A DNA stretch of 64,000 nt from the NCBI RefSeq assembly GCF_003258945.1, contig NZ_QLIX01000003.1, positions 186,001-250,000 of the forward strand. Direction: 5' to 3'. Origin of the DNA: Roseicella frigidaeris (GTDB lineage: Bacteria; Pseudomonadota; Alphaproteobacteria; Acetobacterales; Acetobacteraceae). Position numbers and translations under genes: made by a program. Under the pieces are notes generated by a model. The model was not told the DNA's origin, searched no databases, and was given only the letters and a program-made list of their open reading frames with translations. Of this stretch, positions 1 to 64,000 are shown piece by piece; the stretch's first letter is position 1, and each line of letters starts with the position of its first letter.

Positions 1-147
1 CCCTTGCCGGCGACCCGGCACGGGCTCCCCGCGGCGCCCCCCTCGGCGCCGGGCGCGCTCCTCCGATGGGCCGGGCATGGCGGAGGCGCGCCGGACGGCG
101 CGGCCCGCGGCGCCCGGTCGGGCGCTCGGCCGGAACGAAGCCTTCAT
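1..147 (-). CDS. Possible 5' end of the next mre-cluster gene (partial, unidentified)
   Basis: An open frame starts with ATG at 147, ten bases after the mreD stop, and stays open to the window edge (49 codons). The visible protein is rich in Arg, Gly and Pro and shows no domain. In many alphaproteobacteria the gene after mreD is mrdA (penicillin-binding protein 2), so position alone suggests that. The visible residues do not resemble a typical PBP2 start, and in this GC-rich DNA an open frame of this length is weak evidence. Identity is left open. Confidence 0.25.
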   Translation of the reverse strand, partial: MKASFRPSARPGAAGRAVRRASAMPGPSEERARRRGGRRGEPVPGRRQG

Positions 148-157
148 GCCCTTGGCC

Positions 158-697
158 TCACGCCATCGCCTCGGCCCGGCGCATCGCCTCGTGCAGCCGG
201 GTGAGCAGCCAGGCGAGGCCCGGATAGAGGCCGATGGCGAGCAGCGCCTGCCAGAAGGCCGGGGCCACCGGCAGCAGCCGCCAGCCGAGCAGCGCCTGCA
301 GCCCGAGGCCGAGCGCCGCCGCCCCCGCCGCGAGGCCGGCGAAGGCGAGCCAGACCAGCAGGAAGCGCTGCCGCGCCAGCAGGCGCCGCCAGCGCCCGGC
401 GACGCCATGCGCCAGCAGCAGCACCAGCACCCCGGTGCCGGGCGGCGCCGCGGTCAGCAGGTCCTGCACCAGGCCGAGGCCGAAGACCACGGGCGGCGGC
501 AACGCGGCGGGGCGGAAGACCGACCAGAAGACCAGGCAGGGCAGCGCCACCGCGGGCAGCAGGCCGGGCAGGCCGGAGGGCAGGGCGGCGAGCAGCATCA
601 GCAGCAGGGTCAGGCCGGCCGGCAGCAGCGCCCGCGCGAGCGCGTCGAGCCGCCGCAGCAGCCCCGCGAGCGGTGCCGCCCGGCCGCTCACCGCCAT
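158..697 (-). CDS. mreD: Rod shape-determining membrane protein MreD
   Basis: This is a 179-residue, very hydrophobic protein with about five predicted membrane spans, as expected for MreD, the inner-membrane partner of MreB/MreC in the elongasome that directs lateral wall synthesis. Sequence similarity in MreD is low by nature, so the call rests on size, hydrophobicity and position after mreB and mreC. The start is the ATG at 697, which has GAGGGG directly upstream. An ATG at 756 that overlaps the mreC stop runs into a stop codon after 22 codons and is not used. It is the third gene of the mreBCD operon. Confidence 0.8.
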   Translation of the reverse strand: MAVSGRAAPLAGLLRRLDALARALLPAGLTLLLMLLAALPSGLPGLLPAVALPCLVFWSVFRPAALPPPVVFGLGLVQDLLTAAPPGTGVLVLLLAHGVAGRWRRLLARQRFLLVWLAFAGLAAGAAALGLGLQALLGWRLLPVAPAFWQALLAIGLYPGLAWLLTRLHEAMRRAEAMA

Positions 698-752
698 CCC
701 CTCGGGACCGGCGCGCGGCCCGCCCCCGGCGCAGGCGTCGCGGCGGGATGCG

Positions 753-1577
753 TCATGGCAGGATCCCGGGCAGGCGGTAGTCGAAGAGCCGCAGCAGGTC
801 GAGCCGGTCCAGCCGGGCGAAGAGCTCCACCTCGGCGGCGCCCGAGGCGGTGCGCCGCACCAGGCCGACCGGCAGCCCGGCCGGGAAGGCATTCGCCTCG
901 GCGCTGGTCACCACCCGCTCGCCCTCCTGCGGCTCGCTGCCGGAAGGCCAGTATTGCAGCCGCGGCCGGGCGGTGTTGGTGCCGACCAGCATGGCCCGCG
1001 CCCGGCTGCCCTCCAGCAGCACGGGGATGCGGCTGTTCAGGTCGGTCAGCAGCACCACCCGGGCGGAGCGGCTGCCCACCTCCGTCACCCGCCCGGCGAG
1101 GCCGCGCGCATCCATCGCCACCGCGCCCTTCCGCACCGGCTGGCCCGGCCCGGTCGAGAGCAGCACCGCCCGGGCATAGGCCCCGCCCCCATCGGCGACG
1201 ACGCGGGCGGTGACGAAGCCGGGCGCCGCCTCGGGCAGGACGCCGAGCTGGCGGCGCAGCAGCGCATTCTCCGCCGCGAGGGAGGCGGCGGCGTCCTGCC
1301 AGTGGCGCAGGCGCTCGTTCTCCTCGCGCAGCCGGGCATTCTCCGTGCGCAGCGAGAGCAGCCCCGCCGCCTCGCCGAGCGCCCCCTGCAGCGCCAGGAC
1401 CGGCTGGCGCAGCGCCCCCCAGGCCGGCGCGAGGGCATCGGCGAGCGCCATGCGCGCCCGTTCCGCCAGCAGCGCATCCGCCTTGCCGAGCAGCATGAGG
1501 CCGAAGCCCGCGGCGATCAGCGCGGGAAGCGACAGGCGCGCCAGCGCCTGGTGGAGCGGGACGCTGAGACGGATCAA
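753..1577 (-). CDS. mreC: Rod shape-determining protein MreC
   Basis: MreC is a 274-residue bitopic protein that links cytoplasmic MreB filaments to the periplasmic wall synthases. The sequence shows a short cytoplasmic N-terminus, one membrane span around residues 13-32, and a Leu/Glu/Arg-rich coiled coil around residues 70-115. A beta-rich periplasmic domain follows, with family-typical stretches such as VTEVGSRSARVVLLTD. It starts 31 bp after the mreB stop and lies upstream of mreD in the same operon. Length is normal for the family. Confidence 0.93.
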   Translation of the reverse strand: MIRLSVPLHQALARLSLPALIAAGFGLMLLGKADALLAERARMALADALAPAWGALRQPVLALQGALGEAAGLLSLRTENARLREENERLRHWQDAAASLAAENALLRRQLGVLPEAAPGFVTARVVADGGGAYARAVLLSTGPGQPVRKGAVAMDARGLAGRVTEVGSRSARVVLLTDLNSRIPVLLEGSRARAMLVGTNTARPRLQYWPSGSEPQEGERVVTSAEANAFPAGLPVGLVRRTASGAAEVELFARLDRLDLLRLFDYRLPGILP

Positions 1578-1608
1578 CGGGGGGAGCCTGCCTCGCCTCT
1601 GTTCCCGT

Positions 1609-2969
<1,361 letters not shown>

Positions 2970-4103
2970 ATGCAGGCCCAGAACGACCTCCCGACGCTCG
3001 CGGCGGCGCGGCGCGTGGTGGTGAAGATCGGCTCCGCCCTGGTGGTGGAGGCGCGCACCGCCGCGCCCCGCGCCGGCTGGCTGGCCAGCGTCGCCGCCGA
3101 TGTCGCCAGCCTCCGCGCCCAGGGCACGGAGGTGATCCTCGTCTCCTCCGGCGCCATCGCCCTCGCCCGCCACGCCCTCGGCCTCACCCGCCGCAAGCTG
3201 CGGCTCGAGGAGAAGCAGGCGGCGGCGGCGGTCGGGCAGATCCGCCTCGCCGGCGCCTGGGCGGCGGCGCTCGACCAGGTCGGGCTGCCGGCGGCGCAAT
3301 TGCTGCTGACGCTGGAGGACAGCGAGGACCGGCGGCGCTACCTGAACGCCCGCGCCACCCTCGGCACGCTGCTCGAGCTCGGCTGCGTGCCGGTGATCAA
3401 CGAGAACGACACGGTGGCGACGGCCGAGATCCGCTTCGGCGACAATGACCGCCTCGCCGCCCGGGTCGCCGAGATGACCGGCGCCGATGCGCTGATCCTG
3501 CTCTCCGACATCGACGGGCTCTACACCGCCGATCCGCGCCGCGACCCGATGGCGGCGCATCTGCCGGTGGTGCCGCGCCTGACCGAGGAGATCATGGCCA
3601 TGGGGGGCGAGCCGCCGCCCGGCTACTCCTCGGGCGGGATGCGCACCAAGCTGATCGCGGCGCGGATCGCGACCGGCGCGGGCTGCGCCATGGCGATCGC
3701 CCTCGGCCAGCGCGACCATCCGCTGCGGGCGATCGCGGACGGCGCGCGCTGCACCTGGTTCCTGCCGGCGCCGGAGGGGCGGACGGCGCGCAAGCGCTGG
3801 ATCGCCGGCTCGCTCGCCCCGCTCGGCACGCTGACCGTGGATGCCGGGGCGGCGCGGGCGCTGGCGCGCGGCTCCTCCCTGCTGCCGGCCGGGCTGCGGG
3901 CGGTGGAGGGAAGCTTCCGCCGCGGCGACCCGGTCCGGGTGCAGGACGAGGCCGGGCACGAGCTGGCGCGTGGCCTCGCCGCCTATGACGCCGAGGATGC
4001 CCGCCGCATCGCCGGCCATCGCAGCGAGGCGCTGGAGGCGCTGCTCGGCTGGCGCGGCCGCGACGAGATCGTCCACCGCGACGACCTCGTGCTGCTGGGC
4101 TGA
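2970..4103 (+). CDS. proB: Glutamate 5-kinase
   Basis: ProB phosphorylates L-glutamate to gamma-glutamyl phosphate, the first committed step of proline synthesis, in the cytoplasm. The 377-residue protein has an amino-acid-kinase domain with [10 protein letters not shown] near residue 16, VSSGAIA at 58-64, INENDTV at 143-149 and GDNDRLAA at 157-164. The motif [15 protein letters not shown] precedes a C-terminal PUA domain (about residues 275-370). The ATG at 2970 matches the family N-terminus; the open frame runs upstream to 2700 without family-like sequence. proA is not adjacent. The gene is convergent with the flavoprotein gene that follows. Confidence 0.95.
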
Positions 4104-4162
4104 TTTTTCCCGCGGCGCCGCGAGGGCCTCCCGGAAGGGCAAAGCCCGGCGACGGAATCCCG

Positions 4163-5383
4163 TTACCGCCGCGCCCAGGCCAGCGCCGCCAGCCCGGCGC
4201 CGCGCCCGGTGGCGAAGCAGGCCTGCAGCAGGTAGCCGCCGGTCGGCGCCTCCCAGTCCAGCATCTCGCCGCAGGCGAAGACCCCCGGCCGGTCGCGCAG
4301 CATCAGCCGCTCATCGAGCATCGCCCGGCGCAGGCCGCCGGCCGAGGAGATCGCCCGCTCCAGCCCCATCGGCGCCTCGAGGCGCAGCGGCAGCGCCTTC
4401 ACCAGCCGCGAGAGCGGCGCCGTGGCGCCGGCCCGGAGCGCCTCCTGCACCAGGGCGATGCCAACCGGGGCGAGGCCGGCGCGGCGCAGGTGGTTGGCCA
4501 GGGAGACGCCGCCGCGCGGCCCGTCCAGCCGCGCCGCCAGCGCCGCGGCCGGAAGGTCGGGCCGCAGGTCGAGGGCGAGCTCGACCGGCCCCCACGCCGC
4601 GATCGCCTCGCGCAGCGCGCCGGAGAGGGCATAGACCGCGCCGCCCTCGATCCCGGTCTCGGTCAGCACCGCCTCGCCGCGCACCGTCTCGCCCTGGAAG
4701 GCGAGGGCGATGCGCTTCAGCGGCGCCCCGGCGAAGCGCTGGCGGAGCGGCGCGGACCAGGCGATGCGGAAGCCGCAATTGGCCGGGCGCAGCGGCGCCA
4801 CCCCCTCCAGCAGCGCCGCCCAGGCGCCATCGGCGCCGAGCCGCGGCCAGGAGGCGCCGCCGAGCGCCAGGACGGTTGCCGCCGGGCGCAGCCGCAGCGT
4901 CCCGGCCAGCGTCTCGAAGGCGAGCGCCCCCGCCTCCCAGCCGCGCCAGCGATGCCGCGGCCGCAGCGCCACGCCGAGCCCGGCCAGCCGCGCCAGCCAA
5001 GCGCGCAGCAGCGGCGAGGCCTTCATGGCGCGGGGGAAGACCCGGCCGGAGGTGCCGGTGAAGACCGGCTGGCCCAGCCCCTCCGCCCAGGCGATGAGGG
5101 CGGCGGGCGGGAAGGCCTCGATCCAGGGCGCCAGCCAGTCCTGGCCGGCGCCGTAGCGGGCGAGGAACCGCGGCAGGGGCTCGGCATGGGTGAGGTTCAG
5201 CCCGCCGCGCCCGGCGATGAGGAGCTTCCGCGCCGGGGAGGGCATGTGGTCGAGCACCGTCACCGCGGCGCCGCCCGTCGCCGCGGCCTCCGCCGCCATC
5301 AGCCCGGCCGGGCCGGCGCCGATCACCACGACCTCCGGCTGCTCCCCGGCCTGCTCCCTTGGCCGCTCCCCGCTCTCGTCCAT
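4163..5383 (-). CDS. TIGR03862-type NAD(P)/FAD-dependent flavoprotein (HI0933/BaiN-like)
   Basis: This 406-residue protein has an N-terminal FAD-binding Rossmann motif VVVIGAGPAGLMAAEAA (about residues 18-34). The family motif ARKLLIAGRGGLNLTHAEP follows near residues 51-69, and the C-terminal FAD motif GVFACGEMLDWEAPTGGYLL lies near 370-390. These mark the HI0933/YhiN/BaiN superfamily, here the shorter TIGR03862 branch. Members are reductases or dehydrogenases with poorly known substrates. It stands alone between the convergent proB and the divergent DUF883-like gene, so context gives no pathway. Confidence 0.88.
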   Translation of the reverse strand: MDESGERPREQAGEQPEVVVIGAGPAGLMAAEAAATGGAAVTVLDHMPSPARKLLIAGRGGLNLTHAEPLPRFLARYGAGQDWLAPWIEAFPPAALIAWAEGLGQPVFTGTSGRVFPRAMKASPLLRAWLARLAGLGVALRPRHRWRGWEAGALAFETLAGTLRLRPAATVLALGGASWPRLGADGAWAALLEGVAPLRPANCGFRIAWSAPLRQRFAGAPLKRIALAFQGETVRGEAVLTETGIEGGAVYALSGALREAIAAWGPVELALDLRPDLPAAALAARLDGPRGGVSLANHLRRAGLAPVGIALVQEALRAGATAPLSRLVKALPLRLEAPMGLERAISSAGGLRRAMLDERLMLRDRPGVFACGEMLDWEAPTGGYLLQACFATGRGAGLAALAWARR

Positions 5384-5489
5384 GCCGGCTTGTAGCCAGC
5401 CCGGCGCGCTCCGTGAACGGAGGGGATGAACCCAAGGCCCTCACCTTCGTTCAGGGAGCCGAACCGATTCCGGGACGGAGGACGACGTG

Positions 5490-5876
5490 ATGGGGTACCT
5501 TTCCAGCCTGCGCGACCGTGGCGAGGATCTGCGCGACGACGCCGAGACCTATGGCCGCCGCGCCGCCGGGCGGCTGCGCGACACCGGCGAGCGCCTGCGC
5601 GACCGGGGCGACGATGCCCGCGGCGACCTGGCGCGGCTCTGGCATCAGCTCGAGGATCTGGTGGAGCGGCGGGTGCGCCCGGCGGCCTCCGATGCGATCG
5701 ACCATGCCGGGGACTATGCGCGCCAGGCCCGCGGCTATGCCCGGCAGGGGCGGGACGTGGCCTATGACGTGGCGGACCACCTGCGGGATGCCACGCGCTC
5801 GCGCCCGCTGGTGGCGATCGGCGTCGCGGTGGCGGCGACCTGGCTGATCTCCAGCATGCTGCGCAGCCGGCGCTGA
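5490..5876 (+). CDS. DUF883/YqjD-like membrane-anchored small protein
   Basis: This 128-residue protein is highly charged (Arg/Asp/Glu-rich, helical) over its first 100 residues and ends with one membrane span, roughly PLVAIGVAVAATWLISSML, plus a short basic tail. That layout matches the ElaB/YgaM/YqjD (DUF883) family, tail-anchored inner-membrane proteins linked in enterobacteria to ribosome binding and stress. The start is ATG 5490 with GGAG about ten bases upstream; GTG 5487 directly before it is an alternative. It is followed by a strong hairpin before uvrB. Confidence 0.7.
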   Translation: MGYLSSLRDRGEDLRDDAETYGRRAAGRLRDTGERLRDRGDDARGDLARLWHQLEDLVERRVRPAASDAIDHAGDYARQARGYARQGRDVAYDVADHLRDATRSRPLVAIGVAVAATWLISSMLRSRR

Positions 5877-5882
5877 GCGTTC

Positions 5883-5913
5883 CCCCCTGGCGGCGCCATG
5901 CGTCGCCAGGGGG
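5883..5913. terminator. Perfect 10-bp-stem hairpin after the DUF883-like gene
   Basis: CCCCCTGGCG (5883-5892) and CGCCAGGGGG (5904-5913) form a perfect inverted repeat around an 11-nt loop, seven bases after the stop codon. There is no T-run behind it, so it may be a GC-rich terminator or an mRNA 3'-end stabiliser. A second, shorter inverted repeat (GCCTCC/GGAGGC, 5918-5936) follows at once. Confidence 0.55.
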
Positions 5914-6043
5914 TCTCGCCTCCCTCCGGCGGAGGCGCGTCGCAGCCTGCGGCGGCGGCCGACGGATGCATCGGTGCCCGTGCCGTATCGAGCCGCCTTG
6001 ACGCTCGACTTTGGGGGGCCGCGGCACCAAATTCAGGGGCAAG

Positions 6044-8278
<2,235 letters not shown>

Positions 8279-8355
8279 CCGCCCCCCCGGCGGGGCGGGC
8301 GGGAACGCCCTCCGCCGCCGCGGCGTTCGCGCCGCACAGCAGGAGGAAACGTCCC

Positions 8356-8871
8356 ATGGGCGACTATGCCGGCCGCGTCGAGATCGCCCGCCCGGCGGCG
8401 GAGGTCTTCGCCTTCCTCGCCGATATCCGCAACATGCCACGCTACCTGCCGACGGTGACGCGGGTCGATCCGCAGGGCCGGCATGGCGACCATGACGACG
8501 TCGCCGTCGAAGGGCGGGCCGAGGATCATGGCTACCACGACGAGGGCTGGCTGAAGGCCGAGCCCGAGGCGCGCCGGATGCAATGGGGCTCGCATGGCCA
8601 GCACGGCTATGGCGGCAGCCTGGAGGTGACGGCGGCGGAAGGCGGCTCGGTCGTCGCCCTGCAGCTCCACCTGGCCTCGAAGCCGGGTGCCGCGGCGCAT
8701 GGGCCTGGCGATGCGGAGATGCAGGCCGCCCTGCAGCGCACCCTCGCCAGCATCAAGGCGTGCTGCGAGGCGCCGGGCGGCGCGGCGGCGCAGGAGACCG
8801 GCCAGGGCACGGACGAGCTGCCGGACAGCCGGCCCTTCGGCAGCAGCGCGACGATGAACCCGGATCTCTGA
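8356..8871 (+). CDS. SRPBCC-superfamily protein
   Basis: This 171-residue protein opens with a typical START/SRPBCC polyketide-cyclase-like strand-helix pattern, VEIARPAAEVFAFLADI, followed by MPRYLPTVTRV. The fold forms a deep hydrophobic cavity, but the ligand cannot be read from the sequence. The C-terminal 30 residues are polar and probably disordered. A near-perfect Shine-Dalgarno AGGAGG (8341-8346) lies ten bases before the ATG. It sits between uvrB and the ABC importer genes and belongs clearly to neither. Confidence 0.75.
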   Translation: MGDYAGRVEIARPAAEVFAFLADIRNMPRYLPTVTRVDPQGRHGDHDDVAVEGRAEDHGYHDEGWLKAEPEARRMQWGSHGQHGYGGSLEVTAAEGGSVVALQLHLASKPGAAAHGPGDAEMQAALQRTLASIKACCEAPGGAAAQETGQGTDELPDSRPFGSSATMNPDL

Positions 8872-8968
8872 TCCACCTCGCCCGCATGCTTGCTGCGGCG
8901 CAATAAGCCCTTGCGCGGCCGATCCTCTCCGATAGGCTCGGCCGGACGCCGTGGGAGTCGCCGCCGCC

Positions 8969-9934
8969 ATGTTCCGACGCAGCCTTCTCGCCGGCACGAC
9001 CGGCGCCCTCGCCCTGCCGGCGCTGACCGCGCCGCGGCTCGCCCGCGCCCAGGGGCTGCCGAAGATCACCATCGGCATGTCGGGCTGGACCGGCTTCGCC
9101 CCGCTGACGCTGGCCGAGCAGGCCGGGCTGTTCAAGGCGAACGGGATCGAGGTCGAGACCAAATTCGTGCCGCAGCGCGAGCGCAACCTGGCCCTCGCCT
9201 CGGGCGCGCTGAACTGCGTGGTGACGACGGTCGACACCATGATCCTCTGGGCCAGCACCATCCCGCTGGTGCAGGTGTTGGTGCTGGACCGCAGCCATGG
9301 CGGCGACGGCATCGGCGTCCGGCCCGGCATCAAGGGCTTCGCCGACCTCAAGGGCAAGACCATCGCGGTGGATGGCCCGGGCACCTCGCCCTACTTCCTC
9401 ATGGCCTACATGTTCCGCGAGAACGGGCTCTCGGTGAAGGATGTGCAGACCGCGACCCTGGCGCCGCAGCCGGCGGCGCAGGCCTTCGTCGCCGGGCAAT
9501 TCGATGCCTGCGCCACCTATGAGCCCTATCTCTCCCAGGTCCGCGGCATGGGCGAGGACAAGGGCCGCATCCTGGCGACGACGCTCGACCATCCCTGCAT
9601 CGTCGACACCCTCGCCTTCCAGCCCGCCTTCATCAACGCGAATCCCGAGGCGGTGAAGCGGGTGGTGAAGTCCTGGTTCGACGCGGTCGAGATGATCAAG
9701 GCCGAGCCGGAGAAGAGCTTCGGCATCATGGGCAAGCGGGTGAACCAGAGCGCCGAGCAGTTCAAGGCGAGCGCCGCCTTCATCGAATGGCTGGATGCGG
9801 CGAAGAACCGGGACTACGTCGCCAACGGCCTGCCGGCGTTCCAGCAGAAGGCCTATGCGGTGCAGCGCGAGACCGGCGTGGTGCGCCAGGAGGTCGACCT
9901 GTCGAAGCTTCTCGATCCGCGCTTCCTCGCCTGA
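8969..9934 (+). CDS. ABC importer substrate-binding protein, taurine/sulfonate/nitrate type
   Basis: The protein (321 residues) is a periplasmic SsuA/TauA/NrtA-like binding protein. It begins with a twin-arginine-type leader, MFRRSLLAGTTGALALPAL, ending in an Ala-Arg-Ala cleavage region. The mature part shows the family start ITIGMSGWTGFAPLTLAEQ, the GLFKANGIEVE stretch and the KGKTIAVDGPGTSPYFL hinge region. The substrate cannot be deduced. GTG 8951 is an alternative start, but ATG 8969 gives the cleaner leader. It heads a cluster with a secreted protease, a permease and an ATPase. Confidence 0.88.
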   Translation: MFRRSLLAGTTGALALPALTAPRLARAQGLPKITIGMSGWTGFAPLTLAEQAGLFKANGIEVETKFVPQRERNLALASGALNCVVTTVDTMILWASTIPLVQVLVLDRSHGGDGIGVRPGIKGFADLKGKTIAVDGPGTSPYFLMAYMFRENGLSVKDVQTATLAPQPAAQAFVAGQFDACATYEPYLSQVRGMGEDKGRILATTLDHPCIVDTLAFQPAFINANPEAVKRVVKSWFDAVEMIKAEPEKSFGIMGKRVNQSAEQFKASAAFIEWLDAAKNRDYVANGLPAFQQKAYAVQRETGVVRQEVDLSKLLDPRFLA

Positions 9935-9944
9935 CCTGCCGCGG

Positions 9945-11294
9945 ATGCGCCCGACCCGCGCCCTGCTGGCCCTCGCCGCCGTCCTGATCGCGGCGCCGGC
10001 GCGCGCCGAGGTGCCGCCGCCGCCCGGCTTCGCCGATCTCGTCGCCGCGGTGCAGCCGGCGGTGGTGCGGATCGAGACGCTCGAGCACGCCGCCACCGCG
10101 CCGCGCGGCCATGGCGCCCGCCCCGCCCAGGCCCCGCCCGAGCTGCTCGGCGCCGGCTCCGGCTTCCTCGTCGATGCCGAGGGCACCGTCGTCACCAACC
10201 ACCATGTGGCCGGCGAGGCGCAGCGCATCACCGTCACCCTCGCCGATGGCCGGGACTTCCCCGCCCGGCTGCTCGGCAGCGACCCCGCCACCGACATCGC
10301 CGTGCTGCGGATCGCGCTGCCGCTCGGCGCGCCGCCGCTGCCCTTCCTCAGCTTCGCCGCGGGGGCGCCGCCGCGGCCGGGCGATTGGGCGCTCGTCGTC
10401 GGCAATCCCTTCGGCCTCGGCGCCTCGGTCTCGCTCGGCATCGTCTCGGCGCGGGGACGCAATCTCGGCGGCCTCGCCTGGGGCGAGCTGATCCAGACCG
10501 ATGCGGCGATCAACCCGGGCAATTCCGGCGGCCCGCTCTTCGATGCCACCGGCCATGTCGCCGGCGTGACGACGGCGATCGTCACCCCGACCGGCAGCTC
10601 GGTCGGCATCGGCTTCGCGGTGCCGGCGCAGGTCGCCGCGCCGGTGGTCACGGCGCTGGCGGCGGAGGGCCGGGTGCGCCGCGGCTGGCTCGGCCTGCAG
10701 GCCCAGGCGATGACGCGGGAGCTGTCGCGGGCGATGGGCGGCGCGCCGCCGCAGGGCGCGCTGGTCGATGCCGTGGCGCCGGACGGGCCGGCGGCGCGTG
10801 CCGGGCTGCAGCCGGGCGACGTCATCACCGCGCTCGACGGGCTGCCGGCGGAGGGGCCGCTCGCCATCGCGCATGGCATCGCGCTGCGGGCGCCGGGCAG
10901 CGCGGCGGCGCTCTCGGTCTGGCGCGCCGGGCAGGAGCGGGTGCTGACCGCGCGCCTCGCCGAGACGCCACCGCCCCCGGCCGCTGCCCCGCCGCCGGTG
11001 CCGGAGCATCACGGCTACGGCCTCGCCTTCGGCCCCATCAACCGCGGGGCCCGGGCGGCGCAGCACCTGCCGCCGGAGTTGCAGGGCGCGTTGGTGACGC
11101 GGGTGACGCCGGGCGGCACCGCCGAGGCGGCGGGGCTGCGCACGGGGGACATCATCCTCGGCATCGGCACCGCCGCCATCCGCGGCCCGCAGGAGGCGGC
11201 GGCGGCACTGCGGGCGGCGGGCAGCGAGGGCGTCGCGCTGCGGCTGCTGCGCGAGGATGCCGCGATCTACGTCGCCCTGCCGGCACCGGGCTGA
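9945..11294 (+). CDS. Secreted trypsin-like serine protease with two PDZ domains (DegP/HtrA type)
   Basis: This 449-residue protein has a Sec leader ending near ...AAPARA, then a trypsin-like domain. The likely triad is His in TNHHVAG, Asp in ATDIAVLRI and Ser in INPGNSGGPL. Two PDZ-like regions follow: one around RRGWLGLQAQ to PAARAGLQPGDVITALDG, the second around GALVTRVTPGGTAEAAGL. That is the DegP/DegQ layout of periplasmic quality-control proteases. It starts ten bases after the binding-protein stop, and its own stop lies nine bases before the permease start. It is therefore embedded in the ABC importer operon, which is unusual. Confidence 0.9.
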   Translation: MRPTRALLALAAVLIAAPARAEVPPPPGFADLVAAVQPAVVRIETLEHAATAPRGHGARPAQAPPELLGAGSGFLVDAEGTVVTNHHVAGEAQRITVTLADGRDFPARLLGSDPATDIAVLRIALPLGAPPLPFLSFAAGAPPRPGDWALVVGNPFGLGASVSLGIVSARGRNLGGLAWGELIQTDAAINPGNSGGPLFDATGHVAGVTTAIVTPTGSSVGIGFAVPAQVAAPVVTALAAEGRVRRGWLGLQAQAMTRELSRAMGGAPPQGALVDAVAPDGPAARAGLQPGDVITALDGLPAEGPLAIAHGIALRAPGSAAALSVWRAGQERVLTARLAETPPPPAAAPPPVPEHHGYGLAFGPINRGARAAQHLPPELQGALVTRVTPGGTAEAAGLRTGDIILGIGTAAIRGPQEAAAALRAAGSEGVALRLLREDAAIYVALPAPG

Positions 11295-11304
11295 ACGGGG
11301 AGGG

Positions 11305-12084
11305 ATGCGCATGCAGCCGCTGCGGCCGGTCTCGCCCGGCGCCCGCCTCCTGCTCGGCGCCGGCTTCTTCGCGGTCTTCCTCGGCCTCTGGCTCTGGGTG
11401 ACCGAGGGCGGCCATGTGCCGGCGCTGTTCCTCGCCTCGCCGGGGCGGACGCTGGCGGCCGGCTGGTCGCTGCTGACCGAGTATGGCTTCCTCGGCGACA
11501 TCGCCGTCACCGTCTTCCGGGTGGTCGGCGGCTTCCTGATCGCCGCCGCCTTCGCCGTGCCGCTCGGCCTGCTGATGGGCGCCTTCAAACCCGTGGAAGC
11601 CTTCTTCGAGCCCTTCTTCTCCTTCGCCCGCTACCTGCCGGCCTCGGCCTTCATCCCGCTGCTGATCCTCTGGGCCGGGGTGGGGGAGGCGCAGAAGCTC
11701 GCGGTCATCGTCATCGGCAGCGTCTTCCAGCTCGTCATCATGGTGGCGGTGATCGCCGGCGGCACGCGCATGGACCTGGTGGAGGCGGCCTACACCCTCG
11801 GCTCGCGCCCGCTCGGCATCCTGCGGCGGGTGGTGATCCCGGCCGCGGCGCCGCAGGTGGCGGAGACACTCCGCCTCGTCCTCGGCTGGGCCTGGACCTA
11901 CGTCATCGTCGCCGAGCTGATCGGGGCGAGCAGTGGCATCGGCCACATGATCATGGACAGCCAGCGGCTGCTGGACACTGGGCAGATGATCTTCGGCATC
12001 GTGGTGATCGGGGTGATCGGGCTGGTGACGGATTTCGCGGTGAAGCTGCTGAACCGGCGGCTCTTCCCCTGGGCGGCGCTGTGA
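11305..12084 (+). CDS. ABC importer permease, SsuC/TauC/NrtB type
   Basis: This is a 259-residue inner-membrane protein with about six spans and the cytoplasmic EAA loop EAAYTLGSRPLGILRRVVIP, which docks the ATPase. The short N-terminal region and the segment RYLPASAFIPLLILWAGVGE are typical of the sulfonate/taurine/nitrate permease family. The AGGG directly before the ATG serves as ribosome-binding site. Its stop overlaps the GTG start of the ATPase gene (GTGA), so the two are translationally coupled. Confidence 0.9.
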   Translation: MRMQPLRPVSPGARLLLGAGFFAVFLGLWLWVTEGGHVPALFLASPGRTLAAGWSLLTEYGFLGDIAVTVFRVVGGFLIAAAFAVPLGLLMGAFKPVEAFFEPFFSFARYLPASAFIPLLILWAGVGEAQKLAVIVIGSVFQLVIMVAVIAGGTRMDLVEAAYTLGSRPLGILRRVVIPAAAPQVAETLRLVLGWAWTYVIVAELIGASSGIGHMIMDSQRLLDTGQMIFGIVVIGVIGLVTDFAVKLLNRRLFPWAAL

Positions 12085-12878
12085 GCGGCAAGACGCTCCG
12101 CATCGACGGCGTCACCCGCACCTTCCCGGCGCGCGGCCGCACCCCGCCGACGCTGGCCCTGCAACCCACCTCGCTCGCCGTCGCGCCGGGCGAGTTCGTC
12201 GCCATCCTCGGCCCTTCGGGCTGCGGCAAGTCGACGCTGCTCAGGATCGTCGCCGGGCTCGACCGCCCGACCGCCGGCACCGTCAGCCTGGAGGGCCGCC
12301 CGGTCGCCGGCCCCGGCCCGGATCGCGGCATGGTCTTCCAGTCCTACACCCTCTTCCCCTGGCTGACCGTCGAGCGGAACATCCGCTACGGCCTGGTCGA
12401 GCGCGGCCTGCCGGAGGCGGAGCAGGCCGCCATCGCCGCCCGCTTCATCGCCCGCACCGGCCTCGCCGGCTTCGAGCACCACTGGCCGCGACAGCTCTCG
12501 GGCGGCATGCAGCAGCGCACCGCGCTCGCCCGGGCCCTGGCCAACGACCCGGAGATCCTGCTGCTCGACGAGCCCTTCGGGGCGCTCGACCACCAGACGC
12601 GCGAGCTGATGCAGGAGCTGCTGCTGGAGATCTGGGAGGGGGACCGCAAGACGGTGCTCTTCGTCACCCATGACATCGACGAAGCGATCTTCCTGGCGAA
12701 CCGGGTGCTGGTGATGTCCGCCCGCCCCGGTCGCATCAAGGCGGAGGTCCCGGTGCCGCTGCCCTATCCCCGCGAGTGGACGGTGAAGACGACGCCGGAG
12801 TTCGGGGCGCTGAAGGCCAGGCTGATGGCCGAGATCCGGGAGGAGGTGCGGCGGGCCGCGGTTTCTGCTGGCGCTTAG
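12081..12878 (+). CDS. ABC importer ATPase, SsuB/TauB/NrtD type
   Basis: This 265-residue ATPase powers the importer encoded upstream. It has Walker A GPSGCGKST, a Q-loop in MVFQSYTLFPWLTV, the signature LSGGMQQRTALARAL, Walker B ILLLDEPFGALD, and the H-loop VTHDIDEA. The FPWLTV and DEPFGALD wording is characteristic of the nitrate/taurine/sulfonate branch. The start codon is GTG, overlapping the permease stop. It is the last gene of the four-gene cluster. Confidence 0.92.
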   Translation: MSGKTLRIDGVTRTFPARGRTPPTLALQPTSLAVAPGEFVAILGPSGCGKSTLLRIVAGLDRPTAGTVSLEGRPVAGPGPDRGMVFQSYTLFPWLTVERNIRYGLVERGLPEAEQAAIAARFIARTGLAGFEHHWPRQLSGGMQQRTALARALANDPEILLLDEPFGALDHQTRELMQELLLEIWEGDRKTVLFVTHDIDEAIFLANRVLVMSARPGRIKAEVPVPLPYPREWTVKTTPEFGALKARLMAEIREEVRRAAVSAGA

Positions 12879-13097
12879 GCTGTAACCGGATTATAGCGCC
12901 GCCCCTTCAACCTGCCGGATCGCAGCCGTGATTTGTGCCATGTCGCTCATTGCCCTCGCCGCCATCCTCGCGGGCGTTACCCTCGCGGGCGGCCTGCACG
13001 GCTGACCAGCGCGGCCGCTCGACCGCCCGGTTCGCGCCGCACGGCGGCCCCGGCGCGTTCCCAGACCATGACGCAGGCTGCTACAGAGGGTGGAGGC

Positions 13098-13889
13098 ATG
13101 AGCCCCACCCCTCCCATTCCCCCGACCATTCCCCGCGCGGCGCTCGTCACCGGCGGCGCCAGGCGGCTCGGCCGCGCCCTGGCCCTGGCGCTCGCCGGGC
13201 AGGGCTTCGATCTCGCGCTGCACTACCGGGACAGCGCCGCCGAGGCCGAGGCGACGGCGGCCGAGATCCGCACGCTCGGCCGCCGCGCCGTCACCCTGCA
13301 GGCCGACCTGGCGCGCGAGGCGGAGGTCGAGCGGCTGGTCCCGGCGGCGATGGCGGCGCTCGGCCCGCTCGGCGTGCTGGTCAACAATGCCAGCACCTTC
13401 GAGCGCGACGAGTGGGAGGACGTGACGCGGGCGAGCTGGGACTCGCATATGGAGCCCAATCTCCGTGCCCCCTTCGTGCTCATCCAGGCCTTCGCCCGCG
13501 CCCTGCCGGCCGCCGCCGAGGGCGCGGTGCTGAACATGCTCGACCAGCGCGTCTGGTCGCTGACGCCGCATTTCATCAGCTACAGCCTGTCCAAGGCCGG
13601 TCTCTGGGCGCTGACCCAATCCCTCGCCCTGGCGCTGGCGCCGCGCATCCGGGTGAACGGCATCGGCCCCGGCCCGGCGCTGCCCAGCCCGCGGCAGAGC
13701 CAGGCGCAGTTCGACCGCCAGGCGGCCAGCGTGCCGCTGCGCCACGGCACCAGCCCGGAGGAGATCGCCCTCGCCGCCATGACCATCCTCGCCCTGCCGG
13801 CCATGACCGGCCAGATGCTCGCCCTCGATGGCGGGCAGCATCTGCAATGGTCGCCGCGCGGCGTCGTGGCAGGGGGGCCGGAGGAATGA
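13098..13889 (+). CDS. Short-chain dehydrogenase/reductase, probably a FolM-like pterin reductase
   Basis: This 263-residue SDR has the NAD(P)H motif LVTGGARRLGRALA near the N-terminus, VNNAS, and the catalytic YSLSK (Tyr and Lys). The C-terminus has the family ITGQMLALDGGQHLQW-like end. The wording GGARRLGRA and VNNASTFERD resembles FolM/PTR1-type dihydromonapterin/dihydrofolate reductases. Its stop overlaps the folB start (ATGA), which supports a pterin/folate role. The ATG at 13098 follows GGAGG; an ATG at 13068 would add ten residues. Family is certain, pathway is inference. Confidence 0.82.
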   Translation: MSPTPPIPPTIPRAALVTGGARRLGRALALALAGQGFDLALHYRDSAAEAEATAAEIRTLGRRAVTLQADLAREAEVERLVPAAMAALGPLGVLVNNASTFERDEWEDVTRASWDSHMEPNLRAPFVLIQAFARALPAAAEGAVLNMLDQRVWSLTPHFISYSLSKAGLWALTQSLALALAPRIRVNGIGPGPALPSPRQSQAQFDRQAASVPLRHGTSPEEIALAAMTILALPAMTGQMLALDGGQHLQWSPRGVVAGGPEE

Positions 13890-14278
13890 GCTTCGCGCCG
13901 GATGCCGGGCAGAGGCTGCGGCTGGTCTTCGTGCAGGGCCTCACCCTGCAGGCGCGGCTCGGCGTGTATCCGCACGAGAAGGCGGCGCCGCAGCGGGTGG
14001 TGATCGGGATCGAGCTGGCGGTGGAGGACGATGCGGCGCCGAGCGCGGTCGGCGCGGATGACTTCCGCCGGGTGGTGGACTACGAGCGGCTGGTGAAGGC
14101 GGCGCGGGCGGAGGCCGCCTCGGGCCACCTGCTCCTGGTAGAAACCCTGGCGGAACGGATCGCTCAGGCAGCGCTGTCGGACCCGCGGGTGTTACGAGCA
14201 CGAGTGCGTGTGGAAAAGCCCGACGCCTTCCCGGATGCCGCATCCGTGGGGGTTGTCATCGAAAGGACGCGGGCTTGA
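13886..14278 (+). CDS. folB: Dihydroneopterin aldolase
   Basis: FolB converts 7,8-dihydroneopterin to 6-hydroxymethyl-dihydropterin and glycolaldehyde in folate synthesis. The 130-residue protein is the usual length and shows LTLQARLGVYPHEKAAPQRV (pterin-binding region), DDFRRVVDYERLV and HLLLVETLAERIA with the conserved Glu. It ends with RVRVEKPDAF. It overlaps the SDR gene by four bases, so the two are co-translated. folK/folP are not nearby. Confidence 0.93.
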   Translation: MSFAPDAGQRLRLVFVQGLTLQARLGVYPHEKAAPQRVVIGIELAVEDDAAPSAVGADDFRRVVDYERLVKAARAEAASGHLLLVETLAERIAQAALSDPRVLRARVRVEKPDAFPDAASVGVVIERTRA

Positions 14279-14560
14279 CACGCAGGTTTGCGTGCAACTC
14301 ATCCACCGCCCTCGCGAAAGCGTCAGGTTCTTTCTAACTGAAACAGAATGGTTACAAAGTGACCGTTTCGAACCAGTTCGGTTCGTGGAAATCGTTGGAC
14401 ATCAGCATTTTAGACAAGCGCCCGAAACTTTGGCATTCAAGCTTTTCCGGGGAGTTGCAACCGGTTGCACCCCTCCCGGCTTCCACATCCACAAGCTTAT
14501 CCACAGGGTGGCCGGGGCCTTCACCGTGTTCCCGGCCATCGCCGAACCTAATCGGAACGC
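14279..14560. promoter_or_regulatory. AT-rich, palindrome-rich region before uvrC with a perfect DnaA box
   Basis: This 282-bp gap has about 45% GC between 14341 and 14460, far below its surroundings. It contains the exact DnaA consensus TTATCCACA at 14497-14505, a weaker box ACATCCACA at 14485-14493, and the 14-bp perfect palindrome TGCAACCGGTTGCA at 14456-14469. It also holds the inverted repeat CGAACC-AGTTC-GGTTCG at 14369-14385. It could be a regulated uvrC promoter/leader, a DnaA-responsive site, an RNA gene, or part of a replication origin. The sequence alone does not decide. Confidence 0.5.
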
Positions 14561-16456
14561 ATGAGTCAAGCGGAATCTGACCAAGCCGCTCCAGCGGCTG
14601 ACGCTCCAGTGATGGAGGGAGTCCGGGTCATCGAGGCCGCCCTCGCCACGCTGCCGCATGCGCCGGGCGTCTACCGCATGCTCGATGCCCGCGGCGATGC
14701 GCTCTATGTCGGCAAGGCCCGGGCGCTGCGGCGCCGGGTGCATGCCTACACCCAGATCGCCCGGCTGCCCGAGCGGCTGCGGCGCATGGTGCACGAGACC
14801 CGCAGCCTCGAGGTCATCACCACCGCCTCCGAGGCCGAGGCGCTGCTGCTCGAGGCCAACCTGATCAAGCGGCTGCGACCGCGTTACAACATCGTCCTCC
14901 GCGACGACAAATCCTATCCCTGGCTGGTCCTGACCGAGGACCACCCCTATCCGCAGATCACCAAGCACCGCGGCGGGCGGCGCAAGGGCGCCAGCTATTG
15001 GGGGCCCTTCGCCTCGGCCTGGGCGGTGAACCAGACGCTGACCGCCCTGCAGCGCGTCTTCCTGCTGCGGAGCTGCCGCGACACCGTTTTCGACACGCGC
15101 AGCCGGCCCTGCCTGCTGTTCCAGATCCGCCGCTGCTCGGCGCCCTGCGTCGATCGCATCTCGCGCGAGGACTATGCCGGCCTCGTCCAGCAGGCGAAGC
15201 AGTTCCTCTCCGGCGAGACGCCGAGCATCCAGCGGGAGCTGGCCAAGGAGATGGAGGCGGCGGCCGAGGCGCTGGAGTTCGAGCGCGCCGCGGCGATCCG
15301 CGACCGCATCCGCGGCCTGACCCATGTGCAGGGCCGCGACCGGATCAACATGGAAGGCATCGGCGATGCCGATGTCGTCGCGCTGCACCAGATGGCGGGG
15401 CAGACCTGCGTGCAGGTCTTCTTCTTCCGCGGCGGCCGCAACAACGGCAACCGGCCCTATTTCCTCAGCAAGGGCGAGCAGGGGCCGGAGGAGGTGCTGG
15501 AGGCCTTCCTCACCCAGCTCTACGACGACCTGCCGCCGCCGCCGCTGGTCCTGCTGAGCCATGAGCCGGCCGAGCAGGCGCTGATCGCCGAGGCGCTCTC
15601 CATCAAGGCCGGCCGGAAGGTGGAGCTGCACCGGCCGCAGCGCGGCGACAAGCGCGCCGCGGTCGAGCATGCCGCGACCAATGCCAGGGAGGCGCTGGAG
15701 CGCAAGCTGGCCGAGGGCACGGCGCAGGAGGCGCTGCTGCAGGGCGTGGCGCGGGTCTTCGACCTACCGGCGACGCCGGAGCGGATCGAGGTCTACGACA
15801 ACAGCCATATCCAGGGCAGCAACGCCTATGGCGTCATGGTCGCCGCCGGCCCCTCGGGCTTCCTGAAGCAGGCCTACCGCAAATTCTCCATCCGCGGCCC
15901 CGTCGCGCCAGGCGACGACTTCGGCATGATGCGCGAGGTCTTCGAGCGCCGCTTCGGCCGCGCCCTGAAGGAGGACCCGGGGCGCGAGAGCGGCACCTGG
16001 CCCGACCTGGTGCTGATCGATGGCGGGCTCGGCCAGCTCAACGCAGCGCGAGAGATCCTGGCCGAGATGGGGGTGGACGACCTCCCCCTGGTCGCCGTCG
16101 CCAAGGGGCCGGACCGCGATGCCGGGCGCGAGTGGTTCCACCGCACCGGCCATCCGCCCTTCCAGCTGCCGCCGCGCGACCCGGTGCTCTACTACCTGCA
16201 GCGGCTGCGCGACGAGGCGCATCGCTTCGCCATCACCACCCACCGCGCCGGCCGCTCGAAATCCCTGGTGCGGAGCGAGCTGGACGAGATCCCGGGCGTC
16301 GGCACGGCGCTGAAGCGGAAGCTGCTCAACCATTTCGGCAGCGCCCGCGGCGTGCGCAACGCGGCGCTGGCCGATCTGGAGAACGCGCCGGGCATCGGTC
16401 CGAGCGTGGCCCGCCGCATCTACGGGCATTTCCATCCCGGCATGGCGGAGGGATGA
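14561..16456 (+). CDS. uvrC: Excinuclease ABC subunit C
   Basis: UvrC makes both incisions in nucleotide excision repair. The 631-residue protein has an N-terminal GIY-YIG nuclease (GVY at residues 36-38, [11 protein letters not shown] at 49-59) and the Cys-containing [15 protein letters not shown] stretch. A UVR motif ([20 protein letters not shown]) contacts UvrB. The RNase H-like endonuclease domain has [15 protein letters not shown] and [11 protein letters not shown], and two helix-hairpin-helix motifs end the protein. Length is normal. The start ATG lacks a strong Shine-Dalgarno. Confidence 0.97.
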
Positions 16457-16520
16457 CGCCCGGCGCCGAGGGGACTGCCAGTGGGGGCCGTTGATGGGGC
16501 ACCATCAACGGCCGTTCGTA

Positions 16521-17213
16521 TCAGAGCGAGGTGCGCAGGATCCGCGGCATCGGCTCGGTCCGGTCCTCCACCGCCGTCACGCCGGGCACCGCCCGGGCGA
16601 GAACGGCGAGGCCCTGGCGCACCTCCTCCGAGCGGTGGAAACCGTAGAAGCTGACGGTGCCGTCCTTCACGCTCGGGAAGACGTAGAAGGTGTCGACCCA
16701 GGGCTGCTCCCGCATGGCGGCGATCATCGCCTTCAGCAGGGCCGCGTCGGTCTGCTCGCCGGGCGCCGCCTCGGGCGGAACGAGGACGGCGCGCAGCAGG
16801 TCGGCGCGGCTGACGATGCCGGCGAGCTTCCCATCCTTCAGCACCGGCACGCGGCGGATCTGGTGGCGCTCCATCAGCCGGGCGATCTCCTCCGCCTCGG
16901 CCTCCTCGTCGACGGTGACCAGCTCGCGGGTCATCACGTCGGCGGCCTTCGCGCCATGCGCCTTGGCGAAGCGCTGCGCCAGCCGCCGGGAATCGGCGAA
17001 GAGGCCGAGGAACCAGCCGAGCGGGCCGCGCGTCTCCTCGGCCAGGCGGCGGATCAGGTCGCCTTCCGTCACCAGCCCAACCAGCCTGCCCTCGGCATCC
17101 GTCACCGGCACGGCCGAGATGCCGCGGCCGGCCAGAAGCTCCACCACGCCCGCCACCGGCGTCTCCGGCGGCACCACGACGAGGCTGGTGGTCATGAGAT
17201 CGCGTGCCTTCAC
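16521..17213 (-). CDS. Two-CBS-domain protein with C-terminal BON-like domain
   Basis: The protein (230 residues) has two CBS motifs: residues ~1-60 (DLMTTSLVVVPPETPV ... GRLVGLVTEGDLIRR) and ~92-150 (DVMTRELVTVDEEAEAEEI ... GKLAGIVSRADLLRA). A C-terminal region (~165-220) with the strand pattern of a BON domain follows, VKDGTVSFYGFHRSEEVRQG. CBS pairs bind adenosyl ligands and act as energy sensors; BON domains often bind membranes. The GTG start at 17213 has GGGAGG five bases upstream; ATG 17195 is an alternative. It lies on the opposite strand inside the otherwise co-directional uvrC-pgsA-moa stretch. Confidence 0.8.
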   Translation of the reverse strand: MKARDLMTTSLVVVPPETPVAGVVELLAGRGISAVPVTDAEGRLVGLVTEGDLIRRLAEETRGPLGWFLGLFADSRRLAQRFAKAHGAKAADVMTRELVTVDEEAEAEEIARLMERHQIRRVPVLKDGKLAGIVSRADLLRAVLVPPEAAPGEQTDAALLKAMIAAMREQPWVDTFYVFPSVKDGTVSFYGFHRSEEVRQGLAVLARAVPGVTAVEDRTEPMPRILRTSL

Positions 17214-17496
17214 GGCATCCTCCCGGTCTTGTCGCGGGCCGCCTGCCGGCCCGCGGGTCCTCCATCCATACCGGCGGCCCGGCGAGCGGGCCTTGCGCCA
17301 CAGCAAGCGGCCGGGCGCCAGACGTGATGCCGGCCCGGGGCCGCCACAAGCCGCGGGCCGCGATCCCGCATCCCGGCACGTCGGTCCCATCCCGGGGCCC
17401 CACCTGTCGTATCGTGCCGGTCCGGCAACCAGGCACAGGGCCCCGCTCCGCCGGCCTGGCGCCATCCTGGGCTTGCCCCGCGCCGGGCGCTCGGCC

Positions 17497-18132
17497 ATGA
17501 CTGCGGCCGGCATGCCGACCGATCTGCCCAACCTGCTGACCCTTTCGCGCATCGCCGCCGTTCCCCTGCTGGTGGCGCTGGTGGCCCTGCGCACGCCCTG
17601 GGGCGATGTCGCGGCCTGCATCGTCTTCTCCGCCGCCGCGATCACCGATTATTACGACGGCAAGATCGCCCGGGAGCGGCAGATCGTCTCCGGCTTCGGC
17701 CGCATGCTGGACCCGATCGCCGACAAGCTGCTGGTCGGCGCCGCGCTGATGGTGATGGCCGGCAACGGCCGGCTGACCGACTGGACCCTCTACCCGGCCA
17801 TCGTCATCCTGCTGCGGGAGATCCTGGTCTCCGGCCTGCGGGAATACCTGGCCGGGCTGCAGATCGGCCTGCCCGTCTCGCGGCTGGCGAAGTGGAAGAC
17901 CGGCTTCCAGATGGGGGCGCTCGGCACGCTGCTGGCGGGCGATTCCGCCGCCTCGGTGCTGCATCTCTCCGTCCTGCCGGTCTCGCTGATCGGCGAGGCG
18001 ATGCTCTGGGTGGCGGCGGCGCTGACGCTGATGACCGGGCGCACCTATCTGGTCGCCGGGCTGCACCATGCCGAGGCCGACTCCGCCGGCCGCCCCGCCG
18101 GGCCGCGGCGGGAGCCGGCAGTCCGGCCTTGA
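17497..18132 (+). CDS. pgsA: CDP-diacylglycerol-glycerol-3-phosphate 3-phosphatidyltransferase
   Basis: PgsA makes phosphatidylglycerol phosphate from CDP-diacylglycerol and glycerol 3-phosphate in the inner membrane. The 211-residue protein begins with the family's MPTDLPNLLTLSRIAAVPLL and contains the complete CDP-alcohol phosphotransferase motif, DYYDGKIARE ... G ... DPIAD, with the metal-binding aspartates. About five spans are visible. ATG 17497 or ATG 17512 could be the start; the latter gives the more typical N-terminus. It lies in the conserved order uvrC-pgsA-moaD-moaE. Confidence 0.93.
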   Translation: MTAAGMPTDLPNLLTLSRIAAVPLLVALVALRTPWGDVAACIVFSAAAITDYYDGKIARERQIVSGFGRMLDPIADKLLVGAALMVMAGNGRLTDWTLYPAIVILLREILVSGLREYLAGLQIGLPVSRLAKWKTGFQMGALGTLLAGDSAASVLHLSVLPVSLIGEAMLWVAAALTLMTGRTYLVAGLHHAEADSAGRPAGPRREPAVRP

Positions 18133-18197
18133 GACGGGGCCAGGGGCGGCGCATCTTCCGGCAGGGCTCCGGACTGCGGGGCGACAGGAGTGGGTTC

Positions 18198-18863
18198 ATG
18201 CGAGGGATGGGCGGAACGGCGGCCAGGGTGACCCTGCTGGGCATCGGGGTGCTGTTGGGCGGCTGCAGCTGGTTCGACAACGGCTCCGCCCGGGTCGCCG
18301 ACGGGATCGGCGATTTCGGCGGCAGGATCGGCATGCCCTGGGGCTCCTCGCATCCGAAGCCGCCCGAGGAGAGCACCACCATCGCCCGGCTCACCGGCGC
18401 GCCGACGGAGGTCACGCCGCTCCGCACTGAGGATGGCGATGTCTGGCCGGTGCCGGAGGCGCCGCGCTCGACCCTGGCCAATCCGGATGCGGCGATGCGG
18501 GGCATCCCGAATTACCGCCCCGGCGACTACGACCGCCCGCCGATCTCCGGCGAGCCGCGGCCGCTGCCGCCCAACCTGCGCAGCGGCGCCTCCTCGCCGC
18601 CGCCCCTGCCGCCGGTGCGGACCGAGCCGCAGCAGCAGAGCTTCGTGCCGCCGGCCGGCGACACCCGGCCGCCGGCGCGCCGCAACGATGGCCGGGTGAT
18701 CGTGACCCCGAACGGCAGCGCCGCGGTGACGACCGGCGGCACCGACCGCATCCAGGGCTATGTGCTGCCCGGCGGCGCCTCCGGCACCGCCATCAACGAC
18801 GGCGCCACGACGACGCTCGTCGGCCCCAACGGGCAGGTGCAGGTCGTGCCGAACCAGCGGTGA
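18198..18863 (+). CDS. Proline-rich putative lipoprotein of unknown function
   Basis: This 221-residue protein begins with a lipoprotein leader whose lipobox is LLGGCS, Cys near residue 23. The mature chain is rich in Pro, Gly, Arg and Ser, with no recognisable enzymatic domain, so it is probably an extended periplasmic lipoprotein. The second residue after Cys is Trp, not Asp, so no inner-membrane retention signal is evident. It is preceded by AGGAG and followed by moaD nine bases later, so it is probably co-transcribed with pgsA and moaDE. Function is unknown. Confidence 0.7.
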   Translation: MRGMGGTAARVTLLGIGVLLGGCSWFDNGSARVADGIGDFGGRIGMPWGSSHPKPPEESTTIARLTGAPTEVTPLRTEDGDVWPVPEAPRSTLANPDAAMRGIPNYRPGDYDRPPISGEPRPLPPNLRSGASSPPPLPPVRTEPQQQSFVPPAGDTRPPARRNDGRVIVTPNGSAAVTTGGTDRIQGYVLPGGASGTAINDGATTTLVGPNGQVQVVPNQR

Positions 18864-18871
18864 GGCCCGGC

Positions 18872-19123
18872 ATGCGGGTGCTGTATTTCGCCTGGGTGCG
18901 GCAGAAGGTCGGCGTCGCGGAGGAGGAGGTCTCCCCGCCGCCCGAGGTGCGGGACGTGGCCGGGCTGATCGCCTGGCTGGCAGCGCGCAGCCCCGGCCAT
19001 GCCGCGGCCTTCGCCCAGGCGCGGCAGGTCCGCGCCGCCATCGACCAGGAATTCGCCACCCCTGACGCCCCCCTCGCCGGCGCCACCGAGATCGCCTTCT
19101 TCCCCCCGGTGACCGGCGGATGA
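18872..19123 (+). CDS. moaD: Molybdopterin synthase small subunit MoaD
   Basis: MoaD is the ubiquitin-like sulfur carrier whose C-terminal thiocarboxylate donates sulfur to make molybdopterin. The 83-residue protein starts with VLYFAWVRQKVGVAEEEV and ends in the obligatory Gly-Gly (FFPPVTGG). A GTG at 18860 is an alternative start. Its stop overlaps the moaE start (ATGA), giving tight coupling with the large subunit. Confidence 0.93.
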   Translation: MRVLYFAWVRQKVGVAEEEVSPPPEVRDVAGLIAWLAARSPGHAAAFAQARQVRAAIDQEFATPDAPLAGATEIAFFPPVTGG

Positions 19124-19716
19124 CCGCGCCCGATGGTCGGAGCGGCGACGACCGCGAAGAGCTGAATCGGGCGCGTTGCGATACGCCCGATGGCCGGAGC
19201 GGCGACGGCCGTGGAGAGCTGAACCAGGGGCGCCGGGACACGCCCGGCGGCCGAGTCGTGCCGACCGTGCGGGTGCAGGAGGCGGCGTTCGACCTCGCCG
19301 CCGAGAGCGCGGCGCTCGCCGCCGGCCGGGTCGATATCGGCGCCCTGGCCAGCTTCGTCGGCCTCTGCCGCGCCGATGACGGCCTCGCCGCGCTGGTGCT
19401 GGAGCACTATCCCGGCATGACCGAGCGGGCGATCACGGGCATCGCCGAGCAGGCCTGCGCCCGCTGGCCGCTCACCGGCTGCACCGTCATCCACCGCCAT
19501 GGCCGGCTGGAGCCGGGGGCGCCGATCGTGCTGGTGCTCACCGCCTCCTCCCACCGCGCCGCGGCGCTCGAGAGCTGCGCCTTCCTGATCGACTGGCTGA
19601 AGACCCGGGCGCCCTTCTGGAAGCGCGAAGAATTCGCCGGCGGCGACGCGCGCTGGGTCGAGGCGAAGGCCGAGGACGATGCCGCCGCCGCCCGCTGGGA
19701 GCCGGGGCGCGCATGA
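19120..19716 (+). CDS. moaE: Molybdopterin synthase large subunit MoaE, with repeated N-terminal extension
   Basis: MoaE converts precursor Z (cPMP) to molybdopterin using thiocarboxylated MoaD. The core (from about residue 47) has VDIGALASFVGLCRADDG, LEHYPGMTERAI, VIHRHGRLEPG and the catalytic lysine region FWKREEF. The 198-residue product is longer than usual because of about 45 extra N-terminal residues made of an imperfect 19-residue tandem repeat (PDGRSGD...ELN...R.DT). A GTG near 19257 would give a conventional length, but the ATG overlapping the moaD stop favours the long form. The next gene overlaps its stop (ATGA). Confidence 0.9.
   Translation: MTAPDGRSGDDREELNRARCDTPDGRSGDGRGELNQGRRDTPGGRVVPTVRVQEAAFDLAAESAALAAGRVDIGALASFVGLCRADDGLAALVLEHYPGMTERAITGIAEQACARWPLTGCTVIHRHGRLEPGAPIVLVLTASSHRAAALESCAFLIDWLKTRAPFWKREEFAGGDARWVEAKAEDDAAAARWEPGRA
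19127..19260. repeat. 57-bp in-frame tandem repeat at the start of moaE
   Basis: Unit 1 (19127-19183) and unit 2 (19184-19240) begin CGCCCGATGG and are clearly homologous along all 57 bases; a third, partial unit starts at 19241. The unit is exactly 19 codons, so moaE stays in frame. Inside unit 1, CGCCCGAT and ATCGGGCG pair as an inverted repeat and GGTCG/CGACC pair within it, so each unit can fold. Confidence 0.85.
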
Positions 19717-20081
19717 GCCCGGAGCGCCTCGCCCGCGTCGAGCTGGCCTGCCAGGACCCGCATCGCCAGCGCGAGTTCTTCGCCCGCATCCTCGGCCTGG
19801 CGCCGGCCGAGCCGGGCAATGCGCTGCGCTTCACCATCGGCGAGGTGGAGCTGGTGCTGCGGCCGCGCGGCGATGCCCTCTTCGCCTCGGCGCGGCATGC
19901 CGAGGGCAGCGCGCTGCTCGCCTTCCCGGTCTCCGATGCCGAGCTCGACCGCTGGCACCGGCGCATGCTGACCGCCCGCGTCGCGGTGCTGGACGCGCCC
20001 GGCCCGGCCGGGGCGCCGCCACGGCTGCTGCGGGTGGCCGATCCGGAGGGCAATGTGATCGAGCTCTTCGCCCCCGCGTGA
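19713..20081 (+). CDS. VOC (glyoxalase/bleomycin-resistance) family protein
   Basis: This 122-residue single-module VOC protein opens with LARVELACQDPHRQREFFARIL and closes with the typical LLRVADPEGNVIELFAP, where the Glu is a usual metal or ligand residue. The family includes glyoxalase I, dioxygenases and drug-binding proteins; the substrate cannot be told here. Its ATG overlaps the moaE stop (ATGA), so it is translated with moaE, though no molybdopterin link is known for the family. Confidence 0.8.
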   Translation: MSPERLARVELACQDPHRQREFFARILGLAPAEPGNALRFTIGEVELVLRPRGDALFASARHAEGSALLAFPVSDAELDRWHRRMLTARVAVLDAPGPAGAPPRLLRVADPEGNVIELFAPA

Positions 20082-20091
20082 CGCGCCGGGC

Positions 20092-21504
20092 GTGAGGGCC
20101 TGGCCGACCATCCTCGGCGGCGCCGCGCTGCTGCTCTGGCCGGCGGCGCTGAACGGCTACCCCCTGGTCTTCAGCGATACCGGCGCCTTCCTGGCGCAGA
20201 CCATCGAGCGCATCCCGATCTGGGACAAGCCGATGGTCTATGGGCCGCTGCTGCACCTGTTCCATCTCCGCCTGAGCCTCTGGCTGCCGATGGCGGCGCA
20301 AGGGCTGGCGCTGTCCTGGCTGCTCTGGCTGGTGCAGCGGGTGCTGGACCATGATCCGCTCACGCCGGTTCGCGGACCCGTGAGTCACGCTTCCGGTGGG
20401 TCCCCCTCAGGCGATCACGCTCCAGGACGTGTCACCACCGGGTCGCATCTGCTGCTCTGCGCCGGGCTGGCGGCGGCGACGGCGGCGCCCTGGTTCGCCG
20501 CCTTCCTGATGCCGGACTGGCTGGCGCCGGCCCTCGTCCTCGCCCTCTTCCTGCTTGGCTTCGCAGCGGACCGGCTGGGGCGGGGAGAGCGCCTCGCGCT
20601 CGGGCTGCTCGCCACCCAGGCCGCCGCGGCGCATCTGTCGCACCTGCCCCTCGCCGCGGCGCTGATCCTGCTGATGCTGGCGGTGCGGCGCGCCTGGCGC
20701 CCGGCGCTGGCCTGCGCCCTGCCCCTGCTTGCCGCGCTTGCCCTGCTGCTGGCGACGAATCTCGCGGTCCATGGCCGCTTCGGCATCTCCCCCTACGGCG
20801 CCGTCTTCGCCCTGGCCCGGCTGGTCGCCGACGGGCCGGCGGCACGCACGATCGCGGCGCGCTGCCCGGAGGCAGGCTGGCATCTCTGCCGCTGGGCCGG
20901 GCGGCTGCCGGGGGATGCCGATGTCGTCCTCTGGGCGCCGGACGGGCCGGTCTCGCCGCCGCGGAGCGATGGACCGGAGCGTTTCGGCCCGATCGCCCTC
21001 GCCCCCGAGGCGGGCGTGATCCTGCGCGAGACGCTGCGGCGCGAGCCGCTCGGCGTGCTGCGCGCGGCGGCGCGGAACACGCTGCGCCAGCTCGGCCTGG
21101 CGCGGGTCGGCGACACGCTCGGGCCGGAGAACCTCGCCGGGACGGTGGGGCGGGAGCTGGCCCTCGGCTTCCCGCCGGCGGAGGCGGCGCGCTTCGCGGC
21201 CTCCTTGCAGGCGCGCGGGGTGCTGCGGCAGGCATCGGCGCCCGTCCTGCTGCTGCATCCGGCGGCGCTGCTGCTCGGCGCGGCGGGGGCGCTGCTGGCC
21301 TGGGGATGGGCGGCGCGGGCGGGCGATGGGCGGCGCCTCGGCCTGGTGCTCTGCGTGCTGGTCGGGATCACGGCGAATGCGGCGGCGACCGGCGCCCTCT
21401 CCGGCCCGCATGACCGCTACCAGGCCCGCATCGCCTGGCTGCTGCCGCTTGCCGCCCTCCTCGCCTGGCCGCGCCGGCCCCGTCCCACCCCCAACCCAGC
21501 CTGA
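20092..21504 (+). CDS. Polytopic membrane protein of unknown function
   Basis: This 470-residue protein has about ten hydrophobic segments. The N-terminal part NGYPLVFSDTGAFL resembles a short luminal motif seen in membrane glycosyltransferase-like proteins, but no catalytic motif is certain. Residues about 92-118 form a polar Gly/Pro/Ser/His-rich stretch between hydrophobic segments, encoded by palindrome-rich DNA, and look like an in-frame insertion. The start is a GTG eleven bases after the VOC gene stop. It is convergent with livM. Confidence 0.6.
   Translation: MRAWPTILGGAALLLWPAALNGYPLVFSDTGAFLAQTIERIPIWDKPMVYGPLLHLFHLRLSLWLPMAAQGLALSWLLWLVQRVLDHDPLTPVRGPVSHASGGSPSGDHAPGRVTTGSHLLLCAGLAAATAAPWFAAFLMPDWLAPALVLALFLLGFAADRLGRGERLALGLLATQAAAAHLSHLPLAAALILLMLAVRRAWRPALACALPLLAALALLLATNLAVHGRFGISPYGAVFALARLVADGPAARTIAARCPEAGWHLCRWAGRLPGDADVVLWAPDGPVSPPRSDGPERFGPIALAPEAGVILRETLRREPLGVLRAAARNTLRQLGLARVGDTLGPENLAGTVGRELALGFPPAEAARFAASLQARGVLRQASAPVLLLHPAALLLGAAGALLAWGWAARAGDGRRLGLVLCVLVGITANAAATGALSGPHDRYQARIAWLLPLAALLAWPRRPRPTPNPA
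20366..20446. repeat. Palindrome-rich in-frame insert within the membrane-protein gene
   Basis: The stretch contains three inverted repeats: GGACCC (20374-20379) with GGGTCC (20398-20403), CCGGTGG (20393-20399) with CCACCGG (20435-20441), and the near-palindrome CCGTGAGTCACGC (20378-20390). It encodes about 27 polar residues that break an otherwise hydrophobic protein. Boundaries are approximate. A mobile palindromic element inserted in frame is the simplest reading. Confidence 0.5.
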
Positions 21505-21523
21505 GACGCCCGCCACCCCAGTC

Positions 21524-21589
21524 GCCGCCCGTTGTCCTGCCGCGGCTTCGCCGCGGCAGGCTGTGACGCGCCCTGGGCAGGAGGGACTC
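21524..21589. repeat. Dispersed palindromic repeat, copy 1 (also bidirectional terminator-like)
   Basis: The core is an 11-bp stem CCTGCCGCGGC/GCCGCGGCAGG around TTC, with conserved flanks (GCCCGTTG before; GTGACGC and GGGCAG after). Copy 2 lies at 34464-34532 and matches it along almost the whole length. This copy sits between two convergent genes, where it could terminate transcription from both sides. Confidence 0.8.
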
Positions 21590-21628
21590 ACGGGGCCCCC
21601 GCGACGGCGCGCAGCGACGTCGCGGGGA

Positions 21629-22627
21629 TCAAGCCGTCGCCCGCTCCGCCGCCGGCTTGGCCGTGGCCGGCCGCGCCCGCCGCTCGAACAGCCCAGCGAT
21701 GCCGCGCGGCATGAACAGCATGAACAGCACCAGCAGCAGCCCATAGACCAGCGGCGCGCCGCCGGTGAAGTCGGTGCCGAAGCCGATGCGCAGCGCCTCG
21801 TCGAGGCCGATGGTGATGATCGCCCCGATGGTCGGGCCGAAGGCCGCATACATGCCGCCGGCGATGGCCCCGAAGACGATCTGCAGCGAGATGCCGAGGC
21901 CGGCGAGGGATTCCGGGTTGAGGTATTGCCGGTACTGCGCCGTCAGCGCCCCGGCCAGCGCGGCGAGGGCGACGGAGATCACCGTCACCTTCATCTTCTC
22001 CCGCGTCACCCGGATGCCGATGGAGGCCGCGGCGTCCTCGTCCTCCGAGATCGCCGCCAGCGCCTTCGAGGACATGGAACGGTCGAGCAGCCGCCAGGCG
22101 AGCAGCCCGATCGCCCAGGCGATGAGGGCGACCCACCAGAAGCCGGTCTTGTCGAACTGCATGGCGAGGAATTGCTGCCCCGGCGGCGCCTGCACCGGCG
22201 TCATGCCGAGCGAGCCGCCGGTATGGTCGCGCAGGGCGACGATCAGGATGCGCACGATCTCGCCGGCGGCGAGCGTGACCAGCGCGAAGTAATGCCCGAC
22301 CACGCGCAGCCGGAAGGCCGGATAGGCCAGCAGCATGCCGATCGCCACCGCGACGAGGATGCCGGCCGGGATGCCGAGCCAGGGCGTCAGCCCCGCCTCG
22401 TTCCAGAGCAACGCCATGGTGTAGGCCGCGGCGCCGAGGAAGGCGCCATGGCCGAAGGAGACCAGGCCGAAGCGGCCCATCATCGCCCAGCCGGTGCCGG
22501 CCAGCGCCGTCAGCACCATGGTGATGAGGACATGCATGGCGTAGTCCGGCGGCGAGAGCAGCGGCACCGCCCCCAGCACCACCACCCCGATGGCGAGCAG
22601 GGCGACGTCCCTTGCGAATCCGCTCAT
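21629..22627 (-). CDS. livM: Branched-chain amino acid-type ABC permease LivM
   Basis: This is a 332-residue inner-membrane permease with about nine spans. It shows the LivM-typical GRFGLVSFGHGAFLGAAAYT, a conserved SEDEDAAASIGI cytoplasmic loop that docks the ATPase, and MYAAFGPTIGAIITIGLDEAL. A basic cytoplasmic tail ends it. Its ATG overlaps the livH stop (ATGA). It is the last gene of the set binding protein-livG-livF-livH-livM. The transported substrate may be amino acids, but related systems also move amides or urea. Confidence 0.9.
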   Translation of the reverse strand: MSGFARDVALLAIGVVVLGAVPLLSPPDYAMHVLITMVLTALAGTGWAMMGRFGLVSFGHGAFLGAAAYTMALLWNEAGLTPWLGIPAGILVAVAIGMLLAYPAFRLRVVGHYFALVTLAAGEIVRILIVALRDHTGGSLGMTPVQAPPGQQFLAMQFDKTGFWWVALIAWAIGLLAWRLLDRSMSSKALAAISEDEDAAASIGIRVTREKMKVTVISVALAALAGALTAQYRQYLNPESLAGLGISLQIVFGAIAGGMYAAFGPTIGAIITIGLDEALRIGFGTDFTGGAPLVYGLLLVLFMLFMPRGIAGLFERRARPATAKPAAERATA

Positions 22628-23487
22628 CGCGCGAACAGCCCCTTCGGCCGGATGAACATGACGAGGATGAAGAAGGCGAAGGCGACGACGTAGGAGAATT
22701 CGGTGGTGCCCCAGAAGCCGCCGACCGAGATGATCAGCCCCATCAGGAAGGCGGCGAGGAAGCCGCCGAGCATGTTGCCGAGCCCGCCCATGACGCAGAT
22801 CATGAAGGTGATCGGCCCGAAGGAGAGGCCGACGAAGGGGTGCACGTCGAGCTGCACCACCAGCAGGCAGGCGGCGAGGCCGGCCAGCGCGCCGCCGACC
22901 GCCGAGGCGATGAGGTAGATGCGGCGGGGATCGACGCCCATCAGCGGCATCACCTCGCGGTCCCGCGCGATGGCGCGGATGGCGGTGCCGACATAGGTGA
23001 ATTTCAGGAAGGCCCAGAGCACCGCGGCGCCGAGCAGCGCGGCGCAGAAGGCGGCGAGCTTGGTGCCGCTGACGAAGACCTCCCCCACCTCCATCGGCGG
23101 CATGTCGACGCCGAGCGAGCGGAACTCGGTGGAGAAGACCAGCGTCGCCGCGCCCTGCAACACGAAGAGCACGCCGCCGGTCGCCAGCACCTGGTTGATC
23201 GGCGGCGAGGTCAGCAGCGGCCGCACCACCAGCAGGTGCAGCAGCATCCCAAGCGCCGCGACGATGGGCAGGCAGGCGACGAAGGCCAGCGGCAGCGGCC
23301 AGCCGGCCTGGGTGTGGAGGAACCACACCGCATACATGCCGACCATGACCAGCTCGGCATAGCAGAGCCAGACCACGTCCACGACGCCGAAGACGAGGTT
23401 GAGCCCCAGCGCCGGCAGGGCGAAGACGCCGCCGAGGAGGATGCCGTTGACCAGCGCCTCCAGGAAGAAGGGGTCGAGAAGGTTCAT
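22624..23487 (-). CDS. livH: Branched-chain amino acid-type ABC permease LivH
   Basis: This is a 287-residue permease with about eight spans. Family marks are the N-terminal ALVNGILLGGVFALPALGLN, the cytoplasmic docking region IRAIARDREVMPLMGVDPRR, and GGLGNMLGGFLAAFLMG near the C-terminus. It pairs with LivM to form the channel. It is separated from livF upstream by 122 bp that hold a short 12-bp tandem repeat, so it may be less tightly coupled to the ATPase genes. Confidence 0.92.
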   Translation of the reverse strand: MNLLDPFFLEALVNGILLGGVFALPALGLNLVFGVVDVVWLCYAELVMVGMYAVWFLHTQAGWPLPLAFVACLPIVAALGMLLHLLVVRPLLTSPPINQVLATGGVLFVLQGAATLVFSTEFRSLGVDMPPMEVGEVFVSGTKLAAFCAALLGAAVLWAFLKFTYVGTAIRAIARDREVMPLMGVDPRRIYLIASAVGGALAGLAACLLVVQLDVHPFVGLSFGPITFMICVMGGLGNMLGGFLAAFLMGLIISVGGFWGTTEFSYVVAFAFFILVMFIRPKGLFAR

Positions 23488-23539
23488 GCGTGATCCCTTT
23501 CCGGGCCGGCCTCAGCGCGCCCGCCGGGCGCTGTCTCGG

Positions 23540-23587
23540 TGTCCCACGGCCTGTCCCCCGGCCTGTCCCAGGGCCTGTCCCACGACC
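23540..23587. repeat. Four 12-bp tandem repeats between livF and livH
   Basis: The unit TGTCCCACGGCC occurs four times in a row with one or two changes per copy (23540, 23552, 23564 and 23576). It lies in the 122-bp gap between livF and livH on the transcribed strand of the operon. No coding role is apparent. Confidence 0.75.
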
Positions 23588-23609
23588 CCCGGGGCGTCGT
23601 CGGGCCGCA

Positions 23610-24364
<755 letters not shown>

Positions 24365-24368
<4 letters not shown>

Positions 24369-25120
24369 GCCGCGCGGGTCTCCGGCGGGCCGAGATAGAC
24401 CTCGGCGACCCGTGCATCCTCCTGCGCCTCGGCCGGGGTGCCGCGGAAGATGACGGCGCCATGGTCGAGGACCACGACGCGATCGACGACGGAGAGAAGC
24501 ACGCCCATGATGTGCTCCACCCAGACGATGGTGATGCCGCGCTCGTCGCGGATGCGCTTCAGCATGTCGGCGGCCTGGCGCATCTCGCCGGTATCGAGGC
24601 CGCCGAGGCTCTCATCGGCGAGCAGCAGCTTCGGCTGGGTCGCCAGCGCCCGCGCCAGTTCCAGCTTCTTGAGGCCGGCGGCGCCGAGGCCATGCGCCGT
24701 CGCCGCCGCGTCGTCCGGCAGCTGCGCCAGGCGCAGCGCGTCGCGCGCCCGCCGCTCCGCCTCGGCGCGGTCGATATGCCCGCCCGCGCCGTAGAAGGCG
24801 GCGAGCGTCGCGTTCTCGAGCAGGGTGAGGCCGCGGAAGGGGCGCGGGATCTGGAAGGTGCGGCCGATGCCGCGGCGGCAGGTCTCGTCCGCCGTGCTGC
24901 CGCCGATCTCGGCGCCGGCGAGGCGCACCGAGCCCGCGCTCGGCCGCAGCGTGCCGGCGATGCAGTTGAAGGTGGTGGACTTGCCCGAGCCGTTCGGCCC
25001 GAGCAGCCCGAGGATCTCGCCCTGCGCGACGGTGAAGGAGACCTTGTCGACGGCGGTGAAGCCGCCGAAGCGCTTGGTCAGACCCTCCACCTGCAGCAGC
25101 GGCGCGCCGGCCGCGTCCAT
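24365..25120 (-). CDS. livG: Branched-chain amino acid-type ABC ATPase LivG with divergent signature
   Basis: This 251-residue ATPase has a normal Walker A (GPNGSGKSTT) and LivG-typical GIGRTFQIPRPFRGLTLLEN. The signature region reads LGAAGLKKLELARAL instead of an LSGG/LSYG form, and Walker B ends in DES instead of DEP. Known LivG sub-branches also carry non-LSGG signatures, so it is probably functional with LivF supplying the canonical site. The ATG at 25120 lies two bases after the stop of the binding-protein gene. Confidence 0.87.
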
Positions 25121-25122
25121 GC

Positions 25123-26457
25123 TCAGGACCGGAGCGCGTAGGGGCTTTCGGGGGGCAGCGGCAGCACCGGGTCGCGGCCCAGCGAGGCCGGCCAGATGAC
25201 ATGCGACTTGGCGTTGTCGAACTGCATCACCACGCAGAGGCTGCGGCTGTTCTGCCCGGCCATGCTGGATTCCGGCGGCTCGAATTTCACGCCGTAGCCC
25301 TGGATGGTGCCGCCCTCGGGGATGTCCACCTGCAGCGCCGCCTCGCGCAGCGCCTCGGCCGTCATGCCGCCGGTCTTGCGCACCGCGGGCTTCAGCACGT
25401 GCTCGAGGAAGATCCAGGTGTTGTTGAACCCCATCGAGGCATGCGTCGGCAGGTCGTTCATCTTGTGCTTCGCCTGGTAGCGGGCGACGAAGGTCTTCGC
25501 CAGCTCGCCGACGCCGGGCTGCAGCCTCTCCCAGTCCAGCATCTGCGTCGCCGCCGGGTCGGCGTTGCCCATGCCCTGCAGGTCCTTGCCGAAGGTCTCC
25601 CACAGCCGGTCGATCTGCGACCAGCCGGCGCCATGGCCGAAGAGCATGCGGAAGCGCAGCCCGCCGGAGCGCGCCTGGCGCAGGAAGAGCGTGATGTCGG
25701 GGTTGTAGCCGGCCTGGTAGACGACGTCCGGCCGTTCCCGCCGCAGCTTGGTCACCAGGGTCGAGAGGTCGGGCGTGGTCGCCGAATAGGCCTCCTTCAG
25801 CACCACCGGCATGTTGAACTTCTTCGCATTCGCCTCGATGGCCGAGGAGACGCCGGTGCCGTAGGGCCCGTCCTCGTAGATGACGGCGAGCTTCACCTTC
25901 TCCGGCGCCATGCCGAGCTTCTTCTGCGCCTGCTCGTGGATCACCGAGACCGTGCCCTCGGCATACTGGTCGGAATGCACGGTGGGGCGGAAGACGTAGC
26001 GGAAATGCTTGTCCTTCAGCACCGCGGTGGCGATCGCCGAGGTGATCCACATGATCTTCTTCTGCGCCTCGAACCGCCCGGAGAGCGGCACGGCATGGGC
26101 GGAGGAATAGACCCCCATCACCACCTCGAGCCCCTCCTGGCCGAGCAGCCGCTCCGCCTCGTTGATGGCGACATCGGCCTTGCTCTGGCTATCGGCGCTG
26201 ACCGCGACCACCGGCCGGCCATCGACGCCGCCGCGCTCGTTGAAGAGGGCGATCGCCACCTCGGAGCCGTTGAAGAGCGGCACGCTGCCGGCGCCAGCGA
26301 AGGGGCCGGAGAGGTCGGTCAGCAGCCCGACCCGCAGCGGATCGCCGCCGCGCGCCGGCGCGGTCTGCGCCCGTGCCGTGGCCGGCACGCCGGCGGCGAG
26401 GCCGAGGCCGGCCCCGGCCTGCAGCAGCGTGCGACGCGAAGTCCCGTTGCGCTCCAT
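25123..26457 (-). CDS. ABC substrate-binding protein, branched-chain amino acid type
   Basis: The protein (444 residues) begins with a twin-arginine-type leader (SRRTLLQAGAGLGLAAG ... ARAQ). The periplasmic-binding fold type I follows, with RVGLLTDLSGPFAGAGSVP, VDGRPVVAVSADSQSKADVA, GVYSSAHAVPLS and VIYEDGPYGTGVSSAIE. This is the LivK-like/Peripla_BP_6 family, which binds amino acids, amides or aromatic acids. It is first in the liv-type operon, with a 205-bp upstream gap that should contain the promoter. Confidence 0.9.
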   Translation of the reverse strand: MERNGTSRRTLLQAGAGLGLAAGVPATARAQTAPARGGDPLRVGLLTDLSGPFAGAGSVPLFNGSEVAIALFNERGGVDGRPVVAVSADSQSKADVAINEAERLLGQEGLEVVMGVYSSAHAVPLSGRFEAQKKIMWITSAIATAVLKDKHFRYVFRPTVHSDQYAEGTVSVIHEQAQKKLGMAPEKVKLAVIYEDGPYGTGVSSAIEANAKKFNMPVVLKEAYSATTPDLSTLVTKLRRERPDVVYQAGYNPDITLFLRQARSGGLRFRMLFGHGAGWSQIDRLWETFGKDLQGMGNADPAATQMLDWERLQPGVGELAKTFVARYQAKHKMNDLPTHASMGFNNTWIFLEHVLKPAVRKTGGMTAEALREAALQVDIPEGGTIQGYGVKFEPPESSMAGQNSRSLCVVMQFDNAKSHVIWPASLGRDPVLPLPPESPYALRS

Positions 26458-26662
26458 CTCGTCCGTCCTTCCCTGCCTCGTGGCCGGGCGCGCGGGGTGG
26501 TCCCCGTCGGGTGGAACGGACGTCAGGACAGGCTGGTGCATGGATCCGGCGGGGCCGGGGCGCCTGCGCTTCCCCCAACGCCGCGTTCCTTTGCGCACGG
26601 CCTTTCGCACAGCCTGAGACAGGCGGTGCGGCGGCGTCAAGCGGCGGCGGCGCTGGCGGCGG

Positions 26663-27982
26663 TCATTCCTTGTGGAAGCGGGCCTTGCGGAACCGGGCCA
26701 TGAAGAAGCCGTCCATGCCGCCGCGGTCCGGCCAGAGATTGGGGCGGGTGCGGACCGCCCCCTCGGCGGTGATCGCCCCGGCGAGGCCGGGCAGCTCCTC
26801 CGGCCGCACCGGATCGAGGGCGAGGCCGAGCGCCGCGGCCGCCGCCAGATGCGCCTCGCCCTCCTCGGGCTGCAGCGAGCAGGTGGCGAGGACCAGCCGG
26901 CCGCCCGGCGCCAGCAGCCGCGCCGCCGCGGCCAGCAGCTCCCGCTGCAGCCCCGCCGCCGCGCCGACATCCTTCGGCCGCTTCAGATGCGGCACGTCCG
27001 GGTGGCGGCGGATGGTGCCGGTCGCGGTGCAGGGGGCATCGAGCAGGATGGCGTCGAAGGCCGCGCCGCCGGGCTCCCAGCGCAGGGCATCGGCGACCAC
27101 CAGCTCGGCCGGCAGGCGCAGCCGCGTCAGGTTCTCCTGCAGCCGCGCCGCCCGCTTCGGGTCCCGCTCCACCGCCGTCACCGCGGCGCCGGCGGCGGCG
27201 AGCTGCGCCGTCTTGCCGCCCGGAGCGGCGCAGAGATCGGCGACGCGCTCGCCCGGCCGCGCCGCCAGCAGCTGGGCCGGCAGGGCGGCGGCGGCGTCCT
27301 GCACCCAGAAGCCGCCCTCGGCGAAGCCGGCGAGCTCGGTCACCCGCGTCCCGGCCGGGTAGCGGTGGCTGCCGGTCGGCAGGGCCTCGCCGCCCTCCGG
27401 CGGCGCGGCGCCGGGCGCGAGGCTGAGATCGAGCGGCGCCTCCTGCCGGTGCGCCGCGGCGATGTCGCGCACCGCCGGGCCATAGGCGGCGTGCCAGGCG
27501 CTCCAGAGCCAGGCGGGCGTGTCCAGCCGCTCGGCCTCCAGCCCCGCCAGCGCCGCCGGCCCGGCCTCGGCCACCCGCCGCAGCACGGCATTGACCAGCC
27601 CGGCGAAGGGCTTCGGCACCAGGTCGACGGCACTGCCGACGGCGGCATGGGCGGGGGTGCCGAGCAGCAGCAGCTCCGCCGCGCCGAGGCGGAGCACGGT
27701 GCGCACCGGCCCGGGCGGCTCCCGCCGCAGGAAGGGCTCCAGCACCGCATCCAGCGAGCCGGTGCGGCGCAGCACGGCGGCGGCGATCCGGTGCGCCGCC
27801 GCCCGGTCGCGCGGCGAGACCGCGGCCCCGGGATGCGCCTGCCCCTTCTCCCGCACCCGGTGCGGCCGGCCATCGGTCGGCAGGGCGTCGAGCGCCTCCT
27901 CGAGCGGCCGATGCCGCAACAGGACGGCATCGAGCAGGGCGGCGGCGGCGCGACGGGCCGGATTCTGGGTGGGGGCTGCCAT
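26663..27982 (-). CDS. RsmB-type 16S rRNA (cytosine-5-) methyltransferase
   Basis: This 439-residue protein has an N-terminal NusB-like RNA-binding domain and a C-terminal RsmB/NOP-type methyltransferase. The SAM motif is ADLCAAPGGKTAQLAA. The two functional cysteines lie in LLDAPCTATGTIRRHPDV (motif IV) and LVLATCSLQPEEGE (motif VI). RsmB proper methylates C967 of 16S rRNA; the exact target here is inferred. An ATG at 28009 would add nine residues. It is divergent from the glycosyltransferase gene, separated by only about 50 bp. Confidence 0.88.
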   Translation of the reverse strand: MAAPTQNPARRAAAALLDAVLLRHRPLEEALDALPTDGRPHRVREKGQAHPGAAVSPRDRAAAHRIAAAVLRRTGSLDAVLEPFLRREPPGPVRTVLRLGAAELLLLGTPAHAAVGSAVDLVPKPFAGLVNAVLRRVAEAGPAALAGLEAERLDTPAWLWSAWHAAYGPAVRDIAAAHRQEAPLDLSLAPGAAPPEGGEALPTGSHRYPAGTRVTELAGFAEGGFWVQDAAAALPAQLLAARPGERVADLCAAPGGKTAQLAAAGAAVTAVERDPKRAARLQENLTRLRLPAELVVADALRWEPGGAAFDAILLDAPCTATGTIRRHPDVPHLKRPKDVGAAAGLQRELLAAAARLLAPGGRLVLATCSLQPEEGEAHLAAAAALGLALDPVRPEELPGLAGAITAEGAVRTRPNLWPDRGGMDGFFMARFRKARFHKE

Positions 27983-28033
27983 GAGGCCGCCCTTTATGGC
28001 CGCCGGCACCGCCCCATGCTAGTGCGCCCGCCC

Positions 28034-29722
28034 ATGCATATCTCGGCGCCGTCCAGCCCCGACCGCTCCCTCGGCGCCCTGCCGGAAGCGCTGCAACGCC
28101 GCCCCCGCCTGGCGCTGGTGCTGCTTTGCCTCGCCCTCTGGCTGCCCGGCTTCTTCACCCTGCCGGCGACCGACCGCGACGAAAGCCGTTTCGCCCAGGC
28201 GACGAAGCAGATGGTCGAGAGCGGCGACTATGTCCGCATCCGCGTCGGCGAGGAGGAGCGCAACAAGAAGCCGGCCGGCATCCACTGGCTGCAGGCCGCC
28301 TCGGTGCATCTGGTGGAGGCGGCGCAGCTCGGCACGCGGCGGGATATCTGGCCCTATCGGCTGCCGAGCCTGCTCGGCGGGATCCTGGCGGTGCTGGCCA
28401 CCTTCCACTGGGGCCGCTCCCTGGTCGGGCGGCGGGCCGCCTTCCTCGGCGCGGCGATGCTCGCCTCCTCCCTGGTGCTGGTGGCCGAGGCGCATATCGC
28501 CAAGACCGACGCCGCGCTGCTGGCCACCGTCGCCGCGGCCATGGGGCTGTTCTCGCAGGCCTATCTGCGGCCGGAGCGCTTCACCGCCCGCCAGGCCGCC
28601 GGCTTCTGGCTGGTGCTCGGGGCGAGCGTGCTGCTGAAAGGGCCGGTCGGGCCGATGGTGCCGCTGCTGGCCGGCATCACCCTCGCCATCGCCGATCGCG
28701 GCGCCCCCTGGCTGCGGGCCCTGCGGCCGGGCTGGGGGCTGCCGCTGATGGTCGCCGCCGCGGCGCCCTGGTTCGTCGCTATCGGCATCGCAACGGACGG
28801 GCGCTTCTTCGAGCAGGCGGTCGGCGGCGACATGCTGTCGAAGATCGGCAGCGGCGAGGAGAAGCATGGCGGCCCGCCTGGCTTCTACCTGCTGAGCTTC
28901 GCCATCGCCGCCTTCCCCTCGGCCTGGATCGTGCTCACCGCCCTGCCGGCGGCCTGGCGCGACCGGCTGAACCCGCCGACGCGGGTCCTGCTCGCCTGGG
29001 TGGTGCCCTCCTGGCTGGTCTTCGAGGCGGTGCAGACCAAGCTGCCGCACTACACCCTGCCGCTCTACCCGGCGCTGATGCTGCTCGGCGCCGCCTGGGC
29101 GATGGACCCGCTGCGGCACATGCCGCCGCGCTGGTGGCAGCGGGTGACGCTCTGGCTGTTCGGCCTGGTGGCGCTCGGCCTCGCCGTGGCGGCGGAGGCC
29201 GCCTGCTGGGTGATGCTGCAGGAGCCCTTCGGCGGCGGGCTGCTGGTGCTGCCGCTGGCGGCGCTGCTGGTCTGGCTGGTGGCCGGCAGCGCCCGGCGCG
29301 GCGCCTGGGGGCGGGCCGGGCTGCTCGGCGCGCTGCTCGCCGTGCCGCTCTATGCCGCGGTGCTGGAAGCGGTGGTGCCGCGGCTCGAGCCGCTCTGGAT
29401 CGCGCCGCGCCTGGCCGCCACCCTGGCGGCGCGCTCGCCCGGGCTGCTGCCGGGCGAGTTCGGCATCACCGGCCATTCCGAGCCCTCGGTGCTCTTCGCC
29501 ATCGGCGGCGAGGCCCGGCTGCTGCGCACCGGCACCGAGGCGGCGCAATTCCTGGCCGGCGGGACGGGCCGGGTGGTCGCGGTCGGCAACCGCGCCGAGG
29601 GCGACTTCGAGCACGAGGCGACGACGCTCGGCCTGTCGGTGCAGGAGATCGGCCAGGTGACGGGCTTCAACTACACCCGCGGCCGCTGGGTGACCCTGAT
29701 GCTGTTCCGCCGCGGCGATTGA
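28034..29722 (+). CDS. ArnT-like membrane glycosyltransferase (GT83/GT39 type)
   Basis: This 562-residue, multi-span protein has the first periplasmic-loop motif PATDRDESRFAQATKQM, with the Asp-Glu pair required by GT-C enzymes. ERNKKPAGIHWLQA and LLKGPVGPMVPLLAG follow, as in ArnT-like undecaprenyl-phosphate sugar transferases. Such enzymes move a lipid-linked sugar onto lipid A or other envelope acceptors. The donor is unknown, and no arn operon is nearby. ATG 28016 is an alternative start. A hairpin and a 27-bp tandem array follow the stop. Confidence 0.82.
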   Translation: MHISAPSSPDRSLGALPEALQRRPRLALVLLCLALWLPGFFTLPATDRDESRFAQATKQMVESGDYVRIRVGEEERNKKPAGIHWLQAASVHLVEAAQLGTRRDIWPYRLPSLLGGILAVLATFHWGRSLVGRRAAFLGAAMLASSLVLVAEAHIAKTDAALLATVAAAMGLFSQAYLRPERFTARQAAGFWLVLGASVLLKGPVGPMVPLLAGITLAIADRGAPWLRALRPGWGLPLMVAAAAPWFVAIGIATDGRFFEQAVGGDMLSKIGSGEEKHGGPPGFYLLSFAIAAFPSAWIVLTALPAAWRDRLNPPTRVLLAWVVPSWLVFEAVQTKLPHYTLPLYPALMLLGAAWAMDPLRHMPPRWWQRVTLWLFGLVALGLAVAAEAACWVMLQEPFGGGLLVLPLAALLVWLVAGSARRGAWGRAGLLGALLAVPLYAAVLEAVVPRLEPLWIAPRLAATLAARSPGLLPGEFGITGHSEPSVLFAIGGEARLLRTGTEAAQFLAGGTGRVVAVGNRAEGDFEHEATTLGLSVQEIGQVTGFNYTRGRWVTLMLFRRGD

Positions 29723-29730
29723 GGCCGGGC

Positions 29731-29747
29731 GCAAACCGCCGGTTTGC
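29731..29747. terminator. Hairpin after the ArnT-like gene
   Basis: GCAAACC and GGTTTGC pair perfectly around GCC, eight bases after the stop codon. No T-run follows, so termination is plausible but not certain. Confidence 0.45.
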
Positions 29748-29761
29748 CAGGGCTTCGCGGC

Positions 29762-29869
29762 GTCGCGCCGTAAGGCGCGCCTTGTGACGCGATGCCGTAA
29801 GGCGCGCCTTGTGACGCGATGCCGTAAGGCGCGCCTTGCGGCGCGACGCCGACAGGCGCGCCTCGCGGC
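29762..29869. repeat. 27-bp tandem repeat array, four units, each with AAGGCGCGCCTT-type palindrome
   Basis: Units start at 29762, 29789, 29816 and 29843. Units 1-3 are nearly identical and share CCGTAAGGCGCGCCTTG; unit 4 has drifted (AAGG to CAGG, CCTT to CCTC). Each unit holds a 12-bp perfect or near-perfect palindrome. The array lies between two convergent genes and has no open frame with support. Spacerless units exclude a CRISPR array. Confidence 0.9.
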
Positions 29870-29908
29870 GCGACCCGCGACGCCGCCGGGCGGCGCCGCG
29901 GGGTGGGC

Positions 29909-30922
29909 TCAGCGGATGGCGATCGGGTTGATGATCGCCTGCACCGCGCCCTTCAGCCGCGGCTGGCCGAGCACGAAGAGGAACTCCTTCACCTGGTCGC
30001 GGGCCAGGCCGCGGGTGTCCATGACTTCCAGGATATGGACGCCGTTCTTCGCCAGCAGCACCTGGTGGCCTTCCCAGACGCGGTTGGGATTCTTGAAGGG
30101 CACCGCCTCGACGCCCCAGGTATCGGCGCCGACCGCCACCACGCCGAGGCCGGCGAGGAACTCCGCCGCGCCCACATCGATGCCCGGCTCGCCCTTGCCG
30201 AAGCGCGGCGCGTCGCGGTCGAGCATCTCGACCCAGCCGGTATGGATGAGGAACACGTCGCCCTGGCGCACCTCGACGCCCTGGTCGCGCATGGCGGCGC
30301 GCAGGTCGTCGGCGGTGATGATCTCGCCCTCCTCCAGCATCGGCTTGTTGCGGGCCTGCGCCATGTTCACCAGCACGCCGCGCGAGACCATGGGCGGGAT
30401 GCCCTCGACGCCGAGCTTCGTCACCCCCGTGGTGTGCATGAAGTCGGCGGCCTTGTTGCCGTTGTAGAAGGTGTTGTCGATGCCGAGATGCGCGAAGCTG
30501 TCGATCTGGCTGCCGACGCCGAGCCAGCCGGTGAACATGTCGTCCGCATAGGACATCTTGTTCTCGGAGGGCACGAGGCTGCCGGCGAACTGGTCCGGCA
30601 TCATCACCGTCACCGTGGCGAAGCGCGGCGGGAAGGCCGGGGTGTCGCGCCCGACCGGCACGCCGAGGGCATAGACCTGGCCGCGCGTCACCAGCTTCGC
30701 CGCCTCCAGCACCTTCTGCGGCGTCAGCAGGTTCATGGCGCCGATCTGGTCGTTGGCGCCGTATTTGGAGGGGTACCAGGCGCCGGCCGGGGCGGCGGCG
30801 GGCGGCGAGGCCGCCTGGGCCAGCAGCAGCGGCGCCGGCCCGTGGTCATGGCCATCATGGGCGCTGGCCGCGATCGGCAGCAGCGCCAGGGCGGCCGCGG
30901 CCGCCAGGCTGATCTTGCGCAT
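29909..30922 (-). CDS. Exported cyclase-family protein (kynurenine formamidase-like fold)
   Basis: This 337-residue protein has a Sec leader (MRKISLAAAAALALLPIAASA) followed by a His/Asp-rich patch (HDGHDHG) and then the cyclase fold. The family's metal motif HxGTHxDxxxH appears here as GVGSQIDSFAHLG, so the first two His are replaced by Gly and Gln while Asp and the last His remain. Other typical parts are VFLIHTGW, GIDVGAAEFLAGLGVVAVGAD and HQVLLAKNGVHILE. It may act on a cyclic amide or ester in the periplasm. It lies 83 bp behind the aminotransferase gene on the same strand. Confidence 0.82.
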   Translation of the reverse strand: MRKISLAAAAALALLPIAASAHDGHDHGPAPLLLAQAASPPAAAPAGAWYPSKYGANDQIGAMNLLTPQKVLEAAKLVTRGQVYALGVPVGRDTPAFPPRFATVTVMMPDQFAGSLVPSENKMSYADDMFTGWLGVGSQIDSFAHLGIDNTFYNGNKAADFMHTTGVTKLGVEGIPPMVSRGVLVNMAQARNKPMLEEGEIITADDLRAAMRDQGVEVRQGDVFLIHTGWVEMLDRDAPRFGKGEPGIDVGAAEFLAGLGVVAVGADTWGVEAVPFKNPNRVWEGHQVLLAKNGVHILEVMDTRGLARDQVKEFLFVLGQPRLKGAVQAIINPIAIR

Positions 30923-31005
30923 CGATGTTCCTCCCCGCGTCTTGCGACACGGGGAGGCTAGCCGCAGCGCCAGCGATCGGGAAAGCGAAGCTTTCGCGGC
31001 GCCGG

Positions 31006-32394
31006 CTATTCCGCCGCCAGCGCGCCCTTGTCCCGCAGCCCGGCCCAGGCGGCGTCCAGCCCGGCGCGGAACCGGGCGCACATCTCGCCGATCTCCGCCT
31101 CGGTGATGATCAGCGGCGGGGTGAAGGCGATGCGGTCGCCGATGGCGCGCACGATCAGCCCGGCCTTCTCGCAGGCCTCCTGCACCTTGAGCCCGGCCTT
31201 GGCGGCGGCCGGGAAGGGCGCCTTCGTCGCCTTGTCCGCCACCAGCTCGACCCCCGCGATCAGGCCGACGCCGCGCACATCGCCGACCAGCGGATGCTCG
31301 CGGAACTGCCCGAGCCCCTCGAGGAAGGCCGGGGAGACGCGCCGCACATGGCCGAGGATGTCGCGCTCCTCGTAGATCGCCAGCGTCTCGAGCGCGACGG
31401 CGCAGGCCACCGGATGGCCGCCATAGGTGAAGCCATGGCCGAAGCTGCCGTTGCGCCGGCTGCCCTCCAGCAGCGCGGCATGGATGCGGTCCGAGATCAG
31501 CAGCGCCGAGAGCGGCTGGTAGCTGGCGGTGAGCTGCTTGGCGCAGGTGAGCATGTCGGGGCGCATGCCATAGGTCTCGGAGCCCCAGAGATGGCCGGTG
31601 CGGCCGAAGCCGCAGATCACCTCGTCGGCGACGAGGAGGATGTCGTGCTTCTTCAGGATCGGCTGGATGCGGTCGAAATAGCCGCGCGGCGGGGTGATGG
31701 CGCCGCCGCCGCCCTGCACCGGCTCGGCGAAGAAGGCGGCGATAGTCTCGCCGCCCTCCCGCGCGATCAGCGCTTCCAGCTCGGCCGCCATGCGGGCGCT
31801 GAACTGCTCCTCGCTCTCCCCCGTCTCGCCGAAGCGGTAGTAATTGGGGTTCGAGACGTGCAGGAAGCGGTCGGTCAGCGGCAGGTCGAAATCCGCCTGC
31901 ATATGCGGCTGGCCGGAGAGCGAGGCGGTCGCCACCGTGTTGCCGTGATAGCCGCGGATGCGGCCGATGAGCTTCTTCTTCTGCGGCCGGCCGGTGACGT
32001 TGTTGTAGTACCAGATGAGCTTGATGGCGGCGTCGTTCGCCTCCGAGCCGCTGCACTGGAACAGCACGTGCTCCAGCCCCTCCGGCGCGATGGCGGCGAG
32101 CTTCTCGGCCAGCCGGACGCTCGGCTCGTGCCCCTTCTGGAAGAAGGTGTGGTAATAGGGCAGCGCCAGCATCTGGTCATGCGCCGCCTTGGCGAGCCGG
32201 CGCTCGGAGAAGCCGAGGCTGGCGCACCAGAGGCCGGCCATCGCCTCGATGTATTCCCGCCCCTCGGTGTCCCAGACCCGCACGCCCTCGCCGCGGCTGA
32301 TCAGCACCGCGCCCTCGCGGCCATGCGCGTCGAGGTCCGTCTGCTGGTGGACCATATGGGCGAGGTCGGCGGCGTGCAGGCTGTTCGGGCGCAT
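31006..32394 (-). CDS. Class III PLP-dependent aminotransferase
   Basis: The protein (462 residues) belongs to the omega-amino acid:pyruvate/acetylornithine-like class III family. It shows GLWCASLGFSERRLAKAA, FQCSGSEANDAAIKLIWYY (cofactor phosphate binding), FFAEPVQGGGGAITPP, ADEVICGFGRTG (Asp to the pyridine nitrogen) and the PLP lysine in CAKQLTASYQPLSA. The amino donor cannot be deduced. It is divergent from the TRAP binding-protein gene and upstream of the cyclase gene, suggesting an aminotransferase-cyclase transcription unit. Confidence 0.92.
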   Translation of the reverse strand: MRPNSLHAADLAHMVHQQTDLDAHGREGAVLISRGEGVRVWDTEGREYIEAMAGLWCASLGFSERRLAKAAHDQMLALPYYHTFFQKGHEPSVRLAEKLAAIAPEGLEHVLFQCSGSEANDAAIKLIWYYNNVTGRPQKKKLIGRIRGYHGNTVATASLSGQPHMQADFDLPLTDRFLHVSNPNYYRFGETGESEEQFSARMAAELEALIAREGGETIAAFFAEPVQGGGGAITPPRGYFDRIQPILKKHDILLVADEVICGFGRTGHLWGSETYGMRPDMLTCAKQLTASYQPLSALLISDRIHAALLEGSRRNGSFGHGFTYGGHPVACAVALETLAIYEERDILGHVRRVSPAFLEGLGQFREHPLVGDVRGVGLIAGVELVADKATKAPFPAAAKAGLKVQEACEKAGLIVRAIGDRIAFTPPLIITEAEIGEMCARFRAGLDAAWAGLRDKGALAAE

Positions 32395-32413
32395 CGGCGG
32401 GCTCCGGCAGGAT

Positions 32414-32490
32414 CGGACAATCGGCAGCGGATCGCTTTCGCTGCACCGCGTCAACCCGCGGCGAGGCGGCGGCGCGGGCAAAATTGTCCG
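32414..32490. promoter_or_regulatory. Inverted pair CGGACAAT ... ATTGTCCG in a divergent promoter region
   Basis: CGGACAAT (32414-32421) and ATTGTCCG (32483-32490) form an 8-bp perfect inverted repeat, 61 bp apart, between the aminotransferase (minus) and the TRAP binding-protein gene (plus). Paired half-sites like this could bind one dimeric regulator at each promoter. No experimental motif is known to me. Confidence 0.35.
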
Positions 32491-32575
32491 CGCCGGCGAT
32501 TCCGCTGGCCCGGCATCCGTCCTACCCTCGCCGCAGGGGGCACCGGAAGAGGCCCCGACGGGAAGGGACCGATCC

Positions 32576-33664
32576 ATGAACAGACGCAGGATGCTGCAGG
32601 CCGCGGCCTTGCCCGCGGCGGCAACGGGGCTCGCCTCGCCCGCGCTCGCCCAGGCGGCGCCGAAGGTGAGCTGGCGGCTCACCTCCAGCTTCCCGCGCAA
32701 CCTCGACACGCTCTACGGCGCGGCGACCAACCTCTCGCGCATGGTGAGCGAGGCGACGGACGGCAATTTCACCATCCGCATCTTCGCCCCCGGCGAGATC
32801 GTGCCGGCGCTGGAGGCGCGCGAGGCCACCTCGAAGGGCTTCGTCGAGAGCTGCTTCACCGCCTCCTCCTACTCGATCGGCACCGACCCGGCCTTCATGT
32901 TCGGCACGGTGCTGCTCTTCGGCCTGAACAGCCGGCAGCAGATGGCCTGGCTCTACGAGGCGGGCGGCAACGACAAGCTGAACAAGCTGCTCTACGAGAA
33001 GCACAACGTGCTCTGCTGGCCGCTGATCAGCACCGGCGCGCAGATGGGCGGCTGGTTCCGCAAGGAGATCCGCTCGCCCGAGGACCTGAAGGGGCTGAAA
33101 TTCCGCATCGGCGGCCTGGCCGGGCATGTCTTCCAGCGGCTCGGCAGCGTGCCGCAGCAGATCGCCGCCGGCGACATCTATCCCTCGCTCGAGCGCGGCA
33201 CCATCGACGCCGCCGAGTGGATCGGCCCGCATGACGACGAGAAGCTCGGCCTCTACAAGGTCGCGCCCTATTACTACTATCCCGGCTGGTGGGAGGGCAC
33301 CGGCATCCTCTCGCTCTTCGTCAACAAGGGGAAGTTCGAGGAGCTGCCGGCCGCCTATCGCAGCATCCTGCTGACGGCCGCCGCGGCCACCACCTCGCTC
33401 GGCCTGGCGAAATACGACGCGCTGAACCCGCAGGCCCTGAAGCGGCTGGTCGCGGCCGGCGCGCAGCTCCGCCCCTTCCCGCAGAGCGTGCTCGATGCCT
33501 GCTTCGACGAGACGGCGAAGATGCACGAGGAGTATGCGAAGGCCGATCCGGTCTATGCCGAGATCTACCGCGACATGAGCGCCTTCCGCCAGGATGGCTA
33601 CCAGTGGCTGCAGCTCTCGGAATACAGCTTCGACAGCTACCAGATCCGGCGCCTGCGGCGCTGA
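32576..33664 (+). CDS. TRAP transporter substrate-binding protein DctP-type (orphan)
   Basis: This 362-residue periplasmic binding protein has a twin-arginine-like leader (MNRRRMLQAAALPAAATG). Family stretches include WRLTSSFPRNLDTLYGAA, the EGLKFRIGGLAGHVFQRLG-like organic-acid-binding region (here KGLKFRIGGLAGHVFQRLG), and GTIDAAEWIGPHDDEKLGLY. The Arg in FRIGG typically binds a carboxylate. No dctQ/dctM permease genes lie within the window, so it is an orphan or works with a remote permease. Its divergent neighbours suggest an amino or keto acid ligand, which is inference. Confidence 0.9.
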   Translation: MNRRRMLQAAALPAAATGLASPALAQAAPKVSWRLTSSFPRNLDTLYGAATNLSRMVSEATDGNFTIRIFAPGEIVPALEAREATSKGFVESCFTASSYSIGTDPAFMFGTVLLFGLNSRQQMAWLYEAGGNDKLNKLLYEKHNVLCWPLISTGAQMGGWFRKEIRSPEDLKGLKFRIGGLAGHVFQRLGSVPQQIAAGDIYPSLERGTIDAAEWIGPHDDEKLGLYKVAPYYYYPGWWEGTGILSLFVNKGKFEELPAAYRSILLTAAAATTSLGLAKYDALNPQALKRLVAAGAQLRPFPQSVLDACFDETAKMHEEYAKADPVYAEIYRDMSAFRQDGYQWLQLSEYSFDSYQIRRLRR

Positions 33665-33697
33665 GGGCGGGCCGCGGCCGGCGCCGCCGGCCGCGGC

Positions 33698-34384
33698 CTA
33701 TATCTCCGACCAGCGGCGCAGCAGGTTGTGGTAGCTGGAGGTCAGGGCGAGGACGCTCGGGTGGTCGTCCGGCAGGGACTTGCGGACGCCGATGATCGCC
33801 ATGTCCATGTCGTAGAGGAAGGCGCGCTTGCCGTCGTCCTTCACCAGGGACTGGCTCCAGAAGAAGGAGGACCAGCGACTGCCGCGGGTGATCTCGTTCA
33901 CCCGGTGCAGGCTGGTGGCCGGATAGACCACCATGTCGCCCGCCGGCAGCTTCACCGCATGCGTCCCGTAGGTGTCCTCGACCACCAGCTCGCCGCCGTC
34001 ATAGCTGGCGGGGTCGGTGAGGAAGAGGGTCGAGGAGACATCGGCGCGCAGGCGGAAGCCGTTGGTGCCGGGCACGTAGCGGATGGCGTTGTCGACATGG
34101 GCGTCGAATTTCATGCCCTTGTCGTAGCGGTTGAACATGGGCGGATAGACGCGGAGCGGCAGGGCCGCCGAGGTGAAGAGCGGCGTGCGGCCGAGCGCCC
34201 GCAGGATGAGATCGCCGAGCTCGCGGCTGACCCGGCTGTCCTCCGGCACTTGCAGATTGAACTTCGCCTTGGCGGATTGCTCGCCCGCGGTCTGCCGCCC
34301 ATCCGCCCAGGCGGCGGCTTCGAGGGCACGGCGGCAATGCGCCACTTCCTCGGGCGAGAGCACCTGTCGGATCTGGATCAGCAT
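33698..34384 (-). CDS. piuC: PKHD-type Fe(II)/2-oxoglutarate hydroxylase PiuC
   Basis: This 228-residue dioxygenase matches the PiuC/YbiX family in length. The iron ligands are visible as HVDNAI (His-x-Asp) and the distal His in SLHRVNEI, with the 2-oxoglutarate Arg nearby ([10 protein letters not shown]). PiuC is regularly encoded beside a TonB siderophore receptor, as here, and is thought to modify or process iron-uptake components. The start is ATG 34384. Between it and the receptor gene lies a dispersed palindromic repeat, which may cut piuC expression relative to the receptor. Confidence 0.93.
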
Positions 34385-34463
34385 CCCATCCCCTCCGCAT
34401 GCCCGCCGGCCACCGGGCGGGGCCGTCCCGGCCCCGCTCGTCACAGCGCCCATCAGATCCGCC

Positions 34464-34532
34464 GCTGCCCGTTGCCCTGCCGCGGCTTCGCCGCGGCAGG
34501 CCGTGACGCAACTCGGGCAGAAGGGGACGCTC
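34464..34532. repeat. Dispersed palindromic repeat, copy 2
   Basis: This copy has the same 11-bp stem (CCTGCCGCGGC/GCCGCGGCAGG) and flanks as the element at 21524-21589, with only a few base changes (for example CGTTGC for CGTTGT). It sits directly after the TonB receptor stop and before piuC, inside a two-gene unit, where a hairpin could attenuate read-through or protect the upstream mRNA. Confidence 0.8.
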
Positions 34533-36809
34533 TTAGTATACGGCGGCGAGGCTGAACAGCACCGTGCGTCCCGCCGAGGGGTTGACGCGGTTGCCGAACA
34601 GCGCGTCGTAGTTCAGCTCGTTGGTGAGGTTGTAGCCGTTGACGGCCACGCGCCACTGCCGCCGCTCGCCGAAATTATGCGAGATCACCGCATCCAGGGT
34701 GAAATTCGCCGGGACCTCGGCGGTGTTGGCCGCATTCAGGAAGGCCTGGCTGCGATAGGTGATGCCGCCGCCCACCGTGAACTGGTAGGGCGTGTCGCGC
34801 ATCGCCTCATAGGTGGTCCAGAGCGCCGCCGCGTGCTTCGGCACGTACTGCACCCGCTTGCCGAGATTGGCCGCGGTGCTGGACTTCGTCGTTTCGCTGT
34901 CCATGTAGGTGTAGTTGGCGGTGAAGGCCCAGTCGCGGGTGATCGCGCCCGTCACGCCGACCTCGATGCCCTGGTTGCGCTGCTCGTCGCCCGACTGGGT
35001 GATGGTGCCCGAGATCGGGTCCGACACGAAGGCGTTGCCCTTCTCGATGCGGTAGAGCGCGCCATAGAGGCCAAGCCGGTTCTCGATGACGCCGACCTTG
35101 GCGCCCAGCTCGTAGATGGTGTTGGTCTCGGGCGAGAGGCCGCTGTTGCCGACGGTGAAGGTCGCCGGCTGGGTGGTGATGAAGGAGCCGGGCGGGCTGT
35201 GGGAGGTGGCGTAGGAGAAGTAGTAGGTCTGGGTCTTGGTCGGCTCGAAGACCAGGCTGGCGCGCGGATCGGCGAAGGTGTTGTTCGAGGAGATGATGGT
35301 CGTGGCGGCGCCGCTGCCATAGGTCTTGTAGTCGATGTCGTAGTTGCTGACGCGCACGCCGCCGATGACCGAGAGCTGCGGCGTCAGCCAGACCCGGTCG
35401 ATCAGGAAGCCGCCCAGGTAGCGCTGGTCGGTCTCGCGCACATTGGCGCCGGTCGCCGCCACCACGCTGAAGCCCGCGGCCGAATGGCTCGGATTGAACA
35501 GGCTGACGAAGGGCCGGGTGGCCGGGTTGTAGGCATAGCCCGTGCGCTCGTCGTGCTGGAGCCAGGCATCGAGCCCGAAGGTCGCCTCATGCCGCAGGAA
35601 GCCGGTGTGGAAGCGGGCGACCGCGGTGGTGACGTTCTGCAGCCCCCAGGTTTCCTGGTGGAAGGGGTTGCCGGCGGCGCTGGCCTGCACCGTGGGCACG
35701 GTGAGGGGGTTGTTGTCGAACAGGTACTGGGTGCAGTTGCCGGCGCCGGTCGAGGAGCAGCTCGTCGGCGAGGCTGCGAAGTTGCGCGTCACATAGCTGA
35801 AGCGGGTGTCGTTGGTCACCGTCAGCCAGTCATTCGGCACGTAGCGCAGCCGGGCGGTGAAGCGGTCCACCGTCACGTCATCGCGGTCGAGGTCCCAGCC
35901 ATACCAGTTCTTCCGGCTGACCCCGTATTCGGTGACCGGCTTGCCCACGGTCTGCCCCGGCGCGGTCACGATGGGCACGCCGTAATCGGGGATGCGCCGA
36001 TCCTCGAAATGCATGTAGTCGACGGTCAGCGAGACATTGGTCCCGAGGCCGAAGCCGATCGAGGGGGCGATGGCGAAGCGGCCGGACTCGATCTTGTCGC
36101 GGTCGACGACACGGTTGTACTGGCCCATCAGGTTCAACCGCACGGCGGTCGTCGAGTCGAGCTGCTGGTTGATGTCGACGGTGCCGCGATAGAGCGGGCC
36201 GAGGCCGCCGGTGATGCTGCCGCCGTAGCTGTTGCCGAGGAAGGGCGTCTTGGTGTTGATGTTGATGGCGCCGCCGATGTTGTTCTGGCCGAAGGTGGTC
36301 GCCGAGGGCCCCTTCATCACCGCGATGCTGTCGATGTTGAAGGCGTCGCGGGTGTAGGAGCCGAAGTCCTTCAGCCCATCGACATAGACGTCGTTCTGCG
36401 TGGCGAAGCCGCGGATGCGGAACTGGTCGCCGTTGACGCCGCCATTGCCCTCGCCGATGGAGGCGGTGATGCCGGGGACGTTGCGCAACGCCTGGTCGAG
36501 GGTGGTGACGTTCTGCTGTTCCAGGATCTCGCGCGGGATGATGTTGATGGTCTGCGGCGTCTCCTGCACCGTGCCGGGCATGCGGCTCAACCCGGTGCCG
36601 CGCTGCAGGGTGTTCGCCGGCTCCTGCGCTTGGACATCGAGCGTCGGCAATGCGATGGTGGGCGAGGAGGCGAAGGCCGGCGCCGTCTCGGCCTGGGCCA
36701 GCGCCGGGGGTGCCACTTGTGCCGACGCCGTGTCGGAGATTGCCATCACCAGCCCCATGCCAAGGGCGCTCGGCGAAGCCCCACACAGCAGCAGCGTCCG
36801 TCTCGACAT
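34533..36809 (-). CDS. TonB-dependent siderophore receptor (PiuA/Fiu/FhuE type)
   Basis: This is a 758-residue outer-membrane receptor. After the leader ([19 protein letters not shown] ... SAQ) comes a plug domain with [34 protein letters not shown] and [26 protein letters not shown] and [20 protein letters not shown] follow, then a long beta-barrel ending in Tyr (VLFSLAAVY). The plug wording is of the ferric-catecholate/hydroxamate TIGR01783 class. ATG 36809 follows GAGGACGG; ATG 36827 would add six residues. It is paired with piuC and preceded by a Fur-like site. Confidence 0.94.
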
Positions 36810-36831
36810 TCCGTCCTCACAAGGCATTCAA

Positions 36832-36852
36832 TGCGAGTGACTCTTAGTTGCA
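36832..36852 (-). promoter_or_regulatory. Putative Fur box upstream of the TonB receptor
   Basis: On the minus strand the stretch 36852-36832 begins TGCAACTAAGAG and ends TCACTCGCA, an imperfect palindrome. It resembles Fur operators of the TGCAAATGAGAATCATTCGCA kind, which I recall from alphaproteobacteria. It is centred about 33 bp before the receptor ATG at 36809, in an AT-rich patch that should contain the promoter. Confidence 0.5.
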
Positions 36853-36954
36853 TTGTGATACAGGGGCAATACGGGTCGGACACGTAATGCGTTTTGCGTA
36901 ACTCGCCTGTGGATTGAGGATGCGCGGCGCGGCCGCAGCCCAGGACCAAAGCCG

Positions 36955-36973
36955 ATGCTCGCGCTTCGAGCAT
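36955..36973. promoter_or_regulatory. Perfect inverted repeat ATGCTCG-CGCTT-CGAGCAT, operator-like
   Basis: This is a 7-bp perfect dyad with a 5-bp spacer, 63 bp before the start of the hydroxy-acid oxidase gene and divergent from the TonB receptor. Size and location fit an operator for a GntR/LysR-type regulator, but no regulator gene is adjacent. Confidence 0.4.
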
Positions 36974-37035
36974 CGAACCATCGTCATCCGATCGGGGCGT
37001 CCACCCGGTCGGGATCTGTTCTAGGTTCGGCGCCG

Positions 37036-38127
37036 ATGTACCACGCTCCCCCCATCCCGGCCGGCATCGTCTCCCTCGCCGATTACGAGGCCACGGCCCG
37101 GCCGCGGATCAGCGAGCCGGCCTGGGCCTACCTGTCCGGCGGCGCCGCGGACGAGCTGACGCTGCGCGCCAACCGCGAGGCCTTCGACCGGCTGCGGCTG
37201 CAAAGCCGCGTGCTGGCCGCGCTGCCGGCGCCGCATACGCGCCTCACCCTGTTCGGCCAGGAGCTCGACTTCCCGATCCTGCTGGCGCCGGTCGCCTTCC
37301 ACCGCCTGGTTCATCCCGAGGGCGAGCTGGCGGCGGCCTTCGGCGCCGCCGCCATCGGCGCCGCCATGGTCGTCAGCACCCAGGCGAGCCACAGCCTCGA
37401 GCAGATCGCCGGCGTCGCCAGGGCGCCGCTCTGGTTCCAGCTCTATGTGCAGCATGACCGCGGCTTCACCGAAGCGCTGGTCCGCCGCGCCGAGGCGGCC
37501 GGCTACCGCGCCCTGGTGGTGACGGCGGATGCCCCCGTCAGCCTGCGCAACCGCGAGCAGCGGGCCGGCTTCCGCCTGCCCCCGGGGGTCGAGGCGGTCA
37601 ATCTCCGCGGGTTGCCGCCGCCGCCGCCGACCCGCGCGGGCCCGGCGGAGAGCGAGGTCTTCCGCGGCCTGCTCGATGGCGCGGCAAGCTGGCGGGACAT
37701 CGCCTGGCTGCGCTCCCTCACCCGGCTGCCGGTGCTCCTCAAGGGCATCCTGGCGCCGGCGGATGCCAGGCGGGCGCTGGCGGAGGGGGTCGATGGCCTC
37801 ATCGTCTCGAACCATGGCGGCCGCAGCCTCGACACGCTGCCGGCGAGCATCGAGGCCCTGCCGCGGATCGCCGAGGCGGTGGCGGGCCAGGTGCCGCTGC
37901 TGCTCGATGGCGGCATCCGCCGCGGCACCGACGTGCTGAAGGCGCTCGCCCTCGGCGCCCGGGCGGTGCTCATCGGCCGCCCCTACCTCCACGCGCTGGC
38001 GGTGGGCGGGCCGGTGGGCGTGATCCATGCGCTGAAGATCCTGCGCACCGAGCTTGAGACCGCCATGGCGCTGACCGGGCGGCCGACGCTCGAGAGCATC
38101 GACCGCACGGTCCTCTGGGACGGATAG
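37036..38127 (+). CDS. FMN-dependent alpha-hydroxy acid oxidase/dehydrogenase (LldD/lactate oxidase family)
   Basis: This 363-residue protein has the TIM-barrel flavoprotein pattern of lactate dehydrogenase/oxidase and glycolate oxidase. It begins with AWAYLSGGAADELTLRANRE, then PILLAPVAFHRLVHPEGELA, the FMN/active-site LKGILAPADARRALAEG, and the catalytic His in GLIVSNHGGRSLDTLPAS. PLLLDGGIRRGTDVLKALAL and VLIGRPYLHALA bind FMN phosphate. No membrane insertion segment is seen, so an oxidase acting in the cytoplasm is more likely than the membrane-bound LldD. The substrate is not determined. Confidence 0.9.
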   Translation: MYHAPPIPAGIVSLADYEATARPRISEPAWAYLSGGAADELTLRANREAFDRLRLQSRVLAALPAPHTRLTLFGQELDFPILLAPVAFHRLVHPEGELAAAFGAAAIGAAMVVSTQASHSLEQIAGVARAPLWFQLYVQHDRGFTEALVRRAEAAGYRALVVTADAPVSLRNREQRAGFRLPPGVEAVNLRGLPPPPPTRAGPAESEVFRGLLDGAASWRDIAWLRSLTRLPVLLKGILAPADARRALAEGVDGLIVSNHGGRSLDTLPASIEALPRIAEAVAGQVPLLLDGGIRRGTDVLKALALGARAVLIGRPYLHALAVGGPVGVIHALKILRTELETAMALTGRPTLESIDRTVLWDG

Positions 38128-38189
38128 GGTCCAGGGGCACTCACTCAGGGACGCTCATTCAGGGGCCCACCCGGGGGTGGCCCGCCCCG

Positions 38190-39212
38190 TCAGCGCCAGC
38201 CGAGGGCGGGGGCGACCTGGGTCAGGATGCCCTCGATCACATGGGCGCAGTAGTCGACGCCGAGCTGGTTGGGGATGGTCAGCAGCAGCGTGTCGGCCTC
38301 GGCGATCGCTGCGTCGCCGCGGAGCTGCGCGACCAGCGCCTCCGGCTCGGCCGCATAGCCGCGGCCGAAGATGGCGCGGGTGCGCTCGTCGATGAAGCCG
38401 ACCTGGTCCTCCTCCTTGCCGCCGCGGCCGAAATACATCCGGTCGCGGTCGTCGAGCAGCGGGAAGATGCTGCGGCTGACCGAGACGCGCGGCGTGCGGG
38501 CATGCCCCGCCTCCGTCCAGGCCTCCCGATAGGCGCGGATCTGCTTCGCCTGCTGGATGTGGAAGGGCTCGCCCGTCTCGTCGTCCTTCAGCGTCGAGCT
38601 CTGCAGGTTCATGCCCTGCCGCGCCGCCCAGACCGCCGTGGCGTTGGAGCCGGAGCCCCACCAGATGCGCTCCCGCAGCCCCTCGGAATGCGGCTCCAGC
38701 CGCAGCAGCCCGGGCGGGTTGGGGAACATCGGGCGCGGGTTGGGCTGGGCGAAGCCCTGGCCCTTCAGCACCTCGAGGAAGACCTCGGCATGACGGCGGC
38801 CCATCTCGGCATCGCTCTCGCCTTCCGGCGGGGCATAGCCGAAATGCCGCCAGCCCTCGATCACCTGCTCGGGCGAGCCGCGGCTGAGGCCGAGTTGCAG
38901 CCGCCCGCCGCTGATGAGGTCGGCGGCGCCGGCATCCTCGGCCATGTAGAGCGGATTCTCGTAGCGCATGTCGATCACGGCGGTGCCGAGCTCGATGCGG
39001 CTGGTCTTCGCGCCCATGGCGGCGAGCAGGGGGAAGGGCGAGGCGAGCTGCCGGGCGAAGTGATGCACGCGGACATAGGCGCCATCCGCGCCCAGCGCCT
39101 CCGCCGCCACGGCGAGGTCGATGGATTGCAGCAGGGCATCGCCGGCCGAGCGGGTGCCCGATTGCGGCGAGGGGGACCAATGGCCGAAGGAGAGGAAGCC
39201 GATCTTCTTCAT
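38190..39212 (-). CDS. Luciferase-like monooxygenase family protein
   Basis: The protein (340 residues) has the bacterial luciferase-like TIM barrel, with GFLSFGHWSPSPQSGTRSAG, AVAAEALGADGAYVRVHHFA, TSRIELGTAVIDMRYENPLY and GRLQLGLSRGSPEQVIEGW. These enzymes use FMNH2 or F420; FMNH2 is assumed here. The substrate is unknown. It faces away from the MFS transporter gene, with a 284-bp shared upstream region in which I see no distinctive site. Confidence 0.88.
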   Translation of the reverse strand: MKKIGFLSFGHWSPSPQSGTRSAGDALLQSIDLAVAAEALGADGAYVRVHHFARQLASPFPLLAAMGAKTSRIELGTAVIDMRYENPLYMAEDAGAADLISGGRLQLGLSRGSPEQVIEGWRHFGYAPPEGESDAEMGRRHAEVFLEVLKGQGFAQPNPRPMFPNPPGLLRLEPHSEGLRERIWWGSGSNATAVWAARQGMNLQSSTLKDDETGEPFHIQQAKQIRAYREAWTEAGHARTPRVSVSRSIFPLLDDRDRMYFGRGGKEEDQVGFIDERTRAIFGRGYAAEPEALVAQLRGDAAIAEADTLLLTIPNQLGVDYCAHVIEGILTQVAPALGWR

Positions 39213-39496
39213 GGGGGTGTCGTCCGGTTGGGCGGCGGCGCCGCCGCTGGAGCCTGTGGGGGAGGGTCTGTCGGGGGCTCATCTGGGGCGGGGGCCGCCG
39301 GTCCGCCAATCACCGGCGCCAATGATCCTCATGCCCGGGACGCGGCCGGCGCCGCCCTGCCCCGCCGCCAACCCATGCCCGCGGCGCGACCCTGCCCCGG
39401 CGAGGCCAGGCTTCCCGGCCAGGGCCCGGCAACCGATCCTGGCGCAGCCTGCCGGGCGGCCCATCTGTCCGGACAGGGTGCGAGGGAAACGCCAGG

Positions 39497-40738
39497 ATGC
39501 AGCAGCAGGACAGCCGGTCCCGCGACGGGGGCCCAGGCCAGGACGCGGCCCGGGGCTGGGCGCCGTCCGAGTTGCGCTCGCTCTCGCTCGTCTCGGCTGC
39601 GCATCTGGTCAGCCATGTGCACATCCTGGTGCTGCCGCCGCTCTTCCCGCTGCTGCAGGCCCGGCTCGGCGTCGGCTTCATCGAGCTCGGCCTGGCGCTG
39701 ACGCTGTTCAACATCGTCTCCGGCGTGACCCAGGCGCCGATGGGCTTCGCGGTGGACCGCTACGGCTCCCGCCGGGTGCTGGTGGCGGGGCTGCTGCTCG
39801 GCGGCAGCGCCTTCGTCGCGCTCGGCCTCTTTCCCTCCTACCCGGCCCTGCTGGCGGCGGCGGCGGCGCTCGGCCTCGCCAACGCGGTCTATCATCCGGC
39901 GGATTACGAGATGCTGTCGCGCAGCATCGGCGAGGCGCGGATCGGCCGCGCCTTCTCCATCCACACCTTCGCCGGCTATCTCGGCGGCGCCCTGGCCCCG
40001 GCCATGACCCTCGGCGTCTCGGCCCTCGGCGGCCTCCCCGCGGCGATGTTCGCCGCCGGCGGCCTCGCCTTCGCCGCCGCCCTGCCGCTGGCGCTGGCCG
40101 GCGACCCGGCACCGGCCCCGCGCGCCGCGGCGAAGCGGCCGGCCGCGGCCGGCGGCTCGGTGCTGACGCCGGCGGTCATCATGCTGACCGCCTTCTTCGC
40201 GCTGCTCAGCCTCTCGACCGGCGGGGTGCAGAATTTCTCCGTCGCGGCGCTGGTGAGCGGCCGCGGCGTGGATTTCGCCATCGCCAATGTCGCGCTCTCG
40301 GCCTTCATGCTGCTCTCGGCCTTCGGCGTGCTGGCCGGCGGCGTGGTGGCGGACCGCACCAGCCGGCATGGCGACGTGGCGGCGCTCGGCTTCGGGCTGA
40401 CCGGGACCCTGGTGGCGCTGGTCGGGCTGGTGCCGCTCGGGCCGGTGGCCCTGGTCGCGGCGCTCGGCGCGGCCGGCTTCCTCTCGGGCATCATCATGCC
40501 CTCGCGCGACATGCTGGTGCGCGCCGCGGCGCCGCCGGATGCGGTGGGCCGGGTCTTCGGCATCGTCACCACCGGCTTCAACATCGGCGGCACGGTGGGG
40601 CCGATGCTCTATGGCTACCTGATGGACCAGGGCCAGCCGCTGCTGGTCTTCGCCGCTTCGGTCTTCTTCATCGTGGCCACCATGGCGATGGCGCTGGTCG
40701 GCGAGCGCCGGGCGAAGCGGCCGCTGGCGGCCGGATAG
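39497..40738 (+). CDS. MFS transporter (fosmidomycin-resistance-like)
   Basis: This 413-residue membrane protein has about twelve spans in two halves. The inter-helix 2-3 motif is present as GFAVDRYGSRRVLVAG, and the N-terminal HLVSHVHILVLPPLFPLLQA resembles the Fsr/YfnC-type exporter branch. The second-half loop is GVVADRTSRHGD. It may export a small molecule or drug; the substrate is unknown. About 25 polar residues precede the first span, so a downstream start is possible. Confidence 0.85.
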   Translation: MQQQDSRSRDGGPGQDAARGWAPSELRSLSLVSAAHLVSHVHILVLPPLFPLLQARLGVGFIELGLALTLFNIVSGVTQAPMGFAVDRYGSRRVLVAGLLLGGSAFVALGLFPSYPALLAAAAALGLANAVYHPADYEMLSRSIGEARIGRAFSIHTFAGYLGGALAPAMTLGVSALGGLPAAMFAAGGLAFAAALPLALAGDPAPAPRAAAKRPAAAGGSVLTPAVIMLTAFFALLSLSTGGVQNFSVAALVSGRGVDFAIANVALSAFMLLSAFGVLAGGVVADRTSRHGDVAALGFGLTGTLVALVGLVPLGPVALVAALGAAGFLSGIIMPSRDMLVRAAAPPDAVGRVFGIVTTGFNIGGTVGPMLYGYLMDQGQPLLVFAASVFFIVATMAMALVGERRAKRPLAAG

Positions 40739-40877
40739 CCGGCGGACAGGCCAGACGGCCCGGAGGATGCAATAAGGGACGTGCAACGGACCAGCGGACT
40801 GGGGGGGATGCACCGGGCCTGAGCGCGGTGCAAACACTCCAGACCACGATCCGCTCGCGCTGGTTCGCGGATCTGCT

Positions 40878-41606
40878 CTAGACCGGCGGCTTCTTCACCG
40901 TCCGGCCGGGATCGCCGCCCATGGCGCGGCGCACCGCCTCGCGCAGCATGTCCGGCCGCGGCAGCAGGATGCTCTGGCGGGTGACAACCGCCTTGCCCTC
41001 GCGCGCCATGGCCGAAAGCTCGCGCGAGACCGCCTCCCGCCGCGCGCCGATCCGCGCCGCCAGGATGTGCTGCGCCGGCGGCGGGCTGATGCGGAGCTGC
41101 CCGTCCTCGCGCGGCCGGCCGAGGCGCAGCAGCTCCGCCACCAGCCGGTGGCGCACCGGCAGCACCGCGAGCTCGACATTGCGCGCATCGAGCAGCCGCA
41201 GCCTGCCGGTCAGCAGGCGCAGCAGCTGCAGCGCCGCCGCGGGCGTCTGCAGCACCAGGTCGAGGAAGGCGGCCCGCGGCAGGCAGCAGAGCACCGTGTT
41301 GTGCACCGCGGTGACGTTGGCCGAACGGCTGAGCCCGTCGATCGCCGCCATCTCGCCGAAGATCTCGCCCGCGCCGGCCTCGTTGAGGATCACCTCCTGG
41401 CCGCTCGCGGAATGCACGGCGACCCGGACCGTGCCGGAGATGATGAGAAAGACCTCGTCCGAGCTGTCGTCGAAATCGATCACCACCTCGCCGGGCTGCA
41501 CCTTGCGCCAACGCGCCTGACGCGCGGCCTCCGCCAGCCGGCGGGGCTCGACCTCGCGCAGCAGGGGGAAACGGGAGAGGCGCTCATCCTCGGGGGTCAG
41601 GGTCAT
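40878..41606 (-). CDS. Crp/Fnr-family transcription regulator
   Basis: This 242-residue regulator has an N-terminal cyclic-nucleotide-binding fold (SGTVRVAVHSASGQEVILNE, GEIFGEMAAIDGLSRSANVTA) and a C-terminal HTH_Crp domain. The recognition helix reads GARREAVSRELSAM. The Glu-x-x-Ser-Arg pattern is the one FNR/FixK proteins use to read TTGAT half-sites. It lacks the N-terminal cysteine cluster of true FNR, so it does not sense oxygen through an iron-sulfur cluster. An ATG at 41618 would add four residues. Confidence 0.88.
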   Translation of the reverse strand: MTLTPEDERLSRFPLLREVEPRRLAEAARQARWRKVQPGEVVIDFDDSSDEVFLIISGTVRVAVHSASGQEVILNEAGAGEIFGEMAAIDGLSRSANVTAVHNTVLCCLPRAAFLDLVLQTPAAALQLLRLLTGRLRLLDARNVELAVLPVRHRLVAELLRLGRPREDGQLRISPPPAQHILAARIGARREAVSRELSAMAREGKAVVTRQSILLPRPDMLREAVRRAMGGDPGRTVKKPPV

Positions 41607-41925
41607 GGCTGACCGCATCGTCTCGATCCGGATCTATGCTGAAGAGACCGCAGTGCCGGGCGGAGAGCAAGCTCGGCTGTGCGACGGCGCACAGCCCGGA
41701 ACCCGGCGAGGCCGCATACTCGTTGCGATGCCAGCGACAGGATCCGTCTCCGGCGCGCCGTGGCCAAGGCTCCCGGCGCCTGCCAGAGGTTTGCGCCATC
41801 CGTTACCGGATCTCCGGCGAAGGGCTGGGAACGCCTGGCCCGGGCAGCCGATGCCCGCAGGCCGGCGCCCCGCCGGCAGGGGCCGCGCCAGCCCCCAGTG
41901 TCCCATCAATTCCTATCGGTAACAT
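41607..41925. other. 319-bp divergent region between the Crp/Fnr gene and the HD gene
   Basis: I see no supported gene here. The region is somewhat less GC-rich around 41895-41940. It should carry the promoters of both genes, but no clear -35/-10 pair, FNR-type site or strong hairpin was recognised. GCCGGCGCCCCGCCGGC near 41860-41877 can form a weak stem. Confidence 0.4.
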
Positions 41926-42753
41926 ATGCTCGATCATGTCAGCGGCGGCGTCAGCACGGTCGATTCAGGTCCGACGAGCAGCCTCGAATGCCAGGCCATG
42001 GCCCGCCCACAGGCCCGGCGCGTCGCCCCGCCCGCCAGCCCCGCGCCGGCCAGGACACGGCTTGGCCGCGTCCCGGCGCCGCGGCAATTCGGCCGCGCCG
42101 TGAACCGCCCGCGCGGCCTGCGCCACCTGCTCGACACCGTCGACCTGCCGCCGGTGCTGCGGGCGGAGCTGCTGCGCCGCATGGCGGCGCCCTGGCGCGG
42201 CTACCATGGGCTGCAGCACCTCGCCGTGCTCTGGTGCCGGCATCGCCGCTATGGCCGGACGGGGCCGATGCGGCGCAAGCGCGTCGCCCGGATGATCGCC
42301 GCCGCCATCCTCTTCCACGATGTCATCCTGGTGCCCGGCGCGGCCGACAACGAGGCACGCTCGGCGGCCTTCTGGCGGCGCGCGGCACGGCGCCTGCACG
42401 GCTTCACCGCCAAGGAGATCGGCTGGGTCGCCGAGACCATCCAGGCCACCGCCGACCATCTGAACACCCCGGTGCCGCATGGCGAGCGCGGCGCGGCGCG
42501 GCTCTGGCTGCTCGATCTCGACCTGACGCCGATCGGCGAGGAGGCGACCATCTTCGACCGCAACGGCCGCGGGCTGCGGGCCGAGGCGCGCCATCTCGAC
42601 GACGCGGCCTTCGCCGAGACGCAGCGCGCCTTCCTCGCCCGCATCCGGGCGGCGCCGCGGCTGCTGCGCCATGCGCGGCTGCACACCGCCTTCGAGGCGA
42701 GGGCGCGGGCCAATATCGGCCGGGCCCTGCGGCGCCCGCTTCCGAAGCGCTGA
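41926..42753 (+). CDS. Predicted metal-dependent HD-superfamily phosphohydrolase (COG4339-like)
   Basis: This 275-residue protein has a polar, low-complexity N-terminus of about 60 residues and then the COG4339-type pattern. The pattern includes GYHGLQHLAVLW (metal His), AAILFHDVILVPG (His-Asp) and DNEARSAAFWRRAA, with a later DLDLTPIG Asp. Such proteins hydrolyse phosphoesters, but the substrate is unknown. ATG 41998 is an equally possible start; neither has a good ribosome-binding site. It is convergent with the small secreted protein gene. Confidence 0.7.
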   Translation: MLDHVSGGVSTVDSGPTSSLECQAMARPQARRVAPPASPAPARTRLGRVPAPRQFGRAVNRPRGLRHLLDTVDLPPVLRAELLRRMAAPWRGYHGLQHLAVLWCRHRRYGRTGPMRRKRVARMIAAAILFHDVILVPGAADNEARSAAFWRRAARRLHGFTAKEIGWVAETIQATADHLNTPVPHGERGAARLWLLDLDLTPIGEEATIFDRNGRGLRAEARHLDDAAFAETQRAFLARIRAAPRLLRHARLHTAFEARARANIGRALRRPLPKR

Positions 42754-42780
42754 GTGTCGCAGCGCTCCACGACCCGGCCT

Positions 42781-42811
42781 GATCGCGTGAGTCACGCCGC
42801 GCGGCGCGATC
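42781..42811. terminator. Hairpin between convergent genes, with embedded GCGTGAGTCACGC palindrome
   Basis: GATCGCG (42781-42787) and CGCGATC (42805-42811) pair perfectly. The 5' arm overlaps the 13-bp perfect palindrome GCGTGAGTCACGC (42785-42797). It lies between the stops of the HD gene and the small secreted protein gene and could terminate both. Confidence 0.5.
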
Positions 42812-42830
42812 CCTTCTCAGCGCATCCGGC

Positions 42831-43172
42831 TCAGCGCGTCCGGACGGGGGCCGAGAGGCCGCCGCCACCGCCGCCCGAGAGCGCCGCGGCCAGCGCCGCC
42901 GCGGCGGCCAACGGCACCATGACGGCGGCCGCCGGCAGCAGGGCGGCCGGGCCGGGCTCCGCCTCGCGCGGCGCCAGGCGGCCATAGCGCGGCCGCACGG
43001 CGCCGCCGCCTCCGGCCGCAGCGGGGGCGTAGGAGAAGCGGGCCGCCCGCGGCGCGCCCCGGGCCGGCACCGCGACCGTGGCCCCCTCGGTCACCACCAC
43101 GCGCTGCTGCGCCGCCGCCGGGGCGGCGAGGCCAACGAGGACCAGGGCCAGGATGGCAGAAAGTCGGAACAT
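42831..43172 (-). CDS. Small exported Gly/Ala/Pro-rich protein of unknown function
   Basis: This 113-residue protein has a clear Sec leader (MFRLSAILALVLVGLAAPAAA, cut before QQR). The mature chain is low-complexity: Ala/Gly/Pro/Arg-rich, a second hydrophobic segment around LLPAAAVMVPLAAAAALAAA, and a run of six glycines. That suggests a periplasmic or membrane-anchored peptide. It lies 38 bp downstream of the maiA stop on the same strand. No function is recognised. Confidence 0.6.
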   Translation of the reverse strand: MFRLSAILALVLVGLAAPAAAQQRVVVTEGATVAVPARGAPRAARFSYAPAAAGGGGAVRPRYGRLAPREAEPGPAALLPAAAVMVPLAAAAALAAALSGGGGGGLSAPVRTR

Positions 43173-43210
43173 TACGAAACTGTGCGCGAATGCCCTGCGC
43201 CTGGCAAGCC

Positions 43211-43843
43211 TTATTCCGCGTCCTCCTGGCGCTCCGGCGCCGCTGCGGCGAAGGCCGGCAGGGCCCGGCAGGCGGCCTCCGCCGCCAGCAGCCGCGGCAT
43301 GGCCTCGAGCGCCACGCCGAAGCGCCGCGCATTGTAGAGCTGCGGCACCAGGGCGATGTCGGCCAGGCCCGGCGCGGCGCCGAAGCAGAAGGGGCCGGGC
43401 TGGTCCCGCAGCAGCGCCTCGCAGGCGGCGAGCCCCTCGGCGATCACGTCATGCGCCCAGGCATTCGCCGCCTCCTGCGGCTGGCCGAGCCCCTTCACTC
43501 GGTTCAGCACCTTCAGGTTCTGCACCGCATGGATCTCGGCCGCGATGGCCTGGGCGAAGGCCCGCACCCGGGCGCGGGCCACCGGCTCGCGCGGCAGCAG
43601 CGGCGGCTCGGGATGGGTCTCGTCGAGATACTCGCAGATCGCCAGGGACTGGGTGAGGACGGTGCCGTCCTCCAATTGCAGCGCCGGCACCAGCCCCTGC
43701 GGGTTCAGCGCCAGATGCGCCGCGCCCCGCTGCTCGCCCCGGCGCAGGTGGACGAAGCGGTGCTCCGCTTCCAGGCCCTTCAGGTTGAGCGCGATGCGCA
43801 CCCGGTAGGCGGCCGAGGAGCGCCAGTAATCGTAGAGGATCAT
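43211..43843 (-). CDS. maiA: Maleylacetoacetate isomerase (zeta-class GST)
   Basis: MaiA isomerises 4-maleylacetoacetate to 4-fumarylacetoacetate in tyrosine/homogentisate breakdown, using glutathione. The 210-residue protein has the zeta motif SSAAYRVRIALNLKGLE, with the catalytic Ser pair, then NPQGLVPALQLEDGTVLTQS and LAICEYLDETHPEPPLLP. PGLADIALVPQLYNARRFGV marks the C-terminal domain. Its ATG overlaps the acyl-CoA dehydrogenase stop (ATGA). fahA/hmgA are not nearby, so another zeta GST role cannot be excluded. Confidence 0.9.
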   Translation of the reverse strand: MILYDYWRSSAAYRVRIALNLKGLEAEHRFVHLRRGEQRGAAHLALNPQGLVPALQLEDGTVLTQSLAICEYLDETHPEPPLLPREPVARARVRAFAQAIAAEIHAVQNLKVLNRVKGLGQPQEAANAWAHDVIAEGLAACEALLRDQPGPFCFGAAPGLADIALVPQLYNARRFGVALEAMPRLLAAEAACRALPAFAAAAPERQEDAE

Positions 43844-45012
43844 GCCCGCCTCCCCAACATGCTGCGCGCGACGATCAGCCGCATCACCTCGTTGGTGCCC
43901 TCCAGGATGCGGTGGACGCGGAGGTCGCGGACGATCTTCTCGATGCCGTATTCCGCCAGGTAGCCATAGCCGCCGAGGAGCTGCAGCGCGTCGTCGGCGA
44001 CCTTCGAGCAGGTATCGGTGACGAAGCGCTTGGCCATGGCGCAGAAGGCGGTGGCGTCCGGCGATTTCGCATCCAGCTTGGCGCAGGCGCGCCAGAGGAA
44101 GCTGCGCGCCACCTCCAGCTCGGTCTGCATGTCGGCCAGGCGGAACTGGGTGTTCTGGAAATCGGCGATGGCGCGGCCGAAGGCGCGGCGCTCCTGCACA
44201 TAGGCGAGCGCCTTGTCGAGCGCCGCCTGGGCGCCGCCGAGCGAGCAGGCGGCGATGTTCAGCCGCCCGCCATCCAGCCCGGCCATGGCGAAGCGGAAGC
44301 CCTGCCCCTCCTCGCCGAGCAGCGCCGCGGCCGGCACCCGCGCGCCGTCGAAGATCACCGGCCGGGTCGGCTGGGCGTTCCAGCCCATCTTCTTCTCGTT
44401 GGCGCCGAAGGAAAGGCCCGGCGTCTCCTTCGGGACCAGCAGGGCGGAGACGCCGCCCGGCCCCTCCCCACCCGTCCGCACCATGGTGAGGTAGAGGTCG
44501 GAGACGCCGGCGCCGCTGATGAACTGCTTGCTGCCGTCGAGGACGTAATCCCCTCCCTCGCGCCGTGCCCGGGTGCGCAGCGCCGCGGCGTCGGAGCCGG
44601 AGCCCGGCTCGGTCAGGGCGTAGCTGGCGACCTTCCGCATCGGGATCAGCGCCGGCAGCCATTCCGCCCGCTGCGCCTCGCTGCCGAAGCGGTCGATCAT
44701 CCAGGCGACCATGTTGTGGATGGAGAGATAGGCGGCGACGGTCGGGCAGCCGGTCGAGAGCGCCTCGAACACCACCGCCGCGTCGAGCCGGGTGAGGCCG
44801 GCGCCGCCGCTCTCCTCCCGCACATAGAGCGCGGCCATGCCGAGGGCGGCGGCCTCGCGCATCTCCTCCACGGGGAAGTGGCGGGCCTGATCCCATTCGA
44901 GGGCATGGGGCGCCAGCCGCTCGGCAGCGAAGGCGAGGGCGGTCTCGCGCAGCTCGCGCGTCGCCTCCGGCAGCTCGAAGGCGGCGGCGTGCGGCTGGGT
45001 GTCGAGCGGCAT
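43840..45012 (-). CDS. Acyl-CoA dehydrogenase, isobutyryl-CoA dehydrogenase-like
   Basis: This is a 390-residue FAD flavoenzyme. FAD/acyl contacts are seen in ASYALTEPGSGSDAAAL and in DGSKQFISGAGVSDLY. The stretch GANEKKMGWNAQPTRPVIFD and the segment STGCPTVAAYLSIHNMVAWM are typical of isobutyryl-CoA/short-branched-chain dehydrogenases. The catalytic Glu lies in HRILEGTNEVMR. It would oxidise a branched acyl-CoA from valine breakdown; exact chain preference is inferred. It is coupled to maiA by overlap, and a GCGTGAATCACGC palindrome lies 33 bp upstream of its ATG. Confidence 0.9.
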   Translation of the reverse strand: MPLDTQPHAAAFELPEATRELRETALAFAAERLAPHALEWDQARHFPVEEMREAAALGMAALYVREESGGAGLTRLDAAVVFEALSTGCPTVAAYLSIHNMVAWMIDRFGSEAQRAEWLPALIPMRKVASYALTEPGSGSDAAALRTRARREGGDYVLDGSKQFISGAGVSDLYLTMVRTGGEGPGGVSALLVPKETPGLSFGANEKKMGWNAQPTRPVIFDGARVPAAALLGEEGQGFRFAMAGLDGGRLNIAACSLGGAQAALDKALAYVQERRAFGRAIADFQNTQFRLADMQTELEVARSFLWRACAKLDAKSPDATAFCAMAKRFVTDTCSKVADDALQLLGGYGYLAEYGIEKIVRDLRVHRILEGTNEVMRLIVARSMLGRRA

Positions 45013-45044
45013 GGTGTCTCCTCCGTCCCGCGATATCAGCCAAA

Positions 45045-45057
45045 GCGTGAATCACGC
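45045..45057. promoter_or_regulatory. 13-bp palindrome GCGTGAATCACGC upstream of the acyl-CoA dehydrogenase
   Basis: A perfect 6+1+6 palindrome sits 33 bp before the ATG at 45012, where an operator would overlap the promoter. Related copies occur at 42785-42797 (perfect) and 20378-20390 (one mismatch), both in non-promoter positions, so it may instead be part of a repeat family. Confidence 0.4.
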
Positions 45058-45070
45058 CATCAAACAATGG

Positions 45071-45116
45071 CCTGGGCCCCGATCGGTGAAGCCGGTCGAA
45101 CCGATCGGGGCCCGGG
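45071..45116. terminator. Strong hairpin (17-bp arms) after the indolepyruvate oxidoreductase gene
   Basis: Arms CCTGGGCCCCGATCGGT (45071-45087) and ACCGATCGGGGCCCGGG (45100-45116) pair along all 17 positions with one G-T wobble, around a 12-nt loop. The hairpin begins four bases after the oxidoreductase stop (minus strand) and should end or stabilise that transcript, separating it from the acyl-CoA dehydrogenase gene. Confidence 0.75.
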
Positions 45117-45119
45117 CGC

Positions 45120-48100
45120 CTATTCGGCCGCCAGCGCCACCGGCGCGCCGATCCCGGCCTCGATCGCCGCCATCCGCTCCCGCGCCGCCGCGGCGTTGCG
45201 GGCCTTGATATGGCCATAGCCCTTGATGCCGGAGGCCGCCTCGGCCCAGTCGCAGATCGCGGCATGGGTCGCCGGCGAGAGCCGGGGCAGCAGCCGCTCG
45301 ATGCCGGCGCAGTACTCGCCGATCAGGGCCCGCTCCATCCGCCGCTCCTCGGTGCGGCCGAAGGGATCGAGGGGGGTGCCGCGCAGCGCCTTGCCGTGGC
45401 GCAGCCAGCCCATGGCCCGCAGCATCCAGGGCCCGAAGGCGCGCTTGCGCGGCAGGCCGGTGACCGGATCGGGCTTCGCCAGCAGCGGCGGGGCGAGGTT
45501 CAGCTCGATGCGCTGCGTGCCGGTGAAGTGCTGCGCCAGGCTCGCCCGCCATTCCGGCAGGCTGTGCAGCCGCGCCACCTCGTACTCGTCCTTGTAGGCC
45601 ATGAGCCGGTGCAGCTGGGTGGCGACGGCCCGCGCCAGCCGCTCCTCCCCCGGCACCGCCACCTGCTCGGCGGCCTGCACCCGCGCGACGAAGCCGGCAT
45701 AGGCGCGGGCATAGCGGGCGTTCTGATAGGCGGCGAGGTCGGCGGTGCGCCGCGCCAGCAGCGCCGCCAGCGTCTCCTCCTCCGGACTCAGGGGCAGGGG
45801 CGGGGCCAGCGCCGCCTGCCGGCCGAGGGCGAAGGCGGCCATGTTGCGCGCCACCTGGGCGCCGTTCAGCTCCAGCGCCCGGGTGATCGCCTCGGCCGTG
45901 AGCGGCACCAGCCCCCGCTGGTAGGCGATGCCGAGCAGCCAGACATTGAGGTAGATGAGGTCGCCCATCGCCTCCTCCACCGCCTGCACGCCGGGCAGGG
46001 CGACGACCTCGCGGCAGGCATCGCGGATGCTGGCCAGCATGCCCGCGCGGTCGTAGCGGGTGCTGGTGTCCTTCACGAATTGCGCGGTCGGCTGCAGATC
46101 CACGTTCAGCACCGCCATGGTGCGGTCGCTGCCGAGCAGCGGCCGGGCGGTGCGGCCATGCGCCACCACCATGTCGGCCGAGAGCAGCAGGTCGGCCTGG
46201 CCCATGCCGATGCGCGGCGCCTCGATGGTCTCGGGCGCCGCGCCGGGGCGGCCGATGCGGAGCTGGGCGAAGACGCCGCCGCCCTTCTGGGCGAGGCCGA
46301 GCATGTCGACCGAGCGGCTCGGCCGGCCCTCCAGATGCGCCGCCATGCCGAGGATGGCCGAGAGCGCGGTCACGCCCTGGCCGCCGACGCCGGCGAGCAG
46401 GATGTTGTAGGCCGGCTCGCCCTCCCGCACCTCCGGCCGCGTCGGCTCGGGCAGCACGCCATCGACGACGGGGGGCGCCTTCTTCACAGGCTCGGCGCCG
46501 ACCAGCGTGACGAAGGAGGGGCAGAAGCCCTCGACGCAGGAGAGGTCCTGGTTGCAGGCGCTCTGGTCGATCTGCCGCTTGCGGCCGAAGGCGGTCTCCA
46601 CCGGCTCGACGGCGAGGCAGTTCGAGGTGCGGGAGCAGTCGCCGCAATCCTCGCAGACCCGCGGATTGATGGCGACGCGCCGGTCGGCCGCCGCCTGGGT
46701 GCCGCGCTTGCGCTTGCGGCGCCGCTCGGTCGCGCATTGCTGGTCGTAGAGCAGCACGGTGACGCCCGGCACCTCGCGCAGCTCCCGCTGCACCAGGTCG
46801 AGCTCGCTGCGGTGGCGGTACTCGATGCCCGGCGGCATGCGCGCGTCGCCGACATGCCGCTCGGGGTCGTCGGAGACGACGACGATCTTCGCCACCCCCT
46901 CGGCCGCCATCTGCGCCGCGATCTCGGGCACGCCGAGCTCGCCCTCGGGCGTCTGGCCGCCGGTCATGGCGACGGCGCTGTTGACCAGGATCTTGTAGGT
47001 CATGGTGGCGCCGGCCGCGACCGCCTGGCGGATGGCGAGGCTGCCGGAATGCGCATAGGTGCCGTCGCCGATATTGACGAACATATGCGGCTCGGAGACG
47101 AAGGGCGCCATGCCGAGCCAGGGCATGCCCTCGGCGCCCATATGCGTGTAGAGATCGGTGTTGCGATCCATGTAGATCGCCAGCGTGTGGCAGCCGATGC
47201 CGGCCATGGCGTGGCTGCCCTCCGGCACCCGCGTGCTGGTGTTGTGCGGGCAGCCCGGGCAGAAATGCGGCGTCCGGTCATGGATCGGCGGCATCTGCAA
47301 TTGGGCGATGCGGTCGAGCTGGCGGATGCGCTCGCGGAGCTGCTCGGTCTGCAGCGCCTCCGGCAGCCGGGCGGCGAGGGCCCGCAGCACCGCGCCGGTG
47401 TCGAGCTCGGTGAGGTCGGAGAGCAGGCGCCGCCCCTGCTCGTCGCGCTTGCCGGTGATGCGGGGGCGGTCCTCCAGGTGGTAGAGCGCGTCGCGGAGCT
47501 GCGGCTCGAGCACCGGCCGGCGGTCCTCGACCACCATCACCTCCTCCAGCCCGCGCGCGAAGGCCCGGGCGCCCTCGGCATCGAGCGGCCAGGCGAGCCC
47601 GACCTTCCACAGCCGGAGCCCGGCCATGCGGGCCAGCTCCTCGGTGATGCCGGCATCGCTGAGCGCCTGGCGCAGCGTCGCATAGCCGCGGCCGCGGGCG
47701 ACGATGCCGAAGCGCGCCTGCGGGCTGTCGAGCGTGATGCGGTTCAGCCCGTTGGCGCGGGCGAAGGCGAGCGCCGCCGGCAGCTTGAAGTGCCGCAGCC
47801 GCTCCTCCTGCGGGATGGCATGGTCGCGCAGCCGGATGTGCACGCCATCGGCCGGGAAGGCGAAATCGGGCGTGACCGCGGCATAGGCGGCCGGGTCGAC
47901 CAGCAGCGTGCCGGCGCCGTCCATGGTCTCGGCGACGCATTTCATGCCGACCCAGAGGCCGGCGAAGCGCGACATGTCGATCGCCTTCAGGCCGAATTCC
48001 AGGATCTCGGTGACGCCGGCCGGGTCGAGCACCGGCATCTCGACATCCACGAAGGAATATTCGCAGCCGGAGGTGATGGTGGACGACTTGCAGGAGGGGT

Positions 48101-48548
48101 CGTCGCCGGCCAGGGCCAGCACCCCGCCGCGCGGCGCGGTGCCGGCGGAGTTGGCATGCCGCAGCGCGTCGCCGCTGCGGTCGACCCCCGGCCCCTTGCC
48201 GTACCAGATGCCGAAGACGCCATCGAATTTCTGCCGGCCATAGAGCGCGACCTGCTGCGTGCCCCAGATGGCGGTGGCCGCCAGATCCTCGTTCAGCCCG
48301 GGGCGGAAGACGATGTTCGCCTCGGCCAGGCGCTTGCGCTGCTGCTGGAGCTGCTGGTCGTAGGTGCCGAGCGGCGAGCCGCGATAGCCGCTGATATAAC
48401 CGGCGGTGTTCCAGCCCATCGCCCGGTCGAGCTGCTGGCGCAGCAGCGGCAGGCGGACCAGGGCCTGGATGCCGGTCAGCAGCAGCGTCTCGCCCGACTT
48501 CTCCCAGCGATCCTCAAGCGTCGCCTCGGGCCGTTGGATGCTGCCCAT
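45120..48548 (-). CDS. Single-chain indolepyruvate:ferredoxin oxidoreductase
   Basis: This 1142-residue protein fuses alpha, beta and gamma functions. The N-terminal core domain has NTAGYISGYRGSPLGTYDQQ and TSGCEYSFVDVEMPVLDPAG. The TPP-binding part has HFCPGCPHNTS and the FVNIGDGTYAHSG metal motif. A cysteine cluster for iron-sulfur centres (VCEDCGDCSRTSNC ... CVEGFC) and the gamma domain (LLAGVGGQGVTALSAI) follow. The enzyme oxidises aryl pyruvates, or branched 2-oxoacids, to acyl-CoA with ferredoxin. The ATG at 48548 follows AGAGGG; 30 upstream in-frame residues are not family-like. Confidence 0.93.
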   Translation of the reverse strand: MGSIQRPEATLEDRWEKSGETLLLTGIQALVRLPLLRQQLDRAMGWNTAGYISGYRGSPLGTYDQQLQQQRKRLAEANIVFRPGLNEDLAATAIWGTQQVALYGRQKFDGVFGIWYGKGPGVDRSGDALRHANSAGTAPRGGVLALAGDDPSCKSSTITSGCEYSFVDVEMPVLDPAGVTEILEFGLKAIDMSRFAGLWVGMKCVAETMDGAGTLLVDPAAYAAVTPDFAFPADGVHIRLRDHAIPQEERLRHFKLPAALAFARANGLNRITLDSPQARFGIVARGRGYATLRQALSDAGITEELARMAGLRLWKVGLAWPLDAEGARAFARGLEEVMVVEDRRPVLEPQLRDALYHLEDRPRITGKRDEQGRRLLSDLTELDTGAVLRALAARLPEALQTEQLRERIRQLDRIAQLQMPPIHDRTPHFCPGCPHNTSTRVPEGSHAMAGIGCHTLAIYMDRNTDLYTHMGAEGMPWLGMAPFVSEPHMFVNIGDGTYAHSGSLAIRQAVAAGATMTYKILVNSAVAMTGGQTPEGELGVPEIAAQMAAEGVAKIVVVSDDPERHVGDARMPPGIEYRHRSELDLVQRELREVPGVTVLLYDQQCATERRRKRKRGTQAAADRRVAINPRVCEDCGDCSRTSNCLAVEPVETAFGRKRQIDQSACNQDLSCVEGFCPSFVTLVGAEPVKKAPPVVDGVLPEPTRPEVREGEPAYNILLAGVGGQGVTALSAILGMAAHLEGRPSRSVDMLGLAQKGGGVFAQLRIGRPGAAPETIEAPRIGMGQADLLLSADMVVAHGRTARPLLGSDRTMAVLNVDLQPTAQFVKDTSTRYDRAGMLASIRDACREVVALPGVQAVEEAMGDLIYLNVWLLGIAYQRGLVPLTAEAITRALELNGAQVARNMAAFALGRQAALAPPLPLSPEEETLAALLARRTADLAAYQNARYARAYAGFVARVQAAEQVAVPGEERLARAVATQLHRLMAYKDEYEVARLHSLPEWRASLAQHFTGTQRIELNLAPPLLAKPDPVTGLPRKRAFGPWMLRAMGWLRHGKALRGTPLDPFGRTEERRMERALIGEYCAGIERLLPRLSPATHAAICDWAEAASGIKGYGHIKARNAAAARERMAAIEAGIGAPVALAAE

Positions 48549-48656
48549 CTCGATCCCTCTTCTGGGTGGGGCAGCGCGGGGACGCCCCCGGCCGCCCGGC
48601 CTGGCCCCGACTCTCGGGCCGCCGGGACGCCGGGGCAAGGCCCGGTTTCGGGCGCC

Positions 48657-49988
48657 TCACCCCCGCCAGGCGGCGGCCGGATGCGGCGGCGCCAGCAGCG
48701 GGCCGGCGCCGAAGAGCTTCTCGCGGTAGCTGCCCGGGGCATATCCGCGCTTGTAGGCGCCCCGCTCCTGCAGCGCCGGCACCAGCAGGTCGGCCACCGC
48801 CTCGATGCATTCCGGCATGATGGTGCGGGAGAGGTTGAAGCCATCCGCCCCGGTCGCCTCGCAGAAGGCAATCAGCGCCTCGGCAACCTCGTCCGGGCCG
48901 CCGACCAGGGGCTTCTGCCGGCTGCCGAGGACGAACTGGTCGATCAGGTGGCGCTTGGTCCAGCCGGGGCCGAAGACCCGGGCCATGGCCTCGACATTGG
49001 AGGCGATGGCGTTGCTGCCGGTGGCGGCGACCGGCTCGTCCAGGCCGAAGCGGTCGAAATCGATGCCGAGCGAGGCGCTGGCATGCGCCAGCGCGCCCTC
49101 GGTGCTGGCATGGCGGCGATACTCCTCCAGCAGGTCGCGCGCCTCGGCGCCGGTGCGGCCGAGGATGAGGGTGGCGCCGACGAAGACGCGGATCGGCCGC
49201 GGCGCCGCCCGGGCCCGCAGGTCGGCGACCAGCCGGGCGACGTTCTCCGGGCTGGAGGGGTTGAGGAAGACGCATTCGGCATGGCGGGCGGCGAATGCCC
49301 GGCCGCGCTCCGAGGCGCCGGCCTGGTAGAGCACCGGGGTCCGCTGCGGCGAGGGCTCGCAGAGATGGATCGCCTCGATGCCGCCGGCCCGGACCAGGCG
49401 GACCCGCATGGGGTCGGCATAGACCCCGGCGGCGCGGTCGGCCCGCACCGCCCCCTCGCCCCAGCTTCCCTCCCAGAGCCCGTAGGCCGCGTCCATGACC
49501 GTCTCGGCCGCGGCGTAGCGGTCGTCATGCGCCGGCTGCGCGGCCAGCCCCATGGCGCGGGCGGCGCTGTCGAGATAGCCGGTGACGATGTTCCAGCCGA
49601 TGCGCCCCTCGGTCAGGTGGTCGAGGGTCGAGAAGCGGCGCGCCAGCAGCGCCGCCGGCTCGTAGCTGCAATTGACGGTGACGCCGAAGCCGAGATGCCG
49701 CGTCGCCGCCGCCATGGCCGGCACCAGCAGCATCGGGTCGAGCAGCGGCACCTGCACCGCCTGCCGCAGCGCGGCATCCGGCCGGCCGCCGAGAAGGTCG
49801 TAGACGCCGACGACATCGGCGAGGAAGAGCCCGTCGAACAGCCCGCGCTCCAGCGTGCGGGCCAGGCCGGTCCAGTACTCCAGCCGGCGGTAGTCGGTGG
49901 AGCGGTCGCGGGGATGCGTCCACATGCCGTGCTGGATATGGCCGATGCAGGCCATGTCGAAGGCGTTGAGGCGGATCTCGCGGGGCAT
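48657..49988 (-). CDS. NtaA/SnaA/DszA-family FMNH2-dependent monooxygenase
   Basis: This 443-residue luciferase-fold enzyme has the family start RLNAFDMACIGHIQHGMWTH. It also has RSTDYRRLEYWTGLARTLER, GRIGWNIVTGYLDSAARAMG and RTPVLYQAGASERGRAFAAR, and the late RTIMPECIEAVADLLVPALQ. Relatives hydroxylate nitrilotriacetate, pristinamycin or dibenzothiophene sulfone and need a separate flavin reductase, none of which is adjacent. The substrate is unknown. It lies upstream of the oxidoreductase on the same strand with a 108-bp gap. Confidence 0.88.
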   Translation of the reverse strand: MPREIRLNAFDMACIGHIQHGMWTHPRDRSTDYRRLEYWTGLARTLERGLFDGLFLADVVGVYDLLGGRPDAALRQAVQVPLLDPMLLVPAMAAATRHLGFGVTVNCSYEPAALLARRFSTLDHLTEGRIGWNIVTGYLDSAARAMGLAAQPAHDDRYAAAETVMDAAYGLWEGSWGEGAVRADRAAGVYADPMRVRLVRAGGIEAIHLCEPSPQRTPVLYQAGASERGRAFAARHAECVFLNPSSPENVARLVADLRARAAPRPIRVFVGATLILGRTGAEARDLLEEYRRHASTEGALAHASASLGIDFDRFGLDEPVAATGSNAIASNVEAMARVFGPGWTKRHLIDQFVLGSRQKPLVGGPDEVAEALIAFCEATGADGFNLSRTIMPECIEAVADLLVPALQERGAYKRGYAPGSYREKLFGAGPLLAPPHPAAAWRG

Positions 49989-50050
49989 CGGGCGAGACTA
50001 CCGCCGAACCGCGCCGGGGCCAGCCCGCCCGGCGCCTCGGCGGGGCGGCC

Positions 50051-50236
50051 TCAGTGCCGCGCCGCCTCCAGGGCATCGTAGTGCCGCTTCACGCAGGAAT
50101 AGCCGAACAGCACGCCGAAGCCGAAGAGCCCGAGGCCGAAGACATGCAGGTAGTCCTGCGCCATGCCGGCGGCGAGCAGCCCGGCCACCGCGATGAGGAC
50201 GGAGAGGACGAGGAAGAAGATGGTGCTGGCGCTCAT
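50051..50236 (-). CDS. Small two-span membrane protein at the end of the cco operon
   Basis: This 61-residue protein has two hydrophobic helices (about residues 4-25 and 29-46) and a charged C-terminus, KRHYDALEAARH. It has no family I can name. Its ATG overlaps the ccoS stop (ATGA), so it is translated with the cbb3 assembly genes and may be an assembly or stability factor for the oxidase. That role is inference from position only. Confidence 0.7.
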   Translation of the reverse strand: MSASTIFFLVLSVLIAVAGLLAAGMAQDYLHVFGLGLFGFGVLFGYSCVKRHYDALEAARH

Positions 50237-50394
50237 CGGCGGGGCTCCTTGCGGGGTGGTTCGTCGAACAGGATGCGGGAGGCGGCGCCGTCCAGGTCCT
50301 CGTACTGGCCCGAACGGAGGTTCCAGAGGAAGGCAACGAGGCCGAGCACGCCCATGAGGAGGGCGATCGGCACCAGGAAGATCAGGACGTCCAT
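50233..50394 (-). CDS. ccoS: cbb3-type cytochrome oxidase assembly protein CcoS
   Basis: CcoS (FixS) is needed to insert heme b and CuB into the cbb3 catalytic subunit. The 53-residue protein has one N-terminal span (VLIFLVPIALLMGVLGLVAF) and the family hallmark WNLRSGQYEDLDGAASRILF, then a short basic tail. It overlaps the end of ccoI by 13 bases and the following small membrane gene by four. Confidence 0.95.
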   Translation of the reverse strand: MDVLIFLVPIALLMGVLGLVAFLWNLRSGQYEDLDGAASRILFDEPPRKEPRR

Positions 50395-52766
50395 GCGGCC
50401 TCCTTTCCGGCGCGCAGCGAGTTGCCGATCACGACCAGCGAGGAGGAGGCCATGACCAGGGCCGCGATCAGCGGCGTCACCAGCCCGGCGACCGCCAGCG
50501 GCACGGCGACGACATTGTAGGCGAGGCTGAAGGCGATGTTCTGCCGCGCCAGGCGCTGTGCCCGGCGGGCGGTGCGGATGGCGCCCGGCAGGGTGGCGAG
50601 CCCCTCGGCGCGCAAGACCAGGTCGGCGGCGCTCTGCGCCAGGTCGGTGCCGTCGCCCGGGCAGGCCGAGACATGCGCCAGCGCCAGCGCCGCGGCGTCG
50701 TTGATGCCGTCGCCGACCATCAGCGGGCGGTGCCCCGCCGCGCGCAGCGCCTCGATCCGCGCCGCCTTCTCGGCCGGCAAGACCGCGGCGGCCCAGCGCT
50801 CGATGCCGGCGCGGGAGGCGATGCTCGCCACCGCCGGTTGGGCATCGCCCGAGAGCAGCTCGGTGGCGAGGCCGAGCCCGCCCAGCGCCCGCACCACCGC
50901 GGACGCCTCCGGCCGCAGCCGGTCGGCGAAGCGGAAGGCGACCGGCGCTTCCCCCGGCGCGGCGTACCACAGGCTGAGCCCCCGATCCGGCCCGGCGGTG
51001 CCGAGGAAGCGGGCGCTGCCGAGGCGCCGGCCATCGGCGGCGCGCAGGCCCTGCCCGGGCAGCTCCTCGACGCCCGCCGCGGCCGGCGCCTCCGGGCAGG
51101 CCGCGGCGAGCGCCCGGGCCAGCGGATGCCGGCTCGCCCGCGCCAGGCTGGCCGCCTCGCGCAGCGTCGCCTCGCTCCAGGGGCCGGGCAGCAGGGTCGG
51201 GCGCCCCTCGGTCAGGGTGCCGGTCTTGTCCAGCACCGCATGATCGGCCGAGGCCAGCCGCTCCAGCGCCGTGCCGTTGGCGACCAGCACGCCGCGGCGG
51301 AACAGCGCCCCGACCGCGACCGCCTGCACCGCCGGCACGGCGATGGCGAAGCCGCAGGGACAGGTGACGATCAGCGCCGCGACGGCCGGCACCAGCGCCT
51401 CCTGCCAGGGCAGGCCGGCGCCGAGCCACCAGCCGAGGAAGGTCGCCAGCGCCACCGCATGCACCGCCGGCACGTAGAAGCGCACCGCCCGCTCGGCGAT
51501 GTCGACGAAGCGGGACTTCGCCTGCTCGGCACGCTCCAGCAGCCGGGCCATGGCGGCGAGGGAGCCATCGGCGGCGGCGGCGGTGACGCGGGCGGTGAAG
51601 GGCGCGCCCATGTTCACCGCGCCGGCCGGCAGCGCCTCGCCGGCGGCGAAGCTCCGCGGCAGGCTCTCGCCGGTGGTCGCGCTGGCATCGAGCAGCGCCT
51701 CGCCCGCCTCCAGCACCGCATCCAGCCGCAGCCGCTCCCCGGCCGCGACCAGCAACCGCTCCCCGGCCTGCAGCGCGGCGACCGGCACCGCCTGGGCCGC
51801 GCCCTCGGCATCGAGGCGGGTGACCATGCCCTCCTGCAGCGCCAGCAGCTCGGCCACCGCCTGCCGGGCGCGGCGGCGCGCGGCGCGGTCCAGCACCCGC
51901 CCGGCGAGCAGCAGGGCGAGCAGCGCGGTCGCGCCGTCGAACCAGGTGTAGGGGCCGTTGCGCAGCGTCTCGCTCAGCGACATGGCGGTGGTCGCCAGCA
52001 CGCCGAGCGCGACGGCCATGTCCATGGTGAGCCGCCCGGCCCTGAGCCCGGCGAGGGCGTTGCGGTAGATCGGCATCCCGGCAACGAGCACCACCGGCAG
52101 GCCGATCAGCGCCGCCAGCCAGTGCATGGCGTTGCGCGTCGCCTCCCCCATGTCGCCGCCGACCCAGACGGCGACCGAGAGCATCATCACGTTCATGGCG
52201 CCGAAGGCGGCGATGCCGAGGGCGCGCAGCAACGCCCGCCCCTCGGCATCCTCGCTCGCCCTGAGGCAGGCGGCGGACCAGGGGGCGGTGCGGAAGCCGA
52301 GCCGCGCCAGCAGCGCGACGAAGTCGTTGGCGCGGGCGGCGGGGCCGTCCCAGGCGAGGGTGAGCCGGCGGGTCGAGAGGGCGAGGCGGGCGCGGGCGAC
52401 ATCGGGCTCGGCGGCCAGGGCCTGCTCCACCAGCCAGACGCAGGCGCCGCAGGTGAGGCCGGCGACCATCAGCTCCAGGCTGTGCCCGCCGCGCGGCTCC
52501 GCCCGCACATGCGGCGTGATGTCCGGCACCGGCCCCTCGACGGGCGGGCGCAGGCTGCCATCCGCCGCCTCGCGCCGCCGGTAGAAGGCATCGAGGCCGA
52601 GGCCGGAGACCAGCGCATGCGCGCCCTCGCAGCCGGCGCAGCAGAAGCGGGCCCGGCCATCGACCGGCGCTGCCCCGGCCCCTGCCACCGGCGCGCCGCC
52701 CATCGGCGCGCCACAATGCGCGCAGCGGCCGGCCGCCTCCGGCCCCTGCAGGGCGGAGAGGGTCAC
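50382..52766 (-). CDS. ccoI: cbb3 oxidase copper-transporting P-type ATPase CcoI
   Basis: CcoI (FixI) pumps copper for the CuB centre of cbb3 oxidase. The 794-residue protein has an N-terminal Cys-rich domain (RCAHCGAPM, FCCAGCEGAH) and a heavy-metal-binding motif GLTCGACVWL (about 103-112). The actuator TGES is at 365-368, the ion-path CPC at 469-471, the phosphorylated Asp in DKTGTLTEG at 513-521, and GDGINDAAAL follows near the C-terminus. The start is a GTG overlapping the ccoH stop (GTGA). All catalytic motifs are intact. Confidence 0.95.
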   Translation of the reverse strand: MTLSALQGPEAAGRCAHCGAPMGGAPVAGAGAAPVDGRARFCCAGCEGAHALVSGLGLDAFYRRREAADGSLRPPVEGPVPDITPHVRAEPRGGHSLELMVAGLTCGACVWLVEQALAAEPDVARARLALSTRRLTLAWDGPAARANDFVALLARLGFRTAPWSAACLRASEDAEGRALLRALGIAAFGAMNVMMLSVAVWVGGDMGEATRNAMHWLAALIGLPVVLVAGMPIYRNALAGLRAGRLTMDMAVALGVLATTAMSLSETLRNGPYTWFDGATALLALLLAGRVLDRAARRRARQAVAELLALQEGMVTRLDAEGAAQAVPVAALQAGERLLVAAGERLRLDAVLEAGEALLDASATTGESLPRSFAAGEALPAGAVNMGAPFTARVTAAAADGSLAAMARLLERAEQAKSRFVDIAERAVRFYVPAVHAVALATFLGWWLGAGLPWQEALVPAVAALIVTCPCGFAIAVPAVQAVAVGALFRRGVLVANGTALERLASADHAVLDKTGTLTEGRPTLLPGPWSEATLREAASLARASRHPLARALAAACPEAPAAAGVEELPGQGLRAADGRRLGSARFLGTAGPDRGLSLWYAAPGEAPVAFRFADRLRPEASAVVRALGGLGLATELLSGDAQPAVASIASRAGIERWAAAVLPAEKAARIEALRAAGHRPLMVGDGINDAAALALAHVSACPGDGTDLAQSAADLVLRAEGLATLPGAIRTARRAQRLARQNIAFSLAYNVVAVPLAVAGLVTPLIAALVMASSSLVVIGNSLRAGKEAAWTS

Positions 52767-53233
52767 GGCGCCAGCACCCGCTCGCGGATGTCCCGGTGAC
52801 GGCCATCCGGGGCGGTCAGGCGCAGCCGCGCCTCCCACTGCCCCGGGCGCAGCTCGACCGGCGCCCGCCAGCGCCCGGGCGCCACCGGCTCGAGGGCGAT
52901 CTCGATCTCGGTGCCCTCGATCGGCCGGCGCATCACGCCCTCCAGCCGCCCGGCGACCGGCCTGCCATCCGGGCCGGTGACGGCGACCTGCAGCCACTCC
53001 CCGGCGAGGCGGACCACCGGCTGCCAGCCGAGCGCGTCCTGCCGCGCCGCCTCCTCCAGCACATGGTTGTAGGCGCGGCCCTTGTCGTAGGACTTGCCGA
53101 CGGTGACGCCGGTGAAGGTGGAGACGGCGAAGTAGATCAGCCCGCCATTCACCGCGACCACGAGCAGCAGGCCGCCGACGAAGACCCAGGGGATCCAGCC
53201 GCTGCGGCGGGGCGACGCGAGATGCGCGCTCAT
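52763..53233 (-). CDS. ccoH: cbb3 oxidase accessory protein CcoH (FixH)
   Basis: This 156-residue protein has one N-terminal span (WVFVGGLLLVVAVNGGLIYF), then the FixH motif KSYDKGRAYNHVLEEAARQD and a beta-rich periplasmic domain ending in DIRERVLAP. CcoH stabilises the CcoN-CcoP-CcoQ assembly intermediate. Its ATG overlaps the ccoG stop and its stop overlaps the ccoI GTG. Confidence 0.93.
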   Translation of the reverse strand: MSAHLASPRRSGWIPWVFVGGLLLVVAVNGGLIYFAVSTFTGVTVGKSYDKGRAYNHVLEEAARQDALGWQPVVRLAGEWLQVAVTGPDGRPVAGRLEGVMRRPIEGTEIEIALEPVAPGRWRAPVELRPGQWEARLRLTAPDGRHRDIRERVLAP

Positions 53234-54741
53234 GGCTTCGGTCCGAGGAAGACGCTGCTGGTGGAGACCGCGACGCGGCCGCGGGCATCCACCAGGCGGA
53301 AGGTGACGGGCACGCTCTCCGGCAGGCGCAGCCCGGCCGGGGCGGTGACGAGGGCGCGCCACTGGGTGATGCCGTCCGGCCGCGTGGTCAGCACCGGCGC
53401 GCCGGCGGGGTCGCTCTCGGCGTCCAGCACGATCAGGTTCAGGCCGGCCGGCGCCTCCAGCGCCAGGCTGTAGGCCTCGACGCCCGGAGTCTTGTCGCCG
53501 AGCTTCAGCGTATAGGCGTTGCGGATGCCGCCATCGGAGAGGCGGACGAAGATCGGCGCCCGGTCGCGGATGACGGCGAGCGAGGTGGTCTGGCGCAGCA
53601 GCCAGGCGCCGCCCATGGCGGCGACCACCAGCGCCAGCGCGCCGGCATAGACCAGGGTGCGGGCGCGGAGGAAGCGCGGCACGCGCCGCACCTGCATGCC
53701 GCAGGCCCGGCGCTGCGGCCCGGGCGGCAGGGCGCCGGCGGCGGCCTCGCTCGCCGCCAGGTTGGCCAGCGTCTCGAAGGCGATCAGCCCGCGCGGCCGC
53801 TGCAGCCGGGTCATCACGTCGTCGCAGGCATCGATGCAGAGGCCGCAGCCGATGCATTCCATCTGCTGGCCGTCGCGGATGTCGATGCCGGTCGGGCAGA
53901 CATGCACGCAGGCGCGGCAGTCGACGCAGTCGCCCACCCCCTCCGCCTTGGCCTTGCCGCGGGGCTCGCCGCGCCAGGCGCGGTAGGTGACGACGAGGGA
54001 GTTCTCGTCCAGCATCGCCGCCTGGAAGCGCGGCCAGGGGCACATATAGGTGCAGACCTGCTCGCGGGCCCAGCCGGCCAGCAGGTAGGTGGTCGCGGTG
54101 AACAGGCCGAAGAAGAAATAGACCTCGAGGCTCGCCTGCCCGGTGAAGAAGCGCGGCGTCATCTCGAGGGCGTCGTTGAAGTACATGATCCAGGCGCCGC
54201 CGGTCGCCGCGGCGATGCCGAGCCAGACCGCGTGCGTCAGCCCCTTCTTGACCACCCATTCCCGGGTCCAGGGCTTCAGGTCGAGCCGCATCCGGGCGTT
54301 GCGGTCGCCCTGGATCCGCCGCTCGACCAGCATGAAGAGGTCGGTCCAGACCGTCTGCGGGCAGGTGAAGCCGCACCAGACGCGGCCGAACAGGCTGGTC
54401 GCGGCGAAGAGGCCGATGGCGCCGAGCACCAGCAGGCCGGTCAGGTAGTAGACCTCCTGCGGCCAGATCTCGATCCAGAAGAAGAAGAGCCGGCCGGCAT
54501 TCATGTCGACCAGCACCGCCTGGTCCGGCATGTCCGGGCCGCGATCCCAGCGGATCAGCGGCACCGTGTAGTAGAGCAGCAGGCAGAGGACGAGGATCAG
54601 CCACTTCGCCCGGCGGACCCGCCCCTGCACCGCCTTCGGGTAGACCTTCTGGCGCTTGGCGTAGAGAGGGGCCGCCGGGGTTGCGCCGGAGGCGGCGGGC
54701 GCCTCCGGTCTGGTCTGCTCGGGTAGCTTCAACGCGCCCAT
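53230..54741 (-). CDS. ccoG: cbb3 oxidase accessory ferredoxin-like protein CcoG (FixG)
   Basis: CcoG is a membrane iron-sulfur protein implicated in reducing copper for cbb3 assembly. The 503-residue protein has several N-terminal spans with conserved Cys in VWCGFTCPQTVWTD and QVCTYMCPWPRFQ. Two 4Fe-4S clusters follow (CVDCRACVHVCP, Cys 272-282; CIGCGLCIDAC, Cys 296-306), then another span and a C-terminal immunoglobulin-like periplasmic domain. It follows ccoP by 12 bases. Confidence 0.95.
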   Translation of the reverse strand: MGALKLPEQTRPEAPAASGATPAAPLYAKRQKVYPKAVQGRVRRAKWLILVLCLLLYYTVPLIRWDRGPDMPDQAVLVDMNAGRLFFFWIEIWPQEVYYLTGLLVLGAIGLFAATSLFGRVWCGFTCPQTVWTDLFMLVERRIQGDRNARMRLDLKPWTREWVVKKGLTHAVWLGIAAATGGAWIMYFNDALEMTPRFFTGQASLEVYFFFGLFTATTYLLAGWAREQVCTYMCPWPRFQAAMLDENSLVVTYRAWRGEPRGKAKAEGVGDCVDCRACVHVCPTGIDIRDGQQMECIGCGLCIDACDDVMTRLQRPRGLIAFETLANLAASEAAAGALPPGPQRRACGMQVRRVPRFLRARTLVYAGALALVVAAMGGAWLLRQTTSLAVIRDRAPIFVRLSDGGIRNAYTLKLGDKTPGVEAYSLALEAPAGLNLIVLDAESDPAGAPVLTTRPDGITQWRALVTAPAGLRLPESVPVTFRLVDARGRVAVSTSSVFLGPKP

Positions 54742-54753
54742 GATAACGTCTGC

Positions 54754-55623
54754 CTACTCGCCGCCGCCCAGTGCGTGGACATAGACGGTCAGCATGTTGA
54801 TGATGGCGGGGTCCAGCCGCTTGCCCCAGGCCGGCATGACGCCGGCATGCGCGAAGCTGACGCTGCGCAGGACGCTCGCCCTGTCGCCGCCGTAGAGCCA
54901 CACCTGGTCGGACAGGCGCGGCGCGCCCATCTCGCGGTTGCCTTCGCCCTTCTCGCCATGGCAGGCAACGCAGTTCTCGGCGAAGAGTGCCTCGCCGCGC
55001 CCGGCCGCCGCGGCATCCGCCGCCTGGCCGCTCAGCGAGAGCACGTAGTCGGTGACATCGCCCACCTGGTCCGGCTTCAGGATGCCGTCGGCGAGGAAGC
55101 GCGGCATGGCGATGCCGCGGGCCTCCGGGTCCTCGCCGTTGCGCACGCCATGCGTGATGGTGAAGTGGATGTCCTCGAAGCTGCCGCCATAGAGCCAGTC
55201 GTCGTCGGCGAGCGTCGGGAAGCCGCCCGCCGCGCCCTGGCCGCCGGCGCCGTGGCAGGCGGCGCAGTTGTTGGCGAAGGCGATGCGGCCGCCGGCGAGC
55301 GCGAAATTGCGCAGCTCGGGGTCCGCCGCGATCGCCGCCGGCGTCGCGGCGCGCAGCCGGGCCAGCATCGGCTCCTGCTTCGCGCGCTCCGCCTCCAGCT
55401 CGGGCCCGATGGCGCCGCGCGCCGTCCAGCCGGTGACGCCGTGCAGCCCGGTGACCGGGAGGGCCGGGTAGAGGATCATCCACACCACGGCGAAGACGAT
55501 GGTGGCGTAGAAGAGGTAGAGCCACCACCGCGGCAGCGGCGTGTTCAGCTCCTTCAGCCCGTCCCACTCATGGCCGGTGGTCTCCCGGCCGGTGACGCTG
55601 TCCTTCTCGATCTTGGTCGGCAT
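54754..55623 (-). CDS. ccoP: cbb3-type cytochrome c oxidase diheme subunit CcoP
   Basis: CcoP feeds electrons from soluble cytochrome c to CcoO/CcoN. The 289-residue protein has one N-terminal span (residues ~34-53, LYLFYATIVFAVVWMILYPA). Its periplasmic part has two c-heme motifs, CAACH at 120-124 and CVACH at 218-222, each with a downstream Met ligand region (GIAMPRFL; GVMPAWG). The motif DGLKELNTPLPRWW before the span is typical. The start is ATG 55623, two bases after the ccoQ stop. Confidence 0.95.
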   Translation of the reverse strand: MPTKIEKDSVTGRETTGHEWDGLKELNTPLPRWWLYLFYATIVFAVVWMILYPALPVTGLHGVTGWTARGAIGPELEAERAKQEPMLARLRAATPAAIAADPELRNFALAGGRIAFANNCAACHGAGGQGAAGGFPTLADDDWLYGGSFEDIHFTITHGVRNGEDPEARGIAMPRFLADGILKPDQVGDVTDYVLSLSGQAADAAAAGRGEALFAENCVACHGEKGEGNREMGAPRLSDQVWLYGGDRASVLRSVSFAHAGVMPAWGKRLDPAIINMLTVYVHALGGGE

Positions 55624-55625
55624 CG

Positions 55626-55799
55626 TCAGGTGTTCCCGTGGCCGTGGCCAGGCTCGTCCCGCAGCGGGATGTCGGCCAGGCGCTCGAAATGCCGCCGCTT
55701 CGACGGGCGCAGCACGTAGACGAGGATCCCGAGGAAGAGGACGAAGAACCACACCACCCAGATGGTGGAGAGGAGGGAGTGCAGGGATTCGACGGTCAT
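55626..55799 (-). CDS. ccoQ: cbb3-type cytochrome c oxidase subunit CcoQ
   Basis: This 57-residue protein was found by reading the minus strand between ccoO and ccoP. It has one span, roughly STIWVVWFFVLFLGILVYVL (residues 11-30), followed by RPSKRRHFERLADIPL and a His/Gly-rich tail. Size, single helix, basic flank and position match CcoQ, the small stabilising subunit of cbb3 oxidase. The ATG is at 55799, eleven bases after ccoO. Confidence 0.9.
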   Translation of the reverse strand: MTVESLHSLLSTIWVVWFFVLFLGILVYVLRPSKRRHFERLADIPLRDEPGHGHGNT

Positions 55800-55810
55800 G
55801 CCACCGGCTC

Positions 55811-56545
55811 CTACTGCTGCCGGACCTGGTCGGGCGTGACGTCGCGGAACTGCACCAGCGTGCCGAGCATCTGCAGATAGGCCACCAGCGCGTCCATCTC
55901 CGTCACCTCCCGGGGGTTGCCGTCGAAGACGCCCTGCCGGGCCCGGGCGTAGCGGCTGGCGAAGCCGCTGGCATCGGCATCCGCCGAGGCCTGCGCCTCC
56001 AGGTCGGCCCGGGCATTGGCGATCATCTCGTCGGTGTAGGGGGTGCCGAGCGTCCGCTGCGCCTTCAGCTTGGCCTCGATCGCGCCGATATCAAGCGGCC
56101 GGTCGAGGAAGGCATAGGGCGGCATCACGCTCTCGGGCACCACGGCGCGCGGGCTGCGCAGATGCGCGGCGTGCCAGTCATCCGAGTACTTGCCGCCGAG
56201 CCGCGCCAGGTCGGGCCCGGTGCGCTTCGAGCCCCACTGGAAGGGGTGGTCGTACATGCTCTCGGCGGCGAGGCTGTAGGGGCCGTAGCGCTCGGCCTCG
56301 TCGCGGAAGGGCCGCACCATCTGGCTGTGGCAGACATAGCAGCCCTCGCGCACGTAGATGTCGCGGCCCGCGAGCTCGAGCGGCGTGTAGGGGCGCACGC
56401 CCTCCACCCGCTCGATCGTCGTCTCGATGGTGAAGAGAGGCACGATCTGCACCAGCCCGCCGATCGAGACGGTGATGAGCGTCAGCACGCCCATCAGGAT
56501 CAGGTTGCGCTCGATGATGCCGTGGTCACGGAGGAAGCGGAACAT
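55811..56545 (-). CDS. ccoO: cbb3-type cytochrome c oxidase monoheme subunit CcoO
   Basis: CcoO is the membrane-anchored monoheme cytochrome c of the cbb3 complex. The 244-residue protein has an N-terminal span ([20 protein letters not shown]) and the heme motif CYVCH at residues 69-73, followed by the family's [18 protein letters not shown]. The Met-ligand region [13 protein letters not shown] and [13 protein letters not shown] close it. The start ATG 56545 lies 14 bases after ccoN. Confidence 0.95.
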
Positions 56546-56559
56546 GGGTGGGTCCTCCT

Positions 56560-58044
56560 TCACTCGGCCGGCGCGGGGGCGAAGGCCGGCTGCGGCGCCG
56601 TCTCGGCCAGCGCGGTGGAGCGCACGGTCATCCACAGGTTGTAGGCCATGAGCAGCGCCCCGGTGAGGTAGAGCAGCCCGCCGAGCATGCGGATCGCGTA
56701 GTAGGGATGCATCGCCGCCACCGTCTCGACGAAGCTGTACTGGAGGAAGCCGAGCTCGTCATAGGCGCGCCACATCAGCCCCTGCATGATGCCGCTGACC
56801 CACATCGAGGTGATGTAGAGGACGATGCCGAGGGTCGCGAGCCAGAAGTGCCAGGAGACGAGCTTCTCGCTGTACAGGCCGGCCTTCTTCCAGAGCTTGG
56901 GGAACAGGTAGTACATGGCGCCGAAGGTGATGAAGCCGTTCCAGCCGAGCGCGCCGGAATGCACGTGGCCGATGGTCCAGTCGGTGTAGTGCGACAGGCT
57001 GTTGACCGCCTTGATCGACATCACAGGCCCCTCGAAGGTCGCCATGGCGTAGAAGCCGACCGCGGTGACCGAGAAGCGCAGCGCCGGGTTGGTGCGCAGC
57101 TTGTCCCAGGCGCCCGAGAGGGTCATCAGCCCGTTGATCATGCCGCCCCAGGAGGGCATCCAGAGCATGACCGAGAAGACCATGCCGAGGGTCTGCGTCC
57201 AGTCCGGCAGCGCCGTGTAGTGCAGGTGGTGCGGGCCGGCCCAGATGTAGAGGAAGATCAGCGACCAGAAATGGATGATCGAGAGCCGGTAGGAATAGAC
57301 CGGCCGGTCCGCCTGCTTCGGGATGAAGTAGTACATCATGCCGAGGAAGCCGGCGGTCAGGAAGAAGCCCACCGCGTTGTGGCCGTACCACCACTGGATC
57401 ATCGCGTCCTGCACGCCGGTCCAGACGACGTAGGACTTGCCCGTGCCGCCGCCGACCGGCAGCGCCAGGTTGTTGACGATGTGCAGCATGGCGATGGTGA
57501 TGATGAAGGCGAGGTAGAACCAGTTCGCCACGTAGATATGCGGCTCCTGCCGGCGCAGGATGGTGCCGCCGAAGGCCACCAGGTAGGCGACCCAGACCAC
57601 CGTCAGCCAGAGATCGACGTACCATTCGGGCTCGGCATATTCCTTCGACTGGGTGACGCCCAGCACGTAGCCGAGCGCCGCGGCGACGATGAAGAACTGG
57701 TAGCCCCAGAACAGGAACCAGCCCATGTCCTCGCCGCCGAACAGCCGTGCCCGGCAGGTCCGCTGCACCACGTAGAGGGAGGTGCAGAGCAGCGCGTTGC
57801 CGCCGAAGGCGAAGATGACCGCCGAGGTGTGCACCGGCCGCAGGCGCCCGAAGGTCGTCCATTCGAGGTCGAGGTTGAGCAGCGGCCAGGTGAGCTGCGA
57901 GGCGATGACGACCCCCATGAGGAAGCCGACCACGCCCCAGAAGATGGTGGCGACGGCGAAAGCGCGCAGCGGCGCCTCGATAATGGTGAACTCCCCCGCC
58001 GGCGCGTCACCGGCGGTGGGATCGGCATGGGCCGCGACGGCCAT
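56560..58044 (-). CDS. ccoN: cbb3-type cytochrome c oxidase catalytic subunit CcoN
   Basis: CcoN reduces O2 to water at a heme b3-CuB centre, giving high-affinity respiration. The 494-residue protein has about twelve spans. Visible ligands are His72 ([14 protein letters not shown], low-spin heme), His222 ([10 protein letters not shown], CuB), the pair His272-His273 ([13 protein letters not shown], CuB) and His360/His362 ([10 protein letters not shown], hemes). The start ATG 58044 has AGGGGAG upstream. It leads the operon ccoNOQPGHIS, behind an FNR/FixK-type site. Confidence 0.96.
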
Positions 58045-58133
58045 GAAGCGGAACTCCCCTGAGGTCGGCCGGACGGACTCGCTCCGTCGGACCGCGCGCA
58101 CAGGCACATCGCGCTTTTCCTGCCGCTTGGTCC

Positions 58134-58147
58134 TTGATGAAGATCAA
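58134..58147. promoter_or_regulatory. Perfect FNR/FixK-type site TTGATGAAGATCAA
   Basis: The site matches TTGAT-N4-ATCAA exactly. It lies 90 bp before ccoN (minus) and 57 bp before the DUF2189 gene (plus), in their shared promoter region. FNR/FixK sites upstream of cbb3 operons activate them at low oxygen. A -10-like GATATA at about 58176-58181 on the plus strand suggests that the DUF2189 gene is also driven from it. Confidence 0.85.
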
Positions 58148-58203
58148 GCCGTCCTGGGCCAGAAACCGATACGGTGATATATCTCGCCGCAACCAAGGGA
58201 TGG

Positions 58204-59022
58204 ATGCAAGTGACGATCGATACGCTGCCCCTTGCCAATCATTCCGCGGTCCGGATCCGCCAGGTCGCCACCGACGCCCCCTGGCACTGGCTGACGGCGG
58301 GCTGGCAGGACCTCCTCGCCCTGCGGGCGCTGGATCTGGCCTATGGCGGCGCCGTCTGCCTCGCCGGCTGGCTGCTCTCGCTGTTGCTCTTCGAGGCCGG
58401 CGTGCTCTGGGCCATCCTGCCCGCCAGCTCCGGCTTCTTCCTGGTCGGGCCGCTGCTCGCCGCCGGCCTCTACGAGGCGAGCCGGCTGCGCGAGACGGGC
58501 CGCCGGGCGACGCTCGCGGACATCCTCGGCCCCTTCCGCCGCAACGGCTCGCAACTCGCCTTCCTCGGGATGGTGCTGCTGGTGATCCACCTCTTCTGGG
58601 TGCGCATCGCCGGCCTGCTCTTCATGCTGTTCTTCGGGCCGCGGGGGGTGCCGGACCTGAAATCCCTGCCCTTCAGCCTGTTGCAATCGGATCAGTTGCT
58701 TCCCTTCCTCGTCATCGGCACCGGCTTCGGCTTCGTCCTCGCCACGGCGAGCTTCGCCGCCGCGGCGGTCTCGGTGCCGATGCTGGTGGACCGCGAGGTC
58801 TCCGCCCTCGAGGCGGTCACCGTCAGCATCCAGGCGGTGATCGAGAACTGGCGGCCGATGCTGCTCTGGGCGGCCCTGATCGTGGTCTTCACCGGCCTCG
58901 CGCTGGTGCCCTTCTATCTCGGCCTGGTATTGGTCTTCCCGTTGATCGGCCATGCGAGCTGGCACGCCTACCGCGCCCTGGTCGTGCCCGCGGCGGCGGA
59001 GCGGCCCGCCGGCCTCGCCTGA
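58204..59022 (+). CDS. DUF2189 membrane protein
   Basis: This 272-residue protein has about six membrane spans and matches the DUF2189 pattern. It shows DLAYGGAVCLAGWLLSLLLF, SSGFFLVGPLLAAGLYEASR, the central FFGPRGVPDLKSLPF and a C-terminal GLALVPFYLGLVLVFPLIGH. The function is unknown. Such genes are often seen near cbb3 oxidase genes, as here, and the shared FNR/FixK site suggests expression at low oxygen. ATG 58204 follows AAGGGATGG; a GTG at 58174 is an alternative that would place the start too near the promoter. Confidence 0.82.
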   Translation: MQVTIDTLPLANHSAVRIRQVATDAPWHWLTAGWQDLLALRALDLAYGGAVCLAGWLLSLLLFEAGVLWAILPASSGFFLVGPLLAAGLYEASRLRETGRRATLADILGPFRRNGSQLAFLGMVLLVIHLFWVRIAGLLFMLFFGPRGVPDLKSLPFSLLQSDQLLPFLVIGTGFGFVLATASFAAAAVSVPMLVDREVSALEAVTVSIQAVIENWRPMLLWAALIVVFTGLALVPFYLGLVLVFPLIGHASWHAYRALVVPAAAERPAGLA

Positions 59023-59106
59023 GCGGCGGCGCCGCGAAGCCCGGCGGTTTGCGCCCGGCTGGCCGGGGGGCCTAAACCCCCCGCTGTCCGCGATCCCTGG
59101 AATACG

Positions 59107-60882
59107 ATGCCGCACGCCTTAGAGGCACCCTTCGCACTTCTCCAGAGAGTTTATGCGAGCGTCTTCGGCGTCCGCGACGGCTGGCTCGAGCATGCCTCCG
59201 ATGCCAGCCGGATCGCCTCCCTGGCGATCTTCCTCGGCGTCGCGGGCGGCCTGGCGCTGCTCATCTGCGAGCGCAGCCTGCGCGGCCGCGCGGTGGCCGC
59301 CTTCGCCGGCATGGCCGGGCTGGTGCTCGCCTTCTGCCTCATGACGGGCGGGCTCGAGGATGTGCAGATCCACATCCACCGCGTCGCCGCCTTCGCCGGG
59401 CAGCTCCGCGAGGGCATGCCGGGCCTGATGCTCGTCGACCCGGTCTCGGGCGAGGGCCTGCCGGTCTTCGTCTTCTACAGCCCGCTCCCCTATGTGCTGC
59501 CCATCCTGCTGGATCTCGCGGGGCTGCCGGCGATGTTCGCCTATCGCCTCAGCCTGGCGGCCTATTTCTGCCTCTTCGCCCTCGGCCTCTACCGGCTGAC
59601 GCTGGCGCAGGCCCGCGCCGCCGATGCCGCGGCGGCGCGCGAGCCAAGCTTCCTCGCCGCCAGCCTCTTCCTCGGCTGCGCCTACATCGCCGGGATCTGG
59701 GCGGTGCGCTCGGCCTTCGCCGAGATCGTCGTGCTCTGTCTCGTGCCCTGGGCGGTCCTGCTGCTGCGCGAGGGCGGCCGCTGGCGCCTCGCCTGCATCC
59801 TCGCGGCCCAGATGGCGAGCCACCCGATCGTCTTCCCGCAGGCCTTCCTCGCCACCATCCTGCTCGGCCTGGGCCTGTCCGACCGGCCGCCGCTGGCGCT
59901 GCTCCGCCGCCTCGTCCTGCCCACCATCGGGGCGCTGGCGCTCTCCTCCCCCTTTTGGGCGCCGCAGGTGCTGTGGGAGCCGGCCATCGGCGGCGCGGCG
60001 GCCACCCCCTTCCAGTTCCGCGACTCCTTCTTCTCCTGGCGCGGGATGCTGCACCCCGTCGACCACCACAATCTCGGCCCCTGGTTCCTCCTCGCGCTGC
60101 TCGCCCTGCTGGTGCAGGTGGTGCGGCACCGGCGCGCGACCGGCTGGCGCGGGGCGATGCTCGGCCTCGCCTTCGCCGCCTCGATCGCGATGCAGCTCGA
60201 GATCCTGCGCCCGCTGACGCTCAGCCTGCCCTTCCTCGAACGCGGGCAGTTCATCTGGCGGATGATGTCGCTTGCCGCCCTGCTCGGCTTCGGGGCGCTG
60301 CTGCTGGGGTGGCGCGACATCCCGCGGCGGACCTTCCGCCTGCTCTGCTGCGCCACCGCGGCCAATCTCGTGGTGATGGTCGCCCTTCTCGGCGGCCACA
60401 AGGCGGCGCTCATCCTGGCCTTCGCGCCGGACCAGGCCTATCGCACCGATTACCCGAGCTACAACACCCCGGCCTTTCACCTGGGCTTCGGCTTCTCCGA
60501 GTTCTATCCGAACTACGCCGCCCTGCCGGAGACCTGCCCGGCCATCGGCGCGGCGCCGCCGGAGCCGGTGAGCTATGCCGCGGCGCGCGGCGGCGTCGTG
60601 GTCCATGGCCCCATCCTGGCCATGCCCCGCGGCCCGCTCCGCTTCGTCTCGTACCGCCTCGACGACCGGCCGCTGCTGCCGGCCGGGCGGTGCGGCGACG
60701 ACCTCGTCTTCGGCCCCCTGGACGGGGCCGGGCGCTTCCTGGTCGATGAGGGCCGGATCGCCCTCCTGTTCTGGGTTCGCCTGGTCGTCGGCTTCGCCAT
60801 CATCGCCGGCGCGGCGCTGGCGATCGGCGCCGGGCCGCGCCGCTCGCCCGGCCGGGATGCCATGGCATCGCCCGGCGCCTGA
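59107..60882 (+). CDS. Polytopic membrane protein with PTPS-related (PF10131-like) loop
   Basis: This 591-residue protein has about eleven spans. Its first periplasmic loop region contains DVQIHIHRVAAFAGQLREG followed by GLPVFVFYSPLPYVLPILL. That pattern is typical of the 6-pyruvoyl-tetrahydropterin-synthase-related membrane domain, itself a GT-C-like fold. A long C-terminal periplasmic part precedes a last span. It may be a lipid-linked sugar transferase. It is convergent with a GtrB/DPM1-type gene that could make its donor. Confidence 0.65.
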   Translation: MPHALEAPFALLQRVYASVFGVRDGWLEHASDASRIASLAIFLGVAGGLALLICERSLRGRAVAAFAGMAGLVLAFCLMTGGLEDVQIHIHRVAAFAGQLREGMPGLMLVDPVSGEGLPVFVFYSPLPYVLPILLDLAGLPAMFAYRLSLAAYFCLFALGLYRLTLAQARAADAAAAREPSFLAASLFLGCAYIAGIWAVRSAFAEIVVLCLVPWAVLLLREGGRWRLACILAAQMASHPIVFPQAFLATILLGLGLSDRPPLALLRRLVLPTIGALALSSPFWAPQVLWEPAIGGAAATPFQFRDSFFSWRGMLHPVDHHNLGPWFLLALLALLVQVVRHRRATGWRGAMLGLAFAASIAMQLEILRPLTLSLPFLERGQFIWRMMSLAALLGFGALLLGWRDIPRRTFRLLCCATAANLVVMVALLGGHKAALILAFAPDQAYRTDYPSYNTPAFHLGFGFSEFYPNYAALPETCPAIGAAPPEPVSYAAARGGVVVHGPILAMPRGPLRFVSYRLDDRPLLPAGRCGDDLVFGPLDGAGRFLVDEGRIALLFWVRLVVGFAIIAGAALAIGAGPRRSPGRDAMASPGA

Positions 60883-60916
60883 GGGGCAGGAAAGTGAAGC
60901 CTTCCTGGGCTCGGTA

Positions 60917-61933
60917 TCAGGCCGGGGCGTCCGACAGTCCGCTCGGCCGGTGCTCGCTGACGATGTAGAGCGGCCGCTGCTTCGCCTCATTGAAGATGCG
61001 GCCGAGATACTCGCCGATGACGCCGAGCGTCATGAGCTGCACGCTGCCGAGCAGGAGCACCACCGTCATCAGGCTGGGATAGCCGGGGACCGGATCGCCG
61101 TAGAACAGGGCCATGAGCACCACGCGCGCGCCATAGGCCAGGGCGATGAGCGCCGTCACCAGGCCGAGCCAGGTCGCCATGCGCAGCGGCACGGTGGTGA
61201 AGGAGGTGATGCCCTCGATGGAGAGATCGAGCAGCCGGGCGTAGTTCCACTTCGTCCTGCCGGCCGCCCGCGCCGCGCGGTCATAGGGCACGGCGAGCGA
61301 GGGGAAGCCGACCCAGGCGAAGAGCCCCTTCATGAAGCGGTGCCGCTCCCGCAGCCGCAGCAGCGCATCCACCGCACGGCGGCTCATCAGCCGGAAGTCG
61401 CCGACATCCGGAGGCAGCTGCACCGGCCCGCCGATCCGCGCCATGACGCGATAGAAGCCATGCGCGGTCGCCTTCTTCAGCCAGCCCTCCCCGGCGCGCG
61501 ACCGGCGCTGGGCATAGACCACGTCGAAGCCGCGCTGCCAGCCGGCGATGAGGTCGGGGATCACCTCCGGCGGGTCCTGCAGGTCGATATCGATGACCAT
61601 GACCGCGTCGGTGGCCTGGGCGTGATCCAGCCCGGCCGTCATCGCGGCCTCCTTGCCGAAATTGCGGGACAGACTGACGACCGCGGCGTTGGGCGCGCGC
61701 TGCTGCAAGGCCTGCAGGAGGGCCGCGCTGCCGTCGCGCGATCCGTCATCGACATAGACCACCTCCCAGCGGCGGCCGGTCGCATCCATCACCGCAACGA
61801 GGCGGCGGTGGAATTCCTCGATGACCTCGACCTCGTTATAGAGCGGGACCACGATCGAGAGGGATGGCGCGGAATCGGCGGCGAGGGTCTGCAGCGACGG
61901 CCGGGCGTTTTGCAGGCTGAGTGGGACGTTCAT
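60917..61933 (-). CDS. GtrB/DPM1-type polyprenyl-phosphate glycosyltransferase (GT2)
   Basis: This 338-residue enzyme has an N-terminal GT-A domain (SIVVPLYNEVEVIEEFHRRL, VYVDDGSRDGS, SLSRNFGKEAAMTAGLDHA). The metal-binding DIDLQDPPEVIPDL follows, and then RSRAGEGWLKK. Two C-terminal membrane helices end it. It matches the GtrB/ArnC/DPM1 group, which links a sugar from UDP- or GDP-sugar to undecaprenyl phosphate. A following GT-C enzyme would use the product; candidates in this window are the convergent membrane protein and the ArnT-like protein. ATG 61933 was chosen over the 26-residue upstream extension. Confidence 0.9.
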   Translation of the reverse strand: MNVPLSLQNARPSLQTLAADSAPSLSIVVPLYNEVEVIEEFHRRLVAVMDATGRRWEVVYVDDGSRDGSAALLQALQQRAPNAAVVSLSRNFGKEAAMTAGLDHAQATDAVMVIDIDLQDPPEVIPDLIAGWQRGFDVVYAQRRSRAGEGWLKKATAHGFYRVMARIGGPVQLPPDVGDFRLMSRRAVDALLRLRERHRFMKGLFAWVGFPSLAVPYDRAARAAGRTKWNYARLLDLSIEGITSFTTVPLRMATWLGLVTALIALAYGARVVLMALFYGDPVPGYPSLMTVVLLLGSVQLMTLGVIGEYLGRIFNEAKQRPLYIVSEHRPSGLSDAPA

Positions 61934-61983
61934 CGCAGCTTCCCATTGATCGCAACGATTGCAAACCGATAGCTTGCTCACGA

Positions 61984-62011
61984 CCCATAGAGAGCCTACA
62001 CGCTTTGTCAA
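61984..62011 (-). promoter_or_regulatory. Candidate sigma-70 promoter of the GtrB-like gene
   Basis: On the minus strand TTGACA (62011-62006) is followed after 16 bases by TATGGG (61989-61984). The expected start of transcription is about 45 bp before the ATG at 61933. The 253-bp upstream gap is markedly less GC-rich than average, particularly 62060-62105. Confidence 0.4.
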
Positions 62012-62186
62012 TACTGGACGAAGACTGGCGCGGCGGACCGACCACCCGTATCAAGCCGATACATTGCTTTGTCTTAAGTGTAACTCATTTTAATTCTGTC
62101 ATGATCGCCGGCGGCGCCGGTTTTTCTTCCATTGTCCTGCGCCGTCTTCTACCGCTCGGTCGCGAACCGGCTCCTGGTCGAGGCGT

Positions 62187-63467
62187 CTACAGCAGCCAGG
62201 GGGCATCGCTCGCCGCCGCGGCCGAGACCGTGCCGCCGAGGCCGCCCGTGCCGCCCCGCCAGCCGGCATCGGCGCCGAGGCCGTCGGCGACCCAGACGCC
62301 GGCCGCCGGCTGGTGCGCCAGCGCCTCCTCGCCCAGCGCCAGGTCCACCACGAGCTGGGCGCGGCTCTCGCCGGCGGCGAGGCGCGCCAATTCCTCGCCG
62401 AGCTCCGACGCGGCCGGCGCCCGGCCGATCGTGTTGTGGTACAGGGCGGCGATCGCCTCCGCATCGGCGGCCGGCAGCGCGGCGAGGCCCGGCAGGCCGG
62501 CGATGACCTCCACCCAGGGCCGGCCCGCCTCCGCCTGCGTCACCAGCGCCGCCAGCAGCGTCGCATCGGCCGCGTGCCCGGTCAGCGCCTGGACGAGGGA
62601 TGCCGCCTGCAGGCCGGACGAGGCGGCACCGATATCCTGGTGCCCATCGAGGAATTGCAGGCGGGTCGCGCCGGGCAGGACGAGCTGCGGACCCTCGGCG
62701 AGGGTGAGCTGCGGCTCGCCCGGCACCGGCTGCTCGATCGCGGCGACCGTCCGGCTCTCCCGCAGGGCGATCGCCGTGTCGGAGGCGGCATAGGAGAAGC
62801 CGGCCCGGCTTTCCCCCGGTTGCAGCTCGGCGCCCTGCATCGCCGGGTCGGTCACCCGGATCTGCAGCGTGAAGGCGGCGGATTGGTGGCCGTCCGAGAC
62901 CTCGATGATGAGCGGGCGCTGCGGCATGTCGTCGAGGCCGAGGCTGATGCCGGGTCTCAGCCGCAGCGCGTTGCCCGCCACCTCGAAGCGCCAGGCCTCG
63001 TCCGCGGGGAAGGAGAAGGAGAAGGGCCCGGTGCTGTCGGGGTCGCTCACCGCCAGGGTGCCGATCGCGGCGCCGATCGCCCCGGCCGCCACCCGGCCGC
63101 CCTCGGCGAAGGCGAGGCCGGTCGGCGGCGTGTCGTCGCTATCGAGCACCGTGACGCTGCGCGGCGTCGGGTCGTCCAGCACCGAGCCGTCGTCATAGGT
63201 GAAGCGCAGGCCGAAGCTGAGCACCGGGTCGCGCCCGGCGGCGAGCAGCGCCTCGAAATCCACCGCCGCCGCCGGCGCGATCCAGACGGCGTTGAGGCCG
63301 GTGAGCAGGCTGGCGCTGAATGCCAGGGCATCCGGCCCGGTGACCTCGACCGCCACCAACCCGTCGAGATCGCCGGCGAGGGACAGCGTCCCCGCCCAAT
63401 CCAGCGGTCCGCTGCCCTCGGTCAGGCTCGCCGGCAGCAGGCCGGAGACGAGTAACGAACGTACCAT
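62187..63467 (-). CDS. Cadherin-like/DUF4214-type large secreted protein
   Basis: This 426-residue acidic protein has no classical leader. The middle (about residues 100-215) has beta-sandwich stretches with Asp-rich turns (TVLDSDDTPPTGLAFAEG, GTLAVSDPDSTGPFSFSFP, LIIEVSDGHQSAAFTLQIRV) typical of cadherin-like repeats. The C-terminal part has a DUF4214-like helix pattern (AIAALYHNTIGRAPAASELG, RLAAGESRAQLVVDLALGEE). Both occur in type I-secreted surface proteins. No HlyB/D/TolC genes are in the window. Function is unknown. Confidence 0.65.
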   Translation of the reverse strand: MVRSLLVSGLLPASLTEGSGPLDWAGTLSLAGDLDGLVAVEVTGPDALAFSASLLTGLNAVWIAPAAAVDFEALLAAGRDPVLSFGLRFTYDDGSVLDDPTPRSVTVLDSDDTPPTGLAFAEGGRVAAGAIGAAIGTLAVSDPDSTGPFSFSFPADEAWRFEVAGNALRLRPGISLGLDDMPQRPLIIEVSDGHQSAAFTLQIRVTDPAMQGAELQPGESRAGFSYAASDTAIALRESRTVAAIEQPVPGEPQLTLAEGPQLVLPGATRLQFLDGHQDIGAASSGLQAASLVQALTGHAADATLLAALVTQAEAGRPWVEVIAGLPGLAALPAADAEAIAALYHNTIGRAPAASELGEELARLAAGESRAQLVVDLALGEEALAHQPAAGVWVADGLGADAGWRGGTGGLGGTVSAAAASDAPWLL

Positions 63468-63479
63468 GACTTGATCGTT

Positions 63480-63537
63480 CCATGAGACGATCCCATGAAA
63501 CGAGACATCAGGTTAAAAATAGTTTAACCATGAGACG
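63480..63537. promoter_or_regulatory. Three CCATGA(G/A)ACG repeats and a TTTAA palindrome upstream of the secreted-protein gene
   Basis: CCATGAGACG occurs at 63480-63489 and 63528-63537, and CCATGAAACG at 63493-63502. Between them lies the AT-rich dyad GGTTAAA-AATAG-TTTAACC (63511-63529). The block begins 12 bp before the ATG of the DUF4214-type gene and fits a promoter with several binding sites for one regulator. Confidence 0.45.
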
Positions 63538-63568
63538 CCGTCCCATGCCAGGCGATGGCTGGGACGGC
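63537..63568 (-). terminator. Hairpin after the TauE/SafE-like gene
   Basis: GCCGTCCC (63537-63544) and GGGACGGC (63561-63568) pair perfectly, with an inner GCCA/TGGC pairing. It lies 22 bp downstream of the stop of the minus-strand gene that runs off the window. A TTTTT tract appears further on, inside the palindrome. Confidence 0.5.
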
Positions 63569-63590
63569 GCCGGCTGGCCTGCGGGCCCCT

Positions 63591-64000
63591 TCAGGCGACG
63601 AGGCGCAACGCCATCGCCAGCAGCACCAGGCCGTTCAGCGCGAAGAGCACGCCGCCCGCGCGCCGCATCCCAGCGCCCCAGCGCCGGCCGAAGAAGCGCC
63701 CGAGCAGCGCCACGCCCGCCAGCGCCGGCACGGTGCCGAGCACGAAGCCGAGCATCGCCAGGGCGCCGCCCAGGGCGCTGCCCGCCGCCGCCGCCGCCGC
63801 CAGCGCGCCATAGAGCAACCCGCAGGGCAGCGCCGAGAGCAACAGGCCGAGCAGCACCCCGCGCCAGCCCTGCGGCGCCGCCAGCAGCCGCCCGACCTGG
63901 CGTTGCAGCGCCGGCGGCAAACCCGGCCCGCCGCCGCCGCGGCGCGGCAGCGCGATGCCGAGGCGCGGCAGGGCCTGGGCCAGCATCAGCAGCGCCGCCA
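63591..64000 (-). CDS. Sulfite exporter TauE/SafE-like membrane protein (COG2836 type), C-terminal part
   Basis: The frame is open from the window edge to the stop at 63591, giving about 136 C-terminal residues. They contain three to four spans, with SALPCGLLYGALAAAAAAGS and ALAMLGFVLGTVPALAGVAL. The Leu-Pro-Cys-Gly-Leu-Leu-Tyr core is typical of the COG2836 heavy-metal/TauE-like family often encoded near cbb3 assembly genes. The start lies outside the window. The cco operon is 5.5 kb away, so a copper-related role is only a suggestion. Confidence 0.75.
   Translation of the reverse strand, partial: AALLMLAQALPRLGIALPRRGGGGPGLPPALQRQVGRLLAAPQGWRGVLLGLLLSALPCGLLYGALAAAAAAGSALGGALAMLGFVLGTVPALAGVALLGRFFGRRWGAGMRRAGGVLFALNGLVLLAMALRLVA

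Follow-up and report, generated by a model that had tools for sequence, protein, structure and literature searches.

REPs are generally defined as short palindromic sequences that form a stem-loop, are present in many similar copies and lie mostly in extragenic positions near gene ends (PMC12306157, in the parts of that paper drawn on here). In E. coli, 446 of the 4,072 REPs in RepRanger's set (~11%) are found within 15 nt of a stop codon, and REPs at this distance are described in the same parts of the paper as stalling ribosomes and lowering translation (PMC12306157). Intragenic REP clusters encode 43-82 residues, and many REPs at the N-termini of ORFs are perhaps extragenic since translation starts downstream of them (PMC3733652). 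As far as the passages considered go, CGTC repeats are reported missing from Acetobacteraceae (PMC3733652), and an association of GTAG REPs with RAYT is described (PMC2817692). Rickettsia palindromic elements (RPEs) of ~150 bp are inserted 44 times in genes of R. conorii, according to a section of PMC10969869, and palindromic coding sequences for amphipathic repeats are described from Mollicutes and others in part of PMC2996958.

The 64,000-nt stretch of the Roseicella frigidaeris genome analysed here (contig NZ_QLIX01000003.1, positions 186,001-250,000; hereafter the window) carries on its forward strand a moaD gene of the ThiS/MoaD family at 18872..19123, with ATG 18872 taken as the start (Pfam PF02597, 5e-16, on 18860-19120), followed by a forward-strand moaE ORF of 198 aa at 19120..19716 (PF02391, 1.5e-30, residues 52-163). 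The two genes share an ATGA at 19120-19123, in which the moaD stop codon TGA (19121-19123) overlaps the ATG of moaE. Since the MoaE core starts at residue 48 according to the best solved match, or at residue 52 according to Pfam, 47 residues precede it as an N-terminal extension. The initial annotation had attributed about 45 extra residues to two and a bit copies of a 19-residue unit, encoded by a 57-bp in-frame tandem duplication at the start of moaE, and this description holds. A 57-nt tandem array of 2.2 copies lies on the forward strand at 19127..19253, in which the copies at 19127-19183 and 19184-19240 are 81% identical and a short remnant of a third copy reaches to 19253; its TRF score is 163, whereas first-order Markov shuffles of the window (n=40) scored 93 at best. 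The peptides encoded by the repeat unit are PDGRSGDDREELNRARCDT and PDGRSGDGRGELNQGRRDT. Beyond ATG 19120, the first in-frame ATG, GTG or TTG found by a start scan is a GTG at 19258..19260 (forward strand), directly followed by the conserved PTVRVQ; a start at this GTG would leave the array untranslated. An AlphaFold prediction of MoaE had a mean pLDDT of 43 and was left unused.

Further along MoaE, residues 79-90 (window 19354-19389), right after FVGLCR, are three fewer than in the best solved relatives, and this short loop appears to be common to the aligned relatives. Elsewhere in the window, about four copies of a 27-nt tandem repeat at 29757-29874, with a strongly self-complementary unit and GGCGCGCC cores, fold into a single long hairpin.

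The DNA of the moaE array was found to consist of a hairpin repeat element, an imperfect palindrome of ~50 nt with three stacked stems and the consensus GCCGCCCGATGACCGGAGCGCCGCAGGGCGCGGAGGTCTGAATCGGCCGGCC. Copy 1 (19125..19176, forward strand) begins 1 nt after the moaD TGA and folds alone as a three-tier hairpin with a 10-bp outer stem, while copy 2 (19184..19233, forward strand), in which the outer stem is more decayed, gives a weaker and partly altered form of the same hairpin. The proposals that the unit is self-complementary in parts and that it lies at the moaD/moaE overlap are thus borne out. The pairing is supported by covariation in two sets of sequences. In 30 elements from three other genus genomes (G001, G002 and G004), chosen without sequence from the window or from Roseicella sp. 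DB1501 and comprising 30 of the 32 non-moaE elements read at places matched by BLAST, 94.1% of cells are paired and nine pairs are changed on both sides, as compensatory stem changes; the covariation score is 0.265 against 0.109 after shuffling (0/500 shuffles), and pairing falls to 47% or less when the structure is slid by one column. The second set combines both window copies and the DB1501 unit with 24 of the 32 elements from L204-L223, which represent four other genera; these 24 elements were found by the model, so that the pairing of the set, 94.2%, leans towards the model. Its covariation score is 0.274 against 0.076 shuffled (0/500), while its number of further pair types lies within the shuffles (79/500). 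Overall, the element is an 18-pair hairpin with covariation support. A covariance model of 52 positions, R1, built from the 30-element set, recovers by cmsearch copy 1 of the window with 57.7 bits (E 1.6e-14), copy 2 with 35.8 bits (5.6e-8) and the DB1501 copy with 60.8 bits. A search of Rfam with six element-bearing loci gave only two matches, at E 0.94 and 0.99, both far below the gathering scores.

It had been suggested that the array is a palindromic element; hairpins of this kind are dispersed in Roseicella, Paracraurococcus and other genera of the same bacterial family; NCBI taxonomy places Roseicella in Roseomonadaceae. With the 127-nt array as query against five genus genomes, BLAST gave E values down to 2.6e-13 in G001 and to 1.3e-11 in G004, with some matches lying as neighbours ~60 nt apart; the DB1501 moaE unit was not among the listed matches of this search, in which the best match in the DB1501 genome was at 0.015. 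R1 at E<=0.01, with up to 150 candidates scored per genome, gave 12 matches in the window genome (G000), 19 in DB1501 (G003), 61 in G001, 68 in G002 and at least 145 in G004. Among 119 relatives, scanned with stricter filters and with up to 49 candidates scored per genome, 26 had matches at E<=0.001 and 93 had none; 25 of the 26 are inside the bacterial family and one outside (3e-4), and only one match was found in seven of the 26. The genome of the window itself is element-poor. A search of this genome for the unit, as the initial annotation had advised, found by BLAST only the unit itself at E<=0.001, whereas the covariance model found 13 matches at E<=0.05, with doubt attaching to the weakest. 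Uniqueness of the moaE array, suggested by the own-genome BLAST and by a protein search with the extension (second match at E 1.88), was overturned by the genus BLAST, both earlier searches being too insensitive. A plasmid or phage source was also considered and set aside; one three-unit array had no match at E<=0.001. Three model matches were taken as chance: L155, L159 and L157 (24.8 bits), the last of which had passed the automatic both-flanks coding test but lies in ordinary sequence, presumably that of a GMC-oxidoreductase.

Besides single elements there are direct tandem arrays, mostly with periods of 54-63 nt, and more than one copy is present in 54 of the 103 arrays sampled. A period divisible by three was dropped as a mark of coding arrays since 56 of the 75 periods in other arrays are multiples of three as well; therefore, the 57-nt period of the moaE array is not by itself evidence of coding. 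In the window genome and DB1501, most arrays represent a variant in which TAGAGC or CAGAGC is a frequent beginning. Variant elements of DB1501 (L144, L148, L154, L160) have a similar 3' tail, AA-rich and then, in some, AGAGCGCATTCCG-like, which suggests a longer composite repeat. Many G004 elements (among L124 and L164-L183) end in a common CCAACATACAAGG-like tail, which may belong to the mobile unit.

The placement of the elements was studied in 183 elements forming 103 arrays, from 101 element-bearing loci of 102 searched. These loci had been chosen as BLAST or top model matches and are a non-random sample; of the 30 loci of one model search, 22 entered the element classification, L141, L145, L149, L150, L152, L153 and L161 being dropped as repeats of the same arrays and L159 because it scored weakly. 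Codon usage, trained on the window, served to score the gene ends, with annotation unused. A codable stop of a same-strand upstream gene was present for 64 of the 103 arrays, and none was in range for the other 39. In 37 of the 64 arrays of this selected sample, exactly 1 nt separates the stop codon (36 TGA, 1 TAG) from the start of the element, or in 35 of 62 when the two moaD cases, of the window and DB1501, are left aside. A further 6/64 start at 0 nt, and 58/64 lie within -4 to 10 nt; of the G004 arrays, 22/26 are at 1 nt. At the other end of the element, convergent genes come within 10 nt in 3 of 18 cases. The other four scored arrays of the window genome and DB1501 stand at -3, 13, 36 and 67 nt, none at 1 nt, so that the one-base spacing characterises the main type and not the variant. 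Neighbouring arrays lie on one strand, apart from one opposite-strand pair, 679 nt apart, among the 101 loci.

The 80 moaE loci of relatives (the best 80 of 160), which were not chosen for their elements, contain eight matches at E<=0.01 in five loci. Five forward arrays were checked there and four had a codable stop: two are at 1 nt (one of them that of the DB1501 moaD), one is at -3, where the element itself gives the TAG, and one is at 85. The possibility that the TGA belongs to the element was rejected, since most arrays away from gene ends have no TGA in their 5' flank, and the moaD stop, which is also present in relatives without the element, is therefore native. The element at the moaD/moaE junction therefore stands where the main type often stands, a typical site that goes beyond the initial annotation, as does the entry into moaE by way of the ATGA overlap.

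Because the moaD TGA overlaps the moaE ATG, an element at 1 nt enters moaE in its forward frame 2. Among 169 elements of 46-56 nt (out of the 183), forward frame 2 is free of stops in 156, frame 1 in 68 and frame 3 in 43; each of the three reverse frames is open in 165-167 elements, and 77% of shuffled frames are open. The peptide read in forward frame 2 follows the pattern A-P-D-D-R-x-...-L-N-R-P. In-frame ORF cases were accepted in 11 of the 103 sampled arrays, both moaE cases counted, and in-frame copies were found in nine families of predicted proteins including MoaE. Hydantoinase B (L118) has four well-kept in-frame copies, amounting to ~82 extra residues relative to a solved relative. 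Hydantoinase A has an 18-residue tandem insert of two units in the window genome (L151) and three in DB1501 (L163) as judged by peptide, in which R1 finds one copy and two, respectively; its copy number therefore differs between the window species and DB1501 in parallel to moaE. In LeuRS an in-frame element is present in DB1501 (L162), and by eye the same site has a recognisable remnant in G002 and G004, a diverged insert in G001 and none in the window genome. TrmD of DB1501 (L136) has an in-frame element that is absent from TrmD of the window genome. The remaining cases are a GlmU-like protein with hexapeptide repeats (L185), which we take to be GlmU, a DUF2126 protein (L192), a family-2 glycosyltransferase (L119) and, on the reverse strand, a GNAT protein (L133). 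By reading of the sequences, forward frame 2 is used in seven of the nine families, MoaE included, while hydantoinase A uses frame 1 and GNAT the reverse strand.

The extension was then sought in relatives, taken as the best 80 of 160 moaE loci confirmed by a contig scan with an alignment of the window MoaE and four congeners. In 79 of these 80 (all but L091) MoaD ends in PP-x-[TSA]-GG followed by the stop; L091, where the moaD end was not found, was left out, so that DB1501 and 78 others are measurable. The extension is absent in 78 of the 79, the exception being Roseicella sp. DB1501 (L034), whose MoaE has an extension of 30 residues with one unit, against two units in the window; among the 80 loci the model finds a junction element only in L034. 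An extension of constant length across the family, which would have spoken against an inserted element, is thus not what is seen. The 78 relatives without it have 1-10 residues before the MoaE core, for example 4 in Roseicella aerolata, 5 in Paracraurococcus sp. LOR1-02 and 9 in P. ruber. From the moaD stop to the conserved MoaE core there are 2-26 nt in 77 relatives and 108 nt in Roseomonas sp. CECT 9278 (L068); the model finds no element in this 108-nt gap, and the insert there is something other than the hairpin element.

The history of the two copies can be approached through their divergence. Of the 52 element positions, 42 are identical between copies 1 and 2 of the window, 41 between copy 1 and the DB1501 copy, and 37 between copy 2 and the DB1501 copy. 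The pS between the window copies is 0.375, while that between the window and DB1501 is 0.117 for the moaE core, 0.207 for moaD and 0.222 for the aligned extension. Therefore, the pair may predate the split of the species, with one copy lost in DB1501, although the numbers are small. The dN/dS between the window and DB1501 is 0.24 for the moaE core and 0.25 for moaD; for the extension it is 1.0 in copy 1 (18 codons) and 1.14 in copy 2 (16 codons). Between copy 1 and copy 2 in the window it is 0.27, which taken alone would suggest some constraint on the peptide. The GC3 of the extension is 0.78 and that of the moaE core 0.95. On these comparisons the simplest reading would be an old pair in the common ancestor, of which one copy was lost in DB1501 and whose peptide has since been unconstrained; a duplication within the window lineage after the insertion is a possible alternative.

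It appears, with a probability of roughly 0.8, that a dispersed and often stop-adjacent hairpin repeat makes up the extension as a small array and that the peptide is most likely tolerated ballast, as it is hydrophilic and shows no constraint in the comparison of the window with DB1501. The initial reading, in which a palindromic element became inserted in frame where a conserved enzyme begins, is thereby supported. A proposed course of events can be described as follows. An ancestor of the window strain and DB1501 would have gained an element 1 nt after the moaD stop, presumably by whatever process puts the element at gene ends. The ATGA overlap would place it at codon 2-3 of moaE in forward frame 2, usually the one open forward frame, and a total insert length divisible by three would have kept moaE in frame. 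The copy number would then have changed to leave two in the window and one in DB1501. The DNA or RNA hairpin at gene ends would be what persists, and the moaE peptide would be its tolerated by-product; the hairpin may also act as a structure at the moaD end and in the moaD-moaE coupling zone, where a role in termination or translation is plausible by analogy. That the spread of the family is locked to stop codons, with the hairpin set by a placement mechanism at a fixed one-base distance on the sense strand, read in frame at ATGA overlaps through its one open forward frame, and seeding both N-terminal peptides and internal repeats of core enzymes, is a tentative idea with a low likelihood.

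It is conceivable, if rather unlikely, that MoaE starts at GTG 19258 and that the array separates moaD from moaE as an untranslated spacer. The GTG is in frame directly before PTVRVQ, the between-species dN/dS of 1.0 indicates no constraint on the extension at the protein level, and REPs at ORF N-termini are often perhaps extragenic (PMC3733652), all of which would suit such a start. However, the ATGA overlap is kept in the window and DB1501, and it is also found in several relatives without the element, in which the ATG is the obvious start; the frame is preserved in both species despite the unlike lengths; and copies lying mid-gene, as in TrmD, LeuRS and the hydantoinases, point to a tolerance of translated elements. 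Predicted Shine-Dalgarno pairing is also somewhat weaker at the GTG (-5.0 kcal/mol) than at the ATG (-7.3 kcal/mol). Translation of MoaE from ATG 19120 is favoured, to judge from the kept overlap, the kept frame and the better Shine-Dalgarno pairing.

If the array is translated, its peptide may still be thought of as a selected part of MoaE, such as a docking or regulatory tail. Its survival in two species and the dN/dS of 0.27 between the copies would agree with such a function, but it is absent in 78 of the 79 measurable relatives (among the best 80 of 160 loci), has another length in the only species that shares it, evolves at a between-species dN/dS of 1.0 (copy 1) and 1.14 (copy 2), and resembles in type the peptides found in unrelated enzymes, so that a functional tail is very improbable. 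Selection may instead act on the RNA: by analogy with known repeats, a stop-adjacent hairpin could tune termination and re-initiation and hence the MoaD:MoaE ratio. A sense-strand position 1 nt behind a stop codon is common among the elements, and E. coli REPs at 15 nt or less from a stop stall ribosomes and lower translation (PMC12306157, in the parts considered); yet copy 2 is without much of its outer stem and the array is missing from those 78 of the 79 measurable relatives, and such a device would seem unlikely as the reason for its being kept. A purely local slippage duplication of a unique junction stretch, with no repeat family behind it, agrees with the own-genome BLAST, in which a 161-nt stretch has no match but itself at E<=0.001, but it can hardly be reconciled with genus matches at 1e-13, with covariation in both element sets, or with the recovery of both copies and of more in the same genome by R1, a model from other genomes. 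The preferred reading, an array of a dispersed hairpin repeat with a tolerated peptide, makes the odd MoaE extension a testable case of short palindromic repeats creating new coding sequence. The family spans many genomes and its in-frame copies are at different stages, from the well-kept copies of hydantoinase B, through hydantoinase A and MoaE with their unequal copy numbers in two sister species, to the eroding remnants in LeuRS; annotation would benefit from its recognition, since such elements lengthen proteins, really or spuriously.

Compared with the known systems, the element is most likely a stop-anchored repeat of the REP/RPE type. Like the REPs of the general definition in the parts of PMC12306157 considered here, it is a palindromic stem-loop (18 pairs), is present in many similar copies (12 to at least 145 per genome in five genomes, with few in the window genome) and is mostly extragenic near gene ends, as judged in a selected sample with annotation unused; its model of 52 positions is longer than, for example, the 14-40 nt of E. 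coli REPs given there. Both the E. coli REPs and the hairpin element are placed near the stop of the gene upstream, but the former show a range of distances in those parts of the source (PMC12306157), while one exact spacing dominates in the latter (37/64 at 1 nt, selected sample). GTAG and CGTC REPs are likewise many-copy short palindromes near gene 3' ends, found as singles, dimers and groups (PMC3733652). They measure 20-40 bp and have an unpaired tag, whereas the hairpin element has ~50 nt and three stems and, by eye, no conserved tag, some CGTC overlapping the paired outer stem. BIMEs alternate in strand, whereas neighbouring hairpin elements lie on one strand (one opposite pair in 101 loci). 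GTAG REPs flank a RAYT, whereas the Y1 transposase domain PF01797 had no match at E<=0.001 in six of seven element-bearing genomes, and the two matches in the seventh, G004, have no element within ~1.5 kb; spread driven by a RAYT is therefore unsupported. An integron attC is also a palindrome after a stop, which starts with RYYYAAC and ends with GTTRRRY. By eye, no GTTRRRY is present at the 3' end of the element, and GCCCAAC in many G004 tails fits RYYYAAC but at the wrong end.

Rickettsia palindromic elements are similar in being scattered small palindromes that in many cases stand in frame in unrelated conserved genes of an alphaproteobacterium, as described in parts of PMC10969869 and in PMC3733652, and in-frame insertion into conserved genes is seen here in nine predicted protein families. 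Compared by description, and as far as those parts of PMC10969869 go, RPEs differ in their length of ~150 bp and in their intracellular Rickettsia hosts, while the hairpin element has a length of ~50 nt and occurs in direct tandem arrays, and its main type is often placed 1 nt after stops. The palindromic amphipathic repeat coding sequences are likewise palindromic DNA read as tandem peptide repeats, but they represent a repeat-protein pattern in the part of PMC2996958 considered, whereas the hairpin element is mainly extragenic and only occasionally in frame in enzymes. A literature search, which covered few subscription journals, found among the papers listed no palindromic repeat family described from Roseomonas, Roseicella, Paracraurococcus or Acetobacteraceae. 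Overall, the kind of element is known, while the family, its three-stem form without a GTAG/CGTC tag and its one-base spacing from the stop appear to be new within the literature searched. This spacing is more exact than the near-stop placement of REPs in the literature passages considered, and it raises the question of what targets or selects it.
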